From: Raineyella sp. W15-4
GTDB lineage: Bacteria; Actinomycetota; Actinomycetes; Propionibacteriales; Propionibacteriaceae
Assembly (NCBI RefSeq): GCF_033170155.1
Contig: NZ_CP137079.1
Span: 2,418,001-2,482,000 of the forward strand
Direction: 5' to 3'
Length of the DNA: 64,000 nucleotides
The notes below the pieces were generated by a model. The model did no database searches and was not told where the DNA came from. It worked only from the letters and a program-made list of their open reading frames with translations. A program made the position numbers and the translations under genes. Of the stretch, positions 1 to 64,000 are shown piece after piece (the first letter of the stretch is position 1; each line of letters starts with the position of its first letter).

Positions 1-15
1 GTTGGGTCATCGCCA
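1..15 (-). CDS. whiA: Start of WhiA-like sporulation/division regulator (edge fragment)
   Basis: Only the first five codons (M-A-M-T-Q) are inside the window, read from 15 towards 1. The call rests on position and on the opening residues. In actinobacteria whiA directly follows yvcK, and mycobacterial WhiA starts with M-A-M-T. WhiA is a homing-endonuclease-like DNA-binding protein that controls cell-division genes. The gap to the yvcK stop is 90 bp. The identity is inference from synteny and cannot be confirmed from so few residues. Confidence 0.4.
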
Positions 16-105
16 TTGCCCCATGGTCCCACAGCGACGGTCGGGGACCGCACGCCAAGTGCCGCGAGAGCCCCGACCGCCCCGATCCCGGCGGCTCCGG
101 CGACC

Positions 106-1086
106 CTACAGGCCCATGATCTCGGCGTACGCCGCCGCCAGTCGCAGCGGGTCGTGGCGGGCGGAGCCGTCCCGCATGGCCACATCGGCGACGACCAGCT
201 CGGCACCGAACGACTGGGCGAACCCCTCCAGGTGGTGCCGGTCGTCGGCGACGAACCGGGGGTCGGCGAGCACCACGTCGAGCCGCAGCTGCGGGGCGTG
301 GTCGGCCAGCGCCTCGAGATGGCGCGAGGGCGTGAACCCGGAGGTCTCGCCGGCGGGCCTGAGGTTCATGGTGAGGATCCGGCGGGCCCGGGTACGGACC
401 AGGGCGTCGGCGAGTTCGGGGACGAGCAGGTGCGGGATCACCGAGGTGAACCACGAGCCGGGCCCGAGGATCACCCAGTCCGCCTCGTGGATCGCCTGCA
501 GCGCCTGCGGCACCGCCGGCGGGTCCTGCGGCAGCAGCCGGATGCCGGCCACCTCGGCGCGGGTGGTGGCGATCCGGGCCTGGCCGCGCAGCACGCTGAT
601 CTCGTCGGGGTGCAGCGGGTCGTAGCCGATCACGTCGGCCTCGATCTCCAGCGGGACAGCCGACATCGGCAGCACCCGGCCGCGGCTGCCGAGCAGCGAC
701 GCGACCATGTCGAGCCCGGTGACGGCATCGACCTGCTGCCACAGGCCGGCGATCAGCAGGTTGCCGATGGCGTGCCCGCCGAGCGGCCCGTGGCCGGCGA
801 ACCGGGACTGCAGGATCTCCGCCCACAGCCGGCCCTGGGAGTCATCGCCGCAGAGCGCGGCCAGGGCCATCCGCAGGTCCCCGGGCGGCAGGATGTCGAA
901 CTCTTGGCGCAGCCGGCCGGAGGAGCCGCCGTCGTCGGCGACGGTCACCACGGCGGTCAGCCGGTCGGTGATCCGCCGCAGGGCGGAGAGGTTGGCGAAG
1001 AGTCCGTGCCCACCGCCCAGCGCCGTGACGGCGGGACGACGGTCGAATCCGAGATCTGCGGCCAGCATGTCAGGGCAGCTCCACAT
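106..1086 (-). CDS. yvcK: YvcK/CofD-family UDP-sugar-binding protein
   Basis: About 326 residues, the usual length for the YvcK (gluconeogenesis factor/CuvA) family. A Rossmann-like GGGHGL loop lies near residues 24-29, followed by VTVADDGGSSGRLR, the family's ligand-binding segment. Characterised homologues bind UDP-N-acetylglucosamine and balance central carbon flow with peptidoglycan precursor supply. The ATG at 1086 overlaps the end of rapZ by 17 nt. A second ATG at 1068 sits one base after the rapZ stop and is an equally good start. The order uvrC-rapZ-yvcK-(whiA) is the standard actinobacterial cluster, with translational coupling, so one transcript is likely. Confidence 0.92.
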   Translation of the reverse strand: MWSCPDMLAADLGFDRRPAVTALGGGHGLFANLSALRRITDRLTAVVTVADDGGSSGRLRQEFDILPPGDLRMALAALCGDDSQGRLWAEILQSRFAGHGPLGGHAIGNLLIAGLWQQVDAVTGLDMVASLLGSRGRVLPMSAVPLEIEADVIGYDPLHPDEISVLRGQARIATTRAEVAGIRLLPQDPPAVPQALQAIHEADWVILGPGSWFTSVIPHLLVPELADALVRTRARRILTMNLRPAGETSGFTPSRHLEALADHAPQLRLDVVLADPRFVADDRHHLEGFAQSFGAELVVADVAMRDGSARHDPLRLAAAYAEIMGL

Positions 1087-1987
1087 CCCGGTGCACGACC
1101 GACGTGGGGATGCCGCGCAGGCCCAACCGACGGCCGAGGTCGATGGCCATCGAGGTGGACCGGTGGCGTCCGCCGGTACAGCCGATGGCGATGGTCATCA
1201 GCCACTTCCCCTCGTGGCAGTAGCCGGGGATGACGATCTCGGTGAGCAGCCCCTCGACCCGGTCCAGATAGTCCGCGGCCCCCTGCTGGGAGAGCACGTA
1301 GTCGCGGACCGGCTTGTCCATCCCGGTCATCGGCCGCAGCTCCGGGACCCAGTGCGGATTGGGCAGGAAACGTACGTCCAGCACGAGATCGGCGTCGACC
1401 GGCACCCCGTGCTTGAAACCGAACGAGACGACGGTGGCGCGGAACTTCCGTTCCTCTCCCCCGTACGCGTGTGACACCCGGTCCCGCAGCTGGTGGACGT
1501 TGAGGTTGGAGGTGTCGATGACGAGGTCGGCGACCGACCGCAGCGCCCCGAGCTGGGCCCGCTCGGCCTTCACCCCGTCGAGCAGCCGGCCGTCGCCCTG
1601 CAGCGGGTGCGGGCGGCGGGCCGACTCCTGGCGCCGTACGATCACCTCGTCGTTCGCCTCCAGGAAGAGGATCTCGGGGTCGATGTCGAGTCCGGTCGAT
1701 CGGATCTCGGCCAGCGCCGGCATGACGTCGGCGAAGAGGGCCCGGCTGCGGACGTCCAGGACGGCGGCGAGGTTGTGGATCCCGGCGGCACCGAGCAACC
1801 GGGCGAGCTCAGGCAGCAGCTTCGGTGGCAGGTTGTCGACGACGTACCACCCGGCGTCCTCCAGGGCGTTCGCCGCGGAGGACCGGCCCGCTCCGCTGAG
1901 GCCGGTGACGATGAGGACCCGCTGTTCCTGTGCTGCCACGGCGCCATTATCCAATACCGGGCCGCGACCCACGGTTTCTGTGGCCAT
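1070..1987 (-). CDS. rapZ: RapZ-family nucleotide-binding protein
   Basis: About 305 residues. A Walker A loop (GLSGAGRSS) lies near the N terminus, and the conserved GCTGGRHRS motif of the C-terminal domain is near residue 280. In E. coli RapZ is an RNase E adapter controlling the glmS sRNAs. In Gram-positives the YvcJ homologue is a GTP/ATP-binding protein of less certain role. I chose the ATG at 1987 because GAGGAG lies 9 nt upstream. A GTG at 1996 overlaps the uvrC stop (GTGA) but would overlap its own ribosome binding site. It sits between uvrC and yvcK in one operon. Confidence 0.93.
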   Translation of the reverse strand: MATETVGRGPVLDNGAVAAQEQRVLIVTGLSGAGRSSAANALEDAGWYVVDNLPPKLLPELARLLGAAGIHNLAAVLDVRSRALFADVMPALAEIRSTGLDIDPEILFLEANDEVIVRRQESARRPHPLQGDGRLLDGVKAERAQLGALRSVADLVIDTSNLNVHQLRDRVSHAYGGEERKFRATVVSFGFKHGVPVDADLVLDVRFLPNPHWVPELRPMTGMDKPVRDYVLSQQGAADYLDRVEGLLTEIVIPGYCHEGKWLMTIAIGCTGGRHRSTSMAIDLGRRLGLRGIPTSVVHRDVELP

Positions 1988-1992
1988 CCCGT

Positions 1993-3993
1993 TCACTCCT
2001 CGGTGATTTCGCCGGTGGCGGTGTTGAGCACCTCGCGCTGCGGTACGGACCCGACGGCCTCGACGACCGCCCGCGCGGTGGCGGGTCCGAAGCCCGGCAG
2101 GGCGCGGATCTCGTCCTCGGTGGCCGTCCTGAGCTTCTTCACCGATCCGAACTCCTTCAGCAGGGTGGCCCGGCGCCCCGGGCCGAGGCCCTGGATGTCG
2201 TCGAGCATGGATTCCAGCATGGACCGGCTGCGGCGGGTCCGGTGGTGAGTGATGGCGAACCGATGCGCCTCGTCACGGACCCGTTGCATCAGGTAGAGAC
2301 CCTCGGAGGTGCGCGGCAGGATCACCGGGTAGTCCTCGTCGGGCACCCAGACCTCCTCCAGCCGCTTGGCCAGGCCGCACAACCCCACCTCGGTGATGCC
2401 GAGGTCGGCCAGCGCCCGCCGGGCCGCCTCGACCTGCGGCGGGCCACCGTCGACGACCACCAGCGAGGGGGCGTACGCGAACCTCAACGGCCGGCCGGTG
2501 GCCGGGTCCACCAGGGCCGGACCGTCGCCCCCACCGGCGTGCGCACCCTTGAGCAGTTCCTGCTCCCGCAGCATCCGGCTGAACCGGCGGGTGATCACCT
2601 CGTACATCGAGGCGACGTCGTTCTGCCCCTCGACCCCCTTGATGGTGAAGTGACGGTACTCCGACTTGCGGGCCATCCCGTCCTCGAACACCACCATCGA
2701 TGCGACCACGTCGGTGCCCTGCAGGTTGGAGATGTCGTAGCACTCGATCCGCAACGGCGGGGTCGGCAGCGACAGCGCCTGCTGGATCTCCTCCAGCGCC
2801 CTGGTCCGGGCGGTGAGGTCGACCGAGCGCTTCGTCCGGTGCCGGGCCAGGGCCTCCTCGGCGTTGCGGGTCACGGTGTCCATCAGGGTGCGCTTGTCGC
2901 CGCGCTGCGGCACCCGCAGCGAGACCCGGCTGCCGCGCCGCTCCGACAGCCAGTCGGCGTAGACCTCGGCGTCGTCCGGCAGCACCGGCACCAGCACCTC
3001 CCGGGGGATCGGCCGGGCCTCGCCGTTGACCTCGCCGTCGGTCACCTCCAGTTCCCCGGCGGCACCGTAGAGCTGGGTGAGGAAGGTCCCGACCAGCTCC
3101 GGCTCGGTCTGGTCGGCGGTCCGGTCGGCTACCCAGCCACGGCGCCCGCGCACCCGACCACCGCGGACGTGGAACACCATCACGGAGACCTCGAACTCCT
3201 CGGCGACCATCGCGATCACGTCGGCGTCAGTGCCGTCACCGAGCACGATGGCGTTCTTCTCCATCGCCAGGTTGAGCGCCGCGATGTCGTCGCGCAGCAC
3301 TCCGGCGCGCTCGAACTCCAGGTTCGCCGCGGCCTCGGCCATCTCCCGGTCCAGCCGTCGGACCAGGCCGGTGGCCCGGCCCGCCATGAACTGGCAGAAG
3401 TCGTCGGCGATCGCCCGGTGCTCCTCGGCGGTGACCCGGTCCACGCAGGGGGCGACGCACTTGCCGATGTAGCCGAGCAGGCAGGGCCGGCCGGCCGCGC
3501 GGGCGGTCCGGAAGGTCCCGGCAGTGCACGACCGCATCGGGAAGACCCGCAACAGGGTGTCGACCGTCTCCCGGATCGCCCAGGCATGACCGTACGGCCC
3601 GAAGTAGCGCCAGCCGCGACGCTTCTTGCCCCGCCCGACGAAGACCCGGGGATAGTCCTCCGACCAGGTCACCGCCAACCAGGGGTACGACTTGTCGTCG
3701 CGGTACATCACGTTGAACCGCGGGGCGTACTCCTTGATCCAGGTGTACTCGAGGCCGAGCGCCTCCACCTCGTTCTGGACCACCGTCCAGTCGACCCGGG
3801 CGGCCGTGGTGACCATCGCCTGGGTGCGGGGATGCAGGTTCGACAGGTCGGCGAAGTAGGAGTTCAGCCGCTGCCGCAGCGACTTGGCCTTGCCGACGTA
3901 GATCACCCGGCCGTGCGCGTCGCTGAACCGGTAGACCCCCGGTTCGAGGGGGATCGACCCGGGCGCCGGGCGATAGCTGGACGGATCGGCCAT
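1993..3993 (-). CDS. uvrC: UvrABC system protein C (excinuclease)
   Basis: 666 residues. UvrC makes both incisions around a lesion once UvrA and UvrB have located it. The N-terminal GIY-YIG nuclease is visible ([21 protein letters not shown], residues about 14-40). A UVR domain binding UvrB lies near residue 210. The RNase H-like nuclease follows ([17 protein letters not shown]), and tandem helix-hairpin-helix motifs end the protein ([13 protein letters not shown]). Translation could be opened further upstream to 4092, but the ATG at 3993 begins the homology and has a TATGCT -10 box 7 nt upstream, which suggests a leaderless transcript. It overlaps the spare GTG of rapZ. Confidence 0.96.
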
Positions 3994-4000
3994 ACCGCCC

Positions 4001-4006
4001 AGCATA
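4001..4006 (-). promoter_or_regulatory. uvrC -10 box (leaderless promoter)
   Basis: TATGCT read on the minus strand ends 7 nt before the uvrC ATG at 3993, so transcription would begin at or next to the start codon. No convincing -35 hexamer is visible; a perfect palindrome (4007-4028) occupies the spacer. Confidence 0.5.
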
Positions 4007-4028
4007 GGTCCGGGGGCGCCCCCGGACC
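4007..4028. promoter_or_regulatory. 22-bp perfect palindrome abutting the uvrC -10 box
   Basis: The arms are GGTCCGGGGGC and its exact complement with no loop base. It touches the uvrC -10 box. It could be an operator, or part of the terminator for the upstream glycosyltransferase gene. GC-rich palindromes of this kind often appear in terminators, so the operator role is speculative. Confidence 0.4.
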
Positions 4029-4038
4029 GGGACGCGCG

Positions 4039-4070
4039 GGCGGGGCCGGTCCGCCAGGACCGACCCCGCC
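4039..4070 (-). terminator. Hairpin terminator after the pyrophosphatase-glycosyltransferase operon
   Basis: Stem of 14 positions (4039-4052 with 4057-4070) with one mismatch and a 4-nt loop, 50 bp after the glycosyltransferase stop at 4120. There is no U-tract, as is common for actinobacterial terminators. Confidence 0.55.
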
Positions 4071-4119
4071 CACCCCCTCCGTCAGGGGTCACCGTCCGTT
4101 CCGGACCGCGACCCGCGTC

Positions 4120-5211
4120 TCAGGCGCCGAACCACTTCGCGGTGCAACTGGCGATCGCCCGCTCGAAGCTGTCGTCGCTGTGCCGGCTGCGGATCCACGC
4201 GTCGAGGTCGCCGGCGGCGGCCGCGGTCTCCCGCCGGCAGCCCTCCGGGTCGGTCACCGCGTGGAAGAGCATCTCCTCCGCCTGCTGTTCGGTGTCGTAG
4301 AAGTAGAGGTAGCCCTCCGGCAGCAGGGCGCGGGCCCACGGCAGGTCCGGGAAGACGCCGATCGCGCCGGCGGCCAGTGCCTCCAGGTACTGCAGGCCGT
4401 ACGACTCGTCGGCCGAGGTGGCCAGGAATGCCGTGGTGTGGGCCAGCCGGTCCCAGTAGTCCTCCCGGGTCGCCATCGGGCCGACCCAGGTCCACTTCTC
4501 CCGGGAGATCCGCATCGCCTTCTCGGTGATCAGGTCCTTCTCCAGCAGGCGCATCTCCAGGGTGATCGGCGTCCGGGCCGCGACCGCGGAGACGACCCGG
4601 AGGAACAGGTCCGGCCGCTTGCGGGCGGCCAGGGTGACCGCCGGGTAGAGGACGACGGGGATCTTGGTGGTGGTGTGCGGGCGGACCCGCTGCAGGTGGA
4701 TGCCCAGGTTCTCCCACCCGATCACCGCCTTCTCCGCCAGCGCCGGGACCGTCCAGGTGTCCAGGACGGCCCGCACCTCCGTGGCGGTGCGCTCCGAGTT
4801 CGCGAAGGTCGGGAAGAGCCCGAACGACAGCCCCAGGGAGGCCTGCCGGACGGTTTCCGGATACTCCGACACGTTCTGCCAGATGAAGTTCATCACCTGG
4901 GGTCGGCGCGCACCCTCCTTGAGCACCGTCCACACCAGCGGCGAGTCGAGGACGTCCATGTTGATCACCACGGTGTCGTCGCCGTCGAGGAACTGCAGGG
5001 GCTGCTGGACGAACCCGCGGCAGCGGCGCGGCTCGGGCCCGACCAGGATCGGGTCGGGGAACAACCGGAGCAGGCGCCGGACCAGGGTGGGGCCGGCGCC
5101 CCGCCCGATCACGTCACCGTCGGCGTCGACCAACGGCTCGTGGCTGAGCGCGCCGAACTTGATCGCGATCCGCTTGGTCGCGTTGGCGGGTGCCTTGGGC
5201 GGAACGGACAT
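4120..5211 (-). CDS. GT-B fold glycosyltransferase (family 1/4-like)
   Basis: 363 residues. The C-terminal half carries a GT-B donor-site pattern, with ADESYGLQYLEALAAGAIGV followed by a predicted loop ending in LLPEGYLYFYD. This corresponds to the E-x7-E type motif of retaining GT4-like enzymes. The N-terminal half has no motif I recognise; it includes MDVLDSP and an IWQNVSEYPE segment. The ATG at 5211 has AAGGGG 8 nt upstream and lies 5 bp after the pyrophosphatase stop, so the two genes are co-transcribed. Sugar donor and acceptor cannot be told from sequence. An envelope glycolipid or glycan role is a guess from the GT-B fold. Confidence 0.7.
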   Translation of the reverse strand: MSVPPKAPANATKRIAIKFGALSHEPLVDADGDVIGRGAGPTLVRRLLRLFPDPILVGPEPRRCRGFVQQPLQFLDGDDTVVINMDVLDSPLVWTVLKEGARRPQVMNFIWQNVSEYPETVRQASLGLSFGLFPTFANSERTATEVRAVLDTWTVPALAEKAVIGWENLGIHLQRVRPHTTTKIPVVLYPAVTLAARKRPDLFLRVVSAVAARTPITLEMRLLEKDLITEKAMRISREKWTWVGPMATREDYWDRLAHTTAFLATSADESYGLQYLEALAAGAIGVFPDLPWARALLPEGYLYFYDTEQQAEEMLFHAVTDPEGCRRETAAAAGDLDAWIRSRHSDDSFERAIASCTAKWFGA

Positions 5212-5216
5212 CGTGG

Positions 5217-7901
<2,685 letters not shown>

Positions 7902-8120
7902 GATATGATCCTGGCTTCCTTGCGAGAGATGTCAGACGGTTTATGGCTTTCTCAGTCTATGACAGGGCGTAGTAGACACTCTGGTGACATTTCTCTCACG
8001 TGAGGTTTTTCACAGGGATGCCGCGGCACGGTCCGGGCGCCGCACGGTCCGGCGCTCCCGGCTAGCATCGGGGCCACGCCGCCGGGCACCCGGCCGCCCC
8101 ACCCACCCAGGAGGAACTGG
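7902..8120. other. Divergent promoter region hppA / Rieske gene
   Basis: 219 bp without a gene. A perfect 10-bp palindrome CTCACGTGAG lies at 7995-8004 and could be an operator. TAGCAT at 8063-8068 is a possible -10 for the Rieske gene. For hppA I see only weak -10/-35 candidates. The region is noticeably AT-richer than its surroundings between 7905 and 8015. Confidence 0.35.
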
Positions 8121-8552
8121 ATGCACCCGCAGCGCCGCACCGTTTTCAAGCTCGCCGGAGCCGGCGCTCTCGCCGTGTCGGCCCCATTGGGCCTGTCGGC
8201 CTGCAGCGCGGATCCCACCGGCGGCAACGCCCGGACGCGGACCACGAACAACCGTCAGCTGCGGGTCAAGAAGACCGACATCCCGGTCGGCTCGGGGGTC
8301 ATCTACCCCGACGACGGCTACGTGGTGACCCAGCCGACCGCCGGCCAGTTCGAGGCCTTCTCCGATGTCTGTCCGCACCAGGGCTGCCCGGTCCGGCAGA
8401 TCACCTCCGACAACCGGATCCACTGCCTCTGCCACAACTCCTACTTCGCGATCGCCGACGGCACGGTCCTCGACGGGCCGGCACCGACCGGCCTGGCCCG
8501 GGCGACCTTCGTGGCGGAGGGCGACGAGATCGTCGTGAAGGGCGTCAAGTAG
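8121..8552 (+). CDS. Rieske [2Fe-2S] lipoprotein
   Basis: 143 residues. A short charged start (MHPQRRTVFK, twin-arginine-like) and a hydrophobic segment end in LSAC, a lipobox, so export and lipid anchoring are likely. The Rieske cluster ligands are clear: CPHQGC (near residue 87) and CLCHNSYF (near residue 108), giving C-x-H and C-x2-H binding of a 2Fe-2S cluster. The rest matches small actinobacterial Rieske proteins, not the cytochrome bc1 subunit, which is longer and multi-spanning. The start has GGAGGA upstream. It stands alone, converging on uvrA with a 4-bp gap. Its redox partner is unknown. Confidence 0.88.
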   Translation: MHPQRRTVFKLAGAGALAVSAPLGLSACSADPTGGNARTRTTNNRQLRVKKTDIPVGSGVIYPDDGYVVTQPTAGQFEAFSDVCPHQGCPVRQITSDNRIHCLCHNSYFAIADGTVLDGPAPTGLARATFVAEGDEIVVKGVK

Positions 8553-8556
8553 TCGG

Positions 8557-11601
<3,045 letters not shown>

Positions 11602-11607
11602 CCGGCA

Positions 11608-11613
11608 ATCCTA
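11608..11613 (-). promoter_or_regulatory. uvrA -10 box (leaderless promoter)
   Basis: TAGGAT on the minus strand ends 6 nt before the GTG start of uvrA. This spacing predicts that the transcript starts at the initiation codon. No Shine-Dalgarno sequence is present. The -35 region is not convincing. Confidence 0.55.
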
Positions 11614-11685
11614 TGCACATGGCTCTGACAGTCCGGTTTCCTCGGGCCGGGCGGTCCCTCCGGGGAGAGCGGGTGAGCCCTGCGG

Positions 11686-12444
11686 TCACCGGCCGGGCGG
11701 TGCCGTGACGTCGCCGCCGGGAAGGACGCCGGGCGGTGTCGTGGCACCCTGGCCGAGACGGGGACCACCCGGCTCGTACGATCCCTGGTCGAGCCGGAAC
11801 GGCGGATACCGGTCGGTCATCAGCGCCGCGTACGCCGCGACCCGCCACCCCCAGCGGTTGAACCCCATCACCAGCGCGTAGAGCTGCTGAGGGTAACGGC
11901 CGCTGAACAGCAGGGCGATCAGGGCGATCAGCACCAGGATCGGGACGACCCCCGGCCAGTTCAGCCGAACCGTCTCCTCGCTGCTGGTGTTCCCGTTCGA
12001 GGTGCCGAACAGGACGGCCAGGATGATGTAGTGCGGGATGGCCAGCAGCCACCACTTGACCAGCACCAGACCACGGGACAGCCGCTCCGGGTAGCGGACG
12101 TCGAGTCGGGCCGGGTAGTCCGGTCGGTCGGCGAGGGTGAACGGCGGGTAGGCGTCCGTGGCGGCGACGTCGTACAGGTAGTACTGCACCCGCCAGGCCC
12201 ACCGCATGACACCCAGCAGGTAGTCGAACGCCGCTCTGGGGTACTGCGCGGTGATCAGGACGGCGAAGAACGCCCAGATCCACACGACGACCGCGCCGAC
12301 CGCGAGGAGGCAGAGGACGACGAGGTGGGGGATGGCGAGCAGCCACTTCACCAGCCACAACCCACGCGACGCTGCGGGGACCGCGGCGCCTTCGACGATG
12401 ACCGGATACTGGACCACGTCGGGTCCTTGCAGCGGAACAGTCAT
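11686..12444 (-). CDS. DUF4389-type membrane protein
   Basis: 252 residues with four hydrophobic segments arranged as two similar halves. Each half has a WLLAIPH / WWLLAIPHY element followed by a membrane stretch and an aromatic-rich RYP-containing element, the layout of the DUF4389 family. The tail is rich in Gly, Pro and Thr and likely cytoplasmic. Function is unknown. The ATG at 12444 starts the first recognisable domain. An in-frame extension to 13098 exists but is low-complexity and antisense to the next genes, so I rejected it. It ends 84 bp before uvrA. Confidence 0.75.
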   Translation of the reverse strand: MTVPLQGPDVVQYPVIVEGAAVPAASRGLWLVKWLLAIPHLVVLCLLAVGAVVVWIWAFFAVLITAQYPRAAFDYLLGVMRWAWRVQYYLYDVAATDAYPPFTLADRPDYPARLDVRYPERLSRGLVLVKWWLLAIPHYIILAVLFGTSNGNTSSEETVRLNWPGVVPILVLIALIALLFSGRYPQQLYALVMGFNRWGWRVAAYAALMTDRYPPFRLDQGSYEPGGPRLGQGATTPPGVLPGGDVTAPPGR

Positions 12445-12610
12445 GCCACCATCATGGTCGTGATCCGGCGGTCGGGTCCGAGGATCGGGCGATCCGGGGC
12501 GACCGCGCCCGTGGCCGCCATTGCCAGCGTCGCCGGCGTCGGCCACTCTGGGAGGAGAAGAACGCCGAGGTCGGCCACCCGGGGGAGACGCCTGGAGAAA
12601 GAAGCCCATC

Positions 12611-12979
12611 ATGCGCTGCGTGCTGCTGCTGAACAATGCCGAGCCGAAGCCCGGCGAGGTGTCGCCGGAGGCCATCGCGGCCATGCAGGAGGCGTTCGGG
12701 ACGTACGGCCGGGAGCTGGAGGCGGCTGGCGTGCTGGTCGCCGCCGAGGTCCTCACCGCGCCCGCCGAGGGGACCAGCCTGACCCGGCGGACCTGGGCCG
12801 TGGACGCCCGGCACGGGCCGTTCGCCCCGGCCACCGAACCGCTGATGGGCGTGTTCGTCCTCGATGTCCCCGATCGCGCGACCGCCCTGGCCTGGGCAGA
12901 GAAGTGCCCCGGCGCGACGTACGGCATCGTCGAGGTCAGGACCTCGGCCACCTCGTTCGTCGATGGGCAGTGGCGCTGA
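12611..12979 (+). CDS. YciI/DGPF-family small protein
   Basis: 122 residues with the opening MRCVLLLNNAEPKPGE and the later GATYGIVEVR, matching the ferredoxin-like YCII/DGPF fold. Members are small dimeric proteins of mostly unknown function, often encoded near sigma factors or regulators. GGAGAAAG upstream supports the ATG at 12611. The in-frame stretch before it, back to 12521, lacks homology. A LysR gene follows after 112 bp on the same strand. Confidence 0.75.
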   Translation: MRCVLLLNNAEPKPGEVSPEAIAAMQEAFGTYGRELEAAGVLVAAEVLTAPAEGTSLTRRTWAVDARHGPFAPATEPLMGVFVLDVPDRATALAWAEKCPGATYGIVEVRTSATSFVDGQWR

Positions 12980-13091
12980 CCCGGGCCGGAGTGCGCAGCG
13001 ATCGGCCGTCGGTGACGGGTCGCCGCCCCGCAGCACAGGACCGGCCCGTTCGCCGCGTCCCCGGTGCACGATGCGGGTCGGAGGGACGGCG

Positions 13092-14084
13092 ATGACACAC
13101 CGCTGGCCCGATCCCGATGCCCTCGAGCTCCTGGTCGCGGTGGCCGAGCACGGCAGTGTGGGGGCCGCCGCGCGGGCCCTCGACATGGCCCAGCCGAACG
13201 CCTCCCGCACCCTGCGCGGTCTGGAACGCGAGCTGCGGCTGGAGCTGCTGCAGCGTACGCCGCACGGTTCGTCGCTCACCCCCGAGGGCGCGCTGGTGGT
13301 GACCTGGGCCCGCGCCGTGCTCGGCCAGGCGCAGACCCTGGTGGACGGTGTGGCGCTGTTGCGCCGGGAGCGGACCGCCCGGGTGGCGGTCGCGGCGACC
13401 CCGCTGATCGCCGAGCACCTGCTGCCGATGTGGGTGGCCGAACTGCGCAGCACCGCCCGGGCCCGGGCACCCCAGTGGTACCGCAGCGGCGCGCCGAAGG
13501 ACACCCCTGCCTTCACCGCGGCCGGCGAGGTCGAGGTGGACCTCACCGTCGCGGATTCCGGTCAGGTGCTGTACCTCGTCTCGCACGGCGAGGTGAGTCT
13601 CGGCTTCACCGAGGAACCGGCCCGGGCGGCCGGGTTGGAGGTGCTCACCTTCGGGACGGAGGGGCTGGTCGTCGCCGTCGCGCCGCACCACCGGTGGGCC
13701 CGGCGCGAGTCGCCGGTCTCCGCCGCGGAGGTGGCCCGTACGCCGCTCGTCCTGCAGTCGACCGACGCATCGACCCGACGGGTGGTGGACCGCGCGCTGG
13801 CGGCGTACGACCCGGTGTCGCCACGGCAGGAGTATGCGTCGGCTGCCGCCGTGCTGGCCGCGGTGGCGGCTGGCATCGCCCCCGGGGTGGTCGGGAGCCT
13901 CGACGCGGCCGGGTGGATCCGGACCGGCCGGGTGACGACGGTCGCCGTCGCGGACCTGGCGCTGTCCCGGCCGCTGCAGGTCGCTTGGCCGAAGGGCGGC
14001 CGGCCCCCGGACCTCGCCGGCGAGTTGCTGGGGATCGCCCTGGCCCACGCCCGGCGGTACGCGGCCCCCGGCCGGATGGGCTGA
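13092..14084 (+). CDS. LysR-family transcriptional regulator
   Basis: 330 residues. The N-terminal winged helix-turn-helix is clear: LELLVAVAEHGSVGAAARAL, then QPNASRTLRGLERELRLELL and the LTPEG wing (residues about 8-65). The rest is a periplasmic-binding-protein-like sensor domain of normal length. GGAGGGACGGCG upstream supports the ATG at 13092. No target is evident. The divergent or adjacent genes (YciI-like, DUF4389) are possible but unproven targets, as LysR proteins often regulate neighbours. The effector is unknown. Confidence 0.85.
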   Translation: MTHRWPDPDALELLVAVAEHGSVGAAARALDMAQPNASRTLRGLERELRLELLQRTPHGSSLTPEGALVVTWARAVLGQAQTLVDGVALLRRERTARVAVAATPLIAEHLLPMWVAELRSTARARAPQWYRSGAPKDTPAFTAAGEVEVDLTVADSGQVLYLVSHGEVSLGFTEEPARAAGLEVLTFGTEGLVVAVAPHHRWARRESPVSAAEVARTPLVLQSTDASTRRVVDRALAAYDPVSPRQEYASAAAVLAAVAAGIAPGVVGSLDAAGWIRTGRVTTVAVADLALSRPLQVAWPKGGRPPDLAGELLGIALAHARRYAAPGRMG

Positions 14085-14163
14085 CCGGTCGGGGGACCAC
14101 CACCCTCATCGTCGCCGCCCTCGTCGTCGCCCCGAATCCTGTCGCCGATCCCCCCGCCGTGGT

Positions 14164-14169
14164 TATCGT
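14164..14169 (+). promoter_or_regulatory. -10 box of the DinB-like gene (leaderless)
   Basis: TATCGT lies exactly 6 nt before the GTG start at 14176. It is the plus-strand example of the TANNNT-6-start pattern seen at uvrA, polA and pyk. Confidence 0.5.
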
Positions 14170-14175
14170 GGACCG

Positions 14176-14922
14176 GTGAGCACCGACACCCCCGGCCTCG
14201 AGACCCTGTCCCAGGTCCGCCCCGCCCTCAGCACGGCCACGCACGACCTGTTGGGCGCCACCATCCAGGTGAGCGACGAGGACTGGGCCCGGCCCAGTGC
14301 TCTCCCCGGATGGAGCCGCGCCGAACTGGCCGCCCACCTCGCCCGCCACGCCGACGCCCTCCGCGGCGTGGTGGAGGGCGCGCTGCGCGGCGAGGACGTC
14401 CCGCTGTACCCGTCCCCCGACGCCCGGGACGCCGGCATCCGGGCCGGGGCCGATCGCACCGGTCTGCAGATCCAGGAGGACCTCGACACCGCCTGCGGTC
14501 GGCTGGAGCACGCGTTCGACGAGGTGCGGGACTGGGCCATGCCGGTGCCGTTCCGGGACAGCCGGGTGCCGGTGGCGACGCTGCCGCTGGGCCGGCTGGC
14601 CGAGGTGGTCATCCACCATATCGACCTGGCGATCGGGACCGGCTTCGACGACCTGGATCCGGTGGTCGCCGCCATCGTCCTGGACTGGGCCGTCGACCGG
14701 ATCGGCCGCAAGCCCGGCGCACCGGCGCTGCGGCTCGTCGGGCCGGACGGTCGGCAGTGGCGGACCCCCGCCGCCGAGGCCGCGGAGCACGACTCGGCGG
14801 GATCCGCCGTCACCCCCACCGAGGTCTCCGGCGCTCCCCAGCGGCTGCTCGGTTGGCTGGCCGGCCGGCTGGGCGCGGACGCGGTCGCCGGTGCCGACGC
14901 GGTGGCCGTTCCGTCATGGTGA
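14176..14922 (+). CDS. Maleylpyruvate-isomerase-like mycothiol-dependent (DinB fold) enzyme
   Basis: 248 residues. The N-terminal helical DinB/MDMPI domain is recognisable from LPGWSRAELAAHLARHADAL and from HHIDL near residue 150. These are the three His positions that bind metal in the family. The C-terminal third is a MDMPI-type sterol-carrier-like domain. Characterised members use mycothiol as cofactor for isomerisation or transfer reactions; the substrate here is unknown. The start is a GTG without Shine-Dalgarno but with a -10 box 6 nt upstream. Its stop overlaps the start of the next gene (ATGGTGA), so the two proteins are translationally coupled. Confidence 0.82.
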   Translation: MSTDTPGLETLSQVRPALSTATHDLLGATIQVSDEDWARPSALPGWSRAELAAHLARHADALRGVVEGALRGEDVPLYPSPDARDAGIRAGADRTGLQIQEDLDTACGRLEHAFDEVRDWAMPVPFRDSRVPVATLPLGRLAEVVIHHIDLAIGTGFDDLDPVVAAIVLDWAVDRIGRKPGAPALRLVGPDGRQWRTPAAEAAEHDSAGSAVTPTEVSGAPQRLLGWLAGRLGADAVAGADAVAVPSW

Positions 14923-15623
14923 CGCCGGTGGCGCCGTCGGACCGGGCCCACCCGGATAACACCCCCGCCCCGGGGTTCCACGTCACGCCCGGCGGGCCGG
15001 CGCGGCTGATCGAGCTGGCGGACCTCACCCTGACCAAGGTGTCGGTGGGGCCGACCGACAACAACGCGTACGTCGTCGCGCGCGGCGACGGCCCGGTCGT
15101 ACTGGTCGACTGCGCGGCCGATCCGGACCGGCTGACCGCGGTGCTGGCGGGCCGTACGGTCGGCGTCATCGTCACCACCCACCGGCATCCGGACCATCTC
15201 CGGGCGCTGGGCGAGTTGGCCGAGCGTACCCGGGCCCGGCTGGTCTGCGGCGAACCGGACCGTACGGCCATCGAGGAACGGACCGGCACCGTCCAGACCG
15301 GACTGTGGGACGGTGACCGGGTCCGGTGCGGCGACCTCGACCTGGCGGTGATCGGGCTGGTCGGCCACACCCCAGGATCGATCACGCTGGTCGTCTCCCC
15401 CGGGACCGGGCCCAGTCACCTGCTCACCGGGGACGCGATCTTCCCGGGCGGACTGGGCCGGACCAGCTCACCGGCCGACTTCGACTCCTTGTTCTCGGAC
15501 GCCGCCGGCAAGGTCTTCGACCGGTTCCCCGACCCGACCGTGTTGCACCCCGGACACGGGGACAGCACCACGATCGGCCGGGAGCGACCACATCTCGACG
15601 AATGGCGCCGCCGCGGCTGGTGA
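14916..15623 (+). CDS. MBL-fold (glyoxalase II-like) metallo-hydrolase
   Basis: 235 residues. The metallo-beta-lactamase zinc motif is THRHPDH near residue 89, followed by GHTPGS, LTGDAIFPGG and LHPGHGD, in the order seen in glyoxalase II-like and persulfide-dioxygenase-like hydrolases. The start ATG at 14916 overlaps the stop of the DinB/mycothiol gene. The pairing of a mycothiol-dependent enzyme with a glyoxalase II-like hydrolase suggests hydrolysis of a mycothiol thioester, by analogy with glutathione systems. That link is inference. Confidence 0.85.
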   Translation: MVTPVAPSDRAHPDNTPAPGFHVTPGGPARLIELADLTLTKVSVGPTDNNAYVVARGDGPVVLVDCAADPDRLTAVLAGRTVGVIVTTHRHPDHLRALGELAERTRARLVCGEPDRTAIEERTGTVQTGLWDGDRVRCGDLDLAVIGLVGHTPGSITLVVSPGTGPSHLLTGDAIFPGGLGRTSSPADFDSLFSDAAGKVFDRFPDPTVLHPGHGDSTTIGRERPHLDEWRRRGW

Positions 15624-15627
15624 CCGC

Positions 15628-15652
15628 GGGCTCAGACGGATCCGGTGAGCCC
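15628..15652. terminator. Bidirectional hairpin between convergent genes
   Basis: GGGCTCA pairs with TGAGCCC around a CGGATCCG-containing loop, between the MBL gene stop (15623) and the methyltransferase stop (15655). Confidence 0.5.
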
Positions 15653-15654
15653 CG

Positions 15655-16233
15655 TCAGTCCCGGCGGGCGTCGAGCACGATGTCGATGGCCGTCCCGGTC
15701 GGGGTAACCCGTTCGGTCTCCTCCAGGCGGAGTACGGTGAGCTCCCCCGCCGCCGCCCGGAGCTGGTCGAGGTCCAGCAGCATGGCCGGGTCCTGCGGGC
15801 CGCCGACCCCGTCGGTGAGGTTGCGCCGGGCATGGCCGACGACCAGCAGGTGCCCGCCCGGCGCCACGTATCGGCGGAGCGTGCCGAAGACGTCGGCGGG
15901 CAGGTGCATGAAGGAGACCAGCACCAGGGCGTAGTCGTGCGGCGGCGCCCAGGTGGTGATGTCGTCGACGACCCAGGTGACGTCCAGGCCGCGGCGCCGG
16001 GCCTCCGCCTCGCCCCTGCCCAGGCCGACGGCGGAGAAGTCGATCGCAGTCACCTCCCAGCCGCGTTCGGCGAGCCAGACGGCGTGGCGCCCCTCCCCCG
16101 CCGCGACGTCGAGGGCCCGGCCGGGCGCCAGACCGGTGACGACGGTGGGCACCATCTCATGCGGATCGGACCGCCAGAGGTGGTCGCGCTCGGCGTAGCG
16201 ACGGTCCCAGGTGGCGGCGTCCGGTGTGGTCAT
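15655..16233 (-). CDS. Class I SAM-dependent methyltransferase (TehB-like)
   Basis: 192 residues. The SAM-binding motif I ([20 protein letters not shown], residues about 40-59) is followed by VTAIDFS and VVDDI, the standard class I order. It resembles short TehB/tellurite-type methyltransferases. The substrate is unknown. Its ATG overlaps the end of uvrB by 4 nt (ATGA), so it is co-transcribed with and coupled to uvrB. I do not know whether it has any repair role. Confidence 0.83.
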
Positions 16234-18326
16234 CGGGTGGCCTCGACCATCTGGCGCAGTTCCTTCTTCAGCTCGGCGATCTCGTCGCGGAGCCGGGCCG
16301 CCACCTCGAACTGCAGTTCCGCGGCCGCGTCGTGCATCTGCGTGGTGAGGTCCTGCACCAGCTGGGCGAGCTCGATCGACGGCACCCCGGACAGGTCTCG
16401 CACCGCCCCGGACTCGACGGCGGGTGAGGTGGGGCCGTCCAGGGTGTGATAGCCCCGGCCGGCGGTCCGGGCCATCAGCTCGTCGGTGTCGGCATCCTCC
16501 CGGGCGAGCATCTCGGTGATGTCGGAGATCTTCTTGCGCAGCGGCTGCGGATCGACACCGTGCGCCCGGTTGTAGGCCATCTGCACGTCCCGACGCCGGT
16601 TGGTCTCGTCGATCGCCAGTCGCATCGACGGGGTGATCCGGTCGGCGTACATGTGCACCTGACCGGCCACATTGCGGGCGGCGCGACCGATCGTCTGGAT
16701 CAGCGACCGGTCGGAGCGCAGGAAGCCCTCCTTGTCGGCGTCAAGGATCGACACCAGTGACACCTCGGGCAGGTCGAGGCCCTCGCGGAGCAGGTTGATG
16801 CCGACCAGCACGTCGTACGCCCCGAGCCGCAGGTCGCGCAGCAACTCCACCCGCTTCAGGGTGTCGATCTCCGAGTGCAGGTAGCGGGTCCGGATCTGGT
16901 GCTCCAGCAGGTAGTCGGTGAGGTCCTCGGACATCTTCTTGGTGAGGGTGGTGACCAGCACCCGCTCGCCGCGCGAGGTGCGCTCCCGGATCTGGCCGAT
17001 CAGGTCGTCGATCTGGCCCTTCGTCGGCTTGACGATGACCTCCGGGTCGATCAGTCCGGTCGGCCGGATGATCTGCTCGACCACGCCCGCGGACCGCTCG
17101 AGCTCGTACGTGCCGGGGGTGGCGGAGAGGTAGACGGTCTGCCCGATCCGCTCGACGAACTCGTCGAACTTCAACGGCCGGTTGTCCATCGCACTGGGCA
17201 GCCGGAACCCGAAGTCCACCAGGGTGCGTTTGCGGGACATGTCGCCCTCGTACATGCCGCCGATCTGCGGGACGGTCACGTGTGACTCGTCGATGACCAG
17301 GACGAAGTCCTCCGGGAAGAAGTCGAGCAGACAGTTCGGTGGGGTGCCGGGCCCGCGGCCGTCGATGTGCCGGGAATAGTTCTCGATCCCCGAACAGGTG
17401 CCGATCTGGCGCATCATCTCCGTGTCGTAGCCGGTCCGCTGGCGCAGTCGCTGCTCCTCGACCAGCTTGCCCTGGTCGTGCAGTTCCACCAGCCGGTGGT
17501 CGAGTTCCGCCTCGATCCCCTTCAACGCGCGGTTCATCCGCTCCGGGCCGGCGACGTAGTGGGTCGCCGGGAAGACGTACATCTCGTGGTCCTCGCTGAG
17601 CACCTCCCCGGTCACCGGGTGCATTGTCGACAGCGACTCCAGCTCGTCGCCGAAGAACTCGGCGTGCACCGCGTACTCCTCGTACATCGGGAAGATCTCG
17701 ACCGTGTCGCCGCGCACCCGGAAGGTGCCGCGGGTGCCGGCCAGGTCGTTGCGGGCGTACTGCATCTCGACCAGCCGGCGCATCAGGTCGTCGCGTTCGT
17801 ACTCCTCGCCGACGGTCAGGGTGAGCATCCGGTCGACGTACTCCTGCGGCGTACCGAGGCCGTAGATGGCAGAGACGGTGGCGACCACGATGACATCGCG
17901 GCGGGTCAGCAGCGAGTTGGTGGCGGAGTGCCGGAGCCGCTCCACCTCCTCGTTCAGTGAGGAGTCCTTCTCGATGTAGGTGTCCGTCTGCGGGACGTAC
18001 GCCTCCGGCTGGTAGTAGTCGTAGTACGAGACGAAGTACTCGACGGCGTTGTCCGGGAAGAAGTTGCGCAGCTCGGAGGCGAACTGGGCGGCCAGCGTCT
18101 TGTTCGGCTGCATCACCAGCATCGGCCGCTGCAGCCGCTCGGCGAGCCAGGCGACCGTGGCGGTCTTGCCGGTGCCGGTGGCGCCGAGCAGCACCACGTC
18201 CTTCTCCCCCGCCTCGATCCGGTGCTGCAACTCGTCGATCGCCTGCGGCTGGTCACCGGCGGGCGCGAAATCGCTGACGACGTGGAACGGGGCGACACGA
18301 CGGGTGATGTGACTGACCGGACGCAT
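16230..18326 (-). CDS. uvrB: UvrABC system protein B (damage-verification helicase)
   Basis: 698 residues, normal length. UvrB receives damaged DNA from UvrA, verifies the lesion and recruits UvrC. Visible are Walker A GATGTGKT (near residue 48), the beta-hairpin [14 protein letters not shown] (near 95), LVIDESHVT as the DEXH motif, the helicase motif QTIGRAAR and a C-terminal UVR domain that contacts UvrC. ATG at 18326 has a TACGCT box 6 nt upstream and also a weak GGAG. Upstream lies the rpsA terminator. The coaE gene commonly found between rpsA and uvrB in actinobacteria is absent. Confidence 0.97.
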
Positions 18327-18332
18327 GCTCCG

Positions 18333-18338
18333 AGCGTA
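18333..18338 (-). promoter_or_regulatory. Possible uvrB -10 box
   Basis: TACGCT on the minus strand ends 6 nt before the uvrB ATG, the same spacing as at uvrA and polA. The hexamer is less canonical, and GGAG in the gap may serve as a ribosome binding site from a longer leader. Confidence 0.35.
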
Positions 18339-18438
18339 CGCGGTGGCACCGACAACGCCGATCCGAGCGACAGCGCGACCACAGTCAGCGGAGATCTGGC
18401 AGCGGACCGCACCACGCCACGATCCGCCGGACCATCAG

Positions 18439-18480
18439 AACGACGAAGGGCCCCCGCACAGGGCGGGGGCCTTCGTCGTT
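18439..18480 (-). terminator. Hairpin terminator downstream of rpsA
   Basis: Long stem (AACGACGAAGG plus CCCCCGC with their complements, one bulged G, 5-nt loop), 69 bp beyond the rpsA stop. It is the strongest hairpin in the first 25 kb and separates rpsA from uvrB. Confidence 0.75.
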
Positions 18481-18548
18481 CATGCACACCACTCAGCCGT
18501 GCACCCGGTCAGCGTCAGGGCACTGGCCGGCACAGCCGGACCGTACGC

Positions 18549-20009
18549 TCAGTGGGAGCCGGTCAGCTTGTCACGCAGGGCCTGCAGGGCCTCATCGGAA
18601 GCCAGCGACCCCTCGGCCGGCTCATCGGACTCCTGGACGGCGCTGCTGGAGTACGAGGTGCCGGCGTCGACCGCCGCGGTGGCCTCGGCCTTCTCGGCAT
18701 CCACGACCTGCTGCTTGTGCAGCTCCCAGCGACGCTGTGCCTCGGCGTACTGCGACTCCCAGGCGGCCCGCTGCTCGTCGAAGCCCGGCTTCCAGTCGTT
18801 GGTCTCCGGGTCGAAGCCCTCGGGGTAGATGTAGTTGCCCTGGTCGTCGTACGAGGCGGCCATGCCGTAGAGCGTCGGGTCGAAGTCCTCGGCGTTGATG
18901 TCGATGCTCTCGTTGGCCTGCTTGAGGGACAGCGAGATCCGGCGACGCTCGAGGTCGATGTCGATGATCTTGACCATGACCTTGTCGTTGACCGAGACGA
19001 CCTGCTCCGGGATGTCGACGTGGCGCTCGGCCAGCTCGGACACGTGGACCAGACCCTCGATGCCCTCCTCGACCCGGACGAACGCGCCGAACGGGACGAG
19101 CTTGGTGACCTTGCCGGGGACGATCTGGCCGATCTGGTGCAGACGGGCGAACGCCTGCCACGGATCCTCCTGGGTCGCCTTCAGCGACAGCGAGACGCGC
19201 TCGCGGTCCATGTCGACGTCCAGGACCTCGACGGTGACCTCCTGGCCCACCTCGACGACCTCGGACGGATGGTCGATGTGCTTCCAGGACAGCTCCGAGA
19301 CGTGCACCAGGCCGTCGACACCGCCGAGATCGACGAACGCGCCGAAGTTGACGATCGAGGACACCACACCCTTGCGGATCTGGCCCTTCTGGAGCTGGTT
19401 GAGGAAGTTGTGCCGGACCTCGGACTGGGTCTGCTCGAGCCAGGCACGCCGCGACAGGACCACGTTGTTGCGGTTCTTGTCCAGCTCGATGATCTTCGCC
19501 TCGAGTTCCTGGCCGACGTACGGCTGGAGATCCCGGACACGACGCATCTCGACCAGGGACGCAGGCAGGAAGCCGCGCAGGCCGATATCCACGATCAGAC
19601 CGCCCTTGACGACCTCGATCACCCGGCCGGTGACCACGCCGTCCTCTTCCTTGATCTGCTCGATCGTGCCCCAGGCGCGCTCATACTGGGCGCGCTTCTT
19701 GGACAGGATCAGCCGACCTTCCTTGTCCTCCTTCTGCTGGACGAGAGCCTCGACCTCGTCACCGACCTGGACGACCTCGAAGGGGTCCACGTCGTGCTTG
19801 ATGGAGAGTTCCTTGGAAGGGATAACACCCTCGGTCTTGTAACCGATATCGAGGAGGACCTCGTCACGGTCGACCTTGACCACGGTGCCGGTGACGATGT
19901 CACCGTCGTTGAAGTACTTGATAGTGCCGTCGACTGCCTGGGCGAACTCGTCTGCAGAAGCAAAGTCGTCGACAGCGACCTGAGGCGTAGCCTCAAGGGA
20001 GGAGGTCAT
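18549..20009 (-). CDS. rpsA: 30S ribosomal protein S1
   Basis: 486 residues, the actinobacterial size. Four S1 RNA-binding domains follow one another (about residues 35-105, 122-187, 208-276, 293-362), with repeated motifs such as GAFVDLGGVDGLVHVSELSW and GAFVRVEEGIEGLVHVSEL. The C-terminal tail of about 120 residues is acidic and Ala/Ser-rich, the part that differs between actinobacteria. S1 helps mRNA binding to the ribosome. It is preceded by its own promoter (20177-20206) and a leader of about 160 nt, and followed by a strong hairpin, so it is transcribed alone. Confidence 0.97.
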   Translation of the reverse strand: MTSSLEATPQVAVDDFASADEFAQAVDGTIKYFNDGDIVTGTVVKVDRDEVLLDIGYKTEGVIPSKELSIKHDVDPFEVVQVGDEVEALVQQKEDKEGRLILSKKRAQYERAWGTIEQIKEEDGVVTGRVIEVVKGGLIVDIGLRGFLPASLVEMRRVRDLQPYVGQELEAKIIELDKNRNNVVLSRRAWLEQTQSEVRHNFLNQLQKGQIRKGVVSSIVNFGAFVDLGGVDGLVHVSELSWKHIDHPSEVVEVGQEVTVEVLDVDMDRERVSLSLKATQEDPWQAFARLHQIGQIVPGKVTKLVPFGAFVRVEEGIEGLVHVSELAERHVDIPEQVVSVNDKVMVKIIDIDLERRRISLSLKQANESIDINAEDFDPTLYGMAASYDDQGNYIYPEGFDPETNDWKPGFDEQRAAWESQYAEAQRRWELHKQQVVDAEKAEATAAVDAGTSYSSSAVQESDEPAEGSLASDEALQALRDKLTGSH

Positions 20010-20176
20010 GTAGTAGGGCTCCGGTGTGGATGGTGATGCGTCACGCTGGCGACCCTGTTCACACCGGGCCAGCGATCAACTCAACAAACGCGGACAACTT
20101 CTGTCGGTCAAACTCATGAACCCCGTACGAGCGTGTCCCACTCCGTCCGAAGACACGCAGGCCACAGCGCGAGACA

Positions 20177-20206
20177 AGACTACCGCGGGGTTCTCGGAGA
20201 GGTCAA
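20177..20206 (-). promoter_or_regulatory. Sigma-A-type promoter of rpsA
   Basis: On the minus strand, TTGACC (20201-20206), an 18-bp spacer and TAGTCT (20177-20182). This is the best -35/-10 pair I found in the window. It leaves a leader of about 160 nt before the ATG at 20009, long enough for autoregulatory structure. Confidence 0.7.
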
Positions 20207-20253
20207 TCCGATAGGACTCGCCCAGTGCCTCCACGTGGCGCCGGTCGGCGTGC

Positions 20254-22995
20254 TCAGTGGGCCGCCTCGTGCCAGGACCGGCCGCTGCCGACCGACACGT
20301 CAAGCGGCACGTCCAGCTCCATCGCCGACCCCATCGCCTCCCGGACCAGGGTCTCCACCCGGTCCCGCTCCCCCGGCGCCACCTCGAACATCAGTTCGTC
20401 GTGGATCTGCAGCAGCATCCGCGAGGCCAGGCCCGCCTCCCGCAGCCGGGCGTCGACCCGGAGCATGGCCAACTTGATGATGTCCGCCGCGGATCCCTGG
20501 ATCGGCGCATTCAGGGCCATCCGCTCGGCCATCTCACGACGCTGCCGGTTGGAGCTGGTCAGGTCCGGCAGGTAGCGGCGGCGGCCGAGCAGGGTGGCGG
20601 TGTAGCCCGATCGGCGGGCCTCGTCGACCACCCCGGTGAGGTACTCGTGGACCTCGCCGAAGATCGCGAAGTAGTCCGCCATCAGCTCCCGGGCCTCGGC
20701 CACCGGGATGCGCAGCTGGTTGGACAGTCCGAAGGCGGACAGGCCGTACGCCAGGCCGTAGTTCATCGCCTTGATCTTGGCCCGCTGGGCGCCGGTCACC
20801 TCGTCGGCCGGCACGCCGAAGACGTGCGAGGCGGTCACCGCGTGGAAGTCCCGCCCCGAGCGGAACGCCTCGATCAGTGCGTCGTCGCCCGAGACGTGGG
20901 CCATGATCCGCATCTCGATCTGCGAGTAGTCGGCGGTGAGCAGACACTCGTACCCTGCTCCGACGACGAACGCCTCACGGATCCGCCGGCCCTCCTCGGT
21001 GCGGACCGGAATGTTCTGCAGGTTGGGGTCGGTGCTCGACAGCCGCCCGGTCGCAGCCACCGTCTGCAGGAAGGTGGTGTGGATCCGCCCGTCGTCGGCC
21101 ACCGCCTTCTGCAGCCCCTCCACCGTCTGGCGCAGCTTGATCGCGTCGCGGTGCTCCAGCAGGTGGGCCAGGAAGGGGTGGTCGGTCTGCTCGTAGAGGG
21201 TCTGCAGGGCCTCGGCGTCGGTGGTGTAGCCGGTCCGGGTACGCCGGGTCTTCGGCATCCCGAGATCGTCGAACAGCACCGCCTGCAACTGCTTGGGCGA
21301 GCCGAGGTTCACCTCGTGGCCGAGCACGTCGTACGCCTCGGCGGCGGCGCGGCGGACCCGGGCGTCGAAATCGCCGTGCAGGTCGTCGAGCAGGTCGGTG
21401 TCCACCGCGATGCCGGTCCGCTCCATCCCGGCGAGCACCCGCATCAGCGGCAGCTCGACGTCGTGCAGCAACTGCGTCGCCTGGTGACTCTCCAGTTCCT
21501 CCTCCAGCACCCGGGCGAGCCGGCGGACCGCCTCGGCCCGGATCCGCGCCTCGTGGCCGGCCGAGTCGGACTCGTCCCCCAGGTCCAGCGCCAGCTGTGC
21601 CGGCGCCCCGCCGGCCTCGTCGACGACCAGGTCCTGGTGCAGCGCCCGGCTGACCAGGTCGGCGAGATCGTACGTCCGCTGGTCGGGGCGCAGCAGGTAG
21701 GCGGCCAGCGCGGTGTCCGACCAGAGGCCATCGGGAGCCCAGCCGCGCGCCCAGCAGGCCAGCAGCGGGCCCTTGCCGTCGTGGATGACCTTGTGCCGGG
21801 TCGGATCGGCGAACCAGTCGGCCAACGCCCGATCGTCGGTCGGCGTCAGCTCGGTGGGGTCGACCGTCACCGCATGGCCGTCCGGACCGGCGACGGACAG
21901 ACCGACGATGTCGCCGGTGCCGGCGCTCCACCGGCCGGTCACGTCGAGGCCGCTGGGACCGGTCGCGGTGTGGGCCGCCAGCCAGTCCCCCAGCGCGCCC
22001 GCCGCGGGCGTGTCGTCGACCACCTCGAGGGCCGCCGGGCGGTCGTCGTCCGTGGCTCCCTCGTCGGCGGGCAACAGGTCGAAGAGCCGGTCGCGGAGCA
22101 CCCGGAACTCGAGCTGGTCGAACAGCTGGTGCACCGCCTCCCGGTCGACGGCGTGGCACTCCAGCTCCGCGGGAGTGACGTCGATCTCCACATCGCGGAC
22201 CAGCCGGTTGAGATCACGGTTGCGGCGGACGTCCGCCAGGTGCTCGCGGAGGCTGTCCCCGGCCTTGCCCCTCACCTCGGAGACCCGGGTGAGGAGGTTG
22301 TCCAGGCCGTCGTACTGGGTGAGCCACTTCGCCGCGGTCTTCGGCCCGACGCCGGGGACGCCCGGGAGGTTGTCCGAGGTCTCTCCCACCAGGGCGGCCA
22401 GCTCCGGGTAGCGCTCGGGGGCGACCAGATACTTCTCCTCGACCCCGGCAGGATCGAGATCGAGCAGGTCGGAGACGCCCTTGCGGGGATAAAGGACGTG
22501 GACCCGGTCGGTGACCAGCTGGAAGGTGTCGCGGTCGCCGGTGCAGACCCGGACGTCCATCCCTTCCCGCTCCGCCCGGGTGGCGAGGGTGGCGAGCAGG
22601 TCGTCCGCCTCGAAGCCCGCCTTCTCCAGGTGCAGGACGCGCATCGCGTCGAGCACCTCCTTGATCAGCTCGACCTGACCACGGAACTCCGCCGGGGAGG
22701 CGTCGCGGGTGGCCTTGTAGTCCTCGTACGCCTCGGTGCGGAAGCTGCGCCGGGAGACGTCGAACGCGACGCCGATGTGGGTGGGCCGCCAGTCCCGCAG
22801 CAGGTTGATCAGCATCGAGGTGAAGCCGAAGACGGCATTGGTCACCTGGCCGGTGCTGGTCGAGAAGTTCTGCACCGGCAGCGCGAAGAACGCCCGGTAG
22901 GCGACGGAGTGACCGTCGATCAGCAGGAGCCTCGGCCGGCCCTCCTCGGCCGGGCTCGTCGCTGGGGAGGTACTGGGTGCTGTCGTGGTGGCCAC
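20254..22995 (-). CDS. polA: DNA polymerase I
   Basis: 913 residues. The N-terminal 5' nuclease domain (LLLIDGHSVAYRAFFAL onwards) is followed by a degenerate 3'-5' exonuclease domain. The D-x-E metal-binding pair of E. coli is not seen (LDVTGRW at the equivalent place), as in mycobacterial PolA. The polymerase domain has motif A DYSQIEMRIMAHVSGD, motif B RAKIKAMNYGLAYG and motif C QIHDELMFE. It fills gaps after excision repair and removes RNA primers. The GTG start at 22995 has no Shine-Dalgarno but a TAAAGT -10 box 6 nt upstream, which predicts a leaderless mRNA. Confidence 0.97.
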   Translation of the reverse strand: MATTTAPSTSPATSPAEEGRPRLLLIDGHSVAYRAFFALPVQNFSTSTGQVTNAVFGFTSMLINLLRDWRPTHIGVAFDVSRRSFRTEAYEDYKATRDASPAEFRGQVELIKEVLDAMRVLHLEKAGFEADDLLATLATRAEREGMDVRVCTGDRDTFQLVTDRVHVLYPRKGVSDLLDLDPAGVEEKYLVAPERYPELAALVGETSDNLPGVPGVGPKTAAKWLTQYDGLDNLLTRVSEVRGKAGDSLREHLADVRRNRDLNRLVRDVEIDVTPAELECHAVDREAVHQLFDQLEFRVLRDRLFDLLPADEGATDDDRPAALEVVDDTPAAGALGDWLAAHTATGPSGLDVTGRWSAGTGDIVGLSVAGPDGHAVTVDPTELTPTDDRALADWFADPTRHKVIHDGKGPLLACWARGWAPDGLWSDTALAAYLLRPDQRTYDLADLVSRALHQDLVVDEAGGAPAQLALDLGDESDSAGHEARIRAEAVRRLARVLEEELESHQATQLLHDVELPLMRVLAGMERTGIAVDTDLLDDLHGDFDARVRRAAAEAYDVLGHEVNLGSPKQLQAVLFDDLGMPKTRRTRTGYTTDAEALQTLYEQTDHPFLAHLLEHRDAIKLRQTVEGLQKAVADDGRIHTTFLQTVAATGRLSSTDPNLQNIPVRTEEGRRIREAFVVGAGYECLLTADYSQIEMRIMAHVSGDDALIEAFRSGRDFHAVTASHVFGVPADEVTGAQRAKIKAMNYGLAYGLSAFGLSNQLRIPVAEARELMADYFAIFGEVHEYLTGVVDEARRSGYTATLLGRRRYLPDLTSSNRQRREMAERMALNAPIQGSAADIIKLAMLRVDARLREAGLASRMLLQIHDELMFEVAPGERDRVETLVREAMGSAMELDVPLDVSVGSGRSWHEAAH

Positions 22996-23001
22996 GCGGC
23001 G

Positions 23002-23007
23002 ACTTTA
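23002..23007 (-). promoter_or_regulatory. polA -10 box (leaderless promoter)
   Basis: TAAAGT on the minus strand ends 6 nt before the polA GTG. It lies just upstream of the stop of the preceding response-regulator gene (23027), so polA has its own start point. Confidence 0.55.
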
Positions 23008-23026
23008 CCCGTGGCCACCGGCGGCG

Positions 23027-24175
23027 CTACTGATTCTTCGGCTTCTTGGCGTGGGAGATGATGCCCTCCGCCACCTCGCGCATCGGCTTGCGCAGGTCCA
23101 TCGCGGTCTTCTGGATCCACCGGAAGGCCTCCTGCTCGGTCATCCCCATGCCGGTCTGCAGCAGGCCCTTGGCCTGGTCGACGGCCTTGCGGGAGGCCAG
23201 CCGCTCCGCCAGGTCCTCGACCTCGGCCTCGACGGCACGGATTTCCTGGAACCGGGCCAACGCGATCTCGATCGCCGGCACCACGTCGGAGGCCTCGAAC
23301 GGCTTCACGACGTACGCCATCGCGCCCGCCTCGCGGGCCCGCTCCACCAGCTCGCGCTGGCTGAACGCGGTGAGCATCACCACCGGTGCGATCCGCTCGC
23401 CGGCGATGATCGTGGCGGCGGAGATGCCGTCCATCCGCGGCATCTGGACGTCCATCACGACCAGGTCGGGCCGCAGCTCCCGGGCCTGCTCGACGGCCGC
23501 CTGGCCGTCGCCGACCTCGGCCACCACGTCGTAGCCCTCGTCCCGGAGCAGTTCCACCAGGTCGAGACGGATCAGTGCCTCGTCCTCGGCCACCACGACC
23601 CGGGTCCGGGGGGCACCCTCGGACGACGCGCCGGCGCCGGCGGACCCCGCGGCGATCAGGTCCTCGACCGACAACGCCGTCGGCTCGTCCGGCGCCGGCT
23701 CGGCCGCAGGAGCCTCCTCCGCCGCCGGCTCGGCCGCAGCGGTCTCGGCCACCGTGGGGGCAGGCTGCTCCACCGGGGCGGCGGGGACGCTCTCGGCGAC
23801 GATGTCGGCCGGTGCTGATCCGGCTTCCCCGGCGTTCGTCGTGTCGGTCTCGGTCGCCGACTCGGTCGCCGCGGTGGCGGCCTTCCGGGAGGCCGCCTTC
23901 CGGGTGCTCTTCTTGGCCGTGCCGGCCGCCGGAGCGATATCGGCCGCTTCCGGGGCCGGTTCCTCGGCCGTGGCGGCGGGCTCCGTGGTCGCCGCCTTTC
24001 GGGTCGTCGTCTTCTTCGCCGCCGTCTTCGTGGCGGTGGCCTTCTTCGCGGTGGTCTTCCTGGCCGCGGCCTTCTTGGCCGGTGCCTTCTTCGCGGTCTG
24101 CTCCGGGGCCGTCTCCTCGGCAGCCGCGGCGACGCCCTCCTCGTCGTCGAGAGGCGTGTTGTCGCTTGTCGTCAT
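23027..24175 (-). CDS. pdtaR: PdtaR-like ANTAR response regulator with histone-H1-like tail
   Basis: 382 residues, against about 200 for mycobacterial PdtaR. The C-terminal part is typical: a receiver domain (residues about 191-310; acidic E197/D198, phospho-acceptor D242 in VVMDVQMP, K291) and an RNA-binding ANTAR domain (about 316-372). ANTAR proteins bind paired hexaloop hairpins in nascent RNA to prevent termination. The first 190 residues are extra: a basic Lys/Ala-rich stretch (AKKAPAKKAAARK, ATKTAAKK, residues 27-62 and 87-100) followed by an acidic Ala/Pro/Glu-rich linker. AGGTGATT upstream supports the ATG. No sensor kinase is adjacent. Confidence 0.9.
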   Translation of the reverse strand: MTTSDNTPLDDEEGVAAAAEETAPEQTAKKAPAKKAAARKTTAKKATATKTAAKKTTTRKAATTEPAATAEEPAPEAADIAPAAGTAKKSTRKAASRKAATAATESATETDTTNAGEAGSAPADIVAESVPAAPVEQPAPTVAETAAAEPAAEEAPAAEPAPDEPTALSVEDLIAAGSAGAGASSEGAPRTRVVVAEDEALIRLDLVELLRDEGYDVVAEVGDGQAAVEQARELRPDLVVMDVQMPRMDGISAATIIAGERIAPVVMLTAFSQRELVERAREAGAMAYVVKPFEASDVVPAIEIALARFQEIRAVEAEVEDLAERLASRKAVDQAKGLLQTGMGMTEQEAFRWIQKTAMDLRKPMREVAEGIISHAKKPKNQ

Positions 24176-24234
24176 CGTGAATCACCTGTCATGAGGCCCC
24201 GGCGGGGATGCCGGGGCGGTGGAGTGGATCCGGT

Positions 24235-24240
24235 ATAGTG
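24235..24240 (+). promoter_or_regulatory. -10 box of tRNA-Leu
   Basis: TATAGT, 11 nt before the mature 5' end of the tRNA. No good -35 is seen at 16-18 nt spacing. Confidence 0.5.
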
Positions 24241-24251
24241 ATCCTTCGTGC

Positions 24252-24336
24252 GCCGGGGTGGCGGAATGGTAGACGCGGACGGCTCAAACCCGTCTGTCCC
24301 TCACAGGACGTAGGGGTTCGACTCCCCTTCCCGGCA
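24252..24336 (+). tRNA. tRNA-Leu (anticodon CAA)
   Basis: 85 nt with a long variable arm, as expected for Leu. The acceptor stem GCCGGGG pairs with TCCCGGC (one G-U). The anticodon stem GACGG/CCGTC carries the loop CTCAAAC, giving anticodon CAA. The T arm is AGGGGTTCGACTCCCCT and the discriminator base is A. CCA is not encoded. It is followed at once by a strong terminator. Confidence 0.95.
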
Positions 24337-24341
24337 CAACC

Positions 24342-24382
24342 GGACGCGGGGCCCAGGGCCCCGCGTCCTTCTTCATCTTCCT
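24342..24382 (+). terminator. Rho-independent terminator of tRNA-Leu
   Basis: An 11-bp stem (24342-24352 with 24358-24368) and a 5-nt loop, followed by a T-rich tail (TTCTTCATCTTCCT). It may also stop antiparallel transcription from pyk. Confidence 0.8.
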
Positions 24383-24397
24383 ACATGCCGTATCTTC

Positions 24398-25810
24398 CTA
24401 CACGCTGCCGATCTTGTGGACCCGCAGCGAGTTCGTCCGCCCCGGACGCCCAGCCGGCGTACCGGCGACGATGACCACCCGCTCGCCGTCCTGCACGACA
24501 CCCTGCTCCTTCAGGGTCCGGTCGACCAACCGGACCATGTCGTCGGTGGTCTCGACGGTCGGGGTGAGCACCGTCCGGATGCCCCACGACAGCGTCAGTT
24601 CGCGCTGTGTCTTGAGCAACGGGGAGAACGCGATGATCGGGATCCGCGGCCGCAGCCGCGCCATCCGGCGGGCGGTGTCCCCCGACTGGGTGAAGGCGAC
24701 CAGGTAGGCGGCGCCGACCCGCTCGGCGACGTCCACGGCGGCCTTGGAGATCACCCCACCGGTGGTGTGCGGGTCCCAGTCGATGGAGGAGATCTGTTCC
24801 ATCCCGTGGACCTCGGTGGAGTCGACGATCTTCGCCATCGTGCCCACGGTCTCGACCGGATACTTGCCGACCGACGTCTCACCGGACAGCATCACGGCGT
24901 CCGCGCCGTCGAGGATGGCGTTGGCGACGTCGGAGGCCTCGGCGCGGGTCGGGCGCGGATTGCCGATCATCGACTCCAGCATCTGGGTGGCGACGATCAC
25001 CGGCTTCGCCCACCGGCGGGCCTTGGTGATGATCTGCTTCTGCACCAGCGGGACCTCCTCCAGCGGGAGTTCCACGCCGAGGTCGCCGCGAGCGACCATG
25101 AACGCGTCGAAGGCGTCGATGATGTCGTCGAGGTTCTCGATCGCCTGCGGCTTCTCCAGCTTGGCGATCACCGGGACGGTACGCCCCTCCTCGGACATCA
25201 CCTGGCGGACCAGGTCGACGTCGGCCGCGTTGCGGACGAAGGACAACGCGATCATGTCGAAGCCGTTGCGCAACGCCCACCGCAGGTCGGAGGCGTCCTT
25301 CTCGCTCATCGCCGGCACGGACACGGCCGCGCCGGGCAGGTTGAAGCCCTTGTGGTCGGAGACCGGGCCACCGACGATGACGGTGCAGATCACGTCGGTG
25401 TCGGTGACCTCCTTGGCCACCATCAGGATCTTGCCGTCGTCGACCAGGATCTGGTCGCCCGCGTGGACGTCATGGGGCAGACCCTTGTGGGTGCAGCTGA
25501 CGATGTGCTCGTCACCGGGGACGTCCCGGGTGGTCACGATGAACTCCTGGCCGGCCGTCAGGATGACGGTGCCGTGGGCGAAGGTCCCCAACCGGATCTT
25601 GGGGCCCTGCAGGTCGGCGAGCAGGCCGATCGGCCGCTCCGCCCTGGCCTCCGCCGCGCGGAGGTTCTTGAGCCGCTCCTCGTGCTCCGGATAGGAGCCG
25701 TGGCTCATATTGAAACGGGCGACGTCCATGCCCGCAGTGATCATCTCGAAGAGCCGGTCGGCGTCGGACGACGCCGGGCCCAAGGTACACACGATCTTTG
25801 CTCTACGCAC
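24398..25810 (-). CDS. pyk: Pyruvate kinase
   Basis: 470 residues, full length. Converts phosphoenolpyruvate and ADP to pyruvate and ATP in glycolysis. Family signatures run in order: KIVCTLGPAS at the N terminus, ARFNMSHG, the B-domain, VIAKLEKPQAIEN, MVARGDLGVELPLEEV, and the TQMLESM and LSGETSVGKYP segments, with a normal C-terminal domain. The GTG start at 25810 lacks a Shine-Dalgarno sequence but has TAAGGT 6 nt upstream, which predicts a leaderless mRNA. It ends convergent with the tRNA-Leu terminator. Confidence 0.97.
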   Translation of the reverse strand: MRRAKIVCTLGPASSDADRLFEMITAGMDVARFNMSHGSYPEHEERLKNLRAAEARAERPIGLLADLQGPKIRLGTFAHGTVILTAGQEFIVTTRDVPGDEHIVSCTHKGLPHDVHAGDQILVDDGKILMVAKEVTDTDVICTVIVGGPVSDHKGFNLPGAAVSVPAMSEKDASDLRWALRNGFDMIALSFVRNAADVDLVRQVMSEEGRTVPVIAKLEKPQAIENLDDIIDAFDAFMVARGDLGVELPLEEVPLVQKQIITKARRWAKPVIVATQMLESMIGNPRPTRAEASDVANAILDGADAVMLSGETSVGKYPVETVGTMAKIVDSTEVHGMEQISSIDWDPHTTGGVISKAAVDVAERVGAAYLVAFTQSGDTARRMARLRPRIPIIAFSPLLKTQRELTLSWGIRTVLTPTVETTDDMVRLVDRTLKEQGVVQDGERVVIVAGTPAGRPGRTNSLRVHKIGSV

Positions 25811-25816
25811 GGTCTG

Positions 25817-25822
25817 ACCTTA
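25817..25822 (-). promoter_or_regulatory. pyk -10 box (leaderless promoter)
   Basis: TAAGGT on the minus strand ends 6 nt before the pyk GTG. Confidence 0.5.
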
Positions 25823-25900
25823 TCGGAGGACCCTGGGCCCAGGGATACCGGGGCATCATTTGTCTTACGCTGCACCCAAATACGCCGGCCCAGTCGATGG

Positions 25901-26824
25901 TCAGTCGCGCGCCACGACGTCCAGCGCCCGGGCCAGATCGGCCGGATAGGGCGAGTCGAACTCGACGTACTCCCCCGTGGTCGGGTGGGTGAACCCCAGC
26001 CGCACCGCATGCAACCACTGTCGATCGAGTCCGGTCCGGGCAGCCAGCACCGGATCGCTGCCGTAGAGCGGGTCACCGACGCACGGATGGTGGATCGCGG
26101 CCATGTGGACGCGGATCTGGTGCGTCCGCCCGGTCTCCAGGTGGACGGTGAGCAGCGTCGCCCCGGGGAACGCCTCCAGCGTCTCGTAGTGGGTGATGCT
26201 GGGCCGGCCACCGGCGACCACGGCCATCTTCCACTCGTGGCCGGGGTGGCGGCCGATCGGAGCCTCGATCGTCCCGGAGAACGGGTCCGGATGCCCCTGC
26301 ACCAGCGCGTGGTAGGTCTTGTCGACCGTACGGTCCCGGAAGGCCTGCTTGAGCACGGTGTAGGCGACCTCGCTCTTGGCCACCACCATCAGGCCGGTGG
26401 TGCCCACGTCCAGGCGCTGCACGATGCCCTGCCGTTCGGGGGATCCGGAGGTGGAGATCCGGAACCCGGCCGCGGCCAGATGCTCCACCACGGACGGACC
26501 GTCCCAGCCGAGGGACGGGTGGGCGGCGACGCCGGCCGGCTTGTCCACGACGACGATGTCCCGGTCGTCGTGGACGATCCGCATGTCCTCGACCACCCGC
26601 GGGACGACCCGGACGCCGGGATCCTCGTCCGGCAGGTCGACCTCCAGCATGGCCCCACCCCGGACCCGGTCGGACTTCGCGACTGGGTCGCCGTCGAGGC
26701 GGACCGCCCCCTCCGCGATCAGGTCACTGACGTAGCTGCGCGACAGGCCGAGCATCCGCGCGGTGGCGGCGTCGACCCGGTCCCCCTCCAGACCGTCCGG
26801 GACCAGCAGCACCCGCGACCTCAT
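25901..26824 (-). CDS. rluD: RluD-family 23S rRNA pseudouridine synthase
   Basis: 307 residues. An N-terminal S4 RNA-binding domain ([23 protein letters not shown]) precedes the RluA-type catalytic domain. The catalytic Asp lies in [16 protein letters not shown]; most relatives have HRLD here, so the His is Gln in this protein. The QIRVHMA motif follows. Members modify uridines in the helix 69 region of 23S rRNA. The ATG at 26824 overlaps the lspA stop (ATGA), and the lspA-rluD pair is widely conserved. The exact target uridines are not deducible. Confidence 0.92.
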
Positions 26825-27366
26825 GCCGAGACCCGCGCGTCGTCCCGCTCGTACGGACGGCCGGTCGGTCCGCGATGACCGAAGAAGCTGAGGGCGATGA
26901 CGACGACTGCCGCGGCGACGATCATCATGTCGGCCACGTTGAAGATCGGCCAGTACGGCAGCATCAGGAAGTCGACCACATGGCCGCGGAAGGCGGCCGG
27001 CGGGCGCACCAGCCGATCGGTGAGGTTGCCGGCCACCCCAGCGGCCAGCAGCCCGAAGGCGACCGCCCAGCCCCAGTGCCGGACCCGCGGCAACGCGATC
27101 ACCAGCAGCCCGATCAGCACCAGGCTGGCCAGCAGCGCGAAGATCCAGGTGGCGCCCTCGCCGAGGCTGAACGCGGCGCCCGAGTTGCGGATCAGGTAGA
27201 GCTGCAGCAGCCGACCCAGCAACGGCACCGGCCGGCCGGGGACGAGAGCGGTGACCGCGGCCTGTTTGGCCGCCTGGTCGAGGGCGACGCCCACCACGGC
27301 GACTCCGAGCAGGATCGCCCGGGCGCGCCACGGCGAGACGACCCCGGTGGATTCCGGGTCCGGCAC
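26821..27366 (-). CDS. lspA: Lipoprotein signal peptidase (signal peptidase II)
   Basis: 181 residues from the GTG at 27366, with four membrane segments. LspA cleaves prolipoproteins before the lipid-modified Cys. The two catalytic aspartates are in GNLTDRL and FNVADMMI, with [12 protein letters not shown] between membrane segments 1 and 2. The GTG overlaps the stop of the upstream DksA-like gene (TAGTG), which argues for this start; an in-frame ATG at 27402 would lie inside that gene. Operon order is traR-lspA-rluD. Likely substrates in this window include the Rieske lipoprotein. Confidence 0.95.
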
Positions 27367-27818
27367 TATCGCCGCTCCTCCCGTTCCTTGCACGGCTTGC
27401 ACAGGGTTGCCCGCGGGATGATCTGCAGCCGGCCCTTGCCGATCGGCTGTCCGCAGTTCTCGCAGCGACCGTACGTGCCGCGCTTGATCGCCGCCAGCGC
27501 ACGCTCGGACTGGTCGAGCAGCTCCTCGGAGTTGCGCACCAGCGACATCTCGTGGTCGCGCTCGAAGTTGGCCGAGCCGACGTCGGCGGGATCACGGCCG
27601 GTCACGTCGGAACCGTCACGGATGCCGACCAGCTCCGCCTGGGTCTGTTCGATGATCAGTCGCTGGCGCTTGATGTCGGACACCAGCTCGTCGACCACCT
27701 CCTGGAGCTCCTCGAGGGTCCAGGGCTCCTCGTCCGGCTCCACGGGGAAGGCCGCGGGATCGAGGGCATCGCGCCAGGCCATGTCATCAGCCGGCAACGC
27801 TGCGTCAGTGGTGGGCAT
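27366..27818 (-). CDS. TraR/DksA-family zinc-finger protein
   Basis: 150 residues. A coiled-coil-prone helical region ([20 protein letters not shown]) precedes a C-terminal four-cysteine zinc finger ([12 protein letters not shown] and LCKPCK). DksA homologues enter the RNA polymerase secondary channel. Actinobacterial members next to lspA are common but poorly characterised. I chose the ATG at 27818 because the stretch before it, to 27878, runs into the terminator of divIVA. It is the first gene of the traR-lspA-rluD operon. Confidence 0.85.
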
Positions 27819-27863
27819 AGTAAGGTCTCGTCTCTTTCCGTACGAACTCGTGGGCCGAGAGTA

Positions 27864-27903
27864 CACGAAGGGCCCCACAAGCTGCGGGGCCCTTCATCGT
27901 GTG
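27864..27903 (-). terminator. Hairpin terminator after divIVA
   Basis: GAAGGGCCCC pairs with GGGGCCCTTC (27867-27876 with 27886-27895), extended by imperfect CACGA/TCGTG ends, about 100 bp beyond the divIVA stop. The 70 bp between the hairpin and the divIVA stop hold nothing recognisable. Confidence 0.65.
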
Positions 27904-27994
27904 TCACCGGCTTCGTCTGTCGTCGGTGTCGTGGGCCACCGGACGCCGTCGGCCGGGAGGCCGATCGTACGTCCGGGTGGCCGTCGGCCGGGGG

Positions 27995-28939
27995 CTACTT
28001 GCCACCCATCAGGGCGTCCAGGCGCGGGGTCGACGAGCTGGGCTGGCCGACCGGCTGGCGCTGGTCGTGGTTCTGGGCCAGGATCGGCCGGTTGTCCGAC
28101 TCGAAGGCCGTGCCCTCCAGGGCGGCCAGCTGCTTGTGCAGGTGGTCGGTGAAGGTGGCGCGGAACTGACTCTCGTGGGCCCGCAGCTCGCTGACGTTGC
28201 GCTGCAGCTGGTCCCGTTCGTCCTCCAGACCGCTGAACAGCTCGGCGCGGCGCATGTTCACCTCGTTGTCGAGGTTGTTCGCCCGGGACTGGGCTTCGGC
28301 GAACAGTCGCTCGGCGGTGATCCGGGCCTCGGACTCGGTCCGGTCGGCGCGCGTCTGGGCGTCGGTGCTGATCTCGTGCGCCTGGCGATTGGCCATGTCG
28401 ACCGTCTCGTTCGCCTGGCGGTTCGCCGAGGCGATGGTGTCGTTGGCCTGCCGGTTGGCGGTGTCGATGGTGTCGGCCGCCTGGCGGTTGGCACTCTCGA
28501 TCGTGCTGTGCGCCTCGGCCTCGGCCTCGGTGACCAGCCGCTCGGCCTGCTCGGTGGCCATCTGGACCAGCCGGACCACCGCCGGGCTGGCCTCGGCCGA
28601 GGTGGTGACGACGACCCGCTCGACGCCGCCCTGGACGACGGAAGCCGGCGCGACCGGGACCGGCGCGGGGATCGGTGTCGGGGCCAGCACCGGCTCGGGC
28701 GCCGGGATCTCGGCCACGGGCTGGAACTGGGAGGTGGCCTGCTGGGCCTCGGCGGCGTTCTCCGCCGCCTGCTGGAGCGCCTCGACCTGGCGCCGGAGCA
28801 TCTCGTTCTCCTCCACCAACTTCGCGAAGGACGCCTCCACCCGATCGACGAAGAGGTCGACGTCGGTCACCTCGTAGCCAGCACGCCGAGCCATGTGGAA
28901 CTTGGTGTTGCGCACTTCGTCAAGCGTCAGTGTGGTCAT
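27995..28939 (-). CDS. divIVA: DivIVA/Wag31-like polar growth and division protein
   Basis: 314 residues. The N-terminal DivIVA domain is clear (LTLDEVRNTKFHMARRAGYEVTDVDLFVDRV). A Pro/Ala-rich linker (residues about 72-105) follows, then a long coiled coil. The coil contains four tandem 11-residue units beginning ANRQA (residues 150-193, DNA 28361-28492). Undecad periods form right-handed or straight coiled coils. DivIVA marks curved membrane at poles and septa and recruits envelope synthesis. GAGGTGAACGT precedes the ATG at 28939. Upstream on the same strand are yggT, sepF and ftsZ. Confidence 0.93.
   Translation of the reverse strand: MTTLTLDEVRNTKFHMARRAGYEVTDVDLFVDRVEASFAKLVEENEMLRRQVEALQQAAENAAEAQQATSQFQPVAEIPAPEPVLAPTPIPAPVPVAPASVVQGGVERVVVTTSAEASPAVVRLVQMATEQAERLVTEAEAEAHSTIESANRQAADTIDTANRQANDTIASANRQANETVDMANRQAHEISTDAQTRADRTESEARITAERLFAEAQSRANNLDNEVNMRRAELFSGLEDERDQLQRNVSELRAHESQFRATFTDHLHKQLAALEGTAFESDNRPILAQNHDQRQPVGQPSSSTPRLDALMGGK
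28361..28492 (-). repeat. Four 33-bp tandem repeats inside divIVA
   Basis: Four in-frame copies of an 11-codon unit: ANRQAADTIDT, ANRQANDTIAS, ANRQANETVDM and ANRQAHEISTD. DNA conservation is highest over the ANRQA part. Confidence 0.85.
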
Positions 28940-29182
28940 ACGTTCACCTCGAAATCGTCCAGTGGACCGGATGTCCAACGGAAAGCATTGGCCCGCCTCG
29001 GCGAGGCTACTGCGGTCGGCCAAAAAGCCTACCCCAACGGTAGCGTCCGTCTGTACGTGGCTACCGTATTCAGCCCCGGCGCGGGCCGCAACCACACCCG
29101 CCGGAAACCCTCACGCAGCACCTGAAGGTTCGGCGCCCCGCGCCGCTCCCCGGCGGCCCGGCCGGCACCCGGAAAGGCACGG
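28940..29182. other. divIVA upstream region with inverted repeat
   Basis: 243 bp between yggT and divIVA. It contains an 8-bp inverted repeat ACGGTAGC ... GCTACCGT (29037-29044 and 29060-29067), arms 23 bp apart centre to centre. That is about two helical turns, as for a dimeric regulator. TAGGCT (minus strand, about 29024-29029) may be a -10 box. No terminator for yggT is evident. Confidence 0.35.
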
Positions 29183-29482
29183 TCAGCCGGCGATCAGGAA
29201 GGCCGCGTTCAGCCGCATCAGCAGCCACACCGCGAAGAACAGCACCATGAACGACACGTCGAAGGCCATGTTGCCCATCCGGACCGGGCGGATGAACCGG
29301 CCCAGCCACTTCAGCGGCGGGTCAGTGATGCTGTAGGTGGTCTCGGCGACCACCAGGACGAGTCCCTTCGGGCGCCACTGCGGCGCCAGCACCGGCACCC
29401 AGGACAGGATCATCCGGACGAACAGCAGCGCCATGAAGAGCCACAGGACGGCGTGGACGATGAGACCGATGGTGGTCAGCAT
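29183..29482 (-). CDS. YggT-family membrane protein
   Basis: 99 residues with two hydrophobic segments (LIVHAVLWLFMALLFVRMIL and a second near the C terminus) joined by a loop with ITDPPLKWLGRFIRP. This is the single-copy YggT layout of actinobacteria. Function is unknown; YggT is conserved beside sepF and divIVA, and a role in membrane organisation at division sites is often suggested. I prefer ATG 29482 to the in-frame TTG at 29512 that overlaps the sepF stop. Confidence 0.85.
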   Translation of the reverse strand: MLTTIGLIVHAVLWLFMALLFVRMILSWVPVLAPQWRPKGLVLVVAETTYSITDPPLKWLGRFIRPVRMGNMAFDVSFMVLFFAVWLLMRLNAAFLIAG

Positions 29483-29508
29483 GGGGTTCCGATCAACAGA
29501 GTGGATGG

Positions 29509-30138
29509 TCAACTCTGATTGTAGAAGCCCTCCGCAATACGCTGTTTGTCCTCGGTCGTCACCCGCACATTGTGCGGGGAGAGCAGGAAGACGCCGTTGT
29601 CGACCTTCTCGATGGAGCCGTTCAGCCCGAAGATCAGCCCGGATGCGAAGTCGACCACCCGGCGGGCGTGGTCGTGCTCCATGAACGACAGGTTGATGAT
29701 CACCGGGAAGCCGTCGCGGAAGTTCTCCCCGATGCTGCGGGCCTCGTTGAAAGTCTTCGGGGTGATGAAGATGATCCGGTTGATGTCGGCCGTCCGAGCC
29801 GGCTCGACCGGCGGTTCCCGGTAGGGCACCGGCTCCTCGGGACGCACCGGGGAGGACACCGCGGCAGGGGTACGCCCCTGCGGACCACGTGCCGGGACCA
29901 TCTCGGTGACCTCCGTGTGCTCGTGGGACGGCTCGTCGAACTCGTCCGTGTCGTGGCGGTACAGGTCGTCGTACGCCCCGCTGTCCTCGTACGTCCCGGA
30001 CTCGTCGCCGTAGTCGTCGCCGAGCACCCGCTCGTCACCGCGGCCGTGGGCGGGCTCGTCGTCGTAGTCGTCGTAGCGATCGGTCTCCCGGGGACCCAGG
30101 CCGATCCACTCGCTGGCGCGCTTGACCCACTGAGCCAT
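29509..30138 (-). CDS. sepF: Cell division protein SepF
   Basis: 209 residues. The N terminus (MAQWVKRASEWIGL) is an amphipathic membrane-binding helix. An acidic Asp/Tyr-rich linker follows, and the C-terminal SepF domain (FNEARSIGENFRDGFPVIINL to GLNGSIEKVDNGVFLLSP) forms the FtsZ-binding dimer. In actinobacteria lacking FtsA, SepF is the membrane anchor of FtsZ. GGAGGAAGGAG precedes the ATG at 30138. The insertion sequence now lies 237 bp upstream. The gene is intact only because the first 78 bp and its upstream region lie within the duplicated target. A truncated copy of its start is at 32104-32181. Confidence 0.95.
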   Translation of the reverse strand: MAQWVKRASEWIGLGPRETDRYDDYDDEPAHGRGDERVLGDDYGDESGTYEDSGAYDDLYRHDTDEFDEPSHEHTEVTEMVPARGPQGRTPAAVSSPVRPEEPVPYREPPVEPARTADINRIIFITPKTFNEARSIGENFRDGFPVIINLSFMEHDHARRVVDFASGLIFGLNGSIEKVDNGVFLLSPHNVRVTTEDKQRIAEGFYNQS

Positions 30139-30197
30139 CCGAGCTCCTTCCTCCGTGTCGTCCACCGCGGGATGCACCCGGGCATGCAGGGCGTCCG

Positions 30198-30210
30198 GTC
30201 ACTCAGTGAC
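30198..30210. promoter_or_regulatory. 13-bp palindrome upstream of sepF
   Basis: GTCACTCAGTGAC, 60 bp upstream of the sepF start, next to a minus-strand TATCGT that could be a -10. It is duplicated at 32241-32253. A possible sepF operator; weak evidence. Confidence 0.3.
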
Positions 30211-30270
30211 GATACCGTGCGGCCCCGATCACCCGGGGAAACCGGCCGGCGACACGCCCGCCGAGCGGCG

Positions 30271-30376
30271 TCAGTCCAGCCAGATCAGGCCGAGCTGGCG
30301 TCCCGCCGCCGCCCCGTCGCGGCGATGGCTGTGCAGGGAGGAGGTCGTCAGGGTGCACGGCCCGATGTACGCCACC
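30271..30376 (-). pseudogene. Truncated 3' copy of pgeF
   Basis: The last 35 codons of the laccase-domain gene, including the TGA at 30271, cut off by the IS at 30377. One substitution relative to the intact gene changes Val to Ile in the final LVWLD. It is non-functional and is a by-product of the target duplication. Confidence 0.9.
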
Positions 30377-30389
30377 CGAGTTCACACAT
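30375..30389 (+). repeat. Left terminal inverted repeat of the IS
   Basis: CCCGAGTTCACACAT, matching the right end (32090-32104, complement CCCGAGTTCACTCAT) at 14 of 15 positions. The outer CCC could be target DNA. Confidence 0.8.
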
Positions 30390-32103
30390 TGGGGTTAGTG
30401 ACCCCTGATTTTGTCGAGAATGGCTTGGACGTGGTCGGGGATCTCGGGCTCCAGGGTGAGGTGCTGGCCGTTGATCGTGACGGTCGCTGACCGGATCGGG
30501 CGCAGGGTCTGGACGAGTTTGCGGATGGTGACCCCGGACGCCTGTTGGAGGTGACGGCTGATCGCCAGCGCGGCGAACACGATGGTCAGGTGGGCCTCGA
30601 TCGTGTCCCGGGTCTGGACGAACACCGGGCGGGCCCGCAGATCTGACTTGGTCAACCGGAACGACGCCTCGACCTGCCACAGGTCGTGGTAGGCCGTGAT
30701 GACGGCCTGGCCGTCCATCGTGGCGACCGGCAGGTTCGTCACGTAGCCCTTCAGGCCGGCGAGCCGGCGGGCCCGGTCGATGGTGTCCTGGTTCAGCTGC
30801 TTGTCGGCACCGGCGACCTTCAGGAACCGGGCCCGCGAGACAGGCGCCTTGCCGGCGGCGATCTTCTCCGCCCGGGCGATCTGGGCATCGATCGCCTTGT
30901 CGTCACGCTTACGGCGCTTGAACGAGTACTGGTAGACGATCCGGCGTTCCCTGGCCGCCGACCCGGTCCCCATCACCCGACTCGATTCGAGGATCTGCCC
31001 GTCGGCGAACCAGTCTCCGTGACGTTCGAAGTGGTCGGCCAGGTCATAGGGCGCCTTCGTCAGCCGGGAGCCGACGATGAACGAGTACCCGGCGTCCTCC
31101 AGGGCGTTCAGGTTGCCCGCCGACAACATCCCGGCATCGGCGACCACCACGAGCTCGGCCAGTCCGTGACGGTCCCGGAAGGCCTTCAGGACCGGGATCA
31201 GGGTCTTGGTCTCCCCGATGCTGCCGTCGAACAGGTGGACCTCGAGCGGGAACCCGGACGGGTCGACCAGCAGCCCGACCTGAACCTGCGGATCGACCCT
31301 GTGCTCCTTGCTCATCCCGACCCGACGCAGGTCGTCCTCGTTGTCGTTCTCGAAGTGGAGGGTCGTGACGTCGTAGAGGATCAGGCCACCGGTGCCCTTG
31401 ACGGCAGCCGAGTAGGCGGCGCAAGCGCGCGCCAGGCGGTCGCGGTAGTCGCGTTCCTTGACCCGGCGCAGGCACCGGTAGAGCGTGTTCAACGCCGGCG
31501 CCGCGACACCGATGTCGTCCAACACGCGCAGCGTGTCGCGTTTCGAGGTCGGCTCGATGATCCGCGCGCACACCAACGCCCGGAACGTGTCGTCCGCCAA
31601 GGCCTCGAACCCGAGCCGGCCATAGGCCTCGACCAGTAGATCCCACAACAGCAGTGAGGCCGTCCCCGAGACCCGCCCGCCGGCGGCCGTCTGGCGGGGC
31701 CGCCCACCGGTCGGTTCGACCGACAGCGTGTCGGCGGGACGGGTCCAGTCGGCAACATCGCCCAGCCGCGCCCCAGCCTGTTCGACCGGCCCCAGGTCCA
31801 GCATGTCCTGACCATCGGGGACCAGCCGTTCGCGGGCCGCGGCCATCAACAACCCCAACTCGGCGTCGGTATGCGCCGAACCGACGTGATCGACCGCGAC
31901 GACCTGGCGGCCCTCACGCGTGACGATCTGAACCGCGACGGCTCCCGACGCGGTCCGGACCTTCCGTACGAACCGGGACCCCACCCGGGCAGACTACCGG
32001 CCCCCAAGGAGTTCTTAGTAACCCCTTTCACCACCCCGGACGGGAGAATCACCTAGCCAGACAAGCATTCACTGCCGAATCGACACGAGATGAGTGAACT
32101 CGG
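30377..32103 (-). mobile_element. IS1634-family insertion sequence
   Basis: About 1.73 kb (1727 bp; 1730 bp if the outer CCC/GGG belong to it) with 15-bp imperfect terminal inverted repeats and one transposase gene filling 92% of its length. It is flanked by a 313-316 bp direct duplication of host DNA. Long, variable target duplications are a known peculiarity of this family (IS1634 of Mycoplasma mycoides, IS1549 of Mycobacterium smegmatis). It lies between pgeF and sepF in the cell-division cluster, with its transposase in the same direction as the host operon. The left non-coding end is 18 bp, the right 119 bp. Confidence 0.92.
30395..31984 (-). CDS. IS1634-family DDE transposase
   Basis: 529 residues. 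The start RKVRTASGAVAVQIV is typical of the family. The catalytic triad can be placed at D205 (YDVTTLHFE), D283 (VVADAGM) and E439 (YHDLWQVEASFR, the IS4-superfamily Y-R-E region). No frameshift or stop is present, so it appears intact and potentially active. The GTG start at 31984 has no clear ribosome binding site; the sequence just upstream even contains CTCCTT, an anti-Shine-Dalgarno-like stretch. Transcription runs towards sepF. Confidence 0.93.
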   Translation of the reverse strand: MGSRFVRKVRTASGAVAVQIVTREGRQVVAVDHVGSAHTDAELGLLMAAARERLVPDGQDMLDLGPVEQAGARLGDVADWTRPADTLSVEPTGGRPRQTAAGGRVSGTASLLLWDLLVEAYGRLGFEALADDTFRALVCARIIEPTSKRDTLRVLDDIGVAAPALNTLYRCLRRVKERDYRDRLARACAAYSAAVKGTGGLILYDVTTLHFENDNEDDLRRVGMSKEHRVDPQVQVGLLVDPSGFPLEVHLFDGSIGETKTLIPVLKAFRDRHGLAELVVVADAGMLSAGNLNALEDAGYSFIVGSRLTKAPYDLADHFERHGDWFADGQILESSRVMGTGSAARERRIVYQYSFKRRKRDDKAIDAQIARAEKIAAGKAPVSRARFLKVAGADKQLNQDTIDRARRLAGLKGYVTNLPVATMDGQAVITAYHDLWQVEASFRLTKSDLRARPVFVQTRDTIEAHLTIVFAALAISRHLQQASGVTIRKLVQTLRPIRSATVTINGQHLTLEPEIPDHVQAILDKIRGH

Positions 32104-32104
32104 G
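32090..32104 (-). repeat. Right terminal inverted repeat of the IS
   Basis: Read outward-in on the minus strand as CCCGAGTTCACTCAT; it pairs with the left end at 30375-30389. Confidence 0.8.
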
Positions 32105-32181
32105 TCGTAGTCGTCGTAGCGATCGGTCTCCCGGGGACCCAGGCCGATCCACTCGCTGGCGCGCTTGACCCACTGAGCCAT
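32104..32181 (-). pseudogene. Truncated 5' copy of sepF
   Basis: The first 26 codons of sepF with its ribosome binding site, interrupted by the IS right end at 32103. Translation would run into IS sequence. Confidence 0.9.
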
Positions 32182-32419
32182 CCGAGCTCCTTCCTCCGTG
32201 TCGTCCACCGCGGGATGCACCCGGGCATGCAGGGCGTCCGGTCACTCAGTGACGATACCGTGCGGCCCCGATCACCCGGGGAAACCGGCCGGCGACACGC
32301 CCGCCGAGCGGCGTCAGTCCAGCCAGACCAGGCCGAGCTGGCGTCCCGCCGCCGCCCCGTCGCGGCGATGGCTGTGCAGGGAGGAGGTCGTCAGGGTGCA
32401 CGGCCCGATGTACGCCACC
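32104..32419. repeat. Right copy of the 316-bp direct repeat flanking the IS
   Basis: Partner of 30061-30376; see that entry. It supplies the intact 3' end of pgeF and leaves a truncated sepF start (32104-32181) facing the IS. Confidence 0.93.
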
Positions 32420-33057
32420 GGGACGGCCGCGGCCCGCAGCTGGGCCGCCACCCCGGCGGTGAGGTCGATCGCCGGGGTGCCCCAGCGGGTGGTGCCCCGG
32501 GTCTGGGGCACCAGGGCGGCGGCCGCCTCGGCCATCTCGGCCGGCACCTCGTAGCAGTCCCCGTGGATGTGCGGGCCCACCCAGGCGGTCAGCTCCCGCG
32601 CCCCCAGGTCGCGCATCGCGGCGACGGTGGCGGCGACGATCCCGCCGAGGACACCCGCCCGGCCGGCGTGTGCCGCCCCGATCACCCGTACGGCCGGATC
32701 AGCCAGGAGGACCGGGACGCAGTCCGCCGCGCGGACCGCGATGGCCGTCCTCCGCAGTCCGGGCCCGGCGACCAGTGCGTCACCCTCGGGCTGGGCGTCC
32801 TCCCGCCAGCCGGCGAGGAAGTCCTCGTCGACGACGTGCACCGTGGCGGAGTGCACCTGGTGCAGGGTGACCACCCGGTCCAGGCCGGCATCGGCGCGGA
32901 CCCGGCGGAGGTTCTCGGCGCGGGTCTCCGGTCCCCCGTCGAGGGCGCCGAAGCTCAGCGATCCGGGCGCCAAGGTGACCCCGCCGTCACGGTCGGTGAA
33001 GCCGATGCCGATCCCGCGCGCCGGCCCGTCGTCGGGTCGCTTGAGGAAGTCCCACAC
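32314..33057 (-). CDS. pgeF: PgeF/YfiH multicopper-oxidase-like (laccase domain) protein
   Basis: 247 residues. Conserved metal-binding motifs of the DUF152/YfiH family are present: TLHQVHSATVHVV, RAADCVPVLL and GAAHAGRAG. E. coli YfiH (PgeF) edits peptidoglycan precursors wrongly carrying Ser, and human LACC1 has purine nucleoside activities, so the enzymatic role is debated. The gene starts 9 bp after the ftsZ stop, the usual actinobacterial arrangement. Its last 35 codons lie in the right copy of the IS target duplication, and the gene is complete. Confidence 0.9.
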   Translation of the reverse strand: MWDFLKRPDDGPARGIGIGFTDRDGGVTLAPGSLSFGALDGGPETRAENLRRVRADAGLDRVVTLHQVHSATVHVVDEDFLAGWREDAQPEGDALVAGPGLRRTAIAVRAADCVPVLLADPAVRVIGAAHAGRAGVLGGIVAATVAAMRDLGARELTAWVGPHIHGDCYEVPAEMAEAAAALVPQTRGTTRWGTPAIDLTAGVAAQLRAAAVPVAYIGPCTLTTSSLHSHRRDGAAAGRQLGLVWLD

Positions 33058-33066
33058 CGCGGACGC

Positions 33067-34251
33067 TCAGCCGAGGAAGTCGGGCAGGTCGATGTCGGCC
33101 AGGTCGTTCTCGGGCTTCGCCGGCGAGGGACCGAACCCGTTGCGCACCTCGCTGTGCGCCGGGCCGGCCGGTGCGGGGGCCGGCTGGGACCGGTCGGCGG
33201 CCGGCCCCGGCTGCGGCGCGGCGGGACCGGGCTGCGCGGCCGTCGCCGGGTGGGCCGAGTCGTGGGTCCGCCGGGTCACGCCCTGTTCGCGCTTCGGCGG
33301 CTCACCCCCGTCGAAGCCGGCGGCGATGACGGTGACCCGGACCTCGTCGCCGAGGGAGTCGTCGATGATGGTGCCGAAGATGATGTTGGCGTCGTCGGCG
33401 GCGGCCTGCTCGATCAGGTCGGCGGCGGCCGAGACCTCGAACAGGCCCAGATCGGAACCGCCGGCGATGGACAGCAGCACGCCGTGGGCACCGTCGACAC
33501 TGGCCTCCAGCAACGGGGAGGAGATGGCCATCTCGGCGGCGATCCGGGCCCGGTCCTCGCCGCGGGCCATGCCGATGCCCATCAGCGCGGACCCGGCGTT
33601 GGCCATCACCGACTTGACGTCGGCGAAGTCGAGGTTGATCAGGCCCGGGGTGGTGATCAGGTTGGTAATGCCGGAGACGCCCTGGTAGAGGACGGTGTCG
33701 GCCTGGCGGAACGCGTCGAGGATCGCGACCTGCTGGTCGGTCATGTCCAGCAGTTTGTCGTTCGGGATGGTGATCAGGGTGTCGACCTCTTCGCGCAGCG
33801 TCGCGATGCCGTCGTCGGCCTGGCGGCTGCGCCGCTTGCCCTCGAACTTGAACGGCTTGGTCACCACACCGATGGTCAACGCGCCCAGGGCACGGGCGAC
33901 CCGCGCGACGACCGGGGCGCCACCGGTGCCGGTGCCGCCACCCTCCCCGGCGGTCACGAAGACCATGTCGGCGCCCTTGAGCGCCTCCTCGATCTCGTCG
34001 GCGTGGTCCTCGGCGGCCTGCCGGCCCTTGTCCGGGTCCGCGCCGGCCCCGAGCCCGCGGGTCAGCTCACGGCCGATGTCCAGCTTGACATCGGCATCGC
34101 TCATCAGCAGGGCCTGGGCGTCCGTGTTGATGGCAATGAACTCGACACCCTGGAGCCCGGCCTCCATCATCCGGTTGACGGCATTGACGCCGCCGCCGCC
34201 GACGCCGACGACCTTGATCACGGCCAAGTAGTTCTGGGATGCACTCGCCAC
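33067..34251 (-). CDS. ftsZ: Cell division GTPase FtsZ
   Basis: 394 residues. The tubulin signature [10 protein letters not shown], the NAVNRM nucleotide region and the T7 loop [11 protein letters not shown] are intact. After residue 320 a Pro/Ala-rich linker leads to a C-terminal peptide ending DIDLPDFLG, the SepF-binding tail in actinobacteria. FtsZ polymerises into the Z-ring. The start is GTG at 34251 with GAGG upstream. The 255-bp gap to ftsQ is long for this cluster and likely carries ftsZ promoters. Confidence 0.97.
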
Positions 34252-34506
34252 GGGGTTCCCGCCTCGCTTCTGATATCGGACTCCAACAGGTCTCCCGGTG
34301 ATGGGAAGCCCGACGCGCCCCGGAGGCTGGGCCGGACACCGTTCACCTGTCCGAACACTGGGACATGCTGCCGCCCCAGGCTGCTGTTCAGGCTAGGAGG
34401 ATCGCGACGGCAAAGTCCACAAGCCCCCCACGACTCGCCGAGAGTCTCAACCTCAACTCTAGGCATGTCCGCCGTTGTCGGGCCAGGAACGCGGCCGTCG
34501 CCGGAT
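34252..34506 (-). promoter_or_regulatory. ftsQ-ftsZ intergenic region
   Basis: 255 bp, by far the longest gap between ftsI and pgeF, and the likely site of ftsZ-specific promoters. AT-richer patches (TCTAGGCATG, TCCTAGCCTGAACAG on the minus strand) give TAGCCT and TAGAGT as -10 candidates. No -35 at proper spacing stands out. AGAGT...ACTCT forms a small inverted repeat. Confidence 0.4.
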
Positions 34507-35289
34507 TCAGCGGGTGGTCGGGAACGCCGGGGCGGAGACGTCGTACACCTTCGCCCCGCCGACCTTCGTGAGCAGCGCGTCGAGCACCTGGCCCTTCAGC
34601 TGGGCGTCCTCCGGGCCGCCCCAGACGACGGTCCGGCCCTTGTCCAGCCCGAGGGTCACCGCCGCCGGCGAATCGGCCGTCACCGTGCGCACCTGGCCGC
34701 GGATCGACGCGGGCAGGGTGGCGACGGTCCGCCCCACCGCGGCGGTGACAGCCGGGTCGCCGGCCCGGCCGGCGGCCTGCAGGACATCCTCGGGCGCGGT
34801 GGCGACCTGGGCGTACGCCTGGCCCTCCGCGTCGACCAGGAGGTAGCTGCCGTTCACCGGGAAGACGACGACCGGGGTGCGCTCGGTGATCTCCAGCCGG
34901 ATGGTGTCGGGCCAGGACCGGACGACGGTGACGTCGCGCACCGGGGCGAGGGTGCGCACCCGGGAGGCGATCGCGGTGGTGTCCTGCCGGAGCAGCGGCA
35001 CCCCGCTGGGCACCGCGGCGGCGCGGGTGACCTGGTCGGGGGTGAGCAGTGAGGTGCCGCGGACGTCCACGGTCCGGGTGGCGAGCACCGGCGAGTACGC
35101 CACCACCCACACTCCGGCGGCCACCAGGACGCTGATCACCAGGCCGACCGCCAGCCGTCGCCGCTGCCGCCGGACGGCACGCTCGTGGCGCAGCCGGATC
35201 GGCCCGGTCAGGTCGGCGACGCCGTCCCGGTGGGCCTCCCGGTCGGGATCGTGGTGGGATCCGGGGTGGTTGCCCGGTTCCCGGGCCAT
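34507..35289 (-). CDS. ftsQ: Cell division protein FtsQ
   Basis: 260 residues. A cytoplasmic basic N terminus, one membrane segment (LAVGLVISVLVAAGVWVVAY, near residue 50), then a POTRA domain (TRTVDVRGTSLLTPDQVTRA) and the beta domain. FtsQ links early and late divisome proteins outside the membrane through FtsB/L. The ATG at 35289 shares one base with the murC stop (TGATG), so translation is coupled. Confidence 0.93.
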   Translation of the reverse strand: MAREPGNHPGSHHDPDREAHRDGVADLTGPIRLRHERAVRRQRRRLAVGLVISVLVAAGVWVVAYSPVLATRTVDVRGTSLLTPDQVTRAAAVPSGVPLLRQDTTAIASRVRTLAPVRDVTVVRSWPDTIRLEITERTPVVVFPVNGSYLLVDAEGQAYAQVATAPEDVLQAAGRAGDPAVTAAVGRTVATLPASIRGQVRTVTADSPAAVTLGLDKGRTVVWGGPEDAQLKGQVLDALLTKVGGAKVYDVSAPAFPTTR

Positions 35290-36698
35290 CAGCGTCCCGT
35301 GCCGGTCAGCACCCGGACCACCTCGGGACCCACGGTGGTGACGTCGCCGGCCCCGATGGTCAGCACCAGGTCACCGGGACGGGCCAACGCGGCGAGGGTC
35401 TCGGCCGCCGCCCGGTGCGAGTGGACCGGGTGCACCCGGGCAGTGCCCAGCGCGGCGGCTGTCACGTCTCCGATCAGTGCCGTGGTCACCCCGGGCATCG
35501 GGTCCTCGCGGGCACCGTAGATGTCCATCAGCACGACCTCGTCGGCGGCTGCCAGGGCACGACCGAACGCGGGGGCGAAGTCCCGGGTCCGGGAGTAGAG
35601 GTGCGGCTGGAAGCAGGCCAGCACCCGGCCCGGCCCGACGGCGTCACGGGCCGCCGCCAGCACGGCGTCGATCTCGGTGGGGTGGTGGGCGTAGTCGTCC
35701 ACCACCCGGATCCCACCGGCCTCCCCGACCTGTTCGAACCGGCGACGGGCGCCGCGGAAGCCGGCCAGTGCGGCCGCGGCCGCGGCCGGGTCGATCCGCA
35801 GGGCGGTCGACGCGACGAGCGCGGCCGCGGCGTTCGCGAGGTTGTGCAGGCCCGGGACGCCGAGCGAGACCCGGACCGGCCCGCCGGCCAGCCGGACGGT
35901 GCCGCGGACGCCGCCGGCGTCGTGGGAGACGTCGGTGATCCGGACGTCGGCGGCCGGGGAGCTGCCGTAGGTCAGGTGCGGACGGTCGGCCAGCGCGGCC
36001 GCAAGGGCGACACCGCCCGGGCCGTCGACGTTGACCACGGCCAGGTCGGCCGCCCCGGCCGCGAACCGGACGAACCCGGCGGCGTACGCCGCCGGCGTGC
36101 CCCAGTTGTCCAGATGATCGGCCTCGACGTTGGTGACCACACAGATCCGGGCCGGGTACTGCAGGAACGAGCCGTCGGACTCGTCGGCCTCGACCACGAA
36201 CGGGCTGCCGGGGGCGCCGAGGCGCGCACTCTCCCCGGTCGCCAGCGGCGCGCCGACGACGTAGCCGCCGTCGGCGCCAGTGGCGCCGAGCAGGTGCGCG
36301 ATCATCGCGGAGGTGGTCGTCTTGCCGTGGGTGCCGCCGACGGCGACGCCGGGGCGGCCCAGCATCAGCGCGGCGAGCGCGGCGCTGCGGTGCCAGACCC
36401 GCAGGCCGCGGCGGCGGGCCTCGGCCAGCTCGGGGTTGTCCTCCTTCACCGCCGAGGAGATCACCACGGTGCGGGCCTCGCCCAACTGGTGGACGTCGTG
36501 GCCGACGTAGGTCCGTACGCCGTGGCCACGCAGCATCTCCAGGTTGGCCGAGTCGGCCCGGTCGGAGCCGGTGACGGCGAGCCCGAGGTCCGCGTACAGG
36601 GCGGCGACACCGGACATCCCGGCCCCGCCGATGGCGATGAAGTGGACCGGCCCGAGCTCCCGGGGGTCGACCAGCGCCACGGGCGTCACCAGACTCAT
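35289..36698 (-). CDS. murC: UDP-N-acetylmuramate-L-alanine ligase
   Basis: 469 residues. Adds L-Ala to UDP-MurNAc. The N-terminal dinucleotide-like loop IAIGGAGMSG, the ATP loop VGGTHGKTTTSAM and DDYAHHPTEI in the C-terminal domain are all present. The ATG at 36698 overlaps the murG stop (ATGA). Confidence 0.96.
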   Translation of the reverse strand: MSLVTPVALVDPRELGPVHFIAIGGAGMSGVAALYADLGLAVTGSDRADSANLEMLRGHGVRTYVGHDVHQLGEARTVVISSAVKEDNPELAEARRRGLRVWHRSAALAALMLGRPGVAVGGTHGKTTTSAMIAHLLGATGADGGYVVGAPLATGESARLGAPGSPFVVEADESDGSFLQYPARICVVTNVEADHLDNWGTPAAYAAGFVRFAAGAADLAVVNVDGPGGVALAAALADRPHLTYGSSPAADVRITDVSHDAGGVRGTVRLAGGPVRVSLGVPGLHNLANAAAALVASTALRIDPAAAAAALAGFRGARRRFEQVGEAGGIRVVDDYAHHPTEIDAVLAAARDAVGPGRVLACFQPHLYSRTRDFAPAFGRALAAADEVVLMDIYGAREDPMPGVTTALIGDVTAAALGTARVHPVHSHRAAAETLAALARPGDLVLTIGAGDVTTVGPEVVRVLTGTGR

Positions 36699-37789
36699 CG
36701 GTGCGCCGCCTCGAGGATCATCTCGCAGAGCAGGTCGGCGGCGTTGCCGGGCAGCATCCCGCGGCCGGCCGCCCGCATCCGGGCCAGCCGGTCCGGGTCG
36801 GTGACCAGCGGGGCCACCAGATCGACCAGGGCGTCCCCGGTGCACCGCTCGTCGGGCAGCCGGATGGCCCCGCCGGCCGCCACCAGGGCGTCCGCGTTGC
36901 GGGCCTGTTCGCCGTTGCCGTGCGGCAGCGGCACGAGCACCGACGGCAGGCCGACGGCGATCGTCTCCATCACGGTGCCGGCACCGGACCGGCCGACCAT
37001 CAGGTCGGCCACCGCGTACGCCTTCTCCATCGCGTCGACGTACGCGACCGGACGATAGGACGCGCCGGTCGCCTCGTCGACGACCGGGACCATGCCCTCA
37101 CGGAAGTTCTTCGGCCCCAGGACGTGCAGCACCTGGATGCCGCGGGCGATCAGTTCGGGGAACGCGTCGGCGATCGCGGTGTTGATGCTGCGGGCGCCCT
37201 GGGAGCCGCCGCTGACCAGCACGGTCGGCAGGCCCTCCTCCAGGCCGAACTCCGCGCGGGCCGGCGGGGCCGCCGCCTCCCGGTCCAGGCCGGTGATCTC
37301 GCTCCGCAGCGGCATCCCGATCACCCGCGCGTGGCGCAGCGGGGTGCCGGGGAAGGTCACCGCGACCCGGTCGGTCAGCCGGGTGGCGACCTTGTTCGCC
37401 AGCCCGGGGATGGCGTTCTGCTCGTGGACGACGATCGGCACCCGCAGCTCGCGGGCGGCGAAATAGGCCGGCATCGACACGTAGCCGCCGAACCCGACCA
37501 GGACGTCGGCCCGATGGTGCCTGAGGATCCGGCGGGCCTGGTTCACCGCCCGCCGCAACCGGTACGGCACCTTGGCCAGGTCCGGGGTCAGCCGGCGCGG
37601 CAGCGGGACCGGATCGATCAGTTCGAGGTCGAGACCGGCGGCCGGCACCACCCTGGATTCCAGGCCCTTGGGGGTCCCGATCGCCACCAGCGACACACCG
37701 GGCTCGCGCTCCCGGAGGCGGTGGGCGGTGGCGATCAGCGGTGAGGTGTGGCCGGCGGTGCCGCCCCCGGCGAGCACGACAGTGGTCAT
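36695..37789 (-). CDS. murG: UDP-GlcNAc:lipid I GlcNAc transferase MurG
   Basis: 364 residues. Converts lipid I to lipid II at the inner membrane face. GGGTAGHTSP near the N terminus, VGFGGYVSMPAYFAA, HEQNAIPGLAN and GGSQGARSIN are the family motifs of this GT28 enzyme; GRSGAGTVMETIAVGLPSVL is the donor site. The ATG at 37789 overlaps the ftsW stop. Confidence 0.96.
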   Translation of the reverse strand: MTTVVLAGGGTAGHTSPLIATAHRLREREPGVSLVAIGTPKGLESRVVPAAGLDLELIDPVPLPRRLTPDLAKVPYRLRRAVNQARRILRHHRADVLVGFGGYVSMPAYFAARELRVPIVVHEQNAIPGLANKVATRLTDRVAVTFPGTPLRHARVIGMPLRSEITGLDREAAAPPARAEFGLEEGLPTVLVSGGSQGARSINTAIADAFPELIARGIQVLHVLGPKNFREGMVPVVDEATGASYRPVAYVDAMEKAYAVADLMVGRSGAGTVMETIAVGLPSVLVPLPHGNGEQARNADALVAAGGAIRLPDERCTGDALVDLVAPLVTDPDRLARMRAAGRGMLPGNAADLLCEMILEAAHR

Positions 37790-39156
37790 CTGGATCTTTC
37801 CGTTCCCTTCTGGCGACGCCCTCCGGGCGCCGTTCCGCCGCGTCCCTCGGCCCGTCCCCTGCGTTCCGCAGCCGAAGCGGTGGCACTGTCGACCGGGCCG
37901 CCCCGGCCGTCGACCACCGCACTGACCCGGCCGATGTTGTGCTGGTGGGCCCGGGCGCGGGCGCGCCGCTCCCGTTCCGCGATGGCCGCCGGCTCGGTCC
38001 GGGCGCACGACATCAACAGGCCCACCGCCATCAGCGTAGCCACCACGGCGGACCCGCCGGCCGAGATGAACGGCAGCGGCACCCCCATCACCGGCCAGAC
38101 CCGCAGCACGACGGAGATGTTGACGAAGGCCTGGAAGAGGATCCAGCCGGTGGTGCCAGCCGCCAGGAAGCGCTGGTAGGGGCGTACGGAGCGCCGCATG
38201 ATCCGGATGCCGGCCCAGCCCACCAGGGCGAAGAGGGCGACCACCGACAGGGTGCCCCACAGCCCGAGCTCCTCGCCGATCACCGCGAGGATGTAATCGG
38301 TGTGGGCCTCCGGCAGGCCGCCCCACTTCTGCACGCTGCCGCCCAGCCCGTGTCCCCACCAGCCGCCGGAGGCAAGGGCGTACGTCCCCATCATTGCCTG
38401 GTAGTTGGCGTCGTTGACGCCCGGCTGGGGCCGCAGGAACGCGACCATCCGCATCACCCGGTACGGCGTGGTGACGATCAGGATGCCGACGGCGACCGCC
38501 GCGGTGCCGCCGATGCCGACGAAGACCTGGAGCGGGACACCGGCGACCCACAGCACGGTGCCGACGATCGCCGCCATCACCACCGACGACCCGAGGTCGC
38601 CCTGCAGCACGGTGAGGGCGATCAGCAGCCCGGAGACGGTGAGGTAGGGCAGGATCCGGCGCAGCTGGTCGAGCTCACGGTCGTGGTCGGCGAGGATCCG
38701 GGCCCCCCACCAGACGATGGCCAGTTTGGCGAACTCGGACGGCTGGCCCTGGAACGGCCCGATCGCCAGCCAGTTCCGGTTGCCGTTGACGGTCATCCCG
38801 AAGGAGGTGAAGGTCAACAGCAGGCCGGCGAAGCTGAGCAGCACGAGCAGCACCGAGACCCGGCGGACCCGCTCGGGCGGCACCACCGCCAGGATCGCCG
38901 CGAGCACCACCCCGACGACGATGAACGCCGCCTGACGCAGGAAGATCATGTACGAGTTGCCGTTGTAGCGGGTGTACGACAGGACGCTGGACGCGGACAG
39001 CACCATCATCGAGCCCATGAAGAGGAGCAGCGCCACCGAGGTGAGCAACAGCGCCTGGCTCCCCCGCGGGTGGTCGAGCCAGCCACGCACGGTGGCCGTG
39101 GTGTCGGCCACCCAGTCCCGGGTGCCGTCGGCCAGGTCGCGTGTCTCGAAGGCCAT
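37786..39156 (-). CDS. ftsW: Lipid II polymerase FtsW (SEDS family)
   Basis: 456 residues with ten predicted membrane segments. SEDS signatures are visible: LAVVPPERVRR, NGNRNWLAIGPFQGQPSEFAKLA, a periplasmic loop with SVQKWGGLPEAHTDYILAVIGEELG, and GVPLPFISAGGSAV. FtsW polymerises septal glycan with its partner FtsI, also encoded here. A cytoplasmic, Arg/Gly-rich C-terminal tail of about 70 residues is longer than in E. coli. Fifty-four bp separate it from murD. Confidence 0.96.
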   Translation of the reverse strand: MAFETRDLADGTRDWVADTTATVRGWLDHPRGSQALLLTSVALLLFMGSMMVLSASSVLSYTRYNGNSYMIFLRQAAFIVVGVVLAAILAVVPPERVRRVSVLLVLLSFAGLLLTFTSFGMTVNGNRNWLAIGPFQGQPSEFAKLAIVWWGARILADHDRELDQLRRILPYLTVSGLLIALTVLQGDLGSSVVMAAIVGTVLWVAGVPLQVFVGIGGTAAVAVGILIVTTPYRVMRMVAFLRPQPGVNDANYQAMMGTYALASGGWWGHGLGGSVQKWGGLPEAHTDYILAVIGEELGLWGTLSVVALFALVGWAGIRIMRRSVRPYQRFLAAGTTGWILFQAFVNISVVLRVWPVMGVPLPFISAGGSAVVATLMAVGLLMSCARTEPAAIAERERRARARAHQHNIGRVSAVVDGRGGPVDSATASAAERRGRAEGRGGTAPGGRRQKGTERSR

Positions 39157-39210
39157 GCTCTGCTTCCTCCCGTCGTGGTGGTCGTCCGGTGGTGACGGCC
39201 CGACGAGCGG

Positions 39211-40668
39211 TCAGGCCTGGCCCAGTCCCCGTGCCGCGCGGGCGAAGTCGTCGCCGCGGGCCGCGTAGTCCGGCCACATGTCCCTGCTGGCGCAGCCGGG
39301 CGCCAACAGGACCGTGTCGCCGGGCCGGGCCATCCGTGAGGCGGCGGCCACGACCCGGGCCATGACCTCAGTGTCCGTCGAATCGAAGACTTCGACCGGG
39401 ACGTCGGGGGCGTGTCGGCGCAGCGCCTCGGCGATCACCTCCCGGTCGACACCGAGCAGCACCGCACCGCGCAGCCGCCCGGCGACGCCGGCGACGAGGT
39501 CGTCGAACTCCGTCCCCTTGGCCTGCCCGCCGGCGACCCAGACGACCGGGTCGAAGGCCATCAACGAGGCGTGGGCGGCGTGCGGGTTGGTCGCCTTGGA
39601 GTCGTCGACGTAGCGCACCCCGCCGACCTCCGCCACGGTCTGGATCCGGTGGCCACCGAGGTGCAGGGCCCGCAGGCCATCCCGGACGGCCCGGGCGGGC
39701 ACCCCGTAGGAGCGGGCCAGGGCGGCGGCGGCCAACGCGTTGGCCACGTTGTGCGGGGCGTACGGCTGCACGTCGGAGACCGCGGCGAGCTCCAGCGCGG
39801 AGGTCCGGCGCTGCTCCACGAAGGCCCGGTCGACGATCAGGTCGTCGACCACGCCGACCATCGACGGGCCGGGGATGCCGAGGGTGAAGCCGATCGCCCG
39901 GGCGCCCTCGGTGACCTCGGCGTCCTCGACCATCCGCTCGGTCTCCGGGTCGGCGACGTTGTAGACGCAGGAGTGGGTGACCCGCTGGTAGATCCGGGCC
40001 TTGTCGGCGGCGTACTCGGCCATCGAGGGGTACCACTCGAGGTGGTCCTGCTCGACGTTGAGGACGGCCGCGGAGTGCAGCGCCAGGCTGTTCGACCAGT
40101 GCAGCTGGAAGCTGGACAGCTCGACAGCCAGCGCGTCGTACGGCTCCGGGTCGAGCACGGTCTCCATCACCGGCTTGCCGATGTTGCCGCAGGCGACCGC
40201 CCGCAGACCGGCGGCCTGCAGCATCGACTCCAGCATCTGGGTGGTGGTCGTCTTGCCGTTGGTGCCGGTGACGGCGAGCCAGGCGGGTGCCCGCTCGGGG
40301 TCCTGGAGCCGCCAGGCGAGCTCCACCTCGCCGTAGATCGGCACCCCGCGCAGCGCGGCCTGGGCCAGCAGCGGGGTGGTCGGCCGCCAGCCGGGCGAGG
40401 TGACGACCAGGTCGACCTCGTCGGGCAGGGCGGCGGTGGCGCCCGGGCCGAGCCGGACGACGGCGCCGAGCACCTCGAGGATCCGGCCCCGGTCGGTGGT
40501 CTTCTCGCTCGCGGAGTCGTCCAGCACGGTCACCCGCGCCCCGAACTCCAGCAGCGCGTCGGCGGCGGCGAACCCGGAGGTGCCCAGCCCGGCCACCACG
40601 ACGTGGGCCTGCGGCCAGGGCGAGAACCGGTCGGCGGTGTCGATCCAGTCGGGACGTACGCGGGTCAC
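39211..40668 (-). CDS. murD: UDP-MurNAc-L-Ala:D-Glu ligase
   Basis: 485 residues. Adds D-Glu. The ATP loop [24 protein letters not shown] and [13 protein letters not shown] are diagnostic. The GTG start at 40668 overlaps the mraY stop (GTGA). An in-frame upstream extension reaches 41799 but is antisense-like noise over mraY. Confidence 0.96.
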
Positions 40669-41759
40669 TGGAGCCCCAATCCGGTCACCCATTCGCCGTA
40701 GAAGATGCCGATGCCGAGGGCGACGAAGCAGCCGGCGATGATCCAGAACCGGATCACGATGGTCACCTCGGACCAGCCGAGCATCTCGAAGTGGTGCTGC
40801 AGCGGCGCCATCTTGAACACCCGCCGCCCGGTGCCGGTCCGCCACCGGGTGAACTTGAACCAGCTGGTCTGGATCATCACCGACAGGGTGATGATGACGA
40901 ACAGGCCGCCGAGGATGACCAGCAGCAGTTCCGTCCGGCTGCAGATCGCCAGCCCCGCCAGCGCGCCACCGAGGGACAGCGACCCGGAGTCGCCCATGAA
41001 GATCTTCGCCGGCTTGGCGTTCCACCACAGGAAGCCGAAACAGGCGCCGGCGAGAGCCACCGCCACCACCGCCAGGTCGTGCGGGTTGCGGACGTTGTAG
41101 CAGGTCGCCGAGGCGGCCCCGCCCCAGGCGCAGGACTTGTTGTACTGCCACAGGTTGATCAGCGCGTACGCCGCGAAGACCATCGTCGAGGCCCCGGCGG
41201 CCAGACCGTCCAGCCCATCGGTGAGGTTGACCGCGTTGGAGGTGCCGAGGATCAGCAGCAGGAACCAGATCGCGGCCAGCACCAACGGCAGGCCCAGCCA
41301 GGGGATGTCGCGGAGGAAGGACACGAACGGGGAGGCGGGGGTGACCCCGCGCTCGTCGGGGAAGTTGAGGGCGAGCACTCCGAAGAGCACCGCGACGGCG
41401 GTCTGGCCGGCCAGCTTCTGCCACGGGGTGAGACCGAGCGACCGCTTGTTGGAGATCTTGATCCAGTCGTCGAGGAAGCCGACGATGCCGGTGCCGACGA
41501 AGAGCAGCAGGACCAGCAGCGCGCTGACCGACGGCGGCTTCCAGGTGACCAGGTGGGCCAGGCCGTAGGCGAGGACGACCGCGATGATGATCACGATCCC
41601 GCCCATCGTCGGCGTGCCACGCTTGGTGTGGTGCGAGGTCGGCCCGTCGTCGCGGATGAACTGTCCGTAGCCCTTCCGCACCAGCACCCCGATGGCCGCC
41701 CTGGTGCCCAGCAGCGTGCCCACCAGGGCCATGGCACCGGCCAGCAGGATCGTCGTCAA
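40665..41759 (-). CDS. mraY: Phospho-MurNAc-pentapeptide transferase MraY
   Basis: 364 residues, about ten membrane segments. Transfers phospho-MurNAc-pentapeptide to undecaprenyl phosphate to give lipid I. The catalytic signatures [31 protein letters not shown] and FMGDSGSL are intact. Start and stop overlap murF and murD by 4 nt each. Confidence 0.97.
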
Positions 41760-43282
41760 CGTACGCCTCCAGTCTCGTCAGCATCCTTCGCCGTGGCACC
41801 GCCGGCGGCGTCCTGACTCGCCGTGGCTCCGCCGGCGGCAGCCAGCTCGTCGGCCACGGTCTCCAGGGCCAGGCCGCGGGAGGCCTTCACCAGGACCACG
41901 TCCGCGGCCCCCAGTGGCGTCGCGGCCGTGACCAGGGCGAACCTATCAGCTGCCACCGATGCCCGGATGCCACCGCTCGCGGCGGTGGCGCCACGGACGA
42001 CGTCGCCGGCGAAGTCGCCGACGGCGACCACGTCGGTGATGCCCAACTCGGCCGCCAACGCCCCGATCCGGCGGTGTTCCCCGGCCGCGTCGGGCCCGAG
42101 TTCACGCATGTCGCCGATCAGCGCCCAGGTCCGGGCACGCGGGTCGCGCGCCCGCCGGGCCGTGCCGAGCCGGGCGAGCGTCCGCAGCCCGCTGGCCATC
42201 GAGTCCGGGTTGGCGTTGTAGCTGTCGTTGAGGATGACGGGGCCGTCGGCGCGCTCGTGCAGCTCCATCCGCCACGGCGACCGGGCCCGGGCCGCGGACA
42301 GGGCGGCGGCGATCCGGGCGCCGTCCAGCCCCAGGGCGTACGCTGCCGCGGCGGCCGCCAGCGAGTTCGGCACCTGGTGGGCGCCGAGCAGGCTCAGGGC
42401 GACCGGGAACTCCGCGGTGGCGCCGCGGCCCTCCAGGTGCAGCGTGTAGCGGTGCCGGTCCAGCTCGTCGGCCTCGACGTCGGTGGCCCAGACCAGGATC
42501 TCGCCGCCGTCGGCGGGCCGGTCCCCCACGGCGAACCGGGCGAGGTGGCCGCGGGTGCGGGCGGCCATCGCGCTCACCCGGGGGTCGTCCCCGTTGAGGA
42601 CGGCCCAGCCGTGCTCGTCGAGCGCCTCGACGAGCTCGCCCTTGGCCCGGGCGATGGTGTCCTGGGAGCCGAACTCACCGAGGTGGGCGTGTCCGACGTT
42701 GAGCACCACACCGACCGTCGGCGGGGTGATCGAGCAGAGGTAGGCGACGTGGCCCAGGGCGCGGGCACCCATCTCGGCGATCAGGTAACGGGTGGCGTCG
42801 TCGCACCGGGTGGCGGTGAGCGGGGCGCCGATCTCGTTGTTGAAGGAGCCCACCGGGGCGACCGTCGGGCCGGCGGTCGTGAGCACCTGGGCGATCAGGT
42901 CCTTGGTCGAGGTCTTGCCGGAGGAGCCGGTGACGCCGACCACCGACAGCTCCGGGCTGGTGTCCACCACGTGCCGGGCCAGCGCCGCCAGGGCCCGCTG
43001 CGGGTCGTCGACGACCAGGCACGGCACGCCGCCGCCCGGCACCGGTCGCTGGGTGATGGCGGCGACCGCTCCGGCGGCGACCGCAGCGGCCACGTAGTCG
43101 TGGCCGTCGACGCGTTCCCCGGGGAAGGCGACGAACAGTGCGCCCGGGGTGGCCCGCCGGGAGTCGATCACCACGTCCGGACCGACGACGAGGCCCTCGA
43201 CGGCCGCCGGGTCCACCCCCTCCGGCGGGACGAGGTGGGCGCCGATCGCGGTGGCGATCTCGGTCAGGGAACGGGGTTGCAC
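41756..43282 (-). CDS. murF: UDP-MurNAc-tripeptide:D-Ala-D-Ala ligase
   Basis: 508 residues. Adds D-Ala-D-Ala to complete the stem pentapeptide. [15 protein letters not shown] is the ATP loop; [14 protein letters not shown] and [11 protein letters not shown] are MurF motifs. The C terminus has a 20-residue repetitive Ala/Gly/Thr tail (two GGATA blocks). The GTG at 43282 has GGAGG 6 nt upstream, inside the end of murE. Confidence 0.95.
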
Positions 43283-43283
43283 G

Positions 43284-44879
43284 TCAGTCCTCCACAGTGC
43301 GCCAGGCGGTACGGATGGCCTCGACATCGTCGAAGGGAATGACGCGTTCCCCGACGATCTGGCCCTGTTCGTGGCCCTTGCCGAGCACGGCGACGGTGTC
43401 GTCCGGTCCGGCGAGCCGCAGTGCGGTGGTGATGGCGTCGGCGCGCTCGCCGCCGTCGAGGACCTCGACGGTGCGGGCGTGGCCGGGTCGGGCCGCGTCG
43501 ACCGCCCCGGACCGCAATGCGGCGGTGGCGCCGGCCAGTACAGCGGCGCGGATCGCCGGGGGCTGCTCGGAGCGCGGGTTGTCGTCGGTGACGATGACGA
43601 GGTCGGCCCAGGTGGCGGCGGCGGCACCCATCGGGCCGCGCTTCTCGTGGTCCCGGTCGCCGCCGCAGCCGAGGACGGCGATCACCCGCCCGGTGGAGCG
43701 CTGGGCGAGGGCCTCCAGGGCCGAGGAGACCGCCTGGGGGGTGTGGGCGAAGTCGACGACGGCCAGCGGGGCGTCGGCACCGAGGTCCACGGTCTGCATC
43801 CGGCCGGGCACCTGGGCGGTGGCGAGACCGGGCAGCGCGGCCCGGACGTCGACGCCGGTCATCGCCAGCATCGCCGCGCAGGTGACGGCGTTGCGGGCGT
43901 TGAACAGCCCGGGCAGCCCCACCTCGAGGTCGAGCGGGCCGGCCGGGGTGCGGACCGCCACCCGGGACCCGCCGGCCGGCAGCGGTACGACCCGGTGGGC
44001 GTACCAGTCGGCGGCCGGATCGGCGAAGCTCGTGGTCCACACCCGCTCCAGCACCCCGCGGGTCTCCCGGGCGAGCCGGGCGCCCCACTCGTCGTCGACA
44101 CTGATCACCGCGGTACGGGTGTGCTCGGGACGGAACAGGCTCGCCTTGGCCCGGAAGTAGTCCTCCATCGTCGGGTGGAAGTCGAGGTGGTCACGACCCA
44201 GATTGGTGAACGCGGCGACGGCGAACGGCACCGCCTCGACCCGTTCGAAGACCATCGCGTGCGAGGACACCTCCATCGCCACCGCGTCCGCCCCGGCCTC
44301 GCGCATCATCGCGAGCAGGCCGTGCAGGTCGACCGATTCCGGGGTGGTGATGGTGGTGCGGGAGGCGTCCAGGGAGCGTTCGCCGACCCGGAACCCGAGG
44401 GTGCCGATGGTGCCGGCGGTACGTCCCGCGGCGGTCAGGCCGGCGGCAAGCAGGACGGCGGTGGTGGTCTTGCCGTTGGTGCCGGTGATGCCGTACATGG
44501 TCAGCCGTTCCGCGGGCCGGCCGTAGACCTCGGCGGCCCAGTGGGCCATCACCGTCCGCGGCCGGTCCACCACGACGACCGGCAGTCCGTCGGCGGCCGG
44601 GTCGGCCGCCCCCGCCGGGTCGGTGAGGACGGCCAGCGCCCCCTGGGCCAGGGCCGAGGCCGCGAACCGGATGCCGTGGGTGCGGGTGCCGGCCAGGGCG
44701 ACGTACGCGTCCCCGGCGCGGACCTGCCGGGAGTCCAGGGTGATACCGCCGATGACCACCTCCGGGTCGGCACCGTGCAGCGCGGCCGGGTGGCCGAGGC
44801 CGTCGGACAGCGCGCAGAGCGCCGCCACCGTGGTGGGACAGGTGGAGCGGGGACGGAGCGGTCCGGTCGAGAGCGGCAC
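43284..44879 (-). CDS. murE: UDP-MurNAc-dipeptide:diaminopimelate ligase
   Basis: 531 residues. Adds the third stem residue. [14 protein letters not shown] is the ATP loop; the amino-acid specificity motif is DNPR (TDDNPRSEQ), indicating diaminopimelate rather than lysine. MurE cannot distinguish LL- from meso-DAP by this motif. GKGHEQGQ lies near the C terminus. The GTG at 44879 is the first start that includes the substrate domain. Confidence 0.95.
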   Translation of the reverse strand: MPLSTGPLRPRSTCPTTVAALCALSDGLGHPAALHGADPEVVIGGITLDSRQVRAGDAYVALAGTRTHGIRFAASALAQGALAVLTDPAGAADPAADGLPVVVVDRPRTVMAHWAAEVYGRPAERLTMYGITGTNGKTTTAVLLAAGLTAAGRTAGTIGTLGFRVGERSLDASRTTITTPESVDLHGLLAMMREAGADAVAMEVSSHAMVFERVEAVPFAVAAFTNLGRDHLDFHPTMEDYFRAKASLFRPEHTRTAVISVDDEWGARLARETRGVLERVWTTSFADPAADWYAHRVVPLPAGGSRVAVRTPAGPLDLEVGLPGLFNARNAVTCAAMLAMTGVDVRAALPGLATAQVPGRMQTVDLGADAPLAVVDFAHTPQAVSSALEALAQRSTGRVIAVLGCGGDRDHEKRGPMGAAAATWADLVIVTDDNPRSEQPPAIRAAVLAGATAALRSGAVDAARPGHARTVEVLDGGERADAITTALRLAGPDDTVAVLGKGHEQGQIVGERVIPFDDVEAIRTAWRTVED

Positions 44880-44956
44880 AGTCAGACCGTACCCATCCGG
44901 GGACGGCCGACGCGATCCGACCAGTGGTCGGCGGGGACGTACGGCATGTGGCATCC

Positions 44957-47203
44957 TCACCAGTCGAGCTTGGCGACGGGGGCCTTGGTGGTCGACGGCA
45001 GCACGCCGTAGCGCGGCAGGGCGTACTGCATGATCTCCTTGTACGCCGGGCCGGCGACGGTGGAGCCGTAGTGGCCGTTGACCGGGTTGTCCACCACGAC
45101 GTAGGTGAGGATCTGCGGATCCTCGGCCGGGGCGGCGCCGATGTAGCCGGCGGTGTAGCCGACGTACTTGCCGGAGGTCTGGTCGTAGCGCTGCGCGGTC
45201 GCGGTCTTGCCGACGGAACGGTAGCCGGGCAGGGCCATCTGCGCGCCGGTGCCGCCGCTGCCGGTGACCGCCTCCATCATCTGGGTGACCGTCCGGGAGG
45301 CCTGCTCGCTGATCACCCGCCGGGGCTGCGGCCGGTCGAGGGCGACCGTCTTGCCGTCCGCGTCGGTGGCCGACTTCACGATGGTCGGGGTGTTGTAGAC
45401 CCCGTCGTTGAGGATCCCGGCGACCGCGGCCGCGAGCTGCAGGCCGGTCACCGACAGGCCCTGGCCGAAGGCCACCTGGTCGCGGGAGTAGTCCGCCAGG
45501 GTGGACTTCGGGGCCCAGCCGGACGCTTCGCCCGGCAGCTCGACACCGGTCTGCTGGCCGAGCCCGAAGCTCTGCAGGTGGCTGATCAGGTCGGCCTTGG
45601 GCATCTGCCGGGCCAGCTGCACGGTGCCGATGTTGGAGGACTGGGCGAGCACCCCGCTGGCGGTGAGCCGCAGGTCGCCGTGGGACTCCGAGTCGTTGAT
45701 GGTCAGGTCGGCAGACTTGAGCGTGGAGGGCACGTACACCTGGGTGTCGGGGGTGATCCAGCCACCGTCGGCGAGGGCGGCGAAGGTCAGCACCTTCTCC
45801 ACCGAGCCCGGCTCCAGGGAGTCGCTGATCGCCCGGTTGCCCATGTTGTCGGCCTTGGCGTTCTTCAGGTCCGAGGAGTCGAACGACGGGTAGTTGGCCA
45901 TCGCGAGGATCTCGCCGGTCTTGATGTTCATCACGATGGCGTACCCGAAGTGGGCCTTGCTGGCGTCGACGACCTTCTTCAGCGACTGTTCGGCGGTCCA
46001 CTGCAGCTCCGAGTCCAGGGTCAGCTGGTAGCTGACCCCGTTCTCCGCGGGGGTGATCTCGTTGGTGCCCAGCGGGATCTTCGTGCCGGCCGGGGAGCTC
46101 TGGTAGACCTCCACGCCGTCCTTGCCGGCCAACTGCTTGTCCTGGGCGTACTCGAAGCCGTACGCGCCGCTGCGGTAGACACCGTCGTCGTCCTGCTTGA
46201 GGACGCCCACCACGTTCGAGGCGACGGAACCGCCCGGGTAGCTGCGGATGGAGTTCGTCGAGGTCCAGATCCCCCCCGCGTACTGCTTGTTGTCCCCGGC
46301 GGTGGCCAGGTCGGCCCGGATCAGGTCGTACGTGTGGGCCGGCACCTGGCGCTTGATCATCGCGTAGCGGGTGTTCGCCCGGGTGAGCGGCTCCAGATAG
46401 TCGGATGCGTTGCCGCCCAGGTACTTGGCCAGGATCGCCGCGATGGCATCGGCGTGCGGGCCGGTGGCCGTCGGGTCGGCGGTGATGTCGACCGCCGGGC
46501 TGGACTCGGCGAGCACCTGGCCGTTGCGGTCGGTGATCGTCCCCCGGACCGCGGGCAGCGGCTGGCTGCGCTTGACCAGGGAGGCTGCCTGGGCGGCGTA
46601 CGCCTGCGGGTCGAGGCCCTGGATCTGGACCAGCCGGGCGCTGGAGAAGAGCGTGGCGCAGACGACCAGGACGACCAGCACCTTGATCCGGCCGGGGGTG
46701 CGGCCCCGGCCGAGGGGCTTGCGGAGCAGCGCCTGCAGCGAGAACCGTCGGGGCGCGTCGGTGCCCGCCCGGTGCCGGCCGGCTCGGTGCTGGTCCGCGC
46801 GACGCTGATCTGCACGGCGCTGATCTGCACGGCGCTGATCTGCACGGCGCTGATCCGTGCGCGGCCGCTCGGTGCGGCGGTGCTCCCCCGCCGACCGACG
46901 GTCGGAGCCACCACGGGTCCCCGGGACCCGGGTGGCCGCCGTGGTGCGGTCGACTGCGGCGGCGCGGCGCGAGGTGGGCCGGCCGCGATCGGCGGTGCCG
47001 GGACGGGTCCCGCTGTCACGCCGGGCGCCGTCGTGGTGCCGGGTCCCGGGAGCCGGGGCGGGCCGGGCCGAGCGGCCCTGTCCGGCCGGGGCCGGCCGGC
47101 GGTCCGCACGGTCGGCGCTGCGCCCACGGTCGCGATCGGCGTCCCGGGGGCGTCCCCGGGGCGGTTGGTCGCGGTCGGCGCTGCGGCGGCGGTTCTCCGG
47201 CAT
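44957..47203 (-). CDS. ftsI: Septal peptidoglycan transpeptidase FtsI (class B PBP)
   Basis: About 748 residues. A 170-residue Arg/Asp/Gly-rich cytoplasmic tail carries five RADQR-type pentapeptide repeats. It precedes one membrane segment, the PBP dimerisation domain and the transpeptidase domain. Catalytic motifs are SVEK (near residue 467; EPGSVEK) and SSN (near 524). The third motif reads KTAT (near 665) where almost all relatives have KTGT. FtsI cross-links septal peptidoglycan together with FtsW. I prefer ATG 47203 (AGGGG 8 nt upstream) to ATG 47209 or GTG 47212, which overlap the ftsL stop. Confidence 0.93.
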   Translation of the reverse strand: MPENRRRSADRDQPPRGRPRDADRDRGRSADRADRRPAPAGQGRSARPAPAPGTRHHDGARRDSGTRPGTADRGRPTSRRAAAVDRTTAATRVPGTRGGSDRRSAGEHRRTERPRTDQRRADQRRADQRRADQRRADQHRAGRHRAGTDAPRRFSLQALLRKPLGRGRTPGRIKVLVVLVVCATLFSSARLVQIQGLDPQAYAAQAASLVKRSQPLPAVRGTITDRNGQVLAESSPAVDITADPTATGPHADAIAAILAKYLGGNASDYLEPLTRANTRYAMIKRQVPAHTYDLIRADLATAGDNKQYAGGIWTSTNSIRSYPGGSVASNVVGVLKQDDDGVYRSGAYGFEYAQDKQLAGKDGVEVYQSSPAGTKIPLGTNEITPAENGVSYQLTLDSELQWTAEQSLKKVVDASKAHFGYAIVMNIKTGEILAMANYPSFDSSDLKNAKADNMGNRAISDSLEPGSVEKVLTFAALADGGWITPDTQVYVPSTLKSADLTINDSESHGDLRLTASGVLAQSSNIGTVQLARQMPKADLISHLQSFGLGQQTGVELPGEASGWAPKSTLADYSRDQVAFGQGLSVTGLQLAAAVAGILNDGVYNTPTIVKSATDADGKTVALDRPQPRRVISEQASRTVTQMMEAVTGSGGTGAQMALPGYRSVGKTATAQRYDQTSGKYVGYTAGYIGAAPAEDPQILTYVVVDNPVNGHYGSTVAGPAYKEIMQYALPRYGVLPSTTKAPVAKLDW
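46787..46861 (-). repeat. 15-bp tandem repeats in the ftsI N-terminal region
   Basis: Five copies of a 15-bp unit (plus-strand core CTGATCTGCACGGCG) encoding RTDQR, RADQR x3 and RADQH, followed by degenerate copies. The three central units are nearly identical at DNA level, a recent-slippage pattern. Confidence 0.9.
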
Positions 47204-47208
47204 GGTCA

Positions 47209-47790
47209 TCACCCCTGGGTCGGTGCGACGGGTTGTGGGGTCGGCGTGGACGGGGACGGGGACCCCGACGCTGCGGAGGACGCCGCGGCCTCCGGTGACG
47301 CGGAGGACTGCGCGGAAGGCTGGCTGGAGGGCTGCGGCTGGGCGGCCGTCGTGGCCTGGGACTTCAGCCCGGCGTACGGACCACCGCCGGTCGCCGGCTT
47401 GGCGTCGCCCGCCACCGTGCCGCTGGGCACCGTCACGAACCCCGGCGTGGTGTCCGGGACCATGCCCATGTCGACGGCGCGCTGGGCCAGCTGCGCCGAC
47501 GACGAGGTGCGGGCGAGCTGCTGTTGCAGGTCGGCCTGCTCGTTCGTGAGGACCTGTTCCTGCGCGGCCAGCGTCCGCAGCTGGAAGGCCTGGTTCTGCA
47601 GGGTGACGTTGAGCATCAGCAGCAGCGTGGTGCCGACCACGACGACACCGATCAGCAGCGTCCAGAAGGATCGCTGGGAGATCCTGGCGGCGAGCCGCGG
47701 GACCACCTGCAGCTGGGCACGCCGCCGTTGGGCGGCTGCCGCGAAACCGGTACGGGACCCCCAGGCGGCCGGGGAGAGCAGGGCACTCAT
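47209..47790 (-). CDS. ftsL: FtsL-like septum formation initiator protein
   Basis: 193 residues. One membrane segment ([20 protein letters not shown]) is followed by a coiled coil ([20 protein letters not shown]), the bitopic layout of FtsL/DivIC. An unusually long Pro/Ser/Ala-rich tail of about 80 residues ends the protein. FtsL scaffolds FtsQ and activates FtsWI. Both ends overlap neighbours by 4 nt. Sequence conservation is weak in this family, so the call leans on position and topology. Confidence 0.85.
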
Positions 47791-48848
47791 CGGGACTCCT
47801 TGATACGTCGGGCGGCTCGTAGTCGCGCCGAGGCGGCGCGCGGGTTGGTGGCGATCTCCTCGTCGGAGGGCCTTTCGGCCCCCTTGGTCAGCAGGGTGAA
47901 GGTGGGTTGCAGTTCGTCGGGCACGACGGGCAGGTCCCGCGGGGCCCGGCTGGTGGAGACGTCGCGGAGGGCATGCTTCACCAGCCGGTCCTCCAGCGAG
48001 TGGTAGGCGAGCACAGCGATCCGCCCGTCCACCGCGAGGCTGTCCAGCGCGGCGGGGAGCATCCCCTCCAGTGCCTCGAGCTCGCGGTTCACCTCGATCC
48101 GCAGCGCCTGGAAGGTGCGTTTCGCGGGGTGGCCCCCGGTGTGCCGGGCCGCCGCCGGGATCGCCCCGGCGATCACCTCGACCAGTCGGGCCGAGGTGAT
48201 GAACGGCGCCTCCTCCCGCGCCGCGACGATGGCCCGGGCGATCCGGCCGGCGAACCTCTCCTCGCCGTACCGGGACAGGATCCGGGCCAACTGTGGTGCC
48301 GGGTAGGTGTTGACGACGTCGGCGGCGGTCGGCCCCTCCTGCCCCATCCGCATGTCGAGGGGGGCGTCCACGGCGTACGCGAACCCGCGGTCGCGGGCAT
48401 CGATCTGCAGCGAGGAGAGCCCCAGGTCCGCCAGCACCGCCTCGACGCGGGCGATCCCCAGGTCGGCCAGGACCGTCCCGATCTCGTCGTAGACCGCCCG
48501 GACCCGGGTCACCCGGTCGCCGTAGCGGGCGAGGCGCTCCCCCGCGGTCGCCAACGCGTCGGGGTCCCGGTCCAGCCCGACCACCCGCGCACCGGGGCAG
48601 GCGTCGAGCAGTGCGGCGGTGTGGCCGCCGAGGCCGAGCGTGCAGTCGACGAGGACCGACCCCGGGCGTTCCAGTGCCGGGGCCAGCAGGGCGACGATCC
48701 GGTCACGCATCACCGGGAGGTGCACCGCCTCGGGGCGGGTCCGGCCGGCCTCGGCCGCGCCATCGGGGGTCGCCTCGCCGGCGGCCGCGTCGCGATCGGG
48801 GGTTGCGTCGTCATCAGGGGTCACGTCGGGTCGCCGCGTCGAAGCCAT
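47787..48848 (-). CDS. rsmH: 16S rRNA m4C1402 methyltransferase RsmH
   Basis: 353 residues. [19 protein letters not shown] is the SAM-binding motif; [29 protein letters not shown] and [14 protein letters not shown] are RsmH signatures. It N4-methylates C1402 in the 16S decoding site. An acidic 25-residue N-terminal extension precedes the [15 protein letters not shown] start of homology; the ATG at 48848 may be too early, but no better-supported start is visible. Confidence 0.95.
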
Positions 48849-48953
48849 GGTGTCCGGTCCTGCCCTTCGGTTGCCCTCGCTCGTGTCGTTCCGCGCCCTC
48901 GACGCGGAGGGCCGTACGACCTGGTTCCGACCCGAGAGGTGCGGGAAGTGCCA

Positions 48954-48979
48954 CCTGACACAGGGGAAGTTGTGTCAGG
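48954..48979. promoter_or_regulatory. Hairpin between mraZ and rsmH
   Basis: CCTGACACA pairs perfectly with TGTGTCAGG (9 bp, 8-nt loop) within the 188-bp mraZ-rsmH spacer. It lacks a U-tract. It could be an attenuator, processing site or terminator that reduces expression downstream of mraZ. Confidence 0.45.
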
Positions 48980-49036
48980 GTGCTCACCCCTCGGGTCGGG
49001 GCCGGACCGTACGGCCTGTCCCGATCCCCCGGCGGC

Positions 49037-49465
49037 CTAGGCCCCCGGGAAAACTTCTTCGTTCATCTCGGCGAACGCCGATTCGTGCTCGGTGGAGTAC
49101 TCCTCCCACGCGGCGGCGTCCCAGATCTCGAGCCGGTTGATCACTCCGGTGACGACGATGTCCTTGTCGAGCCCTGCGTAGGCGCGCAGGTTCGACGGGA
49201 TCGTCACGCGTCCCTGCTTGTCAGGGACCTGGTCGAAGGCTGTCGCGGCCAGCATGCGCTGGTACTCGCGGACCTGTCGGACCGTCATCGGGGCGTCTGC
49301 CAACTCCTTCGTCCGTGCGGTGAACGCCTCGACGGTCTCGATCGTGAGACACCGATCCTGCGACCGGGCCACGACGATCCCGTTCTGGAGCTCCTCGCGG
49401 AACTTCGCCGGTAGGACGAAGCGGCCCTTCTCGTCGAGTTTCGGGGTGAATGTGCCGAGGAACAT
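49037..49465 (-). CDS. mraZ: Transcriptional regulator MraZ
   Basis: 142 residues. Two AbrB-like SpoVT half-domains are visible (FTPKLDEKGRFVLPAKFREEL and DKQGRVTIPSNLRAYAGL), each with the DxxGR motif. MraZ forms ring oligomers and represses its own dcw operon by binding repeated GTGG/TGGG boxes, which lie directly upstream (49490-49570). The ATG at 49465 is preceded by AGGGGGTGG. It is the first gene of the cluster. Confidence 0.96.
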   Translation of the reverse strand: MFLGTFTPKLDEKGRFVLPAKFREELQNGIVVARSQDRCLTIETVEAFTARTKELADAPMTVRQVREYQRMLAATAFDQVPDKQGRVTIPSNLRAYAGLDKDIVVTGVINRLEIWDAAAWEEYSTEHESAFAEMNEEVFPGA

Positions 49466-49489
49466 TTCGGCCACCCCCTGACCCGACCT

Positions 49490-49570
49490 TCTGGACCACT
49501 GCCCTCCACTTTCCCCCACCTTATGCCATTTCCCTCCACCCAGCCACCCTTCCGCTCCACCTTTCCCCAC
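49490..49570 (-). promoter_or_regulatory. MraZ-box array (GTGG repeats)
   Basis: On the minus strand, GTGG-type boxes begin about every 10 bp. Five in exact 10-bp register (GTGGAGGGAA, ATGGCATAAG, GTGGGGGAAA, GTGGAGGGCA, GTGGTCCAGA; 49539 down to 49490) are preceded by two more (GTGGGGAAAG, GTGGAGCGGA; 49570-49551) and one out of phase. A 10-bp period puts all boxes on one face of the helix, as expected for the MraZ ring. CATAAG inside the array may overlap a -10. Confidence 0.75.
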
Positions 49571-49724
49571 CTTCCCCCCGCCGGTCCCCGCCGATGGGTG
49601 ACCGGATGCGGGCGGCTTCCCGGCCGGAACAGCGAGATGCTCCGGCGTGTCGGCCCGCCGTCGTGGCCGCGGCGACGGCCCTGGGAGGCGGAATCGGGGC
49701 GGGTTCCGGCACGGGCCGGGCATG

Positions 49725-49730
49725 TAGGGT
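49725..49730 (+). promoter_or_regulatory. Possible -10 box for the MoxR operon
   Basis: TAGGGT, 36 nt before the GTG start at 49767; the -35 region is weak. Between this and the MraZ boxes (49571-49724) I see nothing else. Confidence 0.35.
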
Positions 49731-49766
49731 GAGTGGGCGACACAAGTCACGACCCTGGGAGGCACA

Positions 49767-51320
49767 GTGAGCTCCACCCCGTTCGGCGATCAGGGGCAGC
49801 CAGCCCCGCAGCGCTCGGCGTCCCCGGCTCCCCAGCGCTCGGCCAGCCCGAACCCGCAGCGCTCCGCGGCCCCGGCATCCCCGTGGTCGGCGAGCCCTGC
49901 CCCGCAGCGCTCGGCCACCCCCGCTCCGCAACGCTCCGCCACCCCGGCGGCGCCGTGGACGCCGACCTCCGCCGGGTCCGCGACCCCACCATCGAGTCGC
50001 TTCACCTCTCCGGCGTCCGCCTCCGGGCGGACGGCGCCGACCGGGTCGTCCGCGGGCCGACTGAACAGCCCACCGTCGGCGACCCCCTACGGTTCCGGCG
50101 CGACAGCACCGACGTTCCAGACGAGTGCGAGCCGGTCGGCCGGTGCCGCCCGGCCGACCGGCACCGGGTACTCCTCGGCGCAGCAGCCCTCCCCGGCGCC
50201 GCAGGCCGGCGCGCCCCGCCAGACCGGCAGCACCGCCCGACCCGCCGGCGGCACCCCACCCACCGGCGCCGGCCGGCCCACCACCTCCACGTATCCGAGC
50301 AGCACCACGACCCGGGCCACCGCGGGGTACCCAACCGGATCCCGGCCCGCCGTGCCGGCCGCCGCGGGCACCCACACCCTGGCCGACGTCGCGGCCGTGA
50401 TGGGGCGGGTCCGTGACGCCGTGGAGACCGTCATCGAGGGCAAACGAGGTGCGATCGACACCGCCCTGGTGGTGATGCTCGCCGAGGGCCACCTGCTGCT
50501 GGAGGACGTCCCCGGGGTCGGCAAGACCATGCTCGCCAAGGCCCTCGGCCGGGCCATCGACTGCCGGGTCAACCGGGTGCAGTTCACCCCCGACCTGCTG
50601 CCGACCGACATCACCGGGGTGTCCATCTACAACCAGGCCACCCGGGCGTTCGAGTTCAAGCAGGGCGGCATCTTCGCCAACATCGTCCTCGGCGACGAGA
50701 TCAACCGGGCCTCACCCAAGACCCAGTCGGCCATGCTGGAGGCGATGGAGGAGCGCCAGGTCTCGGCGGACGGCACCACCTACAAGCTGCCCAGCCCCTT
50801 CATGGTGATCGCGACCCAGAACCCGATCGAGATGGAGGGCACCTATCCCCTCCCCGAGGCCCAGCGTGACCGGTTCATGGCCCGGATCGAGATGGGCTAC
50901 CCGGCCGAGGACGCCGAGGTGGCGATGCTGCGCAACCACGGCGGCCGCCCGCCGCTGGCCGACCTGAAGCCGGTGACCGACGGGCAGACGATCAGCGGTC
51001 TCGTCCAGGCGGTCGGCACGGTGTACGTCGCCCCGGCATTGGAGCGCTACATCGTCCAGGTGGTCGGTGCGACCCGGTCGACCCGGGACCTGCGGCTCGG
51101 CGCCTCGCCTCGCTCCAGCCTGCAGCTGCTGCGCGCCTGCCGGGCCCTGGCGGCGATCTCGGGGCGTGACTACATCACCCCCGATGATGTTGCGGCCCTC
51201 GCCGTCCCGGTGCTGGCCCATCGGGTGCTCGCCTCCACCGAGGCCCAGCTGGCCCAGCGCTCCGTCGAGGACATCATCGGCAGTTGCGTACGGTCGGTCC
51301 CGATCCCCGACCGGAGCTGA
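49767..51320 (+). CDS. MoxR-family AAA+ ATPase with long repetitive N-terminal region
   Basis: 517 residues. Residues 206-517 are a standard MoxR ATPase: Walker A EDVPGVGKTML, Walker B VLGDEINRASPKTQSAMLEAM, ATQNPIEMEGTYPLPEAQ(L)DRF. MoxR proteins act as chaperones that insert cofactors or mature partner complexes. Residues 1-205 are low-complexity Ser/Pro/Ala/Thr, including seven 8-residue repeats (PAPQRSAS type, residues 12-67). GGGAGG precedes the GTG at 49767. The gene is followed by DUF58 and transglutaminase genes, the common MoxR-DUF58-TgpA arrangement. Confidence 0.92.
   Translation: MSSTPFGDQGQPAPQRSASPAPQRSASPNPQRSAAPASPWSASPAPQRSATPAPQRSATPAAPWTPTSAGSATPPSSRFTSPASASGRTAPTGSSAGRLNSPPSATPYGSGATAPTFQTSASRSAGAARPTGTGYSSAQQPSPAPQAGAPRQTGSTARPAGGTPPTGAGRPTTSTYPSSTTTRATAGYPTGSRPAVPAAAGTHTLADVAAVMGRVRDAVETVIEGKRGAIDTALVVMLAEGHLLLEDVPGVGKTMLAKALGRAIDCRVNRVQFTPDLLPTDITGVSIYNQATRAFEFKQGGIFANIVLGDEINRASPKTQSAMLEAMEERQVSADGTTYKLPSPFMVIATQNPIEMEGTYPLPEAQRDRFMARIEMGYPAEDAEVAMLRNHGGRPPLADLKPVTDGQTISGLVQAVGTVYVAPALERYIVQVVGATRSTRDLRLGASPRSSLQLLRACRALAAISGRDYITPDDVAALAVPVLAHRVLASTEAQLAQRSVEDIIGSCVRSVPIPDRS
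49800..49967 (+). repeat. Seven 24-bp tandem repeats in the MoxR gene
   Basis: In-frame 8-codon units: PAPQRSAS twice, PNPQRSAA, PASPWSAS, PAPQRSAT twice, PAAPWTPT. The plus-strand core is CCCCAGCGCTC or CCGCAGCGCTC. Confidence 0.85.
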
Positions 51321-51323
51321 TTG

Positions 51324-52646
51324 ATGCGCCTGGAGTTGCGCAATCCCTGGGTCCTGATGACGCTCCGCGGCAAGGTGACCTTCGTCGTCGGTGCCGTGCT
51401 CGCCGCTGTGTCCGTTCTGTTCGGCCAGCGCGACGCGTTGCTGCTCGGGCTGCTCCTGCTGTTCCTCCCGTTGGCCGCGGCGGTCTTCGTGGACCGGACC
51501 CGGCTGAAGCTCTCCTGTGAGCGCAAGGTCGCCCCGGGCCGGGCAGCGATCGGGGAGCAGATGACCGGCACCCTCGCCCTCGACCGGCACGGCAAGCTGC
51601 CGGTGGGGGTGCTGCGGTTCGAGGACCAGGTGCCCCCGGCGTTGGGGCCACGGCCCCGGTTCACGCTGCAGAACCTCGCCGCGGAGTGGAGCCGGGAGGT
51701 GAGCTACACCCTCACCGGCAGCCAGCGCGGCCGGTTCCGCACCGGCCCGTTGCTGGTGCGGGTGTCCGACCCGTTCGGGATGGCCGCGCTCGACCGCCGG
51801 TTCAACGCGACCAGCGAGGTGATGGTGACGCCGCGGATCGTCCCGCTCGACTCGATGGGCAACGCCGGTGGTACCGGCAGCACCGGTGAGGCGCGGCCGC
51901 AGCGGCTCGGCCTGTCCGGACAGGACGACATCCTGGTCCGCGAGTATGTCCGGGGCGACGACGTCCGGCGGATCCACTGGCGCTCCACCGCCCGCCACGG
52001 CGAACTGATGGTGCGCCAGGAGGAGCAGGCCTGGGACCCCAGCGCCACGGTGCTGCTCGACTCCCGCGAACAGGCCCACCGCGGCAGTGGGCCGCGGGGC
52101 TCGTTCGAATGGGCGGTGTCCCTGACGGCCTCCCTGGCAGTGCACTTCCTGACCGAGGGCTATGCGATCACCCTGTTCGGCGCCGACGGTCCGCTGGCCG
52201 ACCCCCAGCTGGGTGACCTCGGCAAGGCGACCAGCCGGCGGGAGGCGATCGCCCAGCTGACCGACGTCACGCTCGCGGACAGCACCGACCTGAGCCGCGC
52301 CGCGGAGGCAACCCTGCGGGGGGTCGGCTCACAGATGACGATCGCCGTGCTGGGCCTGATGTCCTCCGCCGACGCCGCGCAGCTGGTCGAGATGCACCGC
52401 AACCAGGCGTACGCGATGGCCTGGGTGCTGGACGTCGACGGCTGGGCGGACACCGCGGACGGTGCGGACCGCCCGGAAACAGCCGGCCGGACCGGCGTCG
52501 ACCGTACGCCCGCAGCGGTCCTCGCAGACCACGACCGGGCGGTCGCGCTGCTGCAGGACGCCGGCTGGCGGGTCGTCCGGGTGACCTCGGAGATGACCGT
52601 CGACGACGCGTGGGCGCGGATGTCGCGGATGGGAGAGCTACTGTGA
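51324..52646 (+). CDS. DUF58-domain (vWA-like) protein
   Basis: 440 residues. Two N-terminal hydrophobic segments (residues about 14-55) precede the DUF58 region with GQDDILVREYVRGDDVRRIHW, whose RxYxxGDDxRxIxW signature is diagnostic. The fold resembles von Willebrand A domains that act as MoxR clients. It begins 3 nt after the MoxR stop and overlaps the next start (GTGA). A role in assembling a surface or periplasmic complex is inferred from the operon. Confidence 0.9.
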   Translation: MRLELRNPWVLMTLRGKVTFVVGAVLAAVSVLFGQRDALLLGLLLLFLPLAAAVFVDRTRLKLSCERKVAPGRAAIGEQMTGTLALDRHGKLPVGVLRFEDQVPPALGPRPRFTLQNLAAEWSREVSYTLTGSQRGRFRTGPLLVRVSDPFGMAALDRRFNATSEVMVTPRIVPLDSMGNAGGTGSTGEARPQRLGLSGQDDILVREYVRGDDVRRIHWRSTARHGELMVRQEEQAWDPSATVLLDSREQAHRGSGPRGSFEWAVSLTASLAVHFLTEGYAITLFGADGPLADPQLGDLGKATSRREAIAQLTDVTLADSTDLSRAAEATLRGVGSQMTIAVLGLMSSADAAQLVEMHRNQAYAMAWVLDVDGWADTADGADRPETAGRTGVDRTPAAVLADHDRAVALLQDAGWRVVRVTSEMTVDDAWARMSRMGELL

Positions 52647-54919
52647 TCCGCCCCCTCGACCGGACCGGCGGAGCGATCATCGGTGCCTCGGTCCTCTCGT
52701 CTTTGATCCTGCTGCCGTTCACCCAGGACCCGTCGTACCTGATCAGCGCGATCCCGCTCGCGGTGCTGATCGGCGGCATCGGCCTGGGGTTGCGCCGGCT
52801 GCGGGTGCACGACGGGATCGTCTTCCCGGCCCAGCTGGTGCTGCTGGCGGTCTACCTCTTCGCGATCTCGCTGTCCCTGGCCGTGCCCGGCCAGGGGATG
52901 CCGGGCCTGTTCGCCGAGGGCGTGCGACACATGGCCACCCACACCACGCCGATGATCGCGAACCCCGGCCTGACGATGCTCCTGGTGGCCACGGTCGGCG
53001 TCACGACGGTGCTCACCGACCTGCTGGCCGAGGGCGTCGACCGGCCCGCCTGGGCCATCCTGCCCTCCCTCACCCTCTACCTCATCGGCGCGGTCGGCCT
53101 GCTGCGCGACATCCCCTGGTGGACGGTCGTCGTGGTGGCGATCGGCTACCTGTGGATCCTGCTGGCCGACGGGATCAACTCCGCCGAGAGGTGGCCGCGC
53201 CACCTGGAGCGGACCGTACGGCTCACCGGGCGGATCACGCCGTTGGCGGTGCGGATGGGCGCCGTGGTCGCGGCCGCCGCGCTCGCGCTGACCCTGCTCG
53301 TCGGTCTGGTCGTCCCGTTGCCGCCGACCCACCAGTTGAACGGCGGGCAGCTCAACCAGGACACCGGCCCGGTCCAGCTCGCCGACCCGATGCTCGACAT
53401 GCGGCGCAACCTGTCCCAGCCCGCCGACACCGAGGTGCTGACGTACACCACCACCGCCCCCGACGGGGAGTACCTGCGGATGGCGTCGCTGTCGGTCTTC
53501 GACAGCAAGGGCTGGCAGAACGCATCGTTCCACCTCACCCAGGGCAACACGCTGCCCGCTCCCCCTGGCCAGGACACTCCTGGCCAGGACATCCGTACCC
53601 AGGTGAAGATCGGCGACTTCCGGTCGGAGTACCTGCCGCTGCCGTACGCCCCGAAGCGGTTCGACGCCGCCGGACAATGGGCCTACGGCACCGACTCGCT
53701 CGTCGTGGTCGCCACCGGCCAGGACCGTACGGCAGCCACCCGCAATCTGTCGTACGACGTCACGAGCATCGATCCGACCCCGGACGGCGCCACCCTCTCC
53801 ACGGCGATGGCCGGGCAGCCGAGCGACGCGAACCTCACCGCCACCGTGCCGCAGGACATGCCGCAGGAGATCGTCGACCTGACCCTGAAGATCACCCAGT
53901 CCGAGCCGACCCCGGCGCTGAAGGCGGCGGCGATCCAGAAGTTCCTCCGCAGCGACCCGTTCAGCTACAGCCTGGAGCCCCAGCCGGGCACCGGCTACGA
54001 CGCGTTGAAGCGCTTCCTGCTGCAGGACCACAAGGGCTACTGCGAACAGTTCGCCGGGGCGATGGCGGCGATGGCCAGGGTCGTCGGGATCCCCTCCCGG
54101 GTGGCCGTCGGCTGGCTGCCCGGCACCAGGTCCGGCGACGGGTACACCGTCACCATGCACGAGATGCACGCCTGGCCGGAGCTCTACTTCGAGGGCGTCG
54201 GCTGGGTGCGGTTCGAGCCGACCCCGGGGGTGGCTGTGCCGCCGGCCTGGACGATGACCGCTCCGGAACAGCCGACCGCGTCACCCACCCCGACGCCGGC
54301 AGAATCGGCCACCCCGGAGCCGACCGCCGTCCCGTCGGCCACCGCCTCGGCCTCGCCCGTCCCGGTGACCCCGGCGAAGCCCGTGGTGGACGTCCTGGCG
54401 ATCCTCGCCCGGATCGGGGTGGCGATCGTGCTGCTGGCCCTGGTCACCGGCGTCCTCGCCCTGCCCGGGCTGCTCCGCCGCCGGCTGCGTACGCATCGGC
54501 TGGCCCCGTCGGCGGGCAGCGCCCTGGACGCGTCCCAGCAGGCGGTCGACGCCGCCTGGGCCGAGGTCCGGGACAGCTTCGTGGACTACGGCTACACCTG
54601 GCCCTCGGATTCACCGCGGGCCGCCGGCAAGCAGGCCGCCGTGGTGCTTCCGGAGGACGCCGGCGTGGCGCTGGTCACCCTGTCCCGGCAGGTCGAGCGG
54701 TCCCGCTACGCGCTGGACGCGGTGCACTCCGGCGACCTGGCCGCGCTGGTGGGGACCATCCGCGACGGCCTGCGGGCCGACAAGGGATGGGACGCCAGAC
54801 TGATCGGCGAGTGGTGGCCGAGGTCGTGGTGGCAGGCCCTCGGACAGGCGCTGACCTGGTCGGCGCTACGGGCCCGGGTGGCGGCGATGGTCGCCCGGAG
54901 GCGCGCCGGCCGATCCTGA
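52643..54919 (+). CDS. TgpA-like membrane transglutaminase-domain protein
   Basis: 758 residues. About six N-terminal membrane segments (DUF3488 type), then an extracytoplasmic transglutaminase-like domain. Catalytic Cys lies in GYCEQFAGAMA and His in MHEMHAWPEL; the acidic third position falls in WVRFEPTPG, where many relatives have Asp and this has Glu. A Pro/Thr/Ala-rich linker leads to a final membrane segment near residue 595 and a cytoplasmic DUF4129-like C-terminal domain. Start GTG 52643 overlaps the DUF58 stop. Substrate unknown; in Pseudomonas TgpA is essential. Confidence 0.9.
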   Translation: MIRPLDRTGGAIIGASVLSSLILLPFTQDPSYLISAIPLAVLIGGIGLGLRRLRVHDGIVFPAQLVLLAVYLFAISLSLAVPGQGMPGLFAEGVRHMATHTTPMIANPGLTMLLVATVGVTTVLTDLLAEGVDRPAWAILPSLTLYLIGAVGLLRDIPWWTVVVVAIGYLWILLADGINSAERWPRHLERTVRLTGRITPLAVRMGAVVAAAALALTLLVGLVVPLPPTHQLNGGQLNQDTGPVQLADPMLDMRRNLSQPADTEVLTYTTTAPDGEYLRMASLSVFDSKGWQNASFHLTQGNTLPAPPGQDTPGQDIRTQVKIGDFRSEYLPLPYAPKRFDAAGQWAYGTDSLVVVATGQDRTAATRNLSYDVTSIDPTPDGATLSTAMAGQPSDANLTATVPQDMPQEIVDLTLKITQSEPTPALKAAAIQKFLRSDPFSYSLEPQPGTGYDALKRFLLQDHKGYCEQFAGAMAAMARVVGIPSRVAVGWLPGTRSGDGYTVTMHEMHAWPELYFEGVGWVRFEPTPGVAVPPAWTMTAPEQPTASPTPTPAESATPEPTAVPSATASASPVPVTPAKPVVDVLAILARIGVAIVLLALVTGVLALPGLLRRRLRTHRLAPSAGSALDASQQAVDAAWAEVRDSFVDYGYTWPSDSPRAAGKQAAVVLPEDAGVALVTLSRQVERSRYALDAVHSGDLAALVGTIRDGLRADKGWDARLIGEWWPRSWWQALGQALTWSALRARVAAMVARRRAGRS

Positions 54920-54972
54920 CGCGCGGGCCGATCCTGACGCAGGGGTGGTCAGGGCGCAGGGGTGGTCAGGGC
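54908..54972 (+). repeat. Two adjacent short tandem duplications at the transglutaminase gene 3' end
   Basis: GGCCGATCCTGACGC occurs at 54908-54922 (covering the stop codon) and 54926-54940. GCAGGGGTGGTCAGGGC occurs at 54939-54955 and 54956-54972. Both look like replication-slippage duplications. Confidence 0.8.
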
Positions 54973-54980
54973 ATCGCAAA

Positions 54981-55017
54981 CGTCCCGCCGGGCCCGGGAT
55001 GGGATCCCGACGGGACG
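54981..55017. terminator. Hairpin terminator between convergent genes
   Basis: CGTCCCG pairs with CGGGACG around an inner CGGGAT/ATCCCG stem with GGG loop, between the transglutaminase gene and the DUF3040 gene. Confidence 0.6.
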
Positions 55018-55101
55018 CCACGCGCAGCGTACGGTGCTCAGGTCACCGTACGCTCTACGTCTTCGGGTGGATCCTCGTCGGCCGGTGTACCCGGCACACG
55101 A

Positions 55102-55488
55102 TCACTGATCGTTGCCCTCCTGGCGACGATTCCACCGTTCCTCGAACTTGTTCATGATCCGCCGGTCATCAGCACTCACCCGCACCTTGGTGCGCCCTTT
55201 GCGCCGGGAGAGGGCATCCTGCTTCTGCCATGCGCTCAGCCCCACGACCGTGGCGGTGAGCATGACCAGGAAACCCAACACACTGATCAGCCAGAGATGC
55301 GGGACGCTGATACCGACCAACAGCAGAACGACGCCGACGACGAAAGCGAGACCGGCACCAATGGCCAGACGGGTCTCGAGGCGTCGTCCGCTATTGCCGC
55401 TGAGGGTGTCCGCGAGCTTGGGATCCTCGGCGGCAAAGGCAGCTTCCATCTGTTCGAGCAGCCGCTGCTCGTGTTCTGACAGGGCCAC
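55102..55488 (-). CDS. DUF3040 membrane protein
   Basis: 128 residues. The start VALSEHEQRLLEQMEAAFAAEDPKLA is the DUF3040 signature. Two membrane segments lie near residues 45-65 and 70-90, and a basic C terminus follows. Function is unknown; it is common in actinobacteria near dcw genes. Of two adjacent GTG codons, the second (55488) has GGAGG at 5-nt spacing. Confidence 0.85.
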   Translation of the reverse strand: MALSEHEQRLLEQMEAAFAAEDPKLADTLSGNSGRRLETRLAIGAGLAFVVGVVLLLVGISVPHLWLISVLGFLVMLTATVVGLSAWQKQDALSRRKGRTKVRVSADDRRIMNKFEERWNRRQEGNDQ

Positions 55489-55764
55489 CACTACCTCCGA
55501 CCGTCCTATTGGGGTGCTTGCGAGGAACGGCGATCGCCGCCCCCCGGTGCCTTCTGACTACAGTTTAGTGCCCGCCACGCCGTACCGGAACGACATCGCG
55601 GATCCCCAGCCTAACGGGACCACCACGCGGCGGCCCGGAACGGTCCGGCGTGTGACGCGCGGACGGCACCGCCGGGGTCCCCCGCCGGTTTGGTTCCGAC
55701 CTGGCGGCCTGGTTCCGACCCGGCGGCCTGGTTCCGACCCGGCGGCGCAGCGGAGCGCGGCGGG
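55489..55764. other. Intergenic region with three 19-bp tandem repeats
   Basis: 276 bp without a gene. Three copies of TGGTTCCGACCCGGCGGCC (first with T for one C) lie at 55691-55748. The core CTGGTTCCGACCCG also occurs once at 48921-48934 in the mraZ-rsmH gap. Promoter elements for DUF3040 may lie at 55510-55530 (TAGGAC). No other signal is seen. Confidence 0.6.
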
Positions 55765-56520
55765 TCAGCCGAGAGCGGCGAGGACGTGCAACTGCGTCGC
55801 CAGTGACCACATGTCCGGCGTACGACTGATCTCGTCCTCCAGGGCGAGCAACTCGGACCGGGCACCCGGAACGTCGAGGAATTCCTCGTTCACCGCGCCG
55901 AGCACGGCGCCGATTCCCCGGGTCTCGACCACGGTGAAGCCTGCGTCCTCCAGCAGGACCCGGATCCGCCTCTGGTCGAGTCGGGCGGGATCGGCGAGGG
56001 CCGCCCGGGCCTCCGCGAAGTTGCCGGTGAGCGCCTTGCGCATCACCCGCGAGTAGCGTTGGCGGACCAGCAGGCTGACCGCCCCGCCGGGGCGCAGGAC
56101 CGTGGCCATCGCCCGGATGGCCGCCGGCTTGTCCTCGACCACGTCGAGGACCTCGTGACAGGTGACCAGATCAGCGGCCCCCGGCCCGATCAGGTCGACG
56201 AGGTCGGACGAGTCGCCCTGGATCCCACGGAGCCGGCCGGACAACCCTGCCTCCGCCGCCCGGCGCTGCAGGGAGGCGAGGGCGTTGGGGCTCGGGTCGA
56301 CGACCGTCACGTCGTATCCCTCGCGGGCGAGCGGCACTCCCATCCCCCCGGCGCCACCGCCGAGGTCGACGATCCGGATGTCCGCCGCAGGCCGATCCCC
56401 CTGCCAGACCTGCGCATGCTCGAGGATCACCCGCAGGGTGAAGAGACCGCCCAGGGACCGACGCTTCTTGTCGACTGCGAGGGTGGGAGGTACCGCAGTC
56501 GGCTGGTCGGATCGGGTCAT
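55765..56520 (-). CDS. Class I SAM-dependent methyltransferase
   Basis: 251 residues. Motif I IRIVDLGGGAGGMGVPLAREGY (residues about 48-69) is followed by VTVVDPSPNAL, VTCHEVLDVV and LRPGGAVSLLV, in correct order for small-molecule methyltransferases. The substrate is unknown. The ATG at 56520 has GAAGGA upstream; an in-frame extension to 56586 lacks support. It lies 141 bp downstream of the DUF6504-like gene on the same strand and could be co-transcribed with it. Confidence 0.83.
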   Translation of the reverse strand: MTRSDQPTAVPPTLAVDKKRRSLGGLFTLRVILEHAQVWQGDRPAADIRIVDLGGGAGGMGVPLAREGYDVTVVDPSPNALASLQRRAAEAGLSGRLRGIQGDSSDLVDLIGPGAADLVTCHEVLDVVEDKPAAIRAMATVLRPGGAVSLLVRQRYSRVMRKALTGNFAEARAALADPARLDQRRIRVLLEDAGFTVVETRGIGAVLGAVNEEFLDVPGARSELLALEDEISRTPDMWSLATQLHVLAALG

Positions 56521-56661
56521 GGCGAGTCCTTCGTCGGAAGAGGCACCGCGGTGGTGCAGATGATCCGAGCCTACCCAGTCACCCATTCATCGTCCCGGAC
56601 TCCCCGGGCCGGAGTGCCACAGCTCGCGGGTCGCGTCACCTCCTTCGGTCCGACAGCTTCT

Positions 56662-56970
56662 TCAGTCCAGCACCGCGAGCAGGGACCATCGGTCGCTGTG
56701 CTGGTGACGGTAGATCTGGAAGACACCCTCGCGCCCCTGCCAGGGATCGCGAGCCCGGACCTGCCAGATGTCGCGCTGCTCGGCCAGCACCCCCACCCGG
56801 TCACCCGCCCACCGGGGATCCGCGAGCACCCAGTGGCCCTCGACCTCCCGGATCCGCCAGGTGTGGCTCCGCCAGCGGAACTCCGCCGGCAGCCCCGGAA
56901 GTTCGTCCTCCAGCGTCGAGAAGCTGCCGGCACCGAAACACGCCTCGATCGGCTCGTCGTACGTCCTCAT
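56662..56970 (-). CDS. Small DUF6504-like protein under a LexA box
   Basis: 102 residues, hypothetical. The pattern MRTYDEPIEACFG, FRWRSHTWRIREVEGHW and a Trp/Arg-rich C terminus resemble the actinobacterial DUF6504 family, whose function is not established. No catalytic motif is visible. A perfect LexA site lies 87 bp upstream with a TAAAAT -10 box beside it reading towards this gene, so DNA-damage induction is predicted. My recollection that such proteins accompany error-prone polymerase genes in other actinobacteria is weak. No polymerase gene is adjacent here. Confidence 0.65.
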   Translation of the reverse strand: MRTYDEPIEACFGAGSFSTLEDELPGLPAEFRWRSHTWRIREVEGHWVLADPRWAGDRVGVLAEQRDIWQVRARDPWQGREGVFQIYRHQHSDRWSLLAVLD

Positions 56971-56982
56971 CGTCGGCTCCCC

Positions 56983-57020
56983 TCACCTCAGGTCCGGCCC
57001 GTTCACCTCAGGTCCGGTCC
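56983..57020. repeat. 20-bp direct repeat in the leader of the DUF6504-like gene
   Basis: TCACCTCAGGTCCGGYCC occurs twice, 20 bp apart (56983-57000, 57003-57020), followed by an imperfect hairpin around CCTCGAGG (57028-57035). Both lie between the start codon and the LexA box. Confidence 0.6.
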
Positions 57021-57056
57021 GTCCGATCCTCGAGGACCGGACGGATCCCTATTTTA

Positions 57057-57072
57057 TCGAACAATTGTTCGA
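57057..57072. promoter_or_regulatory. LexA (SOS) box
   Basis: TCGAACAATTGTTCGA, a perfect 16-bp palindrome matching the mycobacterial/actinobacterial SOS consensus TCGAAC-N4-GTTCGA exactly. On the minus strand it runs straight into TAAAAT (57051-57056), a good -10, so LexA would block the promoter of the DUF6504-like gene. The divergent SGNH gene starts 124 bp away and might also be affected. Confidence 0.88.
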
Positions 57073-57195
57073 CCAGAAGCAGTGTAGGGCTCCCCTCGGA
57101 CACTCCTCGGGAGGCCGGCGTAGCGGTACCCATCGGCACCCCACGGCCGGCTCGCCGGCGGACCAGTGTCCGGACCACTGGGTACGATCGGAGCC

Positions 57196-58071
57196 ATGCA
57201 TCCCGGTGACAACGTCAAGAACCTCGCCCTGAGTGGGACCGTCGTCGTCGCCGTCGTCGTGGCCGCCACCGCACTCGCGACCGGCGGAGCAGTCGGTGGG
57301 TCCGCCTCCGCGGATCCCGCCACCGCAGCGCCCTCCGCCGCGGTGACCGCGGCCGGGACACCGGCCGCCTCCCCGGCGACCCCCGACGCCTCGGCGACCG
57401 CCACCCCGTCCCCGGGCGACGCCTCGTCCGGGACGGGTGCGCGGCGTCAGGGCCTCGGCCAGATCAAGGCCCGGCTCACCGACGGCCAGCCGCTGTCCAT
57501 CACCGTGCTCGGCGATGACTCCTCCGTCAGCGATGCCGGCTGGGTGTTCCTCTGGGCCCGCGACACCCTCGGCGCCGATCACACGGTCGTCTACCACGAG
57601 TACAGCCGGAGCACCGGCGGCTACACCGCCCCACGCACGCTGTCGACCAACGGGCCGACCATCGACGTGTGGAACGCCTCCTACCTGAGCGCGACCGCCC
57701 CGAAGGACACCGCGGACCTCGGCAAGCTCTACCCGCAGCCCACCGACATCGTGATCCTCAACCTCGGCCACCAGGACGACCCGGCGACCTTCGACACCGA
57801 CGTCAGCACCCTGTGGCAGGCGGTCACCGCCCAGCAGACCCCGCTGGGCCTGGTGATGCTACAGAACCCGGAGACCGCCACCACGAGTCTCCAGGACACC
57901 CGGATGAAGAACCTCGCCCGCACCGCCGACCGGCTGGGACTGCCCACCGTCGACGTCCATACGGCCTTCGCCCAGGCCACCGTGCCGCTCACCCAGCTGG
58001 TGATCGGCGCCCGCCCGACCCAACAGGGCGCCGAGCTGTGGGTGGCGACCGTCACCGCGGCACTGAAGTGA
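57196..58071 (+). CDS. Secreted or membrane-anchored SGNH-hydrolase-like protein
   Basis: 291 residues. An N-terminal hydrophobic segment (residues about 11-33) is followed by an Ala/Thr/Pro linker to about residue 82. A domain starting ITVLGDDSSVSDAGWV follows, resembling SGNH block I (GDS with an extra Asp). ILNLGHQDD may be a block III equivalent (GxND). The usual C-terminal DxxH is not obvious, so activity is uncertain. TACGAT and GGAG both lie just upstream of the ATG. The stop overlaps the start of the oxidoreductase gene (GTGA). Confidence 0.65.
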   Translation: MHPGDNVKNLALSGTVVVAVVVAATALATGGAVGGSASADPATAAPSAAVTAAGTPAASPATPDASATATPSPGDASSGTGARRQGLGQIKARLTDGQPLSITVLGDDSSVSDAGWVFLWARDTLGADHTVVYHEYSRSTGGYTAPRTLSTNGPTIDVWNASYLSATAPKDTADLGKLYPQPTDIVILNLGHQDDPATFDTDVSTLWQAVTAQQTPLGLVMLQNPETATTSLQDTRMKNLARTADRLGLPTVDVHTAFAQATVPLTQLVIGARPTQQGAELWVATVTAALK

Positions 58072-59423
58072 CCCGGGCCACCCCCGGAGCGTCCGGTCGC
58101 CCCGGCACCGGGCAGTCCGTCGTGGTCATCGGTGGTGGCCTGGCCGGGATGGCGGCGGCCGCCCGGCTGGCCAAGCGGGGCCACCGGGTGATGCTGCTGC
58201 ACCGGACGGAGCGACTCGGCGCCGACTGGCGGCCCGACCACCCGGACGGCCCGGGCCGGCTGCCGGAGGTCCTCACCCTGCCGGCACCATGGCGCGACCT
58301 GTTCAAGAAGTCGGGCCGCATCCTGCCGGCGGAACTGGCCCGCGCCGGGCTCGACCTGGTGCCTGCCCCGCCGGCCCGGCACCTCTTCGCCGACGGCGCG
58401 GAGCTCGACCTGGGCGGTGACCGGGGAGAGCAGTTCCACCGGATGGCCGCCGCCTACGGGGAGCCCGTCGCGGCGTCCTGGCGTGATCTGGTGGACTCCC
58501 TGGAGCCGGTCTGGCATCAGCTCCGCCAGCTCGGACTGGAGACCTCCCTGCTGTCCGGCCGCCAGCTGCGCGCCCACCGGCGGACGCTGATGTGGGGTCG
58601 GACGGTCGCCGACCTGGCGGCCGCCCAGCCGCATCCCCATCTGCGCGCGCTGGTCGAGGCGAGCGCCTGGCGGCAGGGCCACGACCCGGTCCGGGCCCCG
58701 GCCTTCGTCGCGAGCCGGCTGAACGTGGAGCGTACCTTCGGCCGCTGGATGATCGTCGACGACCGCGGCCGGCCCGCCGGCAGCGAACGGCTGCTCGACC
58801 TGCTCGAGGCGCGGTTGGCCACCCGGGGCGTCGAGCTCGTCCGGTGTGACCGGCCGATCAGGTTCCGGGGATCGGCGCGACACCCGGACGGGCGCTCGCT
58901 GGCGGCCGGACCGGTCCGCGACCTGCTCCCCTCCGGACCACGCCCGGACGCGGTGATCCTCACCACGGGGCTGCACGACCCGGTGGCGACGTACGGCCTG
59001 CACACCCGGGCGGCCCGGCGGGTGCGGACCCTCGCCCCCGTGCTGCGCCCCCGGCGCACGTCCGGCCCGGCACCCGCCGAGGGGGCACCGGCGGGCTTCC
59101 CGGCCATGTCGCCGGGCCACGGCGTCGCCGAGACCGTCGACCACGCCGCCCGTACGGTCAGCTGGGCCACCACGGACCGGATCCTCGTCCACGACTGGGG
59201 GGCCGCCACCCCCGACCCCGGCGCCGGTCCCGGCTGGGACGGGCCGGGGTCGTGGCTGCGCCGGCTGCCCGTCCGGCTCGGTGAGCGGCTGTACTCGGCC
59301 GGCCCGTGGGGGCGCGGCGGCGACGACCTGGCGGGAGTGCTGATGTCCGCGGCCCTGGCCACGTACGACGCCCACCTCGACCTCACCGGCCAGGACACCC
59401 ACCCGTCGAACAAGGACCAGTGA
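58068..59423 (+). CDS. FAD-dependent oxidoreductase (phytoene-desaturase/amine-oxidase-like)
   Basis: 451 residues. The N-terminal dinucleotide fold VVVIGGGLAGMAAAARLAKRGHRV (residues about 16-39) binds FAD. The overall layout matches the NAD(P)-binding amine-oxidase/phytoene dehydrogenase superfamily, with substrate domain between residues 90 and 300 and a short C-terminal FAD segment. I cannot assign a substrate. GTG 58068 overlaps the upstream stop, so the two genes are translationally coupled despite unrelated folds. Confidence 0.75.
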   Translation: MTRATPGASGRPGTGQSVVVIGGGLAGMAAAARLAKRGHRVMLLHRTERLGADWRPDHPDGPGRLPEVLTLPAPWRDLFKKSGRILPAELARAGLDLVPAPPARHLFADGAELDLGGDRGEQFHRMAAAYGEPVAASWRDLVDSLEPVWHQLRQLGLETSLLSGRQLRAHRRTLMWGRTVADLAAAQPHPHLRALVEASAWRQGHDPVRAPAFVASRLNVERTFGRWMIVDDRGRPAGSERLLDLLEARLATRGVELVRCDRPIRFRGSARHPDGRSLAAGPVRDLLPSGPRPDAVILTTGLHDPVATYGLHTRAARRVRTLAPVLRPRRTSGPAPAEGAPAGFPAMSPGHGVAETVDHAARTVSWATTDRILVHDWGAATPDPGAGPGWDGPGSWLRRLPVRLGERLYSAGPWGRGGDDLAGVLMSAALATYDAHLDLTGQDTHPSNKDQ

Positions 59424-59477
59424 GCCGGCCACCGGTGCCGCGGCGGACCGCGGCGACCTGCCGTCGACCCGTCGGGA

Positions 59478-59483
59478 TAGACT
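59478..59483 (+). promoter_or_regulatory. Possible -10 box of the HelD-like gene
   Basis: TAGACT, giving a predicted leader of roughly 25 nt containing AAGGA before the TTG start at 59516. No clear -35. Confidence 0.45.
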
Positions 59484-59515
59484 TGAGAGTCACTCCCGGT
59501 AAGGACGAAACGCTC

Positions 59516-61771
59516 TTGACTTCTCATGACATCTCGTCGGACCTGGCCCGCGAGCTCGCCGTCGAACAGGCCCACGTGGACAAGGTCTACGTACGCCTGG
59601 CCATCGCCACCCAGGACGCCCAGCGTGCCGCTGAGGCAGGCGCCTCGCACTACACCAGCGACCGCGGTGACTACCTCCGGGAGGAGGACTCGACCAGCGT
59701 CTACGAGCGGGATGTCTTCGCCTACCAGGCGGCCCGGCGGCTGGCGGTCCTGGAGGCCGAGCATGAGGGCCTGGTCTTCGGCCGGCTCGACCTCACCAAC
59801 GGCGACACCGACTACATCGGTCGGATCGGGGTCCACGACGATGACTACGAGCCGTTGGTGATCGACTGGCGGGCCCGCGCCGCCGAGCCCTTCTACCGAG
59901 CCACTGCCGCCGACCCGATGGACGTGATCCGCCGCCGCGTGCTGCGCTGCCGCGACGACCGGGTGATCGGCATCGAGGACGACCTGCTCGACGGCGCCTC
60001 GGCGCGGGCGGACCTGCCGGTGATCGGTGAGGGAGCACTGCTGGCCGCCCTGACCCGGGCCCGCGGCCACCAGATGCGCGACATCGTCGCCACCATCCAG
60101 GCCGAACAGGACGAGGCGATCCGGGCCCCGCACCAGGGCGTCACGATCATCGCCGGCGGCCCCGGCACCGGCAAGACCGTGGTGGCGCTGCACCGGGCCG
60201 CCTACCTCCTCTACACCCACCGACGGCGCTTCGAGCAGGGCGGCGTGCTCGTCGTCGGCCCCTCCGACGTGTTCATGACCTACATCGAGCGGGTGCTGCC
60301 GTCACTGGGCGAGGACGCGGTGACGCTGCGGTCGGTGGGCAATATCCCCTCCGACGTGCTGCCGATCGAGGCACACCGTACGGATGCCTCCGCCGCGGCG
60401 GCGATCAAGGGGTCGGTCCGGATGGTCGACGTGCTCACCCGGCTGATCCAGGTGCCGGCCACCGTGAAGGTGATCGGCCGCACCGGTCACCAGCCGAAGC
60501 TCGACCGGGACCTGCTGCTCACCGTCAAGGGCAACGCGCTGCGGCTGACCGGGCGTACGCTGCTCGGCCTGCGGCGGCAGACGATCCGCCAGACGAAGGC
60601 CAACCACGCCCGCCGGGCCGGCCGTGACGCGATGGTGGCTGCGCTGTGGGACCTGATGCCGGCCGACCACGACATCGAGCGGGAGGACTTCCCCGACCTG
60701 GTCACCGACCATCCGGCGTTCCTTGAGGCGCTCAACACCTGGTGGCCCACCCAGCATGCCACCGGCGAGCTGCGCCGGCTCTCCTATCCGGAGGTGGTCG
60801 CCCGGGTGGCCGACGGCATCCTGGACGCCGCGGAGCAGCGGACCCTGCTGGAGTCCTTCGCCGAACTCGGTGAGGAGGGCCACGAGGACTGGTCGGTCGC
60901 CGATGCGGCGCTGCTCGACGAGCTGGTCGCACTGCTGGGCACCCCGCTCGACGAGGACCCCGACGAGCCGCTGTTCCTCTCCGCCGGCGCCACGGTGCAG
61001 GAGATCGTGACGGTCTCCGACCGCCTCACCCGCCGGCACACCGAGGACCCGTACGCGGACCGGTTCGCGACGTACGCCCATGTGCTGGTCGACGAGGCGC
61101 AGGACATCACCCCGATGCAGTGGCGGATGCTGCGCCGCCGCGGGGCGCAGGCCTCCTGGACCATCGTCGGGGACCCGGCCCAGAGCTCCTGGCCGGACCA
61201 CCACGAGCTGGACGCCGAGGTCGACGCGCTGGTCGGGCTAGGCCAACGGCGGACGTTCCGGATGAGCACCAACTACCGGTCCCCGTCCGAGGTCTTCGAC
61301 CTGGCGGCGCGGGTGGTCACCCGGGACGTGCCCGAGGCGGATCTGCCGAGGGCCGTCCGCTCCACCGGCGTCGCCCCCGACCTGCGGACGATCCACCGCG
61401 GTGAGCTGTCCGAGACCCTGGAGCGGGTGCTCGACGAGCTCGGCCGGCAGGTCGAGGGGACGATCGGGGTCATCACGCCGCCGTCGCGGCTGTACGACAT
61501 CGAGGAGATGGTCGACGGGCTGGGCCTGGCCGAGGTCCTCCGGGACCGGATCGCGGTGGTCAACACCCTGCAGGCCAAGGGTCTGGAGTACGACGGGGTG
61601 ATCGTGATCGCCCCCGACGAGATCGTCGCCGAGCACATCGGCGGGATCCGGATCCTCTATGTCGCGCTCACCCGGCCGACCCAGCGACTGGTGACCGTCG
61701 ACCTGGTGCCGAACGGGGCGCCGCTGGAGCCCGGTGCCTGGCGCACCGCGCTGCCGGGGACGCCCCGCTGA
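59516..61771 (+). CDS. HelD/HelR-like RNA polymerase-recycling ATPase
   Basis: About 751 residues. The N-terminal arm (EQAHVDKVYVRLAIATQDAQ) is a coiled coil. The UvrD-like motor has Walker A GGPGTGKTVVALHRAAYLLY, motif II VLVDEAQDITPMQWRML, motif III GDPAQSSWP, motif IV STNYRSPSEVF and VNTLQAKGLEYDGVIV / YVALTRPTQRL. This is the domain order of actinobacterial HelD, which removes stalled RNA polymerase from DNA; some homologues confer rifamycin resistance. No ATG is available at the right place; I chose TTG 59516 with AAGGA upstream. A TTG at 59483 is possible. Confidence 0.88.
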   Translation: MTSHDISSDLARELAVEQAHVDKVYVRLAIATQDAQRAAEAGASHYTSDRGDYLREEDSTSVYERDVFAYQAARRLAVLEAEHEGLVFGRLDLTNGDTDYIGRIGVHDDDYEPLVIDWRARAAEPFYRATAADPMDVIRRRVLRCRDDRVIGIEDDLLDGASARADLPVIGEGALLAALTRARGHQMRDIVATIQAEQDEAIRAPHQGVTIIAGGPGTGKTVVALHRAAYLLYTHRRRFEQGGVLVVGPSDVFMTYIERVLPSLGEDAVTLRSVGNIPSDVLPIEAHRTDASAAAAIKGSVRMVDVLTRLIQVPATVKVIGRTGHQPKLDRDLLLTVKGNALRLTGRTLLGLRRQTIRQTKANHARRAGRDAMVAALWDLMPADHDIEREDFPDLVTDHPAFLEALNTWWPTQHATGELRRLSYPEVVARVADGILDAAEQRTLLESFAELGEEGHEDWSVADAALLDELVALLGTPLDEDPDEPLFLSAGATVQEIVTVSDRLTRRHTEDPYADRFATYAHVLVDEAQDITPMQWRMLRRRGAQASWTIVGDPAQSSWPDHHELDAEVDALVGLGQRRTFRMSTNYRSPSEVFDLAARVVTRDVPEADLPRAVRSTGVAPDLRTIHRGELSETLERVLDELGRQVEGTIGVITPPSRLYDIEEMVDGLGLAEVLRDRIAVVNTLQAKGLEYDGVIVIAPDEIVAEHIGGIRILYVALTRPTQRLVTVDLVPNGAPLEPGAWRTALPGTPR

Positions 61772-61782
61772 GCCCGTCCGGA

Positions 61783-62412
61783 TCAGGCCAGCACCGGCGC
61801 CCCGGTGGTGGCGACGACCTGCTCGAGACCGACGTCCGGGGCGAGTTCGACCAGGCGCAGTCCCTCCGCAGTGACGTCCAGCACCGCGAGATCGGTGACG
61901 ATCCGGCCGACCACCCCGCGCCCGGTCACCGGCAGGGTGTTCTCCCGCAGCAGCTTCGGCGAGCCGTCCTTGGCCACGTGCTCCATCAGCGCGATGACCC
62001 GACGGGCACCGTGCACCAGGTCCATCGCCCCACCCATGCCCTTGACCCGCTTGCCGGGCACCACCCAGTTGCTCAGGTCCCCCCGCTCGCTCACCTGCAT
62101 GGCGCCGAGGATCGCGACGTCGATGCGGCCGGAGCGGATCATCCCGAAGCTCAGCGCCGAGTCGAAGAAGCTCGCCCCGGTCACCGTGGTCACGGTCTCC
62201 TTGCCGGCGTTGATCAGGTCGGGATCCTCCTCGCCGTCGTACGGACTGGGTCCCAGCCCGAGGATGCCGTTCTCGGACTGCAGCACGATGTGAACTCCCG
62301 GCGGGAGCTGCCCGGGCACCAGTGTCGGCAGACCGATGCCGAGGTTGACGTAGTCGCCGTCGGTCAACTCCCGGGAGGCGCGGGCCGCCATCTCCTCACG
62401 CGTCCAGCTCAT
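61783..62412 (-). CDS. 3-oxoacid CoA-transferase, subunit B
   Basis: 209 residues. The catalytic glutamate is in LQSENGILG (near residue 49), with [13 protein letters not shown] and [13 protein letters not shown] as family markers. With subunit A it moves CoA between succinyl-CoA (or acetyl-CoA) and a 3-oxoacid. The acyl donor cannot be fixed from sequence. ATG 62412 overlaps the subunit A stop. It converges on the HelD-like gene with an 11-bp gap. Confidence 0.92.
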
Positions 62413-63239
62413 GATGCGACCCCCACCGTGCTCCGCGGTTCCCTGTCCCGGATGCCGCCGGCCCGGTCCGGGCGGGGCCGGACGATCCGGCGTTCGATCG
62501 GTTTGTCACCGGCTTGCTCCCGGGTGAGCGGCAGCACGGCATCGACGAACACCCCCGGCAGGTGGATCGCGTCGGGATCCAGTTCGCCCGGCTCGACGAA
62601 CTCCTCCACCTCTGCGACGGTGTACCGGGCGGCCATCGCGCACAGCGGGTTGAAATTGCGCGCCGCCTGCCGGAACACCAGGTTGCCGAACCGATCTCCC
62701 CGCCAGGCGCGGACGAACGCCACGTCGGGTCGCAGAGCGAGCTCGAGGACGAACAGGTGCTCCTCGCCGTCCCACGGCAGCAGCCGGGTGGGTTTCGGTT
62801 CCGACGCCACCGCCACCGATCCGTCGGAGGCGTAGCGGATCGGCATGCCACCCTCGGCGACGACGGTGCCGACACCGGTCCGGGTGTAGAACGCGGCGAT
62901 GCCAGCGCCCCCTGCACGGAGCCGCTCCGCCAGGGTGCCCTGGGGGTTCAGTTCGATCTCGACCTCTCCGGCGAGGTACTGGCGTTCGAGCTCCTTGTTC
63001 TCCCCGACATAGGAGGCGATCAGCCGGCGCACCTGCCGGTTCTCCAGCAGCATCGAGGTGCCGATCCCCTCGATCCCGCAATTGTTCGACACCACGGTGA
63101 GCTCGCCCACCCCGGTCTCGCCGAGCGCGGCGAGCAGCACCGCGGGGATGCCGCACACCCCGAATCCGCCGGCGGCGATCATCCCGCCGGACCGGACGAC
63201 ACCGACCGCCTGGGCGGCCGCGGCCACGACCTTGTCCAT
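62409..63239 (-). CDS. 3-oxoacid CoA-transferase, subunit A
   Basis: 276 residues. [18 protein letters not shown] and [17 protein letters not shown] are CoA-transferase family I subunit A motifs. About 40 extra C-terminal residues, charged and poorly conserved, follow the usual end. GAAGGAGTGAAGGAG precedes the ATG at 63239; starting at 63290 would add unsupported residues. It forms a heterodimer with the next gene's product. Confidence 0.92.
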
Positions 63240-63309
63240 CTCCTTCACTCCTTCCTGGTCGCCCGGGTCTGGTCGCCCGGGGTCTGTCACTGGGTCTGGT
63301 CACGCGCCG

Positions 63310-64000
63310 TCAGGCCAGCTGCGCGAGCCGCTCGAGCACCTGTTCGGGCACCGCGGACGGCGGGATCGCCGCAAGGAGCGCGTCCGCCTCGGGTGCCTCG
63401 ACGACGCCGGTCCAGAACGACTCCGCGAGCAGCGCCACTCGCGGCTCGTCCGCCCCGAGCGCGATCCCCTCCTCGGAGCGCAGCGCGACCGACCAGCCGA
63501 AGTGCCCGGCGACGTTGCCGAGCGCGGTGTAGCCGCCCAGCACCTCGGGAACGACCGGCTCCGGCTCGGTACCCCGGGCCCGGGCGTCGAGCACGACGAG
63601 CGCGACCGGTAGCTCGCCGAGGTGGCCGAGCCACTCCGCGAGATACACCGACGCGGCGTCGGCACGGTCCTCGTCGACCTCGTCGAGCGGGGTGCCGGCG
63701 ATCTCGTGGGCACGCAGCAGCAGGCGGGCCGGCGAGGGGACGGCGATGACGAGCCGGCGGTGGCTGGTCCGGGCGATCGTCTGCAGGGTGTCGACGACGA
63801 GCCGGCTGCTCTCCTGGTCGCCGAGCAGGGTGCGCAGTGCGGTGCCGGCACGGGTACGGGCACCCATCGCGGCGACGAGCTCCGGCCGCTCGCCGAGGCG
63901 GGCCCGGTAGAGGGCCTCGATGTCGACCCAGGCGACGTCCGGGTCGAGGAGGCCCGAGACCTGGCCGACATGGCCGGCGAGGGCCGGCGTGTCGGTCCAC
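63310..64000 (-). CDS. Unidentified protein, C-terminal part (runs off the window)
   Basis: At least 229 residues are open up to the right edge. An internal ATG at 63867 is probably not the start because reading continues with protein-like sequence upstream (WTDTPALAGHVGQVSG, YRARLGERPELVAAM). Segments such as RRLVIAVPSPARLLLRAHEIAG and LPVALVVLDARARG suggest an alternating alpha/beta fold. I recognise no family or catalytic motif. It is on the same strand as the CoA-transferase genes, 70 bp upstream of subunit A. The gap contains a repeated CTGGTCGCCCGGG. Confidence 0.6.
   Translation of the reverse strand, partial: WTDTPALAGHVGQVSGLLDPDVAWVDIEALYRARLGERPELVAAMGARTRAGTALRTLLGDQESSRLVVDTLQTIARTSHRRLVIAVPSPARLLLRAHEIAGTPLDEVDEDRADAASVYLAEWLGHLGELPVALVVLDARARGTEPEPVVPEVLGGYTALGNVAGHFGWSVALRSEEGIALGADEPRVALLAESFWTGVVEAPEADALLAAIPPSAVPEQVLERLAQLA

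Follow-up and report, generated by a model that had tools for sequence, protein, structure and literature searches.

An IS1634-family insertion in Raineyella whose identical copies carry short and long target-site duplications

The insertion at the pgeF-sepF junction

The window analysed here is a stretch of 64,000 nucleotides from the genome of the actinobacterium Raineyella sp. W15-4. An insertion sequence lies in it at the junction of pgeF and sepF and is flanked by the two copies of a long target-site duplication (TSD). The features of the locus are as follows.

29509..30138, minus strand: sepF, intact, likely ATG start in the left TSD copy (open reading frame list, Pfam SepF)
30062..30374, no strand: TSD, left copy, 313 bp, with the functional sepF start and upstream region and a dead pgeF 3' remnant
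30271..30374, minus strand: pgeF remnant within the left TSD copy, comprising its final codons and stop, with the sole mismatch at 30285 (Val to Ile)
30375..32104, minus strand (that of the transposase gene): IS1634-family insertion sequence, 1,730 bp, ends CCCGAGTTCAC...GTGAACTCGGG (sequence and three-copy comparison)
30375..30389, plus strand: terminal inverted repeat adjoining the 3' end of the transposase gene, 14/15 match to the other end (sequence)
30395..31984, minus strand: DDE transposase, 529 aa, IS1634 family, D205, D283 and E439 (open reading frame list, profile match, alignment of relatives)
32090..32104, minus strand: terminal inverted repeat on the upstream side of the transposase gene (sequence)
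32105..32417, no strand: TSD, right copy, 313 bp, with the functional pgeF 3' end and a dead sepF start
32105..32181, minus strand: sepF-start remnant in the right copy, reading into the IS end (placed by the offset of 2043 from the left copy)
32314..33057, minus strand: pgeF, intact, stop codon within the right TSD copy (open reading frame list, profile matches)

The direct repeat spans 30061-30376 and 32104-32419 at a spacing of 2043, with a single mismatch (T30285/C32328). The element ends were set at CCC...GGG by comparison of three genomic copies. With the ends fixed, the duplication is 313 bp long (30062-30374 and 32105-32417), or 316 bp including the ambiguity at its ends. The original prediction of near-identical direct repeats bracketing a 1.73-kb element, with 15-bp inverted ends and one intact transposase gene, agrees with what was found: the repeat ends match the element ends and the transposase is encoded by a single open reading frame. 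The inverted repeats are 14/15 identical as read by eye, and a repeat search gives 16 nt at 94%.

The NCBIfam profile NF033559 matches residues 29-526 of the transposase at 385 bits, above the curated cut-off of 100, which upholds the IS1634-family membership proposed from the sequence. Residues D205, D283 and E439 are invariant across 66 aligned relatives, with a long second spacer, and are assigned as the catalytic triad by the published motif order. The arginine of the YREK motif is described as usually absent from this family (PMC2266710). Among the 66 relatives Y432 is found in at least 90%, an invariant Leu435 replaces the arginine, and E439 and K446 are invariant. Family members are described as 1,500-2,000 bp long with ends of the form C-----YT (PMC2266710), and the element, which begins CCCGAGTT..., fits both the length and the end form. 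A comparison of the transposase with the sequences of solved structures gave two chance-like matches only (E 0.1 and 0.33).

Both neighbouring genes are whole because the duplication covers the intergenic gap plus both gene edges. The sepF start is our choice of an ATG within the longer open reading frame 29509-30177. The pgeF product scores above the cut-off of Pfam PF02578, and its 124.5 bits with TIGR00726 lie below the cut-off of 141.15. Without the insertion, sepF and pgeF would be spaced by 132 bp, as read from the sequence, the open reading frames and the repeat positions; this is the spacing that had been predicted.

The locus is uninterrupted in all three same-genus relatives checked (G003, G001 and G002), each of which has one long match to the 313-bp segment. 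The G003 locus is 86% identical and carries the right-copy base at the mismatch position. Hence, the duplication arrived with the insertion, and the expectation of a true TSD with a single-copy empty site in relatives is borne out. The insertion looks recent, since the TSD copies differ by one base. Similarly, the empty sites of three Rhodococcus plasmid TSDs (147, 102 and 93 bp) are single-copy. IS copies, being repeats, can confuse assembly, and a duplication might also predate its insertion, but the probability of either is negligible: empty sites are single-copy at 4/4 long TSDs compared (313 bp and the three on plasmids), in 67 insertions the repeats stop where the IS does, and an internal control comes from 5-bp TSD copies within the same assemblies. 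Judged from these sequences, IS1634-family identity together with a true 313-bp TSD is virtually certain.

Duplication lengths in Raineyella and other actinobacteria

Most DDE transposases work with a fixed short spacing between their two target cuts. The 3.96-Mb Raineyella genome contains three 100% identical copies of the element, with TSDs of 313, 59 and 5 bp. The original prediction had taken the element to be single-copy, its sole wrong detail, and it had proposed the genome search and flank measurement that revealed the two further copies and the variation in TSD length. The TSD of 5-6 bp described as typical of the family, apart from IS1634 and IS1549 (PMC2266710), is present at one of the three identical copies. 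Because TSDs of 313, 59 and 5 bp lie beside identical elements, one transposase yields both short and long duplications.

A survey of actinobacterial insertions drew on part of all matching places detected. Copies whose ends could not be defined were dropped, as were repeated instances of a single insertion (184 hits gave 132 rows, and 63 gave 58). The combined 190 rows represent 150 distinct insertions, from which seven with N and three with misplaced ends (L053, L086 and L124) were removed. The resulting 140 insertions with definable ends comprise 67 with long TSDs (14-365 bp, median 84), 30 with TSDs of 5 bp, mostly YCNGR (21/30), five with TSDs of 4, 6 or 11 bp, and 38 without a detectable TSD. 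Long duplications therefore make up 67/102 of the insertions having a TSD. The longest remains 365 bp within the 72 insertions whose flanks each extend for 2,800 bp or more. Together with a published 13-bp duplication at a new IS1549 insertion (PMC10066036), the TSDs of 4, 6, 11 and 14 bp could form a continuum rather than two modes.

Near-identical families contribute 51 copies: 25 long, 21 of 5 bp, one of 4 bp, one of 11 bp and three with none. Both 5-bp and long TSDs occur in 4/16 of these families. Two of the three copies scored as having none carry repeats offset from the element ends (L134 and L066, the latter scored as none despite a 180-bp repeat), and L044 has no repeat. Target deletions as a class equal to the long TSDs were not seen among the 51 copies, and deletions as frequent as long duplications appear unlikely because 25 long TSDs stand against three copies with none. 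Some target deletions are possible among the 38 copies without a TSD, 30 of which are flanked by 1 kb or more on both sides. A plasmid set outside the 140 comprises 14 loci out of 32 records. Eleven of these loci have ends: seven with long TSDs, one with 5 bp and three with none. One of the last, L281, has a span of 2,659 bp and is possibly misplaced, and no IS-free relative was found to match the left flank of the no-TSD plasmid copies L274 and L279.

Control of the mode by transposase clade was considered and rejected: the labels cluster on the transposase tree, yet one enzyme does both. The clustering (13 changes versus 21.6 shuffled for the long label, 8 versus 13.7 for 5 bp, 0/500 shuffles as low in both) refers to the 64 proteins of the first survey, prior to later corrections.

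Junction motifs and the joining of the two ends

The long junctions (n = 134) are enriched for T at +1 (51% versus 18% background, p 1e-17), C at +2 (49% versus 31%, p 1.5e-5), G at -1 (57% versus 33%, p 2e-8) and A at +5 (38% versus 18%, p 4e-8), and G at +4 is not enriched among them. Each long-TSD junction retains a half-site, G|TC..A, and the +5 signal suggests that each element end still reads a 5-bp register. These motifs bear on whether two nearby insertions, each with a 5-bp TSD, recombined to leave one element flanked by the interval. Identical copies do occur within one genome, as recombination requires, but it predicts a full YCNGR at each long junction. This was found at 12/136, against 21/31 for short TSDs (counts before three miscalled copies were removed). 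Recombination also fails to explain why lengths stop near 365 bp, and we consider it very improbable.

We favor the reading, with a probability of roughly 0.65 based on these patterns, that joining takes place as two separate strand transfers, one per element end. These would connect the ends to opposite target strands, with a separate half-site (G|TC..A) used by each. An immediate second transfer in the same target complex would leave a 5-bp gap. If the second transfer were delayed, the free target 3'-OH from the first joining would prime strand-displacement synthesis, the second end would then attack farther along, and the whole intervening stretch would be copied. Displacement synthesis between the two joinings is a tentative part of this reading, somewhat less probable than not. 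Under this model the two ends should form an ordered pair, and against this weighs the slight difference between the two junctions (+1 T 57% versus 43%). In favor of the model, TSD lengths beyond 14 bp fit an exponential (KS p 0.84, with the offset derived from the data); against it, a log-normal fits equally well. More tentative still is the fuller proposal for the actinobacterial branch, in which one transposase would act in a coupled mode at palindromic YCNGR, giving 5 bp, and in an uncoupled half-site mode in the 5-bp register with limited one-way synthesis, giving about 14-365 bp without matching deletions.

Alternatively, the ends might attack far-apart positions on opposite strands in one step, at a target that is looped or is unwound by a replication fork, an R-loop or a transcription bubble, and gap filling would produce the long TSD. 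Widely staggered target cuts, as the original prediction called them, would be one reading of the mechanism. This wide simultaneous stagger requires no additional step, and it accommodates both the separate half-site at each junction and the absence of helical phasing (no 10.5-bp periodicity in long TSD lengths, p 0.46). However, attack in either order on separated strands predicts deletions in about half of cases, whereas the near-identical families have 25 long TSDs and three copies without an end TSD. The duplicated stretches are also not AT-rich, and their composition is not unusual (GC 0.636 inside versus 0.640 in flanks, first 44 long copies). We regard a wide stagger as unlikely. Bridging of sister duplexes, in which the ends join different sister chromosomes at shifted positions and the duplication-bearing product is recovered, is less likely again. 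Reversed-ends transposition of maize Ac is described as producing tandem duplications with reciprocal deletions (PMC3744419), but the reciprocal deletions that bridging predicts were not seen as an equal class, and the unlimited length it predicts contrasts with a longest TSD of 365 bp.

The choice between 5-bp and long TSDs shows no relation to replication-fork orientation; an early hint vanished with more data (Fisher p 1.0). For the length of long TSDs, a first test gave p 0.021. In a revised set, with copies containing N removed and three added (63, 150 and 180 bp), co-directional copies (n = 17) have a median of 128 and head-on copies (n = 17) a median of 75, with p 0.054 for all and p 0.031 and 0.017 without near-terminus copies. 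This hypothesis is post hoc, and its tests used a terminus placed by assumption opposite dnaA and rounded sizes for six genomes. Three further complete genomes had a usable copy, one of them with a long TSD. Draft genomes oriented by GC skew, which by our reading was correct in 15/20 known cases and in 40/60 with shorter flanks, gave no clear support. As a weak lead, elements pointing along the replication fork may have longer duplications.

Relation to known elements

The founder of the family, IS1634, comes from an AT-rich host, Mycoplasma mycoides, and the targets in the present data differ in being G+C-rich half-sites. IS1634 is 1,872 bp long (PMC1798306). By their descriptions, its long variable direct repeats (1999 paper) and the long variable duplications of IS1549, a member of the same family from Mycobacterium smegmatis (1998 paper), resemble those reported here; together the two elements are described as making duplications of 8-514 bp (PMC2266710). 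A 5-bp duplication beside an identical long-duplication element was not met in the portions of the IS1549 literature covered. Ordinary IS1634-family elements are described as having TSDs of 5-6 bp at AT-rich targets (PMC2266710), for example the 6-bp TSD of a new ISGka5 insertion in Geobacillus (PMC8024623). The 5-bp TSD at one identical copy here is like theirs. Unlike those elements, the 5-bp TSDs here are mostly YCNGR and 67/102 of the TSDs are long. As of 2008, it was said that no mechanistic model had been put forward to explain how IS1549 and IS1634 make long duplications of variable length (PMC2266710), and the titles and opening lines of abstracts among the matches listed include no later one.

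Long variable TSDs were already known from IS1549 and IS1634, and the two-mode statistics are the addition made here. The Raineyella insertion illustrates how genes at a landing site can escape disruption through a long duplication. Identical elements with TSDs of 5, 59 and 313 bp, together with empty-site controls and 67 lengths, make the question of how these transposases cut their targets testable.

The window insertion and its duplicated target

The insertion lies in a stretch that resembles a division gene region. Its features are as follows (window coordinates).

27995-33057: pgeF, sepF and two ORFs beside the insertion
27995-29095: coiled-coil ORF near sepF, presumably DivIVA-like
29183-29512: short ORF near sepF, which we take to be YggT-like
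30375-32104: insertion sequence of 1,730 bp, with ends CCCGAGTTCAC...GTGAACTCGGG
30395-31984, minus strand: transposase gene (529 aa), the only one in the element

The repeats that flank the element (30061-30376 and 32104-32419) are identical at 315 of 316 positions. The end positions carry an ambiguity of up to 3 bases, and other copies of the element place the ends at CCC/GGG, which gives a duplication of 313 bp. A near-exact repeat of this length that abuts both element ends cannot be a product of chance. An exact 23-base match to the element at 1849-1871, taken as chance, lies within an ORF (1070-1996) that is presumably RapZ-like.

The transposase matches the IS1634 family model NF033559 of NCBIfam (385 bits, E 6e-115) as well as Pfam DDE_Tnp_1. 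D205, D283 and E439 are invariant in 66 aligned relatives, and in the same alignment an invariant leucine occupies the arginine position of the YREK motif. The sepF-pgeF locus is uninterrupted in three congeneric genomes, G003, G001 and G002, with 86%, 78% and 75% identity to the queried 953 bases, and none of the three has a second long match to the duplicated segment. A model empty site built from the window flanks aligns across the junction in all three. Small indels occur within the segment, of up to 18 bases in G003 and up to 14 in G002, and in G002 a gap of 8 bases opens six bases beyond the junction; such differences are expected at the evolutionary distance of these relatives. Judged from these alignments, the window repeat is a true target-site duplication (TSD). 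The original prediction of an IS1634-family insertion with a 313-316 bp duplication is thus borne out by the repeat match, the family assignment and the single-copy relatives. At the lone mismatch the right copy carries the base found in G003; hence the left copy, which lies in a dead pgeF remnant, has changed since. Because the duplication spans the 132-bp gap together with the sepF start and the pgeF end, both genes are whole.

Identical copies and related insertions

The element had been described as single-copy, but the genome (one contig of 3,962,933 bases) contains two more copies, each 100% identical over 1,727 query bases.

Copy B, ~2.0025 Mb: 59-bp duplication without mismatch (60 bp if the ambiguous end base is counted)
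Copy C, ~0.602 Mb: 5-bp TSD, CCCGG in transposase orientation

For ~8 kb to either side of copy C there is no long repeat. One protein with one pair of ends is therefore associated with duplications of 5, 59 and 313 bp. About 0.2 kb from copy C is another IS1634-family element (604048-605676, ~70% DNA identity), for which no TSD was detected. A cluster of family pieces at ~3761505-3768759 (L004 and L007-L013), ~67-73% identical to the window element, looks like an insertion graveyard. In G001, pieces 88-92% protein-identical to the window transposase are split by ~2.3 kb (C1:23016-26498), so the element or close kin was previously present in the genus.

We surveyed 64 loci on named contigs together with actinobacterial genomes. 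Relatives were found in 36/391 genomes in the order, 13/393 in the class, 9/249 and 19/248 in two other orders, 14/39 in one genus and 15/56 in one family, in overlapping genome sets with varying E-value limits and only part of the located places fetched. Inverted repeats matching CC.G... defined the element ends, and the flanks were then compared. Repeated entries of one insertion, 7 copies containing N and 3 whose ends were misplaced were dropped, which left 140 insertions. Long TSDs of 14-365 bp (median 84, quartiles 46-141) flank 67 of them, 62 exactly. Short TSDs comprise 30 of 5 bp, 3 of 4 bp, 1 of 6 and 1 of 11. No TSD was seen in 38, of which 30 have flanks of 1 kb or more on both sides. 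In a control with the right flank read from a shifted position, 5-bp identity occurred in 0-2 of the 140 (mean 0.7). On named Rhodococcus plasmids, where 11 of 14 loci have definable ends, there are long TSDs of 147, 102, 93, 61, 54, 47 and 27 bp, one 5-bp TSD and three insertions without one. IS-free relatives of the first three (two for the 93-bp case) are single-copy and gapless at the junction, with small indels nearby in the 147-bp case. In other actinobacteria, three insertions have unequal flanking repeats. The left copy stops 48 bp (L066) or 31 bp (L086, whose flank contains N) short of the element, with the right copy beginning directly at it, and L053 has a 177-base flank match of only 81% identity.

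Copies at least 99% identical form 16 families with 51 insertions (25 long TSDs, 21 of 5 bp, 1 of 4, 1 of 11 and 3 without). Both modes occur within four families: 5/59/313 (that of the window), 5/64/128/365, 5/14/54 and 5/5/72. Other families are 5 bp throughout, for example one in all five of its copies and one in all three. In the first survey, TSD mode clustered on the transposase protein tree yet switched frequently.

Junction sequences and a proposed order of end joining

Among the 5-bp TSDs, 21 of 30 read YCNGR. At 134 long-TSD junctions, G precedes the joint in 57%, followed by T (51%) and C (49%), with A at +5 in 38%, against a background of 0.18 for T and A, 0.31 for C and 0.33 for G; the clades sampled for short and for long TSDs are partly different. 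G at +4, and likewise at +3 and +6, is at background in these 134. From these enrichments each end appears to choose its own half-site, and the A at +5 suggests that each end still reads a 5-bp register while the other strand is joined far away.

When 3' ends are joined to each target strand, a duplication results only from one direction of stagger and the opposite order yields a deletion. Models with free order, through an unwound target or sister bridging, therefore predict many deletions. In the near-identical families there are 25 long duplications and three copies that have no TSD at their ends; two of those three carry repeats that are offset from the element. Selection against deletions could likewise thin that class. 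For this reason of numbers we prefer sequential joining of the two ends. The first joint would leave a target 3'-OH, DNA synthesis would proceed from it in a single direction, and the second end would attack later. Such a process would give only duplications, no shorter than about 5 bp and with sizes that follow a waiting-length distribution. Above 14 bp the observed long-TSD lengths are compatible with an exponential (KS p 0.84, offset taken from the data), and a log-normal fits equally well.

Longer TSDs beside elements that point with the replication fork are a weak lead. In complete genomes the median is 128 bp for co-directed elements versus 75 (17 each, p 0.054; the set prior to cleaning and extension gave p 0.021). 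The idea arose from part of the same data, and extension by GC skew gave no clear support.

Place among known elements

One account of IS4 and related families (PMC2266710) gives IS1634 members as 1,500-2,000 bp long with 5-6 bp AT-rich duplications and the arginine mostly missing, names IS1549 and IS1634 as exceptions (8-514 bp), and states that a mechanistic model had yet to be put forward. Other sources record 13 bp for a recent IS1549 insertion (PMC10066036) and 6 bp for ISGka5 (PMC8024623). The literature matches listed, which largely leave aside subscription literature such as the 1998 IS1549 paper, include no paper in which identical copies are shown to use both modes, nor a model for the long one. 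The window element is one more of the IS1549/IS1634 type, a kind already known. The finding is correct, and it is more useful than first claimed, as a comparison set is present within the genome itself.
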